Positions 1-33,631 of a DNA stretch of 33,631 nucleotides are shown here, piece after piece. The notes beneath the pieces were generated by a model that was not told the origin of the DNA, made no database searches, and saw nothing but the letters and a program-made list of their open reading frames with translations. Each line of letters opens with the position of its first letter. The first letter of the stretch is position 1. The DNA is from Verrucomicrobiota bacterium (GTDB lineage Bacteria; Verrucomicrobiota; Verrucomicrobiia; Limisphaerales; UBA1096). The translations under genes and the position numbers were made by a program. The stretch lies in NCBI GenBank assembly GCA_014382705.1, contig JACNJE010000108.1, positions 1 to 33,631 on the forward strand, read 5' to 3'.

Positions 1-2
1 AG

Positions 3-86
3 CAAAGAGTGGCATTCATCAGTGGTCAGAATGTCGATTTCACGTTTCATTTGAAGCAGGGCCAAATCATACCTGAAGCCATTTAA
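3..86 (+). CDS. C-terminal end of an unidentified protein (partial)
   Basis: An open frame enters from the left edge and stops with TAA at 84-86, giving a 27-residue tail that ends in QGQIIPEAI. The alternation of hydrophobic and polar residues (VAFISG, VDFTFHL) looks like a beta-rich C-terminal domain, as in many exported glycosidases or sulfatases of this group, but that is a guess. The other two frames on this strand also stop early (52-54 and 74-76), so the choice of frame rests only on composition. Family unknown. Confidence 0.25.
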   Translation, partial: QRVAFISGQNVDFTFHLKQGQIIPEAI

Positions 87-578
87 ATCACAAGTTTACG
101 CATTATTGTGATTAAATATGATCATTAAACGACTACACCGCTGCAGGATTCATAAACGTGATTATAATGGCTGGGTCTCAGATCGATGAAGTACCCTCCA
201 TCAGGCACACAAAACGGCCTTTTTATCGGCGAGGGGGGCGGGGGGGGTGCCTTTTGTTTGAGGCGATGATTATTGTGATGGGTTTTTGGGTGTGGAAATT
301 TTCTCCAAAAAAGCGACCCAGGAGGCATCGATGCAACAAGGTATGATTTGGATGAATTATTAAAATAAACTTTCATTTATGAGTCGTTTGAATAGGCCAT
401 GAAAAAAAAGGAGTAGATGCAAAATGGTGACTATTGCTTTTAACTATTAGGAATAATGAAAAACATAATAGTAGGACAAAAAAGGGCTGTAAATAAACAA
501 GCTAGAAGTAGCGAAGACAAAGGATCTGGACTTAATTATCACGTGACGTCGTAAAGTACGTTGTTAGTATGGGAATAC
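87..578. other. AT-rich non-coding stretch
   Basis: No convincing gene. A G-rich run lies at about 230-248. A strong Shine-Dalgarno AGGAGG at 320-325 precedes ATG 331, but that frame has only 10 codons (stop 361-363). It could be a leader peptide or the remnant of a lost gene. The block at 491-529 (core AAATAAACAAG, then AGACAAAG) resembles 2943-2980 upstream of the nap-like operon, so it may hold a shared promoter-proximal element. Longer frames here on the minus strand have low-complexity, non-protein-like composition. Confidence 0.4.
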
Positions 579-1541
579 ATGAACATAAAAATGAAAATTA
601 AGACACAACTAGTAATAATCGCAGCTTTGATGCTGGCAGGAACAGCCTTCTCCGCCCCAATTCACGATGCTGCCATGTATGGCAATCTTGCAGGCGTCCG
701 AGCGGAACTGGATAAAGGCGTGGATGTAAATTTAAAGAATGATTTCGGTGAAACACCGCTGGATATTGCCCTCTGGCTCAATGATGCAAGCGAAACCGCC
801 GACCTCATTCGCAAGCGCGGAGGTAAAACAAGTAAAGAATTGATTGCTCTGTCCGATGCTGTCAGAACAGGAAACATTGAAGACGTAAAAAAGCACTTGG
901 CTGCTGGTGCGGATGTGAATGCGAAGGATATGTATGAGGATACTCCTTTGTACGAAGCGGTTAAACTAGGTTACAAGGGAATCGCCGAACTGCTACTGGC
1001 CAACGGTGCGGATGTTAATGTGAAGAATAATGTTGGATGGGTTCCTTTGCATATCGGAACGGCTTTAGATCACAAGGAAATCGTTGAACTACTAGTTACC
1101 AACGGTGCATATGTGGATGCGAAGGATGATGATGGATCGACCCCTATGCACTATGCGGCTTGGTACGATCGCAAGGAAGTTGCCGAGTTGCTTATAGCCA
1201 ATGGCGCGGACGTGAATGCGAAGGATGACGGTGGCGACACCCCTCTAGATATGGTCGAAGGCGAAGAAATCGCCGACATCCTGCGCGAGCATGGTGGCAG
1301 AACGGGTCATGAATTAGCACCGGTGTTTCGTTTGGATTACAGCACGGATCAATGGCCTTTCGGTTTCACTTTTGCTGCCAAGGATGGAATGGCTTATGTG
1401 GTCGAAGTGACGCAGGACTTCAAGCAGTGGGGAGTGCTGGAAACAATCGAGGGAACCGGCAAGCAGGTTAAGTTCATCGACTCAAGACAGCCGTTGGTGC
1501 CCTTCAAGCGAAGCTTCTATCGCGTCAAAGAGGTCGAGTGA
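579..1541 (+). CDS. Exported ankyrin-repeat protein with Verrucomicrobia-type C-terminal domain
   Basis: The 320-residue protein has an N-terminal signal peptide (about residues 5-25, hydrophobic LVIIAALMLAGTAFSA, likely cleaved before PIHDA). About six ankyrin repeats follow to residue ~245, shown by the recurring pattern of ELL-A-GADVNAKD and TPLH-A. The last ~70 residues form a small beta domain (YVVEVTQDFKQW, FIDS, FYRV near the end) that I associate with exported Verrucomicrobia proteins. It is probably a periplasmic or surface protein-binding scaffold; the partner is unknown. ATG 579 is chosen because GGGA lies six bases upstream; ATG 591 is the alternative, and an in-frame TTG lies at 561. 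It is a paralog of the lipoprotein at 2053. A copy of that gene's tail begins exactly at this gene's stop codon. Confidence 0.8.
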   Translation: MNIKMKIKTQLVIIAALMLAGTAFSAPIHDAAMYGNLAGVRAELDKGVDVNLKNDFGETPLDIALWLNDASETADLIRKRGGKTSKELIALSDAVRTGNIEDVKKHLAAGADVNAKDMYEDTPLYEAVKLGYKGIAELLLANGADVNVKNNVGWVPLHIGTALDHKEIVELLVTNGAYVDAKDDDGSTPMHYAAWYDRKEVAELLIANGADVNAKDDGGDTPLDMVEGEEIADILREHGGRTGHELAPVFRLDYSTDQWPFGFTFAAKDGMAYVVEVTQDFKQWGVLETIEGTGKQVKFIDSRQPLVPFKRSFYRVKEVE

Positions 1542-1582
1542 CCTCCTCCGCAAACACGGCGGCAAGACGGGTGAAGAATTGG
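1540..1582 (+). repeat. Stray copy of the ankyrin-gene tail
   Basis: About 43 bases here match 2656-2698, the sequence encoding the ADLLRKHGGKTAEEL tail of the second ankyrin gene, with only one or two differences. The copy begins at the stop codon of the first ankyrin gene and is out of frame with it, so it is untranslated debris. It most likely records a deletion or recombination between ankyrin paralogs. A shorter third copy is at 20661-20691. Confidence 0.8.
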
Positions 1583-1675
1583 GCTATCGGTGAAAGCTAA
1601 ACCAACCCACTCCACCACTTGAACGCAGCAGGGTTGTTGTTCTGGGGCAACAGTTAAATCGACCCTTTTTTCTGG

Positions 1676-1717
1676 CCGCTTGACGGTGAACTGGCATTGG
1701 CGTCTCATTGGGTTGCG
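1676..1717 (+). repeat. PLDGELA/HWV coding cassette, copy 1
   Basis: The frame that leads into the zinc-ribbon gene reads PLDGELALASHWVAM. The same amino-acid string in the same codons (PLDGELAVGTHWVV) opens the membrane protein at 20376. DNA identity is about 85 percent over 40 bases (1676-1715 versus 20391-20430), and the sequences diverge after it. Upstream, the in-frame codons run back only to 1658, after a TAA at 1655, with no obvious start. It is therefore either a remnant leader or the 5' end of a longer zinc-ribbon protein. Confidence 0.65.
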
Positions 1718-1948
1718 ATGTCCGACGTACCAACCAAAGACAAATCGGCCAAGGTTGGGCCGCCGCGTTGCAAGTGTTGCGGCACCACCGCGACACCCAT
1801 ATTCGTCCGCGCACACCTTGAATGTCCCAAGTGCCACGCGGTCTGTAGGGTCATACATCGCTGTGTCCATAGTGATATTTGCCGTATAACCGAGCCATGC
1901 TGTGACGGCGCTCGTTGCGGTTTGTTCATCAAGTTGACTTCCTCCTGA
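1718..1948 (+). CDS. Small cysteine-rich zinc-ribbon protein (hypothetical)
   Basis: A 76-residue protein with metal-binding cysteines. CKCC at about residue 18 is followed by CPKCHAVC about 18 residues later, then HRC, C, CC and CDGARC. The spacing fits one zinc ribbon plus a second cysteine cluster. It lacks a signal peptide, so it is probably cytoplasmic. It might bind nucleic acid or act as an adaptor, but I do not recognise a named family. ATG 1718 is the first methionine. The frame is open further upstream through the PLDGELA cassette, so a non-ATG start at 1697 or earlier is possible. It sits alone between the two ankyrin genes. Several antisense frames overlap it, but none shows such organised residues. 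Confidence 0.5.
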   Translation: MSDVPTKDKSAKVGPPRCKCCGTTATPIFVRAHLECPKCHAVCRVIHRCVHSDICRITEPCCDGARCGLFIKLTSS

Positions 1949-2052
1949 ACGACTTGGAGGCCGAAAAAGGAACAGATTGTTTATGGCTGCCAGTCAAAGT
2001 TTATACGCTGTGTACACTGATGCAGTAGGTGCGCATATGACTTGAACGCTAA

Positions 2053-2104
2053 ATGAAACACCTCCTACTCACAACAATCGCAGCCGTGGTGCTGGTGGGA
2101 TGTG
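2053..2104 (+). repeat. Lipoprotein-leader DNA cassette, copy 1
   Basis: About 50 bases encoding the lipoprotein leader are nearly identical to 18661-18711 and 33577-33626. Differences are only two to four bases per pair, mostly at synonymous positions. The sequences immediately before the ATG and after the lipobox codon are unrelated in the three places, so the match is confined to the leader. Confidence 0.85.
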
Positions 2105-2715
2105 GCGAGTCGCAACAGTCGACTACGCCAGCAGAAGCGAAACCAGTTGAACCCATTGCAGAAGCCGCAAAACCAGAACCGCAGACAGCCAAAGCACCTG
2201 ACATCTCAATTTGGGAAGCCGCCATGAACGGAAACATCGAAGCCGTCAAAAAAGCCATTGCTGATGGTGCGGATGTGAATGTGAAGGATAAGCTTGGGGG
2301 GGCTTCTTTGCATTATGCAGCTAATAATGGCCGCAAGGAAATCGTCGAACTGCTAATCGCAGAGGGTGCGGATGTGAATGCGAGGGATAATTATAAATGG
2401 ACTCCTTTGCATGACGCGGCTCTTCGGGGTCACAAAGAAATCGCCGAACTGCTTATCGCCAATGGTGCAGATGTGAATGCGAAGGATGCTTTGCGTAGCG
2501 GCCACATCGATGGATGGGCTCCTTTGCATGCTGCGGCTGGTAACGGTAACAAGGAAACCGCCGAACTACTAATCGCCAAAGGTGCGGATGTGAATGCGAA
2601 GATGGAGGATGGCGATACGCCGCTAGATTTGGCCGAAGACGAACCCGAAACCGCCGACCTCCTCCGCAAACACGGCGGCAAGACGGCTGAAGAATTGAAA
2701 GCTGAAGGTAAATGA
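2053..2715 (+). CDS. Ankyrin-repeat lipoprotein
   Basis: A 220-residue lipoprotein. The signal peptide MKHLLLTTIAAVVLVGCG carries the lipobox LVGC, with lipidation expected at Cys17. A low-complexity Ala/Glu/Pro/Lys linker (residues ~20-50) then leads to about five ankyrin repeats, each with the GADVNAKD and TPLHAA signature. A short insertion (ALRSGHIDGW) lengthens one repeat junction. The tail HGGKTAEELKAEGK is a family hallmark. It is likely anchored in the outer or inner membrane facing the periplasm and binds an unknown protein. No Shine-Dalgarno is visible before ATG 2053; the start is fixed by the leader, which is shared almost base for base with the genes at 18661 and 33577. Confidence 0.85.
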   Translation: MKHLLLTTIAAVVLVGCGESQQSTTPAEAKPVEPIAEAAKPEPQTAKAPDISIWEAAMNGNIEAVKKAIADGADVNVKDKLGGASLHYAANNGRKEIVELLIAEGADVNARDNYKWTPLHDAALRGHKEIAELLIANGADVNAKDALRSGHIDGWAPLHAAAGNGNKETAELLIAKGADVNAKMEDGDTPLDLAEDEPETADLLRKHGGKTAEELKAEGK

Positions 2716-2824
2716 AACACTCACTAACCCACTCACTGAAACTGTGTGAGATTCATTGAGAAAAGGGAGAGACAGTGGGATTTGTTGCGTCTAAGGCGAT
2801 TGTCTATTGGGTTTTAAGAGGTCA

Positions 2825-2853
2825 GCAGGGTTCGATTCCCTTCACCCGCTCCA
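2825..2853 (+). repeat. 3' end of tRNA-Gly (T arm, acceptor, CCA): probable attachment-site remnant
   Basis: The segment contains a T arm (CAGGG, loop TTCGATT, CCCTT) followed by acceptor strand CACCCGC, discriminator T and CCA. This is the usual 3' end of bacterial tRNA-Gly whose 5' acceptor strand is GCGGGTG. No D arm or anticodon arm lies upstream, so it is a 3' fragment, not a tRNA. Such fragments are typically left where an integrative element entered a tRNA gene. No integrase is visible nearby in this window. Confidence 0.6.
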
Positions 2854-3088
2854 CTTCTCCACCCTTTATTCTGAATGGTTTACAGCTACGATGGAGTTGT
2901 GTGGTTTCTGATTCACGCAATTTAAGGGCAAGAAAGGATAATAAATAAACAAGATAGACACTAGTACAGACAAAGAGTGCGGTCTATCTTGATACTTTGT
3001 TTGAGCTGGTTTTAATAGGTCTAAGTCAAATTGCAACGAGGTGATGATGATAGAATGGCAATATATGGGAATATTGGTTTCAGTTCGC
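2854..3088. other. Upstream region of the nap-like operon
   Basis: No gene. It contains an AT-rich block (2943-2980) resembling 491-529 near the first ankyrin gene. The DNA leads into the CRP-type palindrome at 3089. I see no clear sigma-70 promoter. Confidence 0.35.
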
Positions 3089-3106
3089 TTGTGAAAAATT
3101 TCACAA
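3089..3106. promoter_or_regulatory. CRP/FNR-family operator palindrome upstream of the nap-like operon
   Basis: TTGTGAAAAATTTCACAA is an inverted repeat with 8-base arms and a 2-base centre. It exactly fits the CRP core TGTGA-N6-TCACA. Its centre is about 70 bases before the start of the tetraheme cytochrome gene, a plausible position for activation. A CRP/FNR-family regulator is the obvious candidate. It differs from the FNR/DNR consensus TTGAT-N4-ATCAA. Confidence 0.55.
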
Positions 3107-3167
3107 AATCGACCAGTGATAAGTGCGATGACATATCCACTCGCAAGGAAGGTGAGGTTGATTTTCT

Positions 3168-4736
3168 ATGAGGGATAATTCCGGTAAAACTTCGAAGTTA
3201 GCCACCGGCACCGGCCTTGGCCAAGCCAAGCGCTTGGCTAAGCGCAGTCGGCCCAAGCCGTGGACGGCCGAGCTCAACCTCGACTTCCCCACGAAGTATC
3301 GCGTCATCGCCTCGGCGATCCTGTTGGTGGTGGCGTTGTTGTACCCTGCCAAATGGTTGTTAACAGATGGAATAACCGAGGACGAGGGAATACAGGAAAC
3401 CCGCATCGAAGAAGGTGGCGGGCAAAGTGCAGACAGCCTTCCGGTTGATGTCTCTGGGATTGGTTCAGAACCTATTGCTGTAGTTCAAGCCGCAGTACTG
3501 TCTAAACAGGAACCCGCTGTGTTGCCAGAAGCCGAGGAGGAGTTTTCTGATAATGCTGTCGTGGCCAAGGGAAAACAGTTGTTCGATGTGAATTGTTTGG
3601 CTTGTCACCAGTTGGGTGCGATAGGGAAGATCGGTTTTGCTCCAAGCATTGGCAACCGTGACTTTTTGGCATTGGCCACTGATGCGTTTATCCGTCAGAC
3701 CATCATAATCGGACGGCAAGGCACGGCGATGGCACCTCGCCCTGATTTGAGTGAGAAGCAGGTCACCGCGATCATCACCTATCTCCGGTCGGCTCGGGTC
3801 TCCAACCCTGTGAAGGTGAGTGTGGATTGGGACAAGAAGTTCAACGGAGATGCCACGGCGGGAGCAGAGAAGTATGGAAGGTATTGTTCTGCGTGCCATG
3901 GCGCAAAGGGGGAGGGTTACGCCGCTGGAGTGCCCGGGACGGGTATTGGTTTACCCGGTTTTTTATCCGTCGCTTCGGATGATTACATTCTCCAGACGCT
4001 AAAGTTGGGTAGGATTGGCACACCCATGCGATCGTTCATCGGGTCGCGCGGATTGGCCAACTTAACCGAAGGCGACGGGCACGACCTGATCGCCTATTTG
4101 CGTGAACAGGGAAGAAAGAATGTGCCTACCAGGGACAGGGAGGTGGCCGTGAAAGGAGACCCGAAGCGAGGTAAGCTACATTTTGATGTCAACTGCATCG
4201 CCTGCCATCAACCGGATGGTGTGGGCAAGGTTGGTTTTGCCCCCAGTATTCGTAACAGGGATTTTTTGGCCATAGCCTCGGACGACTTCATCCGGAAGAC
4301 AATACGGAATGGCCGCCTGGGAACTGCGATGGTTCCTCGGCCGGATCTGGCTTTTCAGAAGGTCAGCGACATTATTGCCTATCTTCGAGCTCTTCCGGTT
4401 GCAAACCCGGTGGAGATCGTGGTGGATCCCACCTTGTCATTCAACGGCAACGCAGAGGAGGGAGCTGTCAAGTACGCCAACTATTGTGCCGCCTGTCACG
4501 GGAGTCGAGGAGAGGGTTATCTAGCTGGGGTGCCCGGACCAGGGATAGGTTTGTCGGGTTTTTTAGAGTCGGTTTCAGATGATTATATCTTACAGACTCT
4601 CCGCCAAGGCCGGATTGGCACTCCGATGAAGCCTTTCCTTGGAGCCAAGGGGATTGCGAATCTTACTGTAGAGGATGCACATGATATAATCGCCCAATTG
4701 AGGGTAATGGGCAAAGGAAACGGAAGTGGACAATAA
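3168..4736 (+). CDS. Membrane-anchored tetraheme cytochrome c (four class-I domains, tandem duplicated)
   Basis: 522 residues. A basic N-terminus is followed by one membrane helix (residues ~45-62), an acidic linker, then four cytochrome c domains. The heme motifs are CLACH 143-147, CSACH 240-244, CIACH 343-347 and CAACH 440-444. Likely axial methionines lie in GTAM or GTPM at 188, 287, 388 and 487. Domains 1-2 and 3-4 are a tandem duplication with a period of exactly 200 residues. It probably shuttles electrons at the periplasmic face between the NapGH-like proteins or the quinol pool and the NapA-like enzyme, replacing NapB/NapC. Start ATG 3168 follows AAGGAAGGTGAGG. The NapA-like gene begins 25 bases downstream. 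The substrate partner is inferred from context only. Confidence 0.9.
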   Translation: MRDNSGKTSKLATGTGLGQAKRLAKRSRPKPWTAELNLDFPTKYRVIASAILLVVALLYPAKWLLTDGITEDEGIQETRIEEGGGQSADSLPVDVSGIGSEPIAVVQAAVLSKQEPAVLPEAEEEFSDNAVVAKGKQLFDVNCLACHQLGAIGKIGFAPSIGNRDFLALATDAFIRQTIIIGRQGTAMAPRPDLSEKQVTAIITYLRSARVSNPVKVSVDWDKKFNGDATAGAEKYGRYCSACHGAKGEGYAAGVPGTGIGLPGFLSVASDDYILQTLKLGRIGTPMRSFIGSRGLANLTEGDGHDLIAYLREQGRKNVPTRDREVAVKGDPKRGKLHFDVNCIACHQPDGVGKVGFAPSIRNRDFLAIASDDFIRKTIRNGRLGTAMVPRPDLAFQKVSDIIAYLRALPVANPVEIVVDPTLSFNGNAEEGAVKYANYCAACHGSRGEGYLAGVPGPGIGLSGFLESVSDDYILQTLRQGRIGTPMKPFLGAKGIANLTVEDAHDIIAQLRVMGKGNGSGQ

Positions 4737-4761
4737 ACAGAGACGATAGGGATCAAAAGAA

Positions 4762-7377
4762 ATGAAAAGACGAAAATTCATCAAGCATGTAGCTGGCGCG
4801 GCGGTTCTTGGAAAAGTGTCCGCCAACGCATGGAATGTGCAGGGCGGGGAGAAGTACGTGTTGAAGGAAGACACTGCCGGTACGGATATCTTGGCGGCTT
4901 GTCCCTACTGCGGCGTGGGCTGCGGCACAATCATCAAGACAAAGAACGGGCGCATCACAACCATCGTACCTGACAAGGATCATCCGACCAACCGAGGTCT
5001 GCAGTGTATCAAGGGCCTGACGTCGGCGGAGGCAATTTATGTCAACCGCCTGACAAAGCCTCTCATTCGCAAGGACATGTCTGATCCTTTGCGTGGGAAG
5101 GTGTCCAAAACCAAGGGTAGTTACGATCCGTCCTTGTTTCGCGAGGCCACATGGGATGAGGCAGAGGAACTGATCGCCGAGAAAACTGCAGAGATAGTGA
5201 AAACTTCGGGAGGCAATGCCGTTGGCTTGTACGGTTCCGGTCAACTCACATTGGAAGGTCAGTATCTGGAGAATATTTTCATGAAAGGCATCATCGGTTC
5301 AAACACAATCGAGGCGAACGCGCGCATGTGCATGACCTCGGCGGTGACCGGTTATATCAAGTCCCTAGGATCCGACACGCCGCCTACATGTTACGACGAT
5401 ATTGAGCGGGCGGACATGATCTGCTTCTGGGGACATAACGCGCGTGGTGCGCATCCCATCCTGTTCTGGAGGGTGGCCGATTATAAGGCGAAGAAGGACA
5501 TCCCAACAGTGGTTGTGGATCCAAGGCGCACCGGCACGGTGATGGGTCTGGAGGAAATTAACCCGAAGAAGAGCTACCATCTTCCAACCATTAACGGGGA
5601 TATCTCCATTCATAATGCCATCGCCTATGCTATCATGGAGCGTCATCCAGAGGCTGTCGCATGGGACTTTCTGAAAAGTCATGCGGACGGGTGGGAAACC
5701 TATGTTGAGGAGGTCAAAAAGGGGTATCGCCCTGAGGACGTAGTTGACCGCACCAAGGTCGCTCCGGAGAAAATCTATGAAATTGCCAAGTTGTGGGCGG
5801 AGGCGAGCATCAAGGGGCGGAAGCGGAATACAGGTGGAGTACTATGCATCTGGGGTATCGGTTATAACCAGCATTTGCACGGGCAACACAACACGATGAG
5901 TTTGGTGAACCTAATGGCCCTGACTGGCAACATTGGACGCCCCGGTTGCGGCCCGCATTCGCAGACCGGCCAACCCAACGCCATGGGTGAGCGCCTCACT
6001 GGCGGACTGACCGGCCGGTTGCCGTTCAATATTGGTATTAAAGATGACAAGCACCGGGCCTGGTGCGCCAAGCAGTGGGGTATTCCGCAGGAACGCCTCG
6101 ACAAGACTGCAAAAATGCAAAACACCGGCATGGCTGTCGGGATGATGGAGCGTGCCCTGAAGGGCGAAGTGCAGGCGATGTTCTTGATCTATGCGACACA
6201 CATCGATCTGCCGGACTCCTATCATCTTTCCCGTCCCGCGCTGACGAAGACGTTCACTGTGGTGCAGGAAATATACAAGGATGCGCCCAACAATCTTTAT
6301 GCTGACGTGATACTTCCTGCAGCAACATGGGGCGAGTGGGTGGGTGGAATCTATGTGCAGTCTGAGCGGCGGCTATATGTTACTGACGGTACGGCAAATC
6401 CCATTAAAGGGACACGGCCGGACATGGACATGGTTATCGACAAAGGCAAACTCATCGGCAAATTGCTGGGCTTGAATGTAGACAAGATTTTTCCGTACAA
6501 GCGTAAGGCGAATGGCTTTTATGATCCGGAGGAGGTGTTCCGTGATTTCTGTCGTGCGTCAAAGGGGACGGACTCTGATCTCACCGGAATTCTCGCTGTG
6601 GAGGAGGAGACCGGCAAGTCGCCCTATCAGCAGATTCGCGATTTACGAGGTATCCAGTGGCCTGCTCCGACCGCAGCCATTGCCAAGGCGGGCGGCACCA
6701 AGCGCAGATACATGGGGCAGGAAGATTATTGGCCTGACAGACCATACGCTGAGTTCCGCCATACGGATGGTAAACTGCACATGCATATGTGCCACCAGGA
6801 TTACTCGGAATACCGGGAAATCACGGATGAGTTGTCCAAAGTCGGCACTGAGCCAAATTACTATATAATTGATCACTACGATTTGTTGGTTAAGGCACGG
6901 GACATGGGGCTCACCCCAGAGTTGCCGCATACCGAGCATCTTGGCAAAAAAGCTGGAAAGTGCCCAAAGGACAAGTATCCATTCTGGTTTGCGACAGGTG
7001 TGGTGTATGAACATTTTCATACGGCAAAAACCATTCGTGCCGGCACCACCCTGCAGCTTGTGCCCGAGATGTACGTCGAGATGCATCCAGATGATGCCAG
7101 CGAGTTGGGGGTTAAGGATGGTCAGTGGGTGCGTGTTGTCACGCGACGTGGTGAGATTGAGGCGCGCGTCTCGGTCGGTCTAGATTCAGTGGTAAAACCG
7201 GCCCGCAACACCGTGCCTAAGGGCTTTCTTTTCAGCCCTTGGAACTTGTCGGTCGCTGACTCGGCGGATCCAAAGAAGAACAAATGGCTCGCAAACGGCA
7301 CCACCCACCGGGCGTTTGATCCGGTATCAGGCCAAGCAGATTTCAAAAAATGCGCCGCGCGGATTGAATTGCTTTGA
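4762..7377 (+). CDS. napA: Periplasmic molybdopterin oxidoreductase, NapA-type nitrate reductase catalytic subunit
   Basis: 871 residues. A Tat-like signal (RRKFIK, then AGAAVLG, possible cleavage near ANA-WN) is followed by the 4Fe-4S motif Cys47-x2-Cys50-x3-Cys54-x27-Cys82 with the conserved Lys84. The likely Mo-ligating cysteine is Cys190 in ARMCMTSAV, followed by a NapA-like stretch with CYDDIE and HPILFWR. The C-terminal molydop-binding domain is visible from about residue 735 (FATGVVYEHFHT, MHPDDA, RRGEIEARV). In the known family it reduces nitrate to nitrite with bis-MGD cofactor. It lies between a tetraheme cytochrome and NapG/NapH homologs. NapB, NapC and NapD are missing, so another oxyanion or N-oxide substrate cannot be excluded. 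Confidence 0.82.
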   Translation: MKRRKFIKHVAGAAVLGKVSANAWNVQGGEKYVLKEDTAGTDILAACPYCGVGCGTIIKTKNGRITTIVPDKDHPTNRGLQCIKGLTSAEAIYVNRLTKPLIRKDMSDPLRGKVSKTKGSYDPSLFREATWDEAEELIAEKTAEIVKTSGGNAVGLYGSGQLTLEGQYLENIFMKGIIGSNTIEANARMCMTSAVTGYIKSLGSDTPPTCYDDIERADMICFWGHNARGAHPILFWRVADYKAKKDIPTVVVDPRRTGTVMGLEEINPKKSYHLPTINGDISIHNAIAYAIMERHPEAVAWDFLKSHADGWETYVEEVKKGYRPEDVVDRTKVAPEKIYEIAKLWAEASIKGRKRNTGGVLCIWGIGYNQHLHGQHNTMSLVNLMALTGNIGRPGCGPHSQTGQPNAMGERLTGGLTGRLPFNIGIKDDKHRAWCAKQWGIPQERLDKTAKMQNTGMAVGMMERALKGEVQAMFLIYATHIDLPDSYHLSRPALTKTFTVVQEIYKDAPNNLYADVILPAATWGEWVGGIYVQSERRLYVTDGTANPIKGTRPDMDMVIDKGKLIGKLLGLNVDKIFPYKRKANGFYDPEEVFRDFCRASKGTDSDLTGILAVEEETGKSPYQQIRDLRGIQWPAPTAAIAKAGGTKRRYMGQEDYWPDRPYAEFRHTDGKLHMHMCHQDYSEYREITDELSKVGTEPNYYIIDHYDLLVKARDMGLTPELPHTEHLGKKAGKCPKDKYPFWFATGVVYEHFHTAKTIRAGTTLQLVPEMYVEMHPDDASELGVKDGQWVRVVTRRGEIEARVSVGLDSVVKPARNTVPKGFLFSPWNLSVADSADPKKNKWLANGTTHRAFDPVSGQADFKKCAARIELL

Positions 7378-8003
7378 GCCAAAATAAAGAGGCATCAAGC
7401 AACATCAATCGAGTTGGGTTTTTTAGAGCCCTGCTCACCGGTGCAGTGCTACCGTTCGCTGTTTTGTTCCTGGACAAACTGCCCGGCACCCGCCGATTGC
7501 GGCGCTATCTTCGACCACCTGGGGCTCAGCGGGAGGAGGCTTTTCTCTCTGCCTGCATCCGTTGTGGGCAATGCGCGAATGTTTGTCCAAACCAGTGCAT
7601 TACTCTGGCAGGGTTGGAGACAGGGCTGGCAGGCTTGGCTGCGCCAGTTATCACTGCAAGAGCCCAGGCCTGTATCCTTTGCATGGCCTGCACACAGGTC
7701 TGCCCCACGGGCGCATTGCAACCACTCGAACCCACCGAGGCTGGACGCCAAACTGTCAGCATGGGCACCGCCGTGGTGATGGAGGATGTCTGCTACTCGT
7801 ACGCTGGTCGCACCTGCGGGGTGTGCTACCGCGCCTGTCCGTTGCCAGGAAAGGCGATGAAACTTGGTTTGTATGAAACGCCGATTGTTAACCCTGAGCA
7901 TTGTGTGGGTTGCGGGCTTTGCGAGCAGGCCTGTGTCCACATGCCGCAGGCTATCCGCATCATCCCTGCCAGCCAACTTGCCCAAGAGGAGGTGCATGGT
8001 TAA
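7374..8003 (+). CDS. napG: NapG/MauM-like ferredoxin with four 4Fe-4S motifs
   Basis: 209 residues. An N-terminal hydrophobic segment (residues ~15-33, GFFRALLTGAVLPFAVLF) serves as a membrane anchor or export signal. The cysteine clusters are 61/64/67/71 (CIRCGQCANVC), 100/103/106/110 (CILCMACTQVC), 140/148/151/155 (CGVCYRAC) and 177/180/183/187 (CVGCGLCEQAC). This layout is typical of NapG, which passes electrons from the NapH quinol-oxidising subunit to the periplasmic reductase. The start is TTG 7374, overlapping the NapA-like stop by four bases (TTGA), because the frame has no ATG before the hydrophobic segment. The NapH-like gene follows with a TAATG overlap. The GAGGAGGTG at its end is a strong ribosome site for that gene. 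Confidence 0.85.
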   Translation: MSQNKEASSNINRVGFFRALLTGAVLPFAVLFLDKLPGTRRLRRYLRPPGAQREEAFLSACIRCGQCANVCPNQCITLAGLETGLAGLAAPVITARAQACILCMACTQVCPTGALQPLEPTEAGRQTVSMGTAVVMEDVCYSYAGRTCGVCYRACPLPGKAMKLGLYETPIVNPEHCVGCGLCEQACVHMPQAIRIIPASQLAQEEVHG

Positions 8004-9520
8004 TGCGTGCTGAACGCCTTATGCTGGTGGGATCAATCATCTCGCGTCTAGGTGTGGTGGCTCTGCTTTGTGCATTGGCGTTGATGACCAGTTACGTCAA
8101 TCTCAAGCAGGCGTACAACAACCCGCGCTTGGTTGAGTTGAGCCTGGGTGCCACGGCTAGGAAGGCTTATGAGGTGGCGGACGCGGTGCTTGGCCAACTG
8201 GGCGACCCGATGGAGGTGGCACAATCCAATGGCGGGATGACTTGGTCCATCCGGATATTGGGCATGCCATTCACAGATCCCGTGGCGGCTCTGTCGGTGT
8301 TGGCTGTGGAGGGACAGTGGGCGCTTGGCTTCGCTCTTGGCCTGATTGTGCCACTATTGTTGGTGTTCGTATTCGGACGAGTGTTCTGTTCGTACATTTG
8401 CCCGGCCTCGATCTTGTTTTTTGCGGTGGCTCGTGTGCGGCGGTTGCTTGGTCGCTGGTTCTACTTCCCCGAGTGGCATCCCGGCCGAGGGTTGGCCTGG
8501 GGGATTCTGTTTGGCGGCTTGGGCGTGGCAATGATTACAGGACATGGAGTTTGGTTGCTTCTGTTGCCATACTTTGCGCTTGGCCAAACGATTTTTCATG
8601 GCTTGGCAATGGGAACGTTGTCTGTCGCGTCGGGCAGTTTGATTGTGTTTGTGATGTTGGACTTTTTCCTGGGTCGCCAATTCACCTGCAGGCATGTGTG
8701 CCCCACGGGCCGGGTGCTCGGTTGGCTTGGGCAGCGACCAGTGTTCACGCTGCAACGGGATGCCAGCCGCTGCATTGATGGTTGCAACAGTTGCGCGGAG
8801 ATTTGTCCGCAAGGTATCAGTCCTCGACTGGATCAGACGGTTGATTGTTCGCTTTGCGGCGAGTGTATGATGGTTTGCCCCACTCATTGTCTCACCGTAA
8901 GAAGGCGCCGCCGCTTGAGCCCCCGCTTGGCCAAGGCGGCTCTGTTGTTCTGGTTATTGTCAGCGGGGCCCCTGTTTGCACACCATTTCAAGGGGTTGCC
9001 GCATTACAATTATTTTGAGAACTACCCGCAGGTGCCGGAGGAGGAATTCCTTGGCCAAGCGGGAGAGTACGAGACTTCGTTGGTGGTGTACGATTTTCAG
9101 GGTATCCACAGCCCAAACATTGAGGATCCGGAGAACGTGAGGCTCTTTCTTGTGATCTTCAACCTGCGCAACTCGCGGGTATACCAAGGTGAGTTAACCT
9201 TCGAAATTCTTGATGGGGGCCGTGTGTTGCACAGCAAGCACTACGAGAAGGCGCAGTTGGAGAACATGTACTCGGCGCAGCGGAACCTGTCGGACACCGG
9301 TGACTACGCAGTGCGACTGACGTTGCATGATGATGATGAGCGCCAGTGTGTCATCCCGTTTCGGTTGTCTTCGCAGAAGACACACTGGGGGCGCTGGATC
9401 GCGCTTGGCCTGATGGTGATGATGGCTGTTACCGCCGTTGGCGCGCGCAAGGCCCGCTTGGTCCAGGATCGATGTGAGGCGCACAAACGCAATCTGTCCT
9501 CCACGGCATACACCCGATGA
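8003..9520 (+). CDS. napH: NapH-like membrane polyferredoxin with extra C-terminal periplasmic domain
   Basis: 505 residues. Membrane helices surround two CxxxCP motifs (Cys129/133 FCSYICP and Cys229/233 TCRHVCP). Two 4Fe-4S clusters follow: Cys257/261/264/268 and Cys282/285/288/292. This is the quinol-dehydrogenase core of the NapH family, which normally ends here at about 300 residues. This protein continues with a helix (~311-325), a ~145-residue beta-rich segment beginning HHFKGLPHYNYFENY, and a final helix near 470-490, topped by a basic tail. The extra domain resembles the periplasmic FixG/CcoG- or YtkA-like beta domain; that is tentative. The start is ATG 8003, with GGAGGTG ten bases upstream. 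The stop overlaps the next gene by four bases (ATGA). Confidence 0.8.
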   Translation: MRAERLMLVGSIISRLGVVALLCALALMTSYVNLKQAYNNPRLVELSLGATARKAYEVADAVLGQLGDPMEVAQSNGGMTWSIRILGMPFTDPVAALSVLAVEGQWALGFALGLIVPLLLVFVFGRVFCSYICPASILFFAVARVRRLLGRWFYFPEWHPGRGLAWGILFGGLGVAMITGHGVWLLLLPYFALGQTIFHGLAMGTLSVASGSLIVFVMLDFFLGRQFTCRHVCPTGRVLGWLGQRPVFTLQRDASRCIDGCNSCAEICPQGISPRLDQTVDCSLCGECMMVCPTHCLTVRRRRRLSPRLAKAALLFWLLSAGPLFAHHFKGLPHYNYFENYPQVPEEEFLGQAGEYETSLVVYDFQGIHSPNIEDPENVRLFLVIFNLRNSRVYQGELTFEILDGGRVLHSKHYEKAQLENMYSAQRNLSDTGDYAVRLTLHDDDERQCVIPFRLSSQKTHWGRWIALGLMVMMAVTAVGARKARLVQDRCEAHKRNLSSTAYTR

Positions 9521-11070
9521 ATCACGACATGGAGCACTGCTCGATGGCTGCCGATGGCACCATGACGATGGATGGCATCCCGTTCTGGATGGCAGCCAGC
9601 GGGGTGGTGCTGATTATCCTGCTGACGCACGGTTACATGATGTTCAGAAAAGAGCCGGATGCCCGGCGTGTGCCTTACTGGACATTGAATCTGCTGAGCG
9701 TAGCTAGTCTGAAACGACTGGTGAAATGGCCTGCGTTCCCGCTGCTGATCCAGTCTGTGCCATTATTTTTGTTGTCCCTGGTGATCGTCGCCGGTTTGTT
9801 TGGTTCACCCAAGGGCAACATCGCTCCTGTGCTGACCTGGACGTGGTGGTGGATTTTGCTGATCTTTTTCGTGGCCGGCTTTGGCAAACTTTTCTGCGCC
9901 ATCTGTCCGTGGGAGGCGCTGTCATCAATGGTCACCGCACTATCCCTAAAATCTCGTCTCAAGCGGATCACTCACGACCGGCCTTTCCCGCGCTGGGCGC
10001 GTAACATCTGGCCGGCAATCGGTTTTTTTGTCCTGCTCACCTGGTTGGAACTGGGCATGGACATCACCCATTCCCCGGCAATGACCGCAGTGCTTGGCCT
10101 GTTCATGGCGGCTATGGCAGTGATGCTGGCTGTGGTTTATGAGAAGCGAGCTTTCTGTCGCTACAGTTGTCCAGTGGGACGGATCAGCGGACTGTATGCA
10201 CTATTCAGTCCGGTGGAACTGCGGCCTGCTGATGCCGAAATCTGCCGCACCTGCGATGGCAAGGAATGCTACCACGGCAGCGCCAACCAAACCGGTTGCC
10301 CGACCGGTTTATTTCCCGGCCACCTCACCGAGAACACGTATTGCACGCTTTGTTCCGAGTGCGTCCGGGCCTGTCCGCACGATAACCTAGCGTTGAACCT
10401 GCGCCCGCCCGCTACAGATCTCGTGCGCAAGAATCGTTTTCAATGGGATGAATCCATTCTCGCCATAGTGCTGCTGGCGCTGACGAGTTTCCACGGTCTG
10501 ACCATGACTCCTGTGTGGGCGAGCGCGAACAACCTTTTGAGAGTCGAGACAGGGCTTGGCCCAAAGGTAATGTTCACTCTGTTGATGCTCCTGATGGTGT
10601 TGCTGCCGATCGGCCTTTTCTGGGTGACGGCAAGGGTGGCATCAGCGTTGACACCTACGGCCGGCGTTTCAACCGGGGTCATTTTCAAGGCGTTCTCTTA
10701 TTCATTGATCCCTGTGGCGTTGTTTTATCATTTGGCCCATAACTGCATGCATTTCTTCATGGAGGCGGGAAACTTGCTTCCGTTGCTCAGCGACCCGCTT
10801 GGTTGGGGATGGGATCTTTTTGGGACAGCAAAAAAGACCTATGGGGCAATGCTGTCGATGAAAGCCATCTGGTGGCTCCAGATTATCTGTGTCGTGGTTG
10901 GCCACGTGTTTGGCGTCGTGATTGCCGACAATCTGGCCAGGCGGTTGTATGATACATCAGGCTTGGCCAAGCGGGTGTTGTATCCGTTGATGTTCGCCAT
11001 GGTGCTCTACTCAGTGTTCAGCGTCTGGCTGATTGCCCAGCCGATGGACATGCGGACAAGCGGCATGTAG
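9517..11070 (+). CDS. Second NapH/NosR-type membrane polyferredoxin with His/Met-rich N-terminus
   Basis: 517 residues. The first 20 residues, MNHDMEHCSMAADGTMTMDG, are rich in Met, His and Asp and look like a copper-binding peptide. About ten membrane helices follow. The cytoplasmic loops hold FCAICP (Cys127/130) and FCRYSCP (Cys214/218), then Cys243/246/251/261 and Cys276/279/282/286. Unlike ordinary NapH, at least five helices follow the iron-sulfur region; histidines there (HLAHNCMHFF near 404) could bind heme or quinol. This extended form recalls NosR/RdxA relatives. It closes the operon through an ATGA overlap and probably moves electrons between quinol and the periplasmic components. 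The exact role is unknown. Confidence 0.75.
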   Translation: MNHDMEHCSMAADGTMTMDGIPFWMAASGVVLIILLTHGYMMFRKEPDARRVPYWTLNLLSVASLKRLVKWPAFPLLIQSVPLFLLSLVIVAGLFGSPKGNIAPVLTWTWWWILLIFFVAGFGKLFCAICPWEALSSMVTALSLKSRLKRITHDRPFPRWARNIWPAIGFFVLLTWLELGMDITHSPAMTAVLGLFMAAMAVMLAVVYEKRAFCRYSCPVGRISGLYALFSPVELRPADAEICRTCDGKECYHGSANQTGCPTGLFPGHLTENTYCTLCSECVRACPHDNLALNLRPPATDLVRKNRFQWDESILAIVLLALTSFHGLTMTPVWASANNLLRVETGLGPKVMFTLLMLLMVLLPIGLFWVTARVASALTPTAGVSTGVIFKAFSYSLIPVALFYHLAHNCMHFFMEAGNLLPLLSDPLGWGWDLFGTAKKTYGAMLSMKAIWWLQIICVVVGHVFGVVIADNLARRLYDTSGLAKRVLYPLMFAMVLYSVFSVWLIAQPMDMRTSGM

Positions 11071-11086
11071 GGAATGTTGCGGAAAG

Positions 11087-11563
11087 TCAGTCGGCTTTTC
11101 CGTCAGGGGTAAGGCAGCGCAGTGTTCCACTTGTCAGGATTCTGGCCCGCAAGCCTCCCCGACCTTTGAGTTCATTTTCCGTTCCGGGGCAGAATGCCTG
11201 ATCCATCCAGTAGCAAGGCTTGGATTCCTCCTCACCAAAGAAGCGTACGCCCTGCACTTCAAATTCCCGGCCGATCAGACTGTTCAAATCCACTCCATCC
11301 GTAATGACGTTACGCCGGAATACTGCAGTTGATTTGCCGTGTTTCTGGAATTTTTCACACAAATTCTGATAAACTGAGTAGTCAAAGAAAGTGATCTGGC
11401 ATTTATGATCCTTTTCACGGTTGAAATAGCGATCGCCCACTATCCCCCGACCCGCTACGCATCTTGCCCGCTGTACCTCCTGAATTTGATTAGTGCCTGC
11501 ATCCCGCCCGTGATGCCCCACGTAGTTGTGACCATTCGATATATATAAACTAATTATATTCAT
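11087..11563 (-). CDS. MOSC-domain protein (molybdenum cofactor related)
   Basis: A 158-residue protein consisting essentially of one MOSC domain. Visible hallmarks are NGHNYVGHHGR at the start, GRGIVGDRYF, FRRNVITDGVDLNSLIGREF, and the cysteine-containing motif PCYWMDQAFCPG followed by GRGGLRARIL. MOSC domains handle or sense pterin-bound molybdenum with a terminal sulfur, so it fits next to the NapA-like operon, with which it converges 16 bases away. ATG 11563 is preferred over GTG 11608 because the family typically begins with this M-x-I-x-x-L-Y-I-S pattern. Neither start has a convincing Shine-Dalgarno. Confidence 0.8.
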   Translation of the reverse strand: MNIISLYISNGHNYVGHHGRDAGTNQIQEVQRARCVAGRGIVGDRYFNREKDHKCQITFFDYSVYQNLCEKFQKHGKSTAVFRRNVITDGVDLNSLIGREFEVQGVRFFGEEESKPCYWMDQAFCPGTENELKGRGGLRARILTSGTLRCLTPDGKAD

Positions 11564-11580
11564 GTAGAAGAAAGGAGAAT

Positions 11581-11649
11581 ATGCGTTTGGTGAGAGAAAA
11601 AAATTCACCCTTAAACTCTCTCTTACAAAAAACTAAGCACTATCTTTAA
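11581..11649 (+). CDS. Possible small ORF of 22 codons
   Basis: AAAGGAG is followed after six bases by ATG 11581 and a 22-codon frame (MRLVREKNSPL..., stop at 11647-11649). It sits between two minus-strand genes and is divergent from the MOSC gene. The ribosome site is the best on this strand nearby, but the peptide has no recognisable features, and it slightly overlaps the end of the peroxidase gene. It may be chance. Confidence 0.2.
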   Translation: MRLVREKNSPLNSLLQKTKHYL

Positions 11650-12719
11650 TGGTTTCCGGGCAGATCCGGTTCCCGTATATATTCTAATGGAAGAGAGCCT
11701 GTGAGAGTTTCCAGAAATTGGAGTAGATAATTCATTTGTAGTTTCGACAAAGTTCGCCCTTTCTCGTGTCGAGCCATCATCTCCACTACTTTTTTCAAGG
11801 ATGGCTCCCGTCCATCATGAAGGTAGGGTTTGGTTTGTGTTACATTGCGAAGACTCGGAACCTTGAACTTCCCGTAGTCAGCCTTGTTACGGGTAACAGA
11901 AAATCGACCTGGATCAACTTCCTCAGGCCAGGGGATGACACGACCAAGTCTGACAAAAGTCTGCCCGCCCATGTAGGTTCCTTTATGGCATCGAGCACAA
12001 CCGGCCTCTTTAAAAACAAAGAATCCCCTGATTTCGTCCTTAGTTAAGGCGTTGCGGTCTCCCTTCAGAAACATATCCCAGCGAGAGGGGGTAGTCAGCC
12101 CCCGTTCAAATGTGGCCAGTGCTGTGCAAATATTCTCAAATGAGAGCGGCTCATCGTCTTCAGGGAAGGCACCAGTAAACAATTCTATATAATCCGGAGT
12201 GGTTGCCAGTGCCTGCACTACCTCTTGCCTCGTTTTAAAACCCATTTCCGTGGGATTGAGCAGGGGGGCTGCGGCTTGATGCTCTATTTTTTTTATTCGG
12301 CCATCCCAGAACATTGAAAAGTGTCCCGCAACATTGTAGACGGTCGGGGTATTTCGCAGGCCACGCCGACTACGATCCAATCCGGGCGAAGTTGTAAAAA
12401 CATCCAAATCGCGGCCATAATTCTGAAGGTCGTGGCAGGTTTGACAGGAGGTTGTACTGTCTTCGCTCAGGCGCCGCTCAAAGAACAAGATACGGCCCAG
12501 GTCGATCTTAGCTGCCGTACGCGGATTTTCAGGTGACTCGATGACTCTTGGAAGTGGAGGTAGAAAATCTTGAAGCGACTCGGCAGTAACTTCGGGATCT
12601 TGACCAAATTTAACCTCCAGCAATGGCAGTTCCCGCTCATACGAGCACGAGCAAATCGCCATCGCCACAAATACATGAGTTGAAATCCAGGAGTAATTGT
12701 TTCGGTACAACCGTTTCAT
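11646..12719 (-). CDS. Di-heme cytochrome c peroxidase / MauG-family protein
   Basis: 357 residues. An N-terminal hydrophobic export segment contains cysteines (AMAICSCS), perhaps an atypical lipoprotein signal. The two heme motifs are CQTCH (92-96) and CARCH (241-245). The conserved family stretches LGRILFFERRLSED, NTPTVYN, MFWDGR, FKVPSLRNVTQTKPYLHDGR and the C-terminal GS-P are all present. Members are periplasmic and reduce hydrogen peroxide with cytochrome electrons, or oxidise protein residues (MauG). The start ATG 12719 overlaps the stop of the DUF2231-cytochrome gene as ATGA, supporting translational coupling. An in-frame start further upstream (12758) would place 13 polar residues before the signal and is unlikely. 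Confidence 0.85.
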   Translation of the reverse strand: MKRLYRNNYSWISTHVFVAMAICSCSYERELPLLEVKFGQDPEVTAESLQDFLPPLPRVIESPENPRTAAKIDLGRILFFERRLSEDSTTSCQTCHDLQNYGRDLDVFTTSPGLDRSRRGLRNTPTVYNVAGHFSMFWDGRIKKIEHQAAAPLLNPTEMGFKTRQEVVQALATTPDYIELFTGAFPEDDEPLSFENICTALATFERGLTTPSRWDMFLKGDRNALTKDEIRGFFVFKEAGCARCHKGTYMGGQTFVRLGRVIPWPEEVDPGRFSVTRNKADYGKFKVPSLRNVTQTKPYLHDGREPSLKKVVEMMARHEKGRTLSKLQMNYLLQFLETLTGSLPLEYIREPDLPGNH

Positions 12720-13699
12720 CCTTTGATCTTGACGATAGAAGCACCCGTCTGAATCCACTTAATGAGGGTTAGAGCCTCATCGTCACTCAGGTGCCCTTTG
12801 CCTTCGGGGGGCATGACATCATCATCGTCTTCCGGTAATAGTATCCCTTTGATAAGCTTGCTACCACCAGGGTCTCCAGGCAAAATCGCCGGCTCTTCAC
12901 TTTCCCCTCCGGCAAAAAGAATCTTCATGTCATCAACTCGATAGTCACCCTTTTGTTTTTCTGGTCCGTGGCACTTCAGACAATGCTTGCGCAGAATCGG
13001 CTCCACTTTTGTCACAAACACACCATTCATCTTAGCCCTATCAGCCAAGTTGCTAGAGACGGAGGTGTTTTCCGAATCTGGATTATCAAGAAATTCCCTC
13101 AAAAAACCGGGTGCATTTTTGGTTAGGAAAGTTGTACCATGTGTCAGATTGCCGCCCGAATGTCCCGCCCCCAACAGTATCGCCAAATTTAGGGTTAACA
13201 ACATCCGGAATATAACAGTCCATCGAGGCTCTTTCGCTCGTCTTTCCATGGTTAGTGCACCGGTGGCTGCCATAGCAATTGCGGTAACCGAAAATCCATA
13301 ATTCCGATGGACGATGGTCAATGTGGGGTCGTAAGCACTTCCGCTAGCCAAAAACAATCCCAGAACGGCTACTACAAGCAGGCAAACTGCGCTCAACGGC
13401 ATTAACCAGAACATAACATTGCGTAAGGCTGGTTGGGGATTGCGCCAGTAAACTAGTTCCAACAAGCAAGCTATGGCGATAAAACCAAAGGGAAAGTGCA
13501 GAAGAACAGCGTGGAAGGGTCCAACAAAGCTAATGAACCAAAAATCTGTCTGATCAATAGCTAAATTTTCCGGATCAACTGTTGCAGCAAGCAGATGCAG
13601 CGGCCTAGTGCAAAAAAACAACATAGCCAGCATCCGCAGTATATGATACCTACCGTGCCGAAATTCGATCGACAGTATGGACTTTTGTTTAGCTATCAT
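12716..13699 (-). CDS. DUF2231 membrane domain fused to Planctomycete-type cytochrome c
   Basis: 327 residues. An N-terminal hydrophobic segment (21-39) is followed by a DUF2231-like membrane domain (~55-185, four to five helices, with HFPFGF and GHSGGNLTH). The C-terminal cytochrome domain has CLKCH at 240-244 and a likely Met ligand in DDVMPPEG. The fusion suggests a membrane redox unit passing electrons across or along the membrane to the peroxidase encoded next to it. ATG 13699 is preceded by GAAGGTGGG. The gene overlaps the peroxidase by four bases. This pair is probably one operon. The electron donor is unknown. Confidence 0.8.
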   Translation of the reverse strand: MIAKQKSILSIEFRHGRYHILRMLAMLFFCTRPLHLLAATVDPENLAIDQTDFWFISFVGPFHAVLLHFPFGFIAIACLLELVYWRNPQPALRNVMFWLMPLSAVCLLVVAVLGLFLASGSAYDPTLTIVHRNYGFSVTAIAMAATGALTMERRAKEPRWTVIFRMLLTLNLAILLGAGHSGGNLTHGTTFLTKNAPGFLREFLDNPDSENTSVSSNLADRAKMNGVFVTKVEPILRKHCLKCHGPEKQKGDYRVDDMKILFAGGESEEPAILPGDPGGSKLIKGILLPEDDDDVMPPEGKGHLSDDEALTLIKWIQTGASIVKIKG

Positions 13700-13779
13700 C
13701 GACCCACCTTCATCACGACACTATTTGGGTCATTCTTCGTATTTGATTGGTGAGTTGAGTTTTGTGAACGACTTCCTGT

Positions 13780-14211
13780 TTATTTTTTCTTCTTGTGAAC
13801 GTCGTGGCAGGCAGAGCAAGCCTTTGTCATGGCTGAAAAGGCTTTTTTTGCTTCTTGGACGTTTTTTGAGTTTACAGCTTTTAGGATGGCGGAACTGCAC
13901 TCGCGCAATGTGCCATTGGCAGCCTTGGCCCAGGTGCCATCCGGGCAGCGTCCATCAGCCATCAATGTATAACTGATCTCATTGATCAACGCAGCATTCA
14001 TTGCCAACTCGGCCCATGCCTTGTCACTGTCGGGCCCGGCATCCAACCCTTTCTTCAATTGGGTGCAGTTGGGTTTCATTACACCTTTCATCAGTTGAGC
14101 TGTCTTCAGGGGGCGAGTTTTACCCTGCTTGACTTGGGCTATCATGGACCCACATGTGAAAACGGCCATCATTATGATGCTGGCTACAATATACTTGGCG
14201 TTATTTTTCAT
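13780..14211 (-). CDS. Small exported cytochrome c'-like protein
   Basis: 143 residues. A signal peptide of about 25 residues ends near SMIA-QV. The mature part is mostly helical (KAWAELAMNAALINEISYTL, SSAILKAV, AKKAFSAMTKACSACH), with a single heme motif CSACH (132-136) almost at the C-terminus, followed by DVHKKKK. This matches the four-helix cytochrome c'/b562-type fold, in which the heme sits on the last helix. Two extra cysteines (about 89 and 105) could form a disulfide. It lies 80 bases upstream of the DUF2231-cytochrome gene on the same strand and may share its promoter. The role is electron carriage or gas binding. Confidence 0.75.
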   Translation of the reverse strand: MKNNAKYIVASIIMMAVFTCGSMIAQVKQGKTRPLKTAQLMKGVMKPNCTQLKKGLDAGPDSDKAWAELAMNAALINEISYTLMADGRCPDGTWAKAANGTLRECSSAILKAVNSKNVQEAKKAFSAMTKACSACHDVHKKKK

Positions 14212-14474
14212 TGTGACTTTGTTTCTGATTTCTACTCGGACTCTTAGGATCGATTGGCTGTCAATTTATATGACTAACCAACGGAATACCGAACAAGGGA
14301 GCGAAACAGTAATAAACTTTAGCCGCTTCGCCTATATTGTTGTTTCCTAATCAATCGTTGCGCATATTAGCCAAGAAGTACGGGGAGGTATGTCAGAGAG
14401 GTGAGCGAGAAGAAGAGTAGAGGTGTGAAAAATACGACACTGTTGAACAACAACTGTTATGAATCGTATAGGCG
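14212..14474. other. Intergenic, nothing recognised
   Basis: The DNA is AT-rich in its first half and upstream of the minus-strand cytochrome c' gene. A TTGACA on the minus strand (about 14260) might be a -35 box, but no good -10 follows at the right distance. No gene or repeat is seen. Confidence 0.3.
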
Positions 14475-15713
14475 CTAAAGCCGTTGCAGGGAAGGGGGAG
14501 AAGGGATCATCTTTCCAAGAGCTTGCCTAAAGCCGGACATGTCCTTTATCACATCACCGATTAGGCAGTCAACTAATGCGGTTTTTTGCTCCGGAAAACG
14601 TCTGGCAAATTTTCCAAAGCTGAATGTTGGGTCATAAAACGCCTTGATTAGATGGTGAATGGTGTCAACGCCATCGCCTAGGGCAGACTCAAATTTGCCC
14701 AGCCTTACAGCGGACACATCGTCTTCCTCCAGTGCCTCGTGGATGCATTGGGCGGCGGCTTCAGCGGAACCCAGTGCAAGAAAAAGCCCGGAAGAATATA
14801 TAGGATCCAGGAACGCCCGTGCATCCCCAACCATGATCCATCCGGGGCCACAGGTGTGAGTGTTGTAGTATGCCAGGTTCTTCAAGCCCCGGACGGGTTC
14901 CGTCAAGGCCGCCTCCCGCAATCGATCCGCCAGTGGACGGCACTGCCGAACCTCATTAAGAAGCCGTTGTTTGGGGTCGCAGAGATCCCCGAAAACCGCA
15001 TTCGTTTCATCGACTAGTCCGACGCTGACAATATCATCGGGAAGGGGAATATACCAGAACCATCCGCCCTTGTGTGTTCGGAAAATGGTGGTTTCCCCAG
15101 CATCAATGCCCGGCAACCTGGCCCCATGCTTGTAATAGCCCCAAACCGAGGATTTTTCTAGGCACGGAACCGGACGCTTCAGTCCCAGTTGATTGCCAAG
15201 CAATGTGGCGCGTCCTGAGGCATCAACGACCACTCTGGCCCGAACCTTGAAACACCCACCTCCATTCTGCTTTACCATCAAACCATTGGCCCTGTCACCA
15301 TCGAAGAGAACCCTCTCGACACGTGTGCCTCTTTTGACGATTACTCCGTTGCATTGCGCATGATTGAGCATTATCTGATCAAATGCTCCACGTTCAACCT
15401 GCCAAGTCACCGCGGACTCCCCTTGGATTCTTTCTGAGAAATAAAAGGGGGTAGTCTCGGCTCCCTTGGGTGAAACGAATCTGACACTGTGTTTCCTTGG
15501 GAAATCGGATTTTTTGAGTTGGGGCAGTATCCCAAGTTTTTGGAAGAACGTATAGGTGTTCGGAATTAGGGACTCACCAATGTGATAACGCGGAAAATGG
15601 GCCTGTTCAAACAGGCAACACTGGTGTCCCAACCGAGTAAGAAAGGTGGCCAGGGCTGCACCCGCTGGTCCTCCGCCAATAACAGCCACATCACTATCGA
15701 GCTCACAGTTCAT
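14475..15713 (-). CDS. FAD-dependent halogenase-like oxidoreductase
   Basis: 412 residues. The N-terminal FAD-binding motif is GGGPAG (13-18), and the motif FPRYHIGESLIP (~40-51) is typical of flavin-dependent halogenases and related oxidoreductases. A GWFWYIPLP stretch in the middle corresponds to the halogenase WxWxIP signature. GWIMVGDARAFLDPIYSSGL is the second FAD-contact region. Such enzymes act on small aromatic or isoprenoid substrates, sometimes carrier-bound. No flavin reductase or biosynthetic cluster is nearby, so the substrate is unknown. ATG 15713 is chosen; a GTG two codons upstream (15719) is possible. A geranylgeranyl-reductase-like function remains open. Confidence 0.75.
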   Translation of the reverse strand: MNCELDSDVAVIGGGPAGAALATFLTRLGHQCCLFEQAHFPRYHIGESLIPNTYTFFQKLGILPQLKKSDFPRKHSVRFVSPKGAETTPFYFSERIQGESAVTWQVERGAFDQIMLNHAQCNGVIVKRGTRVERVLFDGDRANGLMVKQNGGGCFKVRARVVVDASGRATLLGNQLGLKRPVPCLEKSSVWGYYKHGARLPGIDAGETTIFRTHKGGWFWYIPLPDDIVSVGLVDETNAVFGDLCDPKQRLLNEVRQCRPLADRLREAALTEPVRGLKNLAYYNTHTCGPGWIMVGDARAFLDPIYSSGLFLALGSAEAAAQCIHEALEEDDVSAVRLGKFESALGDGVDTIHHLIKAFYDPTFSFGKFARRFPEQKTALVDCLIGDVIKDMSGFRQALGKMIPSPPSLQRL

Positions 15714-15796
15714 GGACACAATCGTACTAGTTAAAATTCAAAAGCCTAACCTGTAATTGCGAAGAAGTTCACCGAAATTGCATCGTAGTATGTCAG

Positions 15797-16318
15797 TTAT
15801 TCGAAGCCTAAAAAGACCCAGTTCAAATCCATTAGAAATCGATTACCGCGCTGGTAACTGGTGAGTGTGTCCACGGTGTATAGACGACTTACTAGGTTAA
15901 GGTTTTCAAGAATTGTACAAGCGAGGCGGATTTCGTGGCCTTTATAATCGCTTGAATCCGTTTGATCGTCCTTGCCGCCGAACCTGAACCAGTCGTCTTG
16001 CGCAAAAGAGGCATTCACTGCCAAGGTTTCAGTGTTAGCGTAATAGTAACCCAGCGGCCAATTTCTGGGAGCCTTGAGTTTACCGACCACTACAGACAGA
16101 ACATAGGCGTAATTCTCATTATGATGAACTGCTGTGTACGGGTCACTGGAGTCAGAATCGTAATCCTTAAAATTGGATTAAAAGTCCGTCCCAAATGCAA
16201 TAGACACGCCTCCCAGTTGGCATTTCACCTGAAAGTTGACAGCGCCTACGGAGTATCCACGATCGCCGTTCCCGTTGCGGAGATTGGTGGTTTCACCATC
16301 GCCAAGGCACCAGTAAAC
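15797..16318 (-). pseudogene. C-terminal remnant of a porin gene (copy 1)
   Basis: On the minus strand the reading frame gives the C-terminal barrel of a putative porin. It includes NLRNGNG, FQVKCQLGG, DSSDPYTAVHH, TLAVNASFAQDDWFRFGG and DSSDYKGHEIRLA, and closes with LDLNW-like FLMDLNWVF. A TAA (16180-16178) interrupts the frame after GTDF, and the N-terminal three quarters are absent. It aligns along its length with the second remnant at 21577-22053, including the position of the TAA. Intact relatives are outer-membrane porins of this group (recollection, not searched). A shorter intact reading from GTG 16090 exists but would lack a signal peptide. Confidence 0.7.
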
Positions 16319-16418
16319 AATCACCCGACAAGAATCTTGCTGAATATTGATGTAAGCGTTACAGATTATCTCCCTTCAACGACCTTGCCTTATGCAGGAA
16401 ACAGGAGTGGCAAAATAT

Positions 16419-17354
16419 TTACTGCACCCGCCACAGTGTGGGGGTGACACCTGTAACGCGCTTGAAGGAGCGGTTGAAGTGCGGGATGGACTGAAAACCA
16501 GCCTCAAAGGCTACTTCACTGATGCGATTGTTCTGGTTTAGCAGCAGTTGCTTTGCCCGCTCCACGCGCAATCGAGTGATGTATTCGGTAAATCTAACTT
16601 TGACATATTTCTGAAACTGCCTGCATAAGTAGAAGGGACTTACATTAAGATGCTTGGCGAGATCCTCCAGTCGTATTGGTTCTGTGATGTTTGACTTTAT
16701 GTATGTTCTGGCCTTTTTGATTAACAGGGGTTCCGCTGACTTTTTGCGGATCATTATGGCGTTTGCTTGATCCGAAAGCCGTTCGGCAAACTGGGTGATC
16801 AGTTCAATTAAGGCTTTCTGTCGCTGACTCGTGTAGACTTCTGCGCTCCGGTAGCTTTCTTCCATCTCCAGAGGTGTGATGTCCAGATTCCATTCCTCGA
16901 GTTTCTTCGCGGCATTGCGAAACAATGTCCGTGATGGTTGTTGGGGCAGCATTTGACCGGTGTGCAGGAAAGCGATACATCTACCACTCACGTGGACAGG
17001 CACAGCGATATCGATCATTCCCATTGGGCATTTTATCGATTGACCTTGATTCTCGGCCAACTCCATAAGTTTCAATTGTGTTTCCAGGCAACAGGAACAA
17101 GCATTTGGGTTCCGGGCCATGTAGGAGCAAATCAATCGTTCCTGCATTTCGCCATGCAAAGGCGGTTGCCAGTAATCCTTGGAGCGCAAAGCAAAAGGTA
17201 AGCCGGTGAGATCCCCGTAGGCCGCGCGGAAACGTTGGTATAGTTCGCTTTTGATGAGCTTCTGTACAATTTGGAGGTCACCCGGCGTGGGCTTGACTGC
17301 AGGATCTGAAACAGCTCTCGTGTCAGGTTTCATTTTCGGAGGACTAACTAACAT
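16419..17354 (-). CDS. PocR-domain AraC-family transcriptional regulator
   Basis: 311 residues. The N-terminal sensory domain (~25-180) looks like PocR: YGDLTGLPF, the cysteine cluster ACSCC, then KCPMGMIDIAVPV and GQML. The C-terminal ~100 residues are the AraC double helix-turn-helix (IRLEDLAKHLNVSPFYLCRQFQKYV, ISEVAFEAGFQSIPHFNRSFKRVTGVTP). PocR domains bind small hydrocarbon derivatives or respond to redox through their cysteines. A target is not evident; the porin remnant is downstream on the same strand and the heme protein gene is upstream. The start is uncertain: ATG 17354 or 17333, neither with a Shine-Dalgarno. Confidence 0.85.
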   Translation of the reverse strand: MLVSPPKMKPDTRAVSDPAVKPTPGDLQIVQKLIKSELYQRFRAAYGDLTGLPFALRSKDYWQPPLHGEMQERLICSYMARNPNACSCCLETQLKLMELAENQGQSIKCPMGMIDIAVPVHVSGRCIAFLHTGQMLPQQPSRTLFRNAAKKLEEWNLDITPLEMEESYRSAEVYTSQRQKALIELITQFAERLSDQANAIMIRKKSAEPLLIKKARTYIKSNITEPIRLEDLAKHLNVSPFYLCRQFQKYVKVRFTEYITRLRVERAKQLLLNQNNRISEVAFEAGFQSIPHFNRSFKRVTGVTPTLWRVQ

Positions 17355-17565
17355 AATGGTGTTTTTATGGCGAATTAGTTTTTCGGATATATGTGCATAC
17401 GACTAAGCGTCACTCTCGCACTTTTTCACGCTCATTGTACGCATCTGAATATTCTGGAAAGAAAATTGCCTCGCACATTTGAATGACCTGCACAGTAAGG
17501 CTCCAATTGATTATTCTATGTTGAGCTTAGCTAGTCTAGGCTGTAGACAATTAATGTTTTGATAC

Positions 17566-18108
17566 CTAATTATCTTTATCTATTGGAACTGAATAAACTA
17601 ATGCACCGACAGGCTTACCTTTTTCTATTTCCGAATAATTGGGATGGCAAATTACACACTTAGGCGAAACTATGGGCACCGCAGTTGCAGCACGAAGCAT
17701 TCGATTGCCACCATTAATTTCCACTTTCTCGTACCGACCTGCTCCGGCAAGAAGTTTTGTTATAGCCTCTTTCTCAAATGGATCTTTTGCAACGTTCGTG
17801 CTGCTATACGGTTTACCACTTGTGTCAATTAAACGGGTTTCAGGGTGACCTGCTTTTTTGACAGCCTTGAATAGCAATTTGGCTGCACGCCCAGCAGGGT
17901 AACTATCCTCATCCTCCACATATGCTTTGGTGATCAATACCACCACGTTCACATAAATATCATTTAGGAGAGTTACTGTTTTACGGGCTCTTTCCAGAGC
18001 CAAATCTTTCTGGGTATCTGCTGCGTTTGCAGAAGTTAGTGGAAACGTGGCAATCCCGACCATAATAAGGGATCCGCATAGTAATAAGTTACATTTTTTT
18101 TGAATCAT
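17566..18108 (-). CDS. Exported Tll0287-like (DUF3365) heme-binding protein
   Basis: 180 residues. The signal peptide (~1-29) ends near SANA-AD. The rest is a single Tll0287-like/DUF3365 domain with ALERARKTVTLLNDIY, GHPETRLIDTSGKPYSSTNVAKDPFEKEAI, and the heme motif CVICH at 151-155 in an SPKCVICHPNY context. Such domains act as periplasmic heme sensors or electron carriers; here no transmitter domain is attached. ATG 18108 has AAGGA seven bases upstream. It lies behind the PocR-AraC gene on the same strand but 200 bases away, so it probably has its own promoter. Confidence 0.8.
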   Translation of the reverse strand: MIQKKCNLLLCGSLIMVGIATFPLTSANAADTQKDLALERARKTVTLLNDIYVNVVVLITKAYVEDEDSYPAGRAAKLLFKAVKKAGHPETRLIDTSGKPYSSTNVAKDPFEKEAITKLLAGAGRYEKVEINGGNRMLRAATAVPIVSPKCVICHPNYSEIEKGKPVGALVYSVPIDKDN

Positions 18109-18535
18109 TTTTTCCTTTTATTTGTTTAGTTCCATGTGTTTATGCTGTTAATATGTCAAATGGTTGATCAGGTCGAGCAATATTAGTTAGCCTGACGCTA
18201 ATTAAGATGCCTTTGCTGTATTTTGCACTTGTACCCCACAAAACTGGCTTAAAGTCCTGTTTTAGAGGCCATGCATGCGTGAATCACGCCACATGCCGCA
18301 AATAAAGAGGATTCAGAGCTTGGCCGCTGCTCAGATCTTGCCAAGCTTGCAACATAAATTGCACCGTGGACTAAACAATAACTAATGCTTTCCATATAGG
18401 ATAAAGACAATTCATGTTCAAGATTGACGCTTATTTTGGCAAAATATGAGTATCACCTTAACCGGCAATTTGTTTGACTTAGTAGTTGCATCGCTTCATT
18501 GGGTTGGTGGGTAACAACGATGCAGTCTAATACGA
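18109..18535. other. Intergenic region with possible structured RNA
   Basis: No protein-like frame. A 7-base stem (TGCATCG 18488-18494 with CGATGCA 18519-18525) stands ten bases before the strong terminator at 18536. A TTGACG (18424) with an AT-rich stretch after it could be a promoter for a short plus-strand RNA. That RNA is hypothetical. Confidence 0.3.
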
Positions 18536-18574
18536 ACCCCGTCAGCTTCGGGTAGCTGGCGGGGTTTAAGTTTT
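18536..18574 (+). terminator. Strong rho-independent terminator with no gene in front
   Basis: The 12-base-pair stem is AACCCCGTCAGC paired with GCTGGCGGGGTT (one G-T pair). Its 8-base loop is TTCGGGTA, and TTTAAGTTTT follows. The nearest upstream gene is on the opposite strand and transcribed away, so the terminator must end an unseen plus-strand transcript, shield the lipoprotein gene downstream, or be a leftover. Confidence 0.8.
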
Positions 18575-18660
18575 GCGCTCAAAGAGGGGGCGGGGATCAG
18601 CGATTATATTAAAAGACAGAGCGTTCTATAGGCTAAAAATTGAAGAAGAAGAATTTTCAA

Positions 18661-18711
18661 ATGAAACACCTTCTACTAACAACAATCGCAGCCGTGGTGC
18701 TGGTGGGATGT
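18661..18711 (+). repeat. Lipoprotein-leader DNA cassette, copy 2
   Basis: Matches 2053-2103 with two base differences in the first 20 bases (T for C, A for C), then is identical up to the lipobox cysteine codon. Flanks are unrelated. Confidence 0.85.
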
Positions 18712-19035
18712 GGTTCAAAAATGGAGAAGGCGCTGAGAGCCGACACCACCGAGGAATCTTCCAGCGACCTGATCACTTTTTACGAGAATGCCGAGCCCGA
18801 CATCAAAAAGCTCGCGAAGACCGCAAGCGACGCACTGGATCAAGGCGATTACGTCTTGGCCATTCGCAGTGTCAATCAACTCTTCGCCAATGCCGCCAAG
18901 TTGAACGCCGACCAGTTCATGGTCGCCAGCGAGACGATGGTCAACATCCAGAAGGCACTAATCGAGGCCGCAGAGGATGGGGACAAAAAAGCTCAATGGC
19001 TGCTAAACACAATGGTCGACATCAGGAGAGGTTAA
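18661..19035 (+). CDS. Small helical lipoprotein, unknown function
   Basis: A 124-residue lipoprotein with the same leader as the ankyrin lipoprotein (MKHLLLTTIAAVVLVGCG, Cys17). The mature part is predicted helical and charged: SSDLITFYENAEPDIKKLAKTASDALDQGDYVLAIRSVNQL, then NADQFMVASETMVNIQKALIEAAEDGDKKAQWLLNTM. This looks like two or three helical hairpins of TPR-like character, but I recognise no named domain. ATG 18661 is used because the leader starts there; an in-frame ATG at 18640 would add seven residues. A truncated copy lies at 24005-24205 behind the oxidase gene, so this family has been duplicated within 6 kb. Confidence 0.75.
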   Translation: MKHLLLTTIAAVVLVGCGSKMEKALRADTTEESSSDLITFYENAEPDIKKLAKTASDALDQGDYVLAIRSVNQLFANAAKLNADQFMVASETMVNIQKALIEAAEDGDKKAQWLLNTMVDIRRG

Positions 19036-19230
19036 TCCCATTCCATTTCCATGTGACTCCGGCGGTCAGTTTCTCTGGCTTGTATGCTTTTGGTTCTGCC
19101 ATCAACCCTTTTTTTAAAGAGTGAGTGGCTTTTGCGGCAACAGTTAAAACGGGTTTAAAACTGCGCTTATGGGGATTGAAGTTGCCCAGCTTCCGCCCAT
19201 CAGCGACGATGGGCTGCGATGAGATTGCTC
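19022..19230 (-). pseudogene. Possible remnant of a lysine-rich protein (minus strand)
   Basis: A minus-strand frame reads VADGRKLGNFNPHKRSFK, continues to AKATHSLKKGL, then LTAGVTWKWNGINLS, stopping at 19022-19024. The composition is protein-like, with regularly spaced aromatic and basic residues, and a similar GGCAACAGTTAAA string occurs at 1646. No proper start codon lies upstream; a TGA precedes it, and the frame overlaps the start of the deacetylase gene. It may be the tail of a disrupted gene, or chance. Confidence 0.25.
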
Positions 19231-20166
19231 ACAAAAGTTACTGTCACTACCGCGACGGTTTTCCTTTACGCGGTCTGTTTGTCCAAGGCCGAGAGGCCAA
19301 GCTTGGCCGAGCGACTTGGCTACAAGGCGACCGATAAGTTGTTGATCATCAACGGTGACGATGCTGGCATGTGCCACTCCGCCAACGTTGCCACCATCGA
19401 CTCGCTCGAGCGCGGCCTCATGACTTCGGCCACGATCATGGTACCGTGCCCATGGTTCCTCGAGATCGCGCACTACGCCAAGGCCAACCCGGATAAAGAT
19501 TTTGGCGTTCACCTTTGTCATACGTCTGAATGGAAGAGGTATCGGTGGGGACCGACCGCCTCCCGCGACACGGTTCCGGGCTTGGTCGATTCGGAGGGTT
19601 ACCTATGGTCAAGTGTGCTGGAGGTGTACCTTCACGGCACACCGAAACAGGCACTGATCGAAGGGCGCGCCCAAATCCAAAAAGCACTCGACGCCGGGGT
19701 GGACGTGTCACACCTCGACTCCCACATGGGCACACTGCAGTCTGAACCGCGTTATCTTAACGCTTACCTGCAACTCGCCGTCGAGTTCGACTTACCATTG
19801 CGCATGCCTTCACAGGCCACGACGACTGCGTTTGGCTTCCCTGGCTTGCGTAACCGTTTTGCCGACAAAGGCATCGTCTTTCCCGACTACTTCGTTTACG
19901 AGGAATTGAAGAACGAAAAGAAGAATGTAAAACAATTTTGGCTTAACATCGTCCGAAATCTCAAACCGGGTGTCACTGAATTATTCATTCACGCTGGCAA
20001 ACCGACGGATGAGTTGCGCAGGATCACAGCCACTTGGGAAATTCGCTCCGAGGAGTACGAGACATTCACCAACGATACCGACATGCGGGAGCTTATTAAA
20101 GAGATGGGCGTCATCCGGATCGGTTTCAAGGAACTGCGTGACTTGCAGCGGGCGAATAAGAAATGA
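19219..20166 (+). CDS. ChbG/YdjC-like carbohydrate deacetylase, exported
   Basis: 315 residues. A signal peptide (1-24) precedes a ChbG/YdjC domain. Metal-site motifs are NGDDAG (Asp47/Asp48), GVHL (His98) and SHLDSHMG (His165/His169). A region with FIHAG lies near the C-terminus. Family members remove acetyl groups from chitooligosaccharide-type sugars. The export signal suggests action on polysaccharides or glycans in the periplasm. ATG 19219 is the first methionine before the signal peptide. The stop overlaps the following start by four bases (ATGA), so the peptidase-like stub behind it was once translationally coupled. Confidence 0.85.
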   Translation: MRLLTKVTVTTATVFLYAVCLSKAERPSLAERLGYKATDKLLIINGDDAGMCHSANVATIDSLERGLMTSATIMVPCPWFLEIAHYAKANPDKDFGVHLCHTSEWKRYRWGPTASRDTVPGLVDSEGYLWSSVLEVYLHGTPKQALIEGRAQIQKALDAGVDVSHLDSHMGTLQSEPRYLNAYLQLAVEFDLPLRMPSQATTTAFGFPGLRNRFADKGIVFPDYFVYEELKNEKKNVKQFWLNIVRNLKPGVTELFIHAGKPTDELRRITATWEIRSEEYETFTNDTDMRELIKEMGVIRIGFKELRDLQRANKK

Positions 20167-20345
20167 CTTCCTCGACGGGCGACATGCTAGTCGAGATCGA
20201 CCGTATCTTTTCTTTTGGAATCCGCCGTCCCGGCCACGATGAGAGGCTTAAAACCGAGCAGCATCTGGTCAATCGCTTCAACGAGATGGGCCTACGCGAC
20301 ATCCGCCTCGAACCGGTTCCGGCTAACTGCTGGCGCCTTTGCACT
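20163..20345 (+). pseudogene. N-terminal stub of an M28-like metallopeptidase
   Basis: About 60 residues starting at ATG 20163 (MTSSTGDMLVEIDRIFSFGIRRPGHDE, quoted in parts: DMLVEIDRIFSFG, IRRPGHDE) and running to EPVPANCW resemble the N-terminus of zinc M28-type peptidases. The homology ends abruptly at CW, near base 20334, where metal-binding and catalytic residues should still follow. The frame then continues, without a stop, into the unrelated membrane protein at 20376. This looks like a deletion joining two genes. The family call is from memory of short motifs and moderately uncertain. Confidence 0.5.
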
Positions 20346-20375
20346 CGGCCTATTAACCCATTTTATAGGTCGCAA

Positions 20376-20642
20376 GTGATCCACCCGGAACCGCTTGACG
20401 GTGAACTGGCAGTGGGTACTCATTGGGTTGTGAAGATCGTTGTGATGATTGCTTGTGTTGTTGGATTCGCTGTTTTCGGTACAGGTATTGGTTTTTTCGC
20501 CTTTTATCACGCTGACCGCATTGGTGTAATAGACAGCATGGATTTCTCTTGGATCGATTTGTTTGAGTGCATGGCAGTATTTGCCATCCTTAGCGCGGCC
20601 ATTGGGGGCCGCGTTTGCTACAAAACGATCTTCAGCAAGTAG
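20376..20642 (+). CDS. Small membrane protein, unknown function
   Basis: Counting from GTG 20376, an 88-residue protein that opens with VIHPEPLDGELAVGTHWVV. It has two membrane helices (IVVMIACVVGFAVFGTGIGFF and MAVFAILSAAIGG) and a short basic end. The GTG start, with AGGT about eight bases upstream, is my choice. The frame is open from the peptidase stub upstream, so in the cell it may instead be the C-terminal part of a fused 159-residue product. The first 14 residues are the same cassette as at 1676. No functional family recognised. Confidence 0.55.
   Translation: MIHPEPLDGELAVGTHWVVKIVVMIACVVGFAVFGTGIGFFAFYHADRIGVIDSMDFSWIDLFECMAVFAILSAAIGGRVCYKTIFSK
20391..20430 (+). repeat. PLDGELA/HWV coding cassette, copy 2
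   Basis: Matches 1676-1715 at about 85 percent, with the same reading frame used in both copies, but followed by a different protein. Confidence 0.65.
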
Positions 20643-20660
20643 TTCAACAGCATCCCTCAC

Positions 20661-20691
20661 GCTTGAAGAATTGAAAGCTGAACAAAAATAA
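20661..20691 (+). repeat. Third copy of the ankyrin-gene tail
   Basis: GCTTGAAGAATTGAAAGCTG, then AACAAAAATAA, matches the end of the ankyrin lipoprotein gene (2687-2715) and ends in a stop codon in the same frame. Nothing upstream encodes ankyrin repeats, so only the tail is left. Confidence 0.65.
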
Positions 20692-20702
20692 AGCCCCGAA
20701 AG

Positions 20703-20730
20703 TTGCCTGCCCAATCAGGGCAAATTTTAA
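20703..20730 (+). terminator. Possible weak terminator
   Basis: TTGCCTGCCCAATCAGGGCAA can form a short imperfect hairpin and is followed by ATTTTAAAAAAATT. It follows the membrane protein gene and the ankyrin tail fragment. A diverged copy of its left half occurs at 21462-21487. Confidence 0.3.
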
Positions 20731-20863
20731 AAAAATTCATGCGGCGGGAAGTGTGGTTTTTATCCTCTAATGATATTCCCTTGCCCGGATCGAAAAGCAT
20801 CATGTTTTTATTGTGAATAAATTCAGCGATAGAACGTATTAGTTCTTGATCTTGTATTCCGTT

Positions 20864-21367
20864 ATGAAAAAACTAATTACACTACTGGCTATGCTTGGCA
20901 TAGTTTTCGCCCCTCAGGCCCGGGCTTCTCTCGCCGATGAAATTGCCGAAGCCGAAGCCGACTGGTTAATTGCTTCTTGGGAAGCAGAAATAGACGGAAA
21001 CTCGGTCTTACTGTCTTTCAAGTGGGTTATTAAGGATCATGTGATCGGCTTACACTTCAAGAGCAGCAACAACGAAACCTACAGCCTGATTGCCCTGAAT
21101 CCGGAGTCGGGTGAAGTCGAGCAAACCGGCTATGGCCGTAGCGGTAGAAAGAGCACCGGCAAATGGGGTCCAAAGGGGGACATGCCTATGGTGACTCTCA
21201 CTAGCAAGAACGAAGATGGCAATTCTCGGAGCATGGGTGTCGCTTTCCGTCGAATCGACCAAAACAACATTGAAATGCAAATCTACTCAGTAGATGCAAA
21301 TGGTGATGTTGGAGATTTCGCAGAGTTCAGCACTGAGATGAAGCGAGCTAAGGAGAAGAAAAAATAA
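20864..21367 (+). CDS. Exported hypothetical protein
   Basis: 167 residues from ATG 20864. A signal peptide (MKKLITLLAMLGIVFAPQARA) is probably cleaved before SLADE. The mature protein begins with an acidic helix (DEIAEAEADWLIASWEAEI), then alternating beta-strand patterns (NSVLLSFKW, VIGLHFKSSN, TYSLIALNPES, MPMVTLTSKNEDG, SMGVAFRRI, IEMQIYSV) and a lysine-rich end. This reads like a lipocalin- or DUF1579-like small barrel, but I do not recognise the family. No heme or metal motif. No Shine-Dalgarno is apparent. It stands alone between the mosaic region and a porin remnant. Confidence 0.65.
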   Translation: MKKLITLLAMLGIVFAPQARASLADEIAEAEADWLIASWEAEIDGNSVLLSFKWVIKDHVIGLHFKSSNNETYSLIALNPESGEVEQTGYGRSGRKSTGKWGPKGDMPMVTLTSKNEDGNSRSMGVAFRRIDQNNIEMQIYSVDANGDVGDFAEFSTEMKRAKEKKK

Positions 21368-21485
21368 ACGTTAAGTTGTTGGGAGAAATTATCCCTTAAA
21401 AGCAGAATGGAACAAACACTGGGGCACAAAATAAATGGCGCTAAAATACCATTAATCTCAATAGTCCCGAAAGCTTCCTGTCTAA

Positions 21486-21539
21486 TTGATTGAGTTATCC
21501 AAACTGGTCCAGTTGATCGAGTTATCCAAACTGGGCCAA
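21486..21539. repeat. Two tandem 27-base units
   Basis: Units at 21486-21512 and 21513-21539 share TTGAT-GAGTTATCCAAACTGG and differ at a few bases. They lie in the 190-base gap before the second porin remnant. No function is evident; they could be binding sites or simple slippage. Confidence 0.6.
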
Positions 21540-21576
21540 AGCTTTCGTTAGTCTGGACGGGCGAGAGGGGACGTGA

Positions 21577-22053
21577 TACCTCCGCAACGGGAATGGCGCA
21601 CGAGATTACTTGATCGGGTCAATCAATCTTCAATTGAAGTGCAACTTGGGCGGTATGCCGGTTGCCCTCGGGGCGGATTGTTAATCGAACTTAGAGGATT
21701 ACAGTCCTGAATCGCCTGATTCGTTCACGGCGATGCATCATGATGAAAAGGACGGATATGTCCTATCGATCGTGGTTGGCGGCCTTGATGAGCCGGGGGA
21801 TTGGTTGCTGGGGTTTTATCATTCCCGGATCGGGGCATTGGCAGTGAACGCCTCATTCACGCAGGATGACTGGTTCCGGTTTGGCGGCAGTAATGGGCAG
21901 ACGGACTCGAGCGACTTCAAGGGTCACGAATTACGGGTCGCGCGAGCGATCTCGGAGAGTCTGAACCTGACTGCTCGGTATTTCGCGGTTGATGCCCTAT
22001 CCGGCGTCCGGGGCAGCAACCGGTTCCGGCTGGATCTCAACTGGGCTTTTTAG
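21577..22053 (+). pseudogene. C-terminal remnant of a porin gene (copy 2)
   Basis: The frame reads YLRNGNGARDYLIGSINLQL, then LGGMPVALGADC, a TAA at 21682-21684, and continues with SNLEDYSP, FTAMHHDEKDGYVLSIVVGG, ALAVNASFTQDDWFRFGG, DSSDFKGHELRVA and a final LDLNWAF. It is the same C-terminal barrel as the remnant at 15797-16318, with the TAA at the equivalent position and another in-frame TGA just upstream (21574). The part after the TAA could be read from ATG 21733 but lacks a signal peptide. It lies directly upstream of the oxidase gene. Confidence 0.7.
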
Positions 22054-22167
22054 AGAGCACTCCATCAGTTTGTGTTCAAGATGGGCTAACTTTTTCGCAA
22101 GAATCGAAAAGCCATCCTAAGCCCCATCGGTACGCTCTGGTGGAGGGCAACCTCCCGATACCAGACC

Positions 22168-23979
22168 ATGACAACTTCAGCAGAGCGCAAGTCAATCGCA
22201 CAAAGTCACCCTAGTCCAGCCAACTCCACCGCTTTTTGGGGCAAGTACATCTTTTCAAGCGATCACAAGGTGATTGGTATTCAATACGGTTTTACGGGAC
22301 TGTTCTTCTTGCTGTTCGGTTTTTTTCTGGTCGTGGTGATGCGTTGGCAGATGGCCTATCCGGGAAGCCCGGTTCCGTTTGTGGGCGGGCTGTTGGAGAA
22401 GGCGATGGGGGAGCCCGCGGAGGGAGGGGTGGTCTCCGCACAGTTGTACAACATGTTTGGCGCCATGCATGGCACAATCATGGTGTTCATGGGAGTGGTG
22501 CCGGTGGCTTTCGCCGGTTTTGGCAATTACTTCGTCCCGTTGCAGATCGGCGCTCCGGACATGGCCTTCCCGAGGCTCAACATGGCCAGTTATTGGCTGT
22601 TTTTCATGGCTTGCATTACCATGTCCGTCAGTTTTGTCCTGCCAGGGGGACCGGCTCAGGCCGGGTGGACCGCCTACTCACCGCTGGCCACAACAATTCC
22701 CACGGACGGTCAGACCATCTGGCTGATTGGCATGGTGTTGTTGATCACCTCCTCCTTACTGGGGGCGGTGAATTTTCTGGTCACGATCATTCAAATGCGT
22801 GCTCCGGGGATGAGTTGGCTGCGCCTTCCGTTCTTCGTCTGGACGCAATTGATCACAGCGTTTCTGCTCCTCCTCGCATTTCCACCGCTGGAAGCTGCCG
22901 GCTTGCTGCAGTTGATGGACAAGGTTCTGGAGACCAGTTTTTTCATCCCGTCAGGGTTGCTGGTACAGGGACAGGAACTGAGCCAGAGCGGCGGAGGCAA
23001 TCCTCTGTTGTGGCAGCACTTGTTTTGGTTCTTGGGGCATCCAGAGGTGTATGTCCTGTTGCTGCCGGCCATCGGGATTATAACGGAGGTCATCGCCAAC
23101 AACACGCGTAAGCCGATATGGGGATACAAGTACATGGTAGCGTCCGTCATTGTACTGGCGTTTGTTTCGTTTTTTGTGTGGGCACATCACATGTACCTTA
23201 CGGGAATGGGAACGGTGATCAGTTCCTTTTTCCAGACGACAACGATGATCATCAGCGTCCCGTCGGTCATCATCCTGAGCTGCCTGCTGGTCACTCTTTG
23301 GGGAGGATCCATTCGGTTTAACACGCCGATGTTGTTCGCGCTCGCGTTCCTTCCGATGTTTGGCATTGGCGGCTTGACCGGGCTTCCTCTGGGCATCAGC
23401 ATGACCGATCTGGCACTGCATGACAGTTACTATGTCATCGGTCACTTTCATTACGTGGTTGCTCCCGGGATATTGTTCGGGTTGTTTGCCGGGGTGTACT
23501 ACTGGTTTCCCAAGATGACCGGCCGGATGATGGATGAAAGGCTCGGACGTATGCATTTCTGGGCGACCCTGATTTTCATGAACGTGGTTTTCCTGCCGAT
23601 GTTCGCACAGGGCATGGCCGGGATGAGCCGGCGTATGGCGGACGGCGGGGCGACCTACGCACTCAGCAACAGCCCGGCTATCACGACCGGGGCCTTTTCA
23701 GACCGGATTATGGAGTTGAACGTCTGGATGGCCGCCGGGGCCGTCTGCCTCGTTGTCGCCCAGTTGCCCTTCATCGTGAACCTGTTCGTCAGCCTCAAAA
23801 GAGGGATCAAAGTGTCAAGCGACAACCCATGGGCCGCGACGACGCTTGAATGGGAGACCCCAACGCCGCCCGGCCACGGGAATTTCATTACACCTGTCAC
23901 AGCGCGACGGGGGCCGTACGAGTACAGCGTGCCTCAATGTGACAAGGATTACCTGCCGCAATCCCAATCCGCCCGTTGA
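22168..23979 (+). CDS. ctaD: Cytochrome c oxidase subunit I (heme-copper oxidase), orphan
   Basis: 603 residues with twelve or more membrane helices. Heme a ligands are His101 and His428, heme a3 ligand is His426 (HFHYV), and CuB ligands are His291, His340 and His341. The cross-linked Tyr295 is in GHPEVY. D-channel residues Asp131 (GAPDMAFPRLN) and Glu293 are present. The K-channel lysine is not: the usual PTG-I-K-I stretch reads PSVIIL, with Ile369 in the lysine position. The enzyme reduces oxygen and pumps protons across the inner membrane. Subunits II and III and assembly factors are absent from both sides, with pseudogene debris flanking it. ATG 22168 has no obvious Shine-Dalgarno. Confidence 0.9.
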   Translation: MTTSAERKSIAQSHPSPANSTAFWGKYIFSSDHKVIGIQYGFTGLFFLLFGFFLVVVMRWQMAYPGSPVPFVGGLLEKAMGEPAEGGVVSAQLYNMFGAMHGTIMVFMGVVPVAFAGFGNYFVPLQIGAPDMAFPRLNMASYWLFFMACITMSVSFVLPGGPAQAGWTAYSPLATTIPTDGQTIWLIGMVLLITSSLLGAVNFLVTIIQMRAPGMSWLRLPFFVWTQLITAFLLLLAFPPLEAAGLLQLMDKVLETSFFIPSGLLVQGQELSQSGGGNPLLWQHLFWFLGHPEVYVLLLPAIGIITEVIANNTRKPIWGYKYMVASVIVLAFVSFFVWAHHMYLTGMGTVISSFFQTTTMIISVPSVIILSCLLVTLWGGSIRFNTPMLFALAFLPMFGIGGLTGLPLGISMTDLALHDSYYVIGHFHYVVAPGILFGLFAGVYYWFPKMTGRMMDERLGRMHFWATLIFMNVVFLPMFAQGMAGMSRRMADGGATYALSNSPAITTGAFSDRIMELNVWMAAGAVCLVVAQLPFIVNLFVSLKRGIKVSSDNPWAATTLEWETPTPPGHGNFITPVTARRGPYEYSVPQCDKDYLPQSQSAR

Positions 23980-23992
23980 CAGATGTTTGCGC

Positions 23993-24205
23993 TTGGCCAA
24001 GCGGGGTGGATGTTGTTCAAGAATGGAGAAGGTGCTGAGAGTCGGCACTGTCGAGGAATCCTCCAGTGAGCTGATCACTTTTTATGAGGATGCCGAGCCC
24101 GGCATCAAAAAGCTGGCGAAGACTGCAAGCCAAGCATTGGATCAAGGTGACTTCGTCTTTCATCACTTTTATTGTTACGTTCGCGCTCAGCGTATTGCAA
24201 GATAG
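23993..24205 (+). pseudogene. Truncated copy of the 18661 lipoprotein gene
   Basis: From about 24005 to 24159 the sequence matches 18704-18861 at roughly 85 percent. Retained residues include GGCCSRMEKVLRVG and ITFYEDAEPGIKKLAKTASQALDQGDFVF. The hydrophobic leader has been replaced by unrelated sequence containing TTGGCCAAGCGGG, and the match breaks off after DQGDFVF. The frame stays open to 24205, so a short peptide might be made, but it lacks export signal and C-terminal half. Confidence 0.75.
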
Positions 24206-24296
24206 GCATCGAATACCGCAACAAATGTCATGCAACTACTGCCGCTTTTCCGTCCAGATGCCTCGGCTGTTTCGGCACATATGGATTTGATTTTCT

Positions 24297-24344
24297 ATGA
24301 ATCGGGTTAGATTACATATAATCGAAATACCAACATCAAAATGA
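24297..24344 (+). CDS. Possible 15-codon leader ORF before hcp
   Basis: ATG 24297 opens [15 protein letters not shown] and ends in a TGA that overlaps the hcp start as ATGA. TTGATTTTCTATGA around its start is identical, over 14 bases, to the sequence around the start codon of the tetraheme cytochrome gene (3159-3172). It has no clear Shine-Dalgarno. It could couple translation of hcp, or be chance. Confidence 0.25.
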
Positions 24345-25975
24345 GAAAAAATAATATGTTCTGTTATCAATGTCAGGAAACATCCCGAAATAGCGGATGT
24401 GTGGACACGGGCGTATGCGGCAAAGATTCGGAGATGTCGGCACTGCAAGATTCGTTGCTGTATGTGCTGAAAGGCATCTCCGTTGCCTGCGAGGCGGTGG
24501 GGGGCACAGATCGGGATACGGGCCGGTTTGTCACCGACAGCCTGTTCGCTACCATCACCAACGCCAATTTTGACAAGGATCGAATCTGCAAATTCATCGC
24601 GGAGGGTATTTCGATCCGCGATCAATTCAAGCGTGAGCACAGTCTGAACGGCGAGTTGCATGACAGTGCCCAGTGGGCTCCCGGCAGCAGGGAGGACTAC
24701 CTGTCCAAGGCGCCGTTTGTCGGGGTGCTTTCGACCGAGAACGAGGACGTCCGTTCTTTGCGCGAGTTGCTTGTTTACGCCTGCAAGGGTATCGCCGCTT
24801 ACGCGCACCATGCCTCCAGGCTGGGGAGTGATGATGGCGAAGTGTACCGGAAGCTAACGAGTTATCTGGCGTCCACCACGGAGGAGTTGAGCGTGGACGA
24901 CATGATCGCCACATTGCTGGACGCTGGGGAAACGACCGTCAAGGTGATGGCGCTTCTCGATGGCGCCAATACCGACGCCTACGGCAAACCGGAAATTTCC
25001 GAGGTGAATCTTGGGGTGGGGACCCGGCCAGGCATCCTGATATCCGGCCACGACCTGCGGGATTTGGATGAGTTGCTCAAGCAGACCAATGGCACGGGGG
25101 TGGACGTTTACACGCACTGCGAAATGTTGCCTGGACACTACTATCCGGCATTCAAGAATCAGGAACATCTCGTGGGCAATTACGGGGGTGCCTGGCATGC
25201 GCAGAAGAGCGAGTTCTCGAAATTCAACGGCCCGATCCTGATGACCACCAACTGCCTGCTGGAACCTCGGGACGATTACCGTGACCGACTCTTCACCACC
25301 AGCATCACCGGCTTCCCTGGAGTGAAGCATGTCGAAGATTCGGAAGACGGGAATCCGAAGGATTTTTCAGAGTTAATCGAGATGGCCAAGAGTTGCGAGC
25401 CGCCGACCGAACTTGAGAACGGGAGCATCGTTGGCGGTTTCGGGCATCATCAGGTGGTGGCCCTGGCCGACAAGGTGGTGAATGCCGTCAAGTCGGGGGC
25501 GATCAAGCGGTTTGTTGTGATGGCAGGTTGTGATGGCCGGCACAAGGAGCGGGGCTATTTCACCGAGGTGGCCGAGACACTCCCGAACGATGCCGTCATC
25601 CTGACCGCCGGCTGTGCTAAGTTCCGGTACAATAAACTAGACCACGGCGACATTGGCGGCATCCCCCGGTTGCTCGATGCCGGTCAGTGCAACGACTGCT
25701 ACTCATTGGCCGTTATTGCTCTCAAGTTAAAGGAGGTCTTCGAGTTGGAGGACATAAATGACCTGCCCATTTCTTTCGATATTGGATGGTTCGAGCAAAA
25801 AGCCGCCGCCGTCCTGCTGGCCCTGCTTCACTTGGGTGTCAAGGGCATCCGCCTGGGGCCGACTCTGCCGGCTTTCCTTTCCCCCGGCGTCATCGATGTC
25901 CTTGTGAAGAACTTTGACATCAAGCTGATCGACGAGCCCGCCAAAGACGTCGAATTGATGATGCAGGGCCAGTAA
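24341..25975 (+). CDS. hcp: Hybrid cluster protein (hydroxylamine reductase / NO reductase)
   Basis: 544 residues, the normal length. The N-terminal iron-sulfur motif is Cys8-x2-Cys11-x8-Cys20-x5-Cys26 (MFCYQCQET onward), a spacing typical of class-I Hcp with a 4Fe-4S cluster. Hybrid-cluster ligand regions are visible as [32 protein letters not shown] and GQCNDCYS. Hcp is cytoplasmic and reduces nitric oxide (and hydroxylamine in vitro), protecting against nitrosative stress. No hcr reductase gene adjoins. It fits functionally with the NapA-like operon 13 kb upstream. ATG 24341 is used; ATG 24356 (MFCYQ) is the start most relatives use. Confidence 0.95.
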
Positions 25976-26117
25976 AACGATCTCGTTGACCTCGTTAGCG
26001 AGTTCTACAAAGCGTTTGAACCAAGAGAGTGTAAAAGGCGATCAATGCAGGATTTCGTATTTAAAAAACGGGTGTATCACTATACTTTGATCTTGCCTTA
26101 TTTAAGTTTTAAGCATT

Positions 26118-26723
26118 ATGTATAGACAACGTAACACAAGCCTCCTCGCCGCACTGCTGACATTGGTATGCGCTTGGCCAAGTTTACCAAAGGCCGGTGA
26201 TGCACCGCTGCGAATCACCGACATCGACGGCAAGACTCATGAGCCTTTAGCATCAGGCAAAACGAAGGCGGTGGTGTTGGTGTTCGTGCTGCGCGACTGT
26301 CCGGTGTCCAACGTCTACGCACCGGAAATGACTCGCATCCACAAGGAGTACTCAAAGAAGGGTGTTGCGATTTTCCTCGTGCATACGGATCGCGACACCG
26401 ACACCAAAGCTGCCCGCGCCCATGCCAAGGAGTACAAGCTCTCTGCACCGCTTGTGCTCGATCATGATCACAAGCTCGTCCGCCGCGCCGGGGCGGTGAT
26501 CACTCCGGAAGCAGCCGTGTTCGATGCCAAGGGCCACCTCGTGTACCGGGGGCGAATCGATAATCTCTATGCTGATTATGGCAAGAAACGCTTCAATACG
26601 ACCCGCCACGAACTGCGTGAAACGCTCGATGCACTGCTTGCCGGCAAGTCCTTGGTCAAGCGCACCACCAAGGCGGTGGGCTGCTACATCGATTTTTCCA
26701 ATGACAAAAAAGACAACAAATAA
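26118..26723 (+). CDS. Exported redoxin / TlpA-like thioredoxin-fold protein
   Basis: 201 residues. A signal peptide (1-27) is followed by a peroxiredoxin/TlpA fold with TKAVVLVFVLRDCPVSNVYAPEM, VHTDRDTD, APLVLDHDHKLVRRAGAVITPEAAVFD and GRIDNLY. The active-site stretch has a single cysteine (DCPVSN), not CxxC, and a second cysteine only at the end (VGCYI). The family commonly precedes copper monooxygenase-like genes in Planctomycetes and Verrucomicrobiota, as here; the next gene starts 23 bases before this stop. A role in keeping copper or cysteine residues of the partner reduced is plausible but inferred. Confidence 0.8.
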   Translation: MYRQRNTSLLAALLTLVCAWPSLPKAGDAPLRITDIDGKTHEPLASGKTKAVVLVFVLRDCPVSNVYAPEMTRIHKEYSKKGVAIFLVHTDRDTDTKAARAHAKEYKLSAPLVLDHDHKLVRRAGAVITPEAAVFDAKGHLVYRGRIDNLYADYGKKRFNTTRHELRETLDALLAGKSLVKRTTKAVGCYIDFSNDKKDNK

Positions 26724-28330
26724 ATTCATCCGCGTGAGGCTGGTACTGGCCTGTTTCGCCGCGCTGCAATCCGGCGCAACCGCTGCGGCCAAGGCCAAGC
26801 CGACGTTTACCGAGGACGTCGCCCCGATCATTTTCAACAAATGCACTGAGTGCCACCGTGACGGCCAGGCCGCGCCGTTTACCTTCAACAATTACAGCGA
26901 CGTTAAGAAACGTGCCCGTCTCATCGCCAAGGTCACGCAGAAGCGTTTCATGCCGCCTTGGCTTCCGGTCGAGGGCCACGGGAAACTTCTCGATGAGCGC
27001 CGATTGAGTGCCGACGAATTGGCCACACTCAAGAATTGGCACGCCACCGGCATGGCCGAGGGCCCGGCCGACAAGATCCCCAAGCCGCCCGAGTTCGCGG
27101 GCGGTTGGTTGCTCGGCGAGCCGGACATGATCGTAAAGATGCCCAAGGCCTTCACCGTGCCGGCCGACGGGCCCGACATCTACCGCAGCTTCTGCATCCC
27201 GCTGGAGATCGAGGAGGACAAGTGGGTAGCCGGCTTCGAAGTGCGCCCCTCTGCGCGCGCGGTGTTCCATCACGTTATCATCCGCATCGACGAAAGCGGC
27301 GAGGCCTGCAAAGCCGACGGCGATGGGGGGACACCCGGATTCAGTGGCATGCGCAGCATCGGCCGGCAGTCCGGTTCCCGGAGAAGGGGTGGCGACAACG
27401 AGGTGTTCTCCGGCAGCCTTCGCGGGCTGGGCGGATGGGCCGTCGGCGGCACCCCCCGCATCTTGCCGATGGGCCTCGCGCGCAAACTTCCCGCCGGAGC
27501 CGACATCGTGCTTAACTCGCACTTCCACCCCTCCGGCAAGGGAGAGGAGGAGCAGACCACCATCGGCCTCTATTTTGCCGACAAAAAACCGGAACGCACC
27601 TTGATCGGCTTCCAGGTGCCACCCGTGTTCGGAAGCATCTCCGGTATCGACATCCCACCCGGTGAAAACGATTACGAAGTCACCAGCAAGTTTACCACCC
27701 CGGTGGATATCGAACTGATCGGTGTCGGCGCGCACATGCACTACATCGGTCGCACAGCCAAGGCCTATGCCACGCTGCCGGACGGCTTGGTCGAGCCGCT
27801 GTTCTATATAGATGACTGGGACTTCAACTGGCAGGGTGACTACATTTACGAGAAATCAATTCGTCTGCCGGCTGGCACCACCGTCGATGGCACGGTTACC
27901 TATGACAATTCTGCCGAAAATCCTTTCAATCCCTTCAGTCCTCCGCGCCGAATCCAGTGGGGGCTCGAGTCCACCGACGAAATGGGCAGCATTATTTTCA
28001 CGGCCGTCCCGGTTAATGAGGCGGATCTCGACGAATTTAACGCTGCCGTCCGCCAACAAGTCATCGACGAGACCCGCCTGCTGGCTGAACGCCGATCGAG
28101 CCCGGGGCAGGCGAAGCGGCCACCGTGGCAACATCGCCGATCGCCTAGACGCCCACCTCGAGGAGTTGAACAAGAACAACAACGGCGAGATTGAGCCGGA
28201 CGAAGTCGCCGACCGCTCACAACGCTATATCCGCTTCATCGACACCAACAAGGACGCCACAGTCAGCCGAAAGAAACTCAGCCGTTCGATGGTGGTGGGT
28301 TTGATGGTGGTGGAAGCGGGGGCAGAATAA
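26701..28330 (+). pseudogene. Heme-copper type II monooxygenase-like protein, frameshifted before an EF-hand tail
   Basis: From ATG 26701 a signal peptide leads to a cytochrome-like motif CTECH (48-52, FNKCTECHRDGQAAPF). A PHM-like copper domain follows, with HH 190-191 (HHVIIRI), HFH 274-276 (NSHFHPSG) and HMH 345-347 (GAHMHYIG). Such enzymes hydroxylate using ascorbate-like reductants and two coppers; the substrate here is unknown. The main frame ends at 28194 in a low-complexity Arg/Pro run. The +1 frame from about 28108 to 28330 encodes a sensible tail with two EF-hand-like loops (NKNNNGEIEPDEV, DTNKDATVSRKKL). Removing one G from GGGG at 28104-28107 would join them. It is either a real frameshift or a homopolymer sequencing error; the enzyme part is intact. 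Confidence 0.7.
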
Positions 28331-28481
28331 GATCGGTTTAGAGCAAATCTCACACTTAAAAAGCAATTTGATTTGCGTCATTATTCATATGGTTTTGACC
28401 AGAAGACCATAACTTACACTATCTGAAAATATGATGTGGATGCTTCTACTCTTGTGATTGTTAACCGGTTTAATCTAAAAA
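28331..28481. other. Intergenic, short hairpins only
   Basis: Two small inverted repeats (GCAAAT/ATTTGC, 28343-28376; TATGGT/ACCATA, 28388-28411) lie between the monooxygenase and the DUF1553 gene. Neither has a T-run expected of a terminator. Confidence 0.3.
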
Positions 28482-31400
28482 ATGATTGTTAATTTTGGTT
28501 TTATGCTCGGTCGCCGTGCGGCGAGGTGCGCTGTCGTGCTTGGTTGCTCTGTTTTGCTCGAGGCAGATTGCAAGGGGGAGAGCCTTCTGTCATTCGGCCG
28601 AGACATAAGGCCCATCCTCTCCAATAATTGCTACGCCTGCCACGGCCCCGACAAGAGCACGCGCAAGCCAAAAAAAACTCCGCTGCGACTGGACCTTGAA
28701 AAGGAGGCCCACGCTGAGTTCATTGTTCCGGGCGAACCGGAAGGGAGCGAAGTGTATCTCAGGATCATAACCGATGACGATGACGACGTCATGCCTCCAT
28801 CCGACTCCATCAAAAAACTGACTCAAAAAGAGAAGGATCTGATTAGGAGATGGATCAAGTCAGGTGCGAAGTATGAGAGTCATTGGTCATACGTCACGCC
28901 GGTGCTGCCAGCACCGCCTCAGTTTGAAGACAATCCTTGGCCTCGCAATGCCATTGACAGGTTTGTTCTGGCCCGGTTGGAAAAGGAGGGGCTTGCACCG
29001 TCCAAGGAAGCAAGCCGCAGGATGCTTGTTCGGAGACTGACGTTGGACCTGACCGGTCTGCCCCCGACACTGGCAGAGGTGGAGCAATTCCTGAACGATC
29101 GTTCTCCCGACGCTTACGAAAAAGTGGTTGATCGTCTGCTTAACTCTCCTGCATACGGGGAGCACATGGCGCGCCCTTGGTTGGATGCTGCGCGGTATGG
29201 AGACACGCACGGACTCCATCTAGATAACTACCGGGAGTTTTGGCCATACCGTGACTGGGTCATTGATGCTTTCAATCAAAACAAGCCCTTTAATGAATTT
29301 GTCAGGGAGCAACTTGCTGGCGATCTTCTGCCAAATCCCAGTTCGGCCCAGTTAACAGCCACCGGGTACAACCGCGCTCATGTCACCACCAACGAAGGAG
29401 GATCCATCAAGGAAGAGGTCCTGATTCGAAATGTCATGGATCGGGTGACCACATTCGCGACTGTGTTCATGGGCATGACATCGGGATGCGCAGTTTGTCA
29501 CGATCATAAGTTTGACCCGTTGAAACAAAAGGAGTTTTTTCAACTCTCTGCTTATTTCAACAGTCTGGACGGGAATCCAATGGACGGGAACAACAAGGCT
29601 CACGCGCCGGTTATTCAGTTGCCCACCGATGAACAGGAGAAGGCGATAAAGGAACATCAGGAGCAACTCTCGTTTGTTCGGCAGGAGATCCGGAAAAAAC
29701 TGGATACCTCCGATTATGAGGAACCAGAGAACCCCAAGCCGCTTCCAGCGCCTCAACCTGTGGAAACAGTCTGGGCGGAGGATGATCTTCCGCCCGGGGC
29801 CAAGCCGGAGGGAGAGTGGAAGATGGTCGAGAAAGACAGCAAACTGGTTTACAGCGGTGGAAAGGCCACCGTGCAGATAGCAACAGGGTTGAAGCAGAAT
29901 TTTTTCACCGGAGCCGAGAAACCGATCGTAATCGCAGACGGTGACAAATTGTTCACTTACATCTATTTGGATCCTGAAAATCCACCCAAGCAGGTCATGC
30001 TCCAGTGGAACGATGGCACATGGGAACACCGCGCTTATTGGGGTGAGAGCCTGATCGAATGGGGGAAGGATGGGACGGTAAGCCGGCGGCGCGTAGGTGA
30101 ATTGCCAACCGCGGGAGAGTGGGTGAGGCTGGAGGTGGGCGCTGGTTCGGTGGGACTCAAGCCTGGAGCTAAGGTTAACGGTTGGGCATTCACTCAGTTC
30201 GACGGGACAGTTTACTGGGATCAGGCCGGGTGGGTCACATCAACCAAGGACAAACAGGAATACGTTTCCTTCAACCTTTGGCTTACGGCTTTGCGACAGG
30301 TTGAGAAACCGGCGTTGCCGGACAAACTGCTTCCGCTTATCAAGAAGGAATCCCTCAATGATTCAGGGCTTTCCCAACTTAAGGATCATTTTGTTGAGCA
30401 TGTCTGCCTGAATACCCGCAAGCAATTTGAGCCTTTGCATCAGAGCATGAAAGAGTGGGAGAAGAAGATTGCTGATACCAAAAAGAATGCACCCACAACA
30501 TTGGTGTGGAAGGAATTGAAAAAGCCCCGGGATGCCTATGTATTGGATCGCGGCTTGTATGACCAGCGCAGAGATAAGGTGACCCGGAAAACACCGGAAT
30601 TTCTGCCGCCTTTCCCCGAAGGCGCACCCCAGGACCGCCTGGGTTTGGCCGAGTGGTTGCTGAACGGGACCCACCCTCTCACTGCGCGGGTGACTGTGAA
30701 CCGTTTTTGGCAGCAGGTCTTTGGAGCGGGCATTGTCAAGACTGCCGGGGATTTTGGAATGCAGGGCGAATGGCCCACGCATCCAGAACTGCTGGATTGG
30801 CTGGCTGTCCACTTTACCCAGTCCGGCTGGAATGTGAAGGAACTGATCCGTCTGGTGGTGACCTCCTCCACCTATCGGCAAACCTCAAAGGCGTCACCAG
30901 AACTTTACGACCTCGACCCGGAGAACAGGTTGTTCGCTAGGGGGCCACGGTTTCGACTCGATGCGGAGGCGTTGCGGGATCAAGCTTTGGCACTCAGCGG
31001 GTTGCTCGTCGAAAAAGTGGGAGGCCCCGGCGTCAAACCGCCCCAGCCCGATGGGTTATGGTTCGTCGTAGGCTACACGGGTTCAAACACCGTTCGGTTT
31101 AAGAAAGACAACGGCCCGGAAAAGGTGCATCGCCGCAGCCTGTACACATTCTGGAAGCGCACGGCTCCGCCACCGCAGATGAACACCTTTGATGCGCCGT
31201 CACGGGAGGTTTGCTCAGTGTGCCGTGAACGTACGAACACGCCTTTGCAAGCGCTGCTGATGATGAACGACCCGCAATATTTTGAAGCCGCACGCGGCTT
31301 GGCTCAGCGGATCATGCAAAATGAGGGTGGCTCAATCGAGGAGCGCTTGGCCTACGGTTTCCGATTGGCCACGCTGCGGAAACCATCTGCCAGTGAAAGC

Positions 31401-31586
31401 AGGTCGCTCGTGTCGGCCTACAACGATTTTTACGGTGAGTTCAAGTCCAACGCCGATGCCGCCAAAGGGGCGGTTGCTGTGGGCGAGTTGTCTCCGGATT
31501 CCGGGCTTGATCCGGTTGAACTGGCAACTTGCACGATGGTCGCCAACATCATATTGAACCTGGATGAGGTGCTGAACAAGGGCTAA
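28482..31586 (+). CDS. Planctomycete cytochrome c / DUF1549 / DUF1553 protein
   Basis: 1034 residues. An export signal (from Met1 or Met8) precedes a PSCyt1 domain (heme motif CYACH 50-54, Met ligand in DDDDVMPPSD near 105). A DUF1549 domain follows (~155-370, ending in the family motif CAVCHDHKFDP 337-347), then a beta-rich insert (~440-640) resembling a carbohydrate-binding jelly roll, and DUF1553 (~715-1000, HPLTARVTVNRFWQQ, TNTPLQALLMMNDPQYFEAAR). These very large proteins usually pair with DUF1501 proteins, as here 30 bases downstream, and are linked to degradation or uptake of complex substrates; the biochemical role is not established. ATG 28503 is an alternative start. Confidence 0.9.
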   Translation: MIVNFGFMLGRRAARCAVVLGCSVLLEADCKGESLLSFGRDIRPILSNNCYACHGPDKSTRKPKKTPLRLDLEKEAHAEFIVPGEPEGSEVYLRIITDDDDDVMPPSDSIKKLTQKEKDLIRRWIKSGAKYESHWSYVTPVLPAPPQFEDNPWPRNAIDRFVLARLEKEGLAPSKEASRRMLVRRLTLDLTGLPPTLAEVEQFLNDRSPDAYEKVVDRLLNSPAYGEHMARPWLDAARYGDTHGLHLDNYREFWPYRDWVIDAFNQNKPFNEFVREQLAGDLLPNPSSAQLTATGYNRAHVTTNEGGSIKEEVLIRNVMDRVTTFATVFMGMTSGCAVCHDHKFDPLKQKEFFQLSAYFNSLDGNPMDGNNKAHAPVIQLPTDEQEKAIKEHQEQLSFVRQEIRKKLDTSDYEEPENPKPLPAPQPVETVWAEDDLPPGAKPEGEWKMVEKDSKLVYSGGKATVQIATGLKQNFFTGAEKPIVIADGDKLFTYIYLDPENPPKQVMLQWNDGTWEHRAYWGESLIEWGKDGTVSRRRVGELPTAGEWVRLEVGAGSVGLKPGAKVNGWAFTQFDGTVYWDQAGWVTSTKDKQEYVSFNLWLTALRQVEKPALPDKLLPLIKKESLNDSGLSQLKDHFVEHVCLNTRKQFEPLHQSMKEWEKKIADTKKNAPTTLVWKELKKPRDAYVLDRGLYDQRRDKVTRKTPEFLPPFPEGAPQDRLGLAEWLLNGTHPLTARVTVNRFWQQVFGAGIVKTAGDFGMQGEWPTHPELLDWLAVHFTQSGWNVKELIRLVVTSSTYRQTSKASPELYDLDPENRLFARGPRFRLDAEALRDQALALSGLLVEKVGGPGVKPPQPDGLWFVVGYTGSNTVRFKKDNGPEKVHRRSLYTFWKRTAPPPQMNTFDAPSREVCSVCRERTNTPLQALLMMNDPQYFEAARGLAQRIMQNEGGSIEERLAYGFRLATLRKPSASESRSLVSAYNDFYGEFKSNADAAKGAVAVGELSPDSGLDPVELATCTMVANIILNLDEVLNKG

Positions 31587-31616
31587 CTCGGACAACACAA
31601 ACGATAAGGTAACAAA

Positions 31617-33092
31617 ATGGATCCAATACAAACATATCTCCAAAACCAAACACGCCGACATTTTTTCCGGAACGGCGCACTCGGTCTGGGTTCCATGGCT
31701 CTGGGGTCGCTATTGGCCAAGGATCCTGCCTTCGTGGCGCAGGCTGCCAAGCGCAACGGAGTGCCGGGGATACCCGGCCTGCCTCATTTTGCACCCAAGG
31801 CCAAGCGCGTCATCTACCTGTTCATGTCCGGTGCGCCATCCCAAATGGACATGTTTGACTACAAGCCCGAGATGGGGAAGTGGTTCGACAAGGATTTGCC
31901 GGAGTCGATTCGCATGGGTCAGAGACTCACCACCATGACATCGGGGCAGAAACGGTTTCCCGTAGCTCCGTCGATCTATAATTTCAAGAAGTACGATAAC
32001 AATGAAAATGGAGCATGGATCAGTGAACTGCTGCCCCACACGGGAACCGTGGCAAAAGACTTGGCCATCCTCCGGACGGTCTATACAGAGGCCATCAACC
32101 ATGATCCAGCGATCACCTATATCCTGACCGGTTTCCAAATTCCTGGCTTCGCCAGCATGGGAGCTTGGCTGAGCTACGGTCTGGGGAATGAAACTGACAA
32201 CCTGCCGTCCTTTGTTGTATTGAACTCCACTTGGACGGGGCGCAAGGAGGCGCAGGCGCTCTTCAGTCGGTTGTGGGGCTCGGCGTTTCTCCCGTCCAAG
32301 CATCAGGGCGTGCTTCTTCGCTCTGCGGGCGACCCGGTGTTGTTTCTCTCTAATCCCAAAGGGGTTAGCCCCAAGGTGCGACGGCGCATGCTTGATGCCC
32401 TTGACGAGTTGAATCAACAGCAATTCAATGAAGTTGGCGATCCGGATGTACAGGCGCGAATTGCCCAGTATGAAATGGCATTCCGCATGCAGTCCTCTAT
32501 ACCGGAACTTACCGACCTGAAAAAAGAGCCAGACTCAACATTTGAAAAATACGGGCCTGACTCGAAAAAGGAGGGAACCTTCGCCTACAACTGCCTGATG
32601 GCTCGGCGTTTGGCCGAAAGGGGCACGCGATTCACCCAGATTTTCCACCGAGGCTGGGACCAGCATTTCAAGCTGCCCAAGGATCTACCAAACCAGTGCC
32701 GCGACATTGATCAACCTGTTGCTGCCCTTATCAACGACCTGAAGGAACGCGGCTTGCTCGATGACACACTGGTTGTGTGGGGTGGGGAGTTTGGTCGAAC
32801 CATCTATTGCCAGGGAGAATTAACCAAGACCGAGTACGGCCGGGATCACCATCCCAAGTGCTTCACCATGTGGATGGCTGGGGGTGGTGTCAAACCGGGG
32901 ATAGTCCACGGCGAAACTGACGAATTCAGCTATAACGTGGTTCATAAACCCGTTCACATCCATGAGATCAATGCCACCATCCTTCACCTGTTGGGCATTG
33001 ATGCCTGGCGGTTCAGCATGCCCGTCCAAGGGCTCGATGCCCGGTTGACTGGGGCCACCCGGGCTGAACCAGTAAGCGAAATCATGCTTTAG
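31617..33092 (+). CDS. DUF1501 (sulfatase-like) exported protein
   Basis: 491 residues. The N-terminus carries a Tat-type signal ([22 protein letters not shown]), followed by a DUF1501 domain. Visible signatures are [55 protein letters not shown] (quoted in pieces: [17 protein letters not shown]), [29 protein letters not shown] and [14 protein letters not shown]. The fold is alkaline phosphatase/sulfatase-like. No cysteine or serine formylglycine motif is apparent, so it is not a classical sulfatase. It is the usual partner of the DUF1553 protein. ATG 31617 has AAGG eight bases upstream. The substrate is unknown. Confidence 0.9.
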
Positions 33093-33110
33093 TGAAAACC
33101 ACTTTAAAAT

Positions 33111-33419
33111 ATGTATAACATTCCACACGGCGGCTTTTTCAATAATGGGGCTGAGACAGCAAAACGAAAGTGTAACGTGGGCACGTCCAAGTGGCGCCAA
33201 ATCGGTGACGCCATCGATATTGCTAAGGATTACCGAACCGATGTTTACTGGGGCGGCGAGGTAGTGTGGTGCTACACCGACTGGGCACGGCGGTTTGATC
33301 AGCGCAACTACCCGATCAGCCGTAAACGGGCCGAGGTGAGGTTTTGTAGTCAGCGATTTTGTCGGCATGGTTTGAGGATGAGAGAGATTAGGTGTTCCCG
33401 CAGAGTTATTACCGGGTGA
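33111..33419 (+). CDS. Short hypothetical protein or gene remnant
   Basis: A 102-residue frame from ATG 33111. The middle part (TSKWRQIGDAIDIAKDYRTD, then VYWGGEVVWCYTDWARRFD) is protein-like and rich in Trp and acidic residues, but the beginning and the end (FCRHGLRMREIRCSRRV) look random. It may be an internal fragment of a larger lost gene. The family is not recognised. It has no export signal. Confidence 0.3.
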   Translation: MYNIPHGGFFNNGAETAKRKCNVGTSKWRQIGDAIDIAKDYRTDVYWGGEVVWCYTDWARRFDQRNYPISRKRAEVRFCSQRFCRHGLRMREIRCSRRVITG

Positions 33420-33576
33420 GGGTGGTGGAGTAGACCTTATTTGCGTCTAATCGCCACGGTTTCGCAATGTTTTAGGGGTTTTTGGTGTAGAAGCCGAAAA
33501 AGTGTGACCAAAGGTGTGACCGAGAAAACACTGAAAAATTAAGTCATTGGTAATCAATTGGTTAGAGACACATGTA
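33420..33576. other. Intergenic region with a short direct repeat
   Basis: It contains two GTGTGACC units (about 33503 and 33514) and TTGCGTCTAA (33441-33450). The latter is identical to 2786-2795, shortly before the tRNA-Gly fragment. Otherwise nothing is recognised. Confidence 0.35.
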
Positions 33577-33631
33577 ATGAAACACCTCCTACTCACAACG
33601 ATCGCAGCCGTGGTGCTGGTGGATTGTAGGG
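33577..33631 (+). CDS. Start of a third gene with the lipoprotein leader (partial)
   Basis: The leader DNA of 2053 and 18661 recurs here and runs off the window. It reads MKHLLLTTIAAVVLVDCR: the glycine before the lipobox cysteine is Asp (LVDC instead of LVGC). Asp at -1 is not accepted by most lipobox patterns, so lipidation may fail, or this may be a decaying copy. The product cannot be judged from 18 residues. Confidence 0.6.
   Translation, partial: MKHLLLTTIAAVVLVDCR

Follow-up and report, generated by a model that had tools for sequence, protein, structure and literature searches.

A conserved five-gene operon of a Limisphaerales bacterium encodes a Nap-like molybdoenzyme of separate lineage, probably a periplasmic respiratory reductase with a class-I cytochrome c partner

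The window analysed here is the whole of contig JACNJE010000108.1 (33,631 nucleotides) of the Verrucomicrobiota assembly GCA_014382705.1, and it carries a genuine and well-conserved five-gene operon whose catalytic subunit forms its own lineage, outside canonical NapA and separate from the assimilatory groups. The encoded system is probably a respiratory reductase of the Nap/Nas group that works anaerobically in the periplasm, with nitrate as the likeliest oxyanion. The family is widespread and apparently undescribed. No name for the gene set was found in the databases searched, and no description or name for the clade was found in the literature searched, a coverage that excluded most subscription journals and preprints.

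The five genes lie on the same (+) strand at positions 3168-11070, as determined by ORF calling. The first (3168..4736, +) encodes a cytochrome c with four monoheme class-I domains (Pfam Cytochrome_CBB3/Cytochrom_C x4). It is followed after a 25-base gap by the gene for an 871 aa NapA-like molybdenum (bis-MGD) catalytic subunit (4762..7377, +), which matches Pfam Molybdopterin, Molydop_binding and Molybdop_Fe4S4. A TTGA junction, with a TTG start at 7374 and the TGA stop at 7375-7377, leads into a NapG-like ferredoxin with four cysteine motifs and a TM-like segment at residues 14-32 (7374..8003, +). The next junction, TAATG at 8001-8005, opens NapH1 (8003..9520, +), in which a NapH-like membrane ferredoxin with predicted TM segments (approximately residues 1-326) is fused to a periplasmic His-His domain. 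Finally, ATGA at 9517-9520 joins NapH1 to NapH2 (9517..11070, +), a second, highly diverged NapH-like membrane ferredoxin with a Fer4_5 match and about eight hydrophobic segments. This is the layout given in the initial annotation, junctions included, and the NapA-, NapG- and two NapH-like homologies proposed there are real, though sub-threshold (357, 131.7, 93 and 39.6 bits, respectively).

The arrangement is not a product of chance, as the operon core recurs in at least 85 loci. In a class-level search of 286 genomes, the Limisphaerales host was the sole match at E <= 1e-100. A search of 388 genomes of the phylum found true orthologues (59-82% identity) in four others, all from other classes, after which the next best matches drop to around 35% identity. 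A scan of named genomes then added at least 80 further loci at 58-98% identity, and the family is probably larger than the loci listed. Those listed comprise 46 from Pseudomonadota, 13 from Verrucomicrobiota, seven from Myxococcota, five from Planctomycetota and two from Cloacimonadota, with one each from Gemmatimonadota, Eiseniibacteriota, Latescibacterota, Walliibacteriota and Zixiibacteriota, and two without phylum assignment. The gene set thus spans at least ten bacterial phyla, candidate phyla included, and cultured carriers are Photobacterium indicum, P. profundum, Shewanella abyssi, S. gelidimarina and a Ruegeria sp. Such a scattered distribution over phyla suggests horizontal transfer. 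No relatives were found on viral contigs, and no match at >=60% identity was found on plasmids.

NapA provides the best curated model for the catalytic subunit, which scores 357.1 bits against the NapA equivalog model NF010055 (cut-off 904) and 336.4 bits against TIGR01706 (cut-off 930.55). For comparison, the canonical NapA copy in the related genome G415 scores 973 and 944.8 bits with the same two models. The leader is twin-arginine-like and starts MKRRKFIK, with R3, R4 and F6 invariant in the five sequences first aligned. The subunit has 4Fe-4S cysteines at positions 47, 50, 54 and 82, Lys84, the Mo-ligand pair Cys190-Met191, and Arg411. All of these are invariant in 85/85 clade members listed, as are Gln161, Asn186 and Gly-Gln-Pro-Asn-Ala-Met (403-408), while Thr402, which completes the TGQPNAM motif, is replaced by Ser in just one of the 85. 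The combination of Cys-Met, TGQPNAM and Arg is common to the clade and to Nap/Nas enzymes and is unlike the formate dehydrogenase (Fdh) references, which mostly have His after the ligand Cys and lack the active-site Arg. The catalytic subunit has therefore kept the active-site signature of nitrate reductases, not that of formate dehydrogenases. Residues specific to the clade are His225, Arg228, Glu410 and His480. At position 412, directly after the active-site Arg, nearly all clade members have Leu or Phe, whereas 11/11 NapA sequences have Glu or Asp and Nas sequences are also acidic.

Following a quick tree, a careful tree was built from 51 rows and 701 columns, with a reference set that held neither cyanobacterial NarB nor epsilonproteobacterial NapA, and with a Desulfovibrio NapA row taken from a printed alignment with 24 residues masked. 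Nap, Nas and the new clade together are split from Fdh with support of 100/100. The clade itself is equally well supported (100/100) and sits on a long stem of 1.71 changes per column. Canonical NapA, with the monomeric Desulfovibrio enzyme among its members, forms a monophyletic group that excludes the clade (100/99.7), and a sister relationship between the two is weakly supported (88/48). The clade also stands apart from all Nas/NarB-like rows in this set. As the enzyme lineage lies outside canonical NapA, the operon is not a rewired NapA operon, as had first been proposed. A 2023 survey of the superfamily regards the placement of NapA and Nas as uncertain (PMC10100899).

The cytochrome had initially been taken for a tetraheme monodomain protein, but its CXXCH motifs (at residues 143, 240, 343 and 440) belong to four separate class-I monoheme domains. 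These are arranged A-B-A'-B' as a duplicated diheme unit, with identities of 60% for A/A' and 62% for B/B' against 32-38% for other pairs. In Pfam searches, only class-I cytochrome c domains scored above cut-off, and there was no Cytochrom_NNT (PF03264, NapC/NirT) domain. One N-terminal transmembrane segment is predicted (hydrophobic residues 46-64), in agreement with the membrane anchor first described; the anchor is not a conserved feature, as the G415 copy resembles a cleavable signal peptide. Homologues with 2, 4, 6 or 10 CXXCH motifs precede the NapA-like gene in relatives. Two-motif forms occur in at least 49 loci, mostly in Pseudomonadota and Myxococcota, four-motif forms in at least 16 loci from the group around Verrucomicrobiota, and ten-motif forms in at least seven, where the cytochrome lies downstream of genes for a GltD-like FAD protein, a Rieske protein and cytochrome b.

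The NapG-like protein (cut-off 269 bits) and NapH1 (93.2 bits, cut-offs 213-234) share the architecture of their namesakes but fall below the curated cut-offs, as does NapH2, so we label them only as NapG/H-like. The gene order cytochrome, NapA-like, NapG-like, NapH-like recurs in relatives. Among the 84 related loci listed, 82 have NapG-like genes and 74 have NapH1-like genes, with several contigs ending early, and 49 have NapH2 homologues, with many contigs ending early. Around this core, the quinol-oxidising module varies by lineage. A five-heme NapC/NirT-family cytochrome accompanies many pseudomonadotal copies (at least 35 loci; TIGR02161, up to 4.6e-80), and in loci L086 and L109 the neighbour is a Rieske/cytochrome b/c1-like set with Cytochrom_C1 matches. 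Depending on lineage, we thus see a NapC-type pentaheme, Rieske/cytochrome b, bc1 or the NapG/H types alone, with the cytochrome-NapA-NapG core constant. This constancy makes the operon cytochrome more plausibly the direct electron donor, in a role nearer to that of NapB than that of NapC. It had been suggested to take the place of both. Its substitution for NapB is plausible, but replacement of NapC is improbable, because relatives keep the cytochrome and yet add a pentaheme, Rieske/cytochrome b or bc1 module.

In the proposed route, NapG/NapH-like proteins would oxidise quinol at the membrane, a step to which the NapC-type pentaheme, Rieske/cytochrome b or bc1 complex might also contribute in relatives. 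The class-I hemes of the cytochrome would take up the electrons and hand them to the NapA-like subunit, through its 4Fe-4S cluster and on to Mo-bis-MGD, where an oxyanion would be reduced, most likely nitrate to nitrite. Gene content, domain make-up, active-site conservation, phylogenetic separation, the conserved operon and the FNR-type sites upstream in relatives are direct observations, whereas periplasmic location, direction of electron flow and substrate are inferred. With that qualification, the data support the original view of a Nap-like periplasmic molybdoenzyme paired with an alternative c-type cytochrome and lacking NapB/C/D. The findings named at the outset as refuting this view, NapB/C/D genes elsewhere in the genome or a catalytic subunit in a formate dehydrogenase or assimilatory clade, did not turn up.

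The host assembly (4.0 Mb in 181 contigs) is 90.7% complete, so that about 9% of the genome is missing. Within it, we found no match anywhere to NapB (PF03892), NapC-type (PF03264) or NapD (PF03927) proteins, which extends to the whole available genome an absence first noted for the operon. Nor does this 90.7% complete assembly contain a canonical or second NapA, NarG, NirK or NirS, or an NrfA over cut-off. Nap systems that function without NapC or NapB are known (PMC12780646), and in C. jejuni Nap is coupled to the bc (Qcr) complex without NapC (PMC6195509); neither NapB nor NapC is universal among known Nap systems (PMC12780646, PMC6195509).

Like canonical Nap, exemplified by E. coli napFDAGHBC, the NapC-independent Nap of Wolinella/Campylobacter and Sporomusa napGHCAD, the operon combines a twin-arginine-like leader, a 4Fe-4S and Mo-bis-MGD subunit with a Cys ligand, and a NapG/NapH-type quinol module. 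Unlike canonical Nap, it belongs to a separate clade in a genome without NapB, NapC or NapD, has class-I heme domains as putative donor, and adds a second NapH-like protein and the His-His domain. The TGQPNAM-Arg motif and Cys-Met ligand pair are shared with the assimilatory reductases NasC/NasA/NarB, from which the operon enzyme differs in its twin-arginine-like leader, its respiratory partners and its separate clade. Clade II nitrous oxide reductase clusters contain NosG/NosH, which are NapG/NapH homologues, along with NosC-type monoheme class-I cytochromes and sometimes Rieske/cytochrome b. Their electron-transfer parts would be of the same kinds as those of the operon, whereas their terminal enzyme is the copper protein NosZ rather than a molybdoenzyme. 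The Qcr-driven Nap of C. jejuni reduces periplasmic nitrate via a bc complex and c hemes, and bc1-like genes also lie next to the operon in L086 and L109; the contig operon, however, has no Rieske/cytochrome b, and its candidate donor is not NapB.

The C-terminal part of NapH1 (8981..9520, +) is an unannotated Ig-like periplasmic domain that starts HHFKGLPHY and ends in a TM segment; the initial annotation did not describe it. It belongs to a family of about 150-200 residues found in at least 67 loci, as a separate gene in 51 (as in G415) and behind a long N-terminal portion in 16, whereas in the Verrucomicrobiota contig it is fused to the NapH1 C-terminus. In 67/67 listed cases the His-His pair follows a small residue at -1 (A in 55, G in 6, S in 5, C in 1), a placement that matches a predicted mature N-terminus after signal-peptidase cleavage. 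In the contig NapH1 the -3 residue is Leu, which makes cleavage at this site doubtful. Across 60 aligned domains, H1, H2, G5, P7 and Y109 are invariant. Pfam gave no convincing match to the domain, and the G415 copy matched nothing in Pfam or NCBIfam. An AlphaFold model (pLDDT 79.9, with the N-terminus <50) shows a beta sandwich with a C-terminal helix, and the best matches among solved folds include DUF4426, the copper protein CrdA, PmoD and P19, all weak (query TM-scores 0.42-0.50). We speculate that the domain probably binds metal or assists assembly.

Upstream of the operons, with borders set by operon walk, we counted 23 exact TTGAY-N4-RTCAA palindromes of FNR/NNR type in 27.9 kb (20 loci). 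The same palindrome occurs 22 times in 1.275 Mb elsewhere in those loci, giving an approximately 48-fold upstream enrichment. The contig operon itself has one two-mismatch FNR-like match only, and no NarP boxes (<=1 mismatch) were found upstream of the operons. Genes for NarQ/NarX-like kinases adjoin the operon in L101 (411 bits, cut-off 553) and L074. In G415, genes for RIC and YgbA_NO precede the operon, and in L062 an above-cut-off RIC gene adjoins it. Together, the FNR-type sites, sensor-like kinases and nitrosative-stress genes point to a physiology of anaerobic N-oxide respiration.

Substrate assignment was approached through 29 clade genomes. No NapA or NarG was recognised in 12 of these, three of which have either NrfA (G469, G325) or NirS (G563); NirK was found in none of the 29. 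As G469, G325 and G563 have neither NarG nor canonical NapA, no candidate for a respiratory nitrate reductase was found there besides the clade enzyme, and nitrate is most likely the substrate where it stands alone. On the other hand, canonical NapA over cut-off co-occurs in 15/29 genomes, with two copies in each Photobacterium; in G415 and G571 it is a neighbour of the operon, and a near-cut-off copy lies 11 kb away in G569. The enzyme may therefore do something besides ordinary nitrate reduction. Counted against the nitrate reading are also the lack of NirK, NirS and over-cut-off NrfA in the host, the weak FNR-like match, and the clade-specific active-site residues.

We regard it as somewhat unlikely that the same electron route serves another oxyanion or N-oxide (e.g. 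nitrite, chlorate or selenate), in a division of labour that would account for the coexistence with canonical Nap. The co-occurrence in 15/29 genomes, together with a canonical-type NapA within ~12 kb of the operon in G415, G571 and G569, would fit this, as would the clade-specific active-site residues and the long stem. Yet the core catalytic signature is that of nitrate reductases, nitrate/nitrite sensor-like kinases stand beside two copies, and three of the 12 genomes without recognised NapA/NarG have NrfA or NirS. An unnamed respiratory molybdoenzyme family of at least ten phyla, with a non-nitrate substrate (or a distinct chemistry on nitrate), supplied with electrons by class-I hemes and needing a periplasmic His-His protein that perhaps binds copper, is a bolder proposal that we hold to be unlikely. 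That the enzyme is a divergent canonical Nap, ordinary but for the loss of NapB/C/D, seems very improbable: the NapA model is the best match and the tree weakly favours a sister position, but canonical NapA forms a monophyletic group that leaves the clade out, known NapA proteins are just ~25-35% identical to the enzyme, and decay would not predict heme domains, a His-His domain and a second NapH kept across phyla. A formate dehydrogenase or assimilatory nitrate reductase, prompted by an Fdh-alpha score (323 bits) close to that of NapA, can be dismissed almost entirely, given Met rather than His after the ligand Cys, Arg411 in every member listed, a position in neither the Fdh nor the Nas/NarB groups of the tree, and a twin-arginine-like leader, c-type cytochromes and NapG/H partners that do not befit a cytosolic assimilatory enzyme.

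Although the family extends over Verrucomicrobiota, Planctomycetota, Myxococcota, Pseudomonadota and several candidate phyla, napA markers and curated models would miss or misassign it, since its scores are far below NapA cut-offs. Should nitrate be the substrate, genome-based inventories of nitrate respiration have gaps; otherwise, a respiratory enzyme for another substrate is present in cultured species such as Photobacterium profundum. The role of NapG/H is unsettled (PMC6195509), and the natural exchange of quinol modules around a single cytochrome-reductase core gives a clear comparison with which to approach it.

Other features near the operon were considered and set aside. A MauG-like gene just downstream (11646-12758) might suggest an iodate-type system, but judged by gene size only, none directly follows the operon in L038, the closest listed relative with flanking sequence. 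COX1 is near the operon in L038 only, among the loci listed, and was rejected as a conserved neighbour. A copy of a tRNA-Gly 3'-end upstream of the operon hinted at a genomic island, but with the usual geometry such an element would lie on the opposite side. None of the other loci listed has a gene for hybrid cluster protein (Hcp, Prismane) in the neighbourhood of its operon; the contig has one at 24341..25975 (+; PF03063, 529 bits), 13 kb away and outside the operon, which we note as a nitrosative-stress association only.

The region 5′ of the operon carries an exact 27-base match (window 2827-2853, plus strand) to the 3′ end of a tRNA-Gly(CCC) gene, which itself lies on C102, another contig of the same genome (1136-1209, minus strand). 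This copy, a footprint resembling an attachment site, sits approximately 315 bases 5′ of the cytochrome gene. By the usual geometry, an element tied to the footprint would be expected to its left, where two ankyrin-repeat-like proteins are encoded upstream of the operon (561-1541 and 2053-2715, both on the plus strand). On C102, a short ORF adjoining the tRNA gene looks, by eye, like the remnant of an integrase N-terminus. The second ankyrin-like protein has a lipoprotein-like leader, MKHLLLTTIAAVVLVGCG, which recurs at window position 18640.

Directly 3′ of the operon and convergent with it is a gene for a two-CXXCH protein (11646-12758, minus strand), which on visual inspection looks like a MauG/cytochrome c peroxidase. 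Further along, the minus strand encodes a PocR-sensor AraC regulator (16419-17354) and a Tll0287-like protein (17566-18108). Cytochrome c oxidase subunit I is encoded at 22168-23979 (plus strand), and none of the neighbouring ORFs of 110 aa or longer is an obvious subunit II or III; a COX1 gene is also found near the operon in the nearest relative, L038. A hybrid cluster protein follows (24341-25975, plus strand; Prismane, 529 bits); in other bacteria this protein is associated with nitrosative stress.

In the related genome G415, locus L033 encodes, at 3515-9527 (minus strand), a canonical NapA (973 bits) with two four-CXXCH cytochromes. These genes and the clade operon are arranged divergently, and the stretch separating them holds RIC and YgbA_NO genes. 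In seven other loci (L035, L036, L089, L091, L095, L105 and L110), the NapA-like gene and a gene for a ten-heme class-I cytochrome lie downstream of genes for a GltD-like FAD/Fe-S protein, a Rieske protein and a cytochrome b. The Rieske/cytochrome b part shows similarity to ExtP/ExtQ models, and the gene order is that of a predicted compact chain from Rieske/cytochrome b to the molybdoenzyme.
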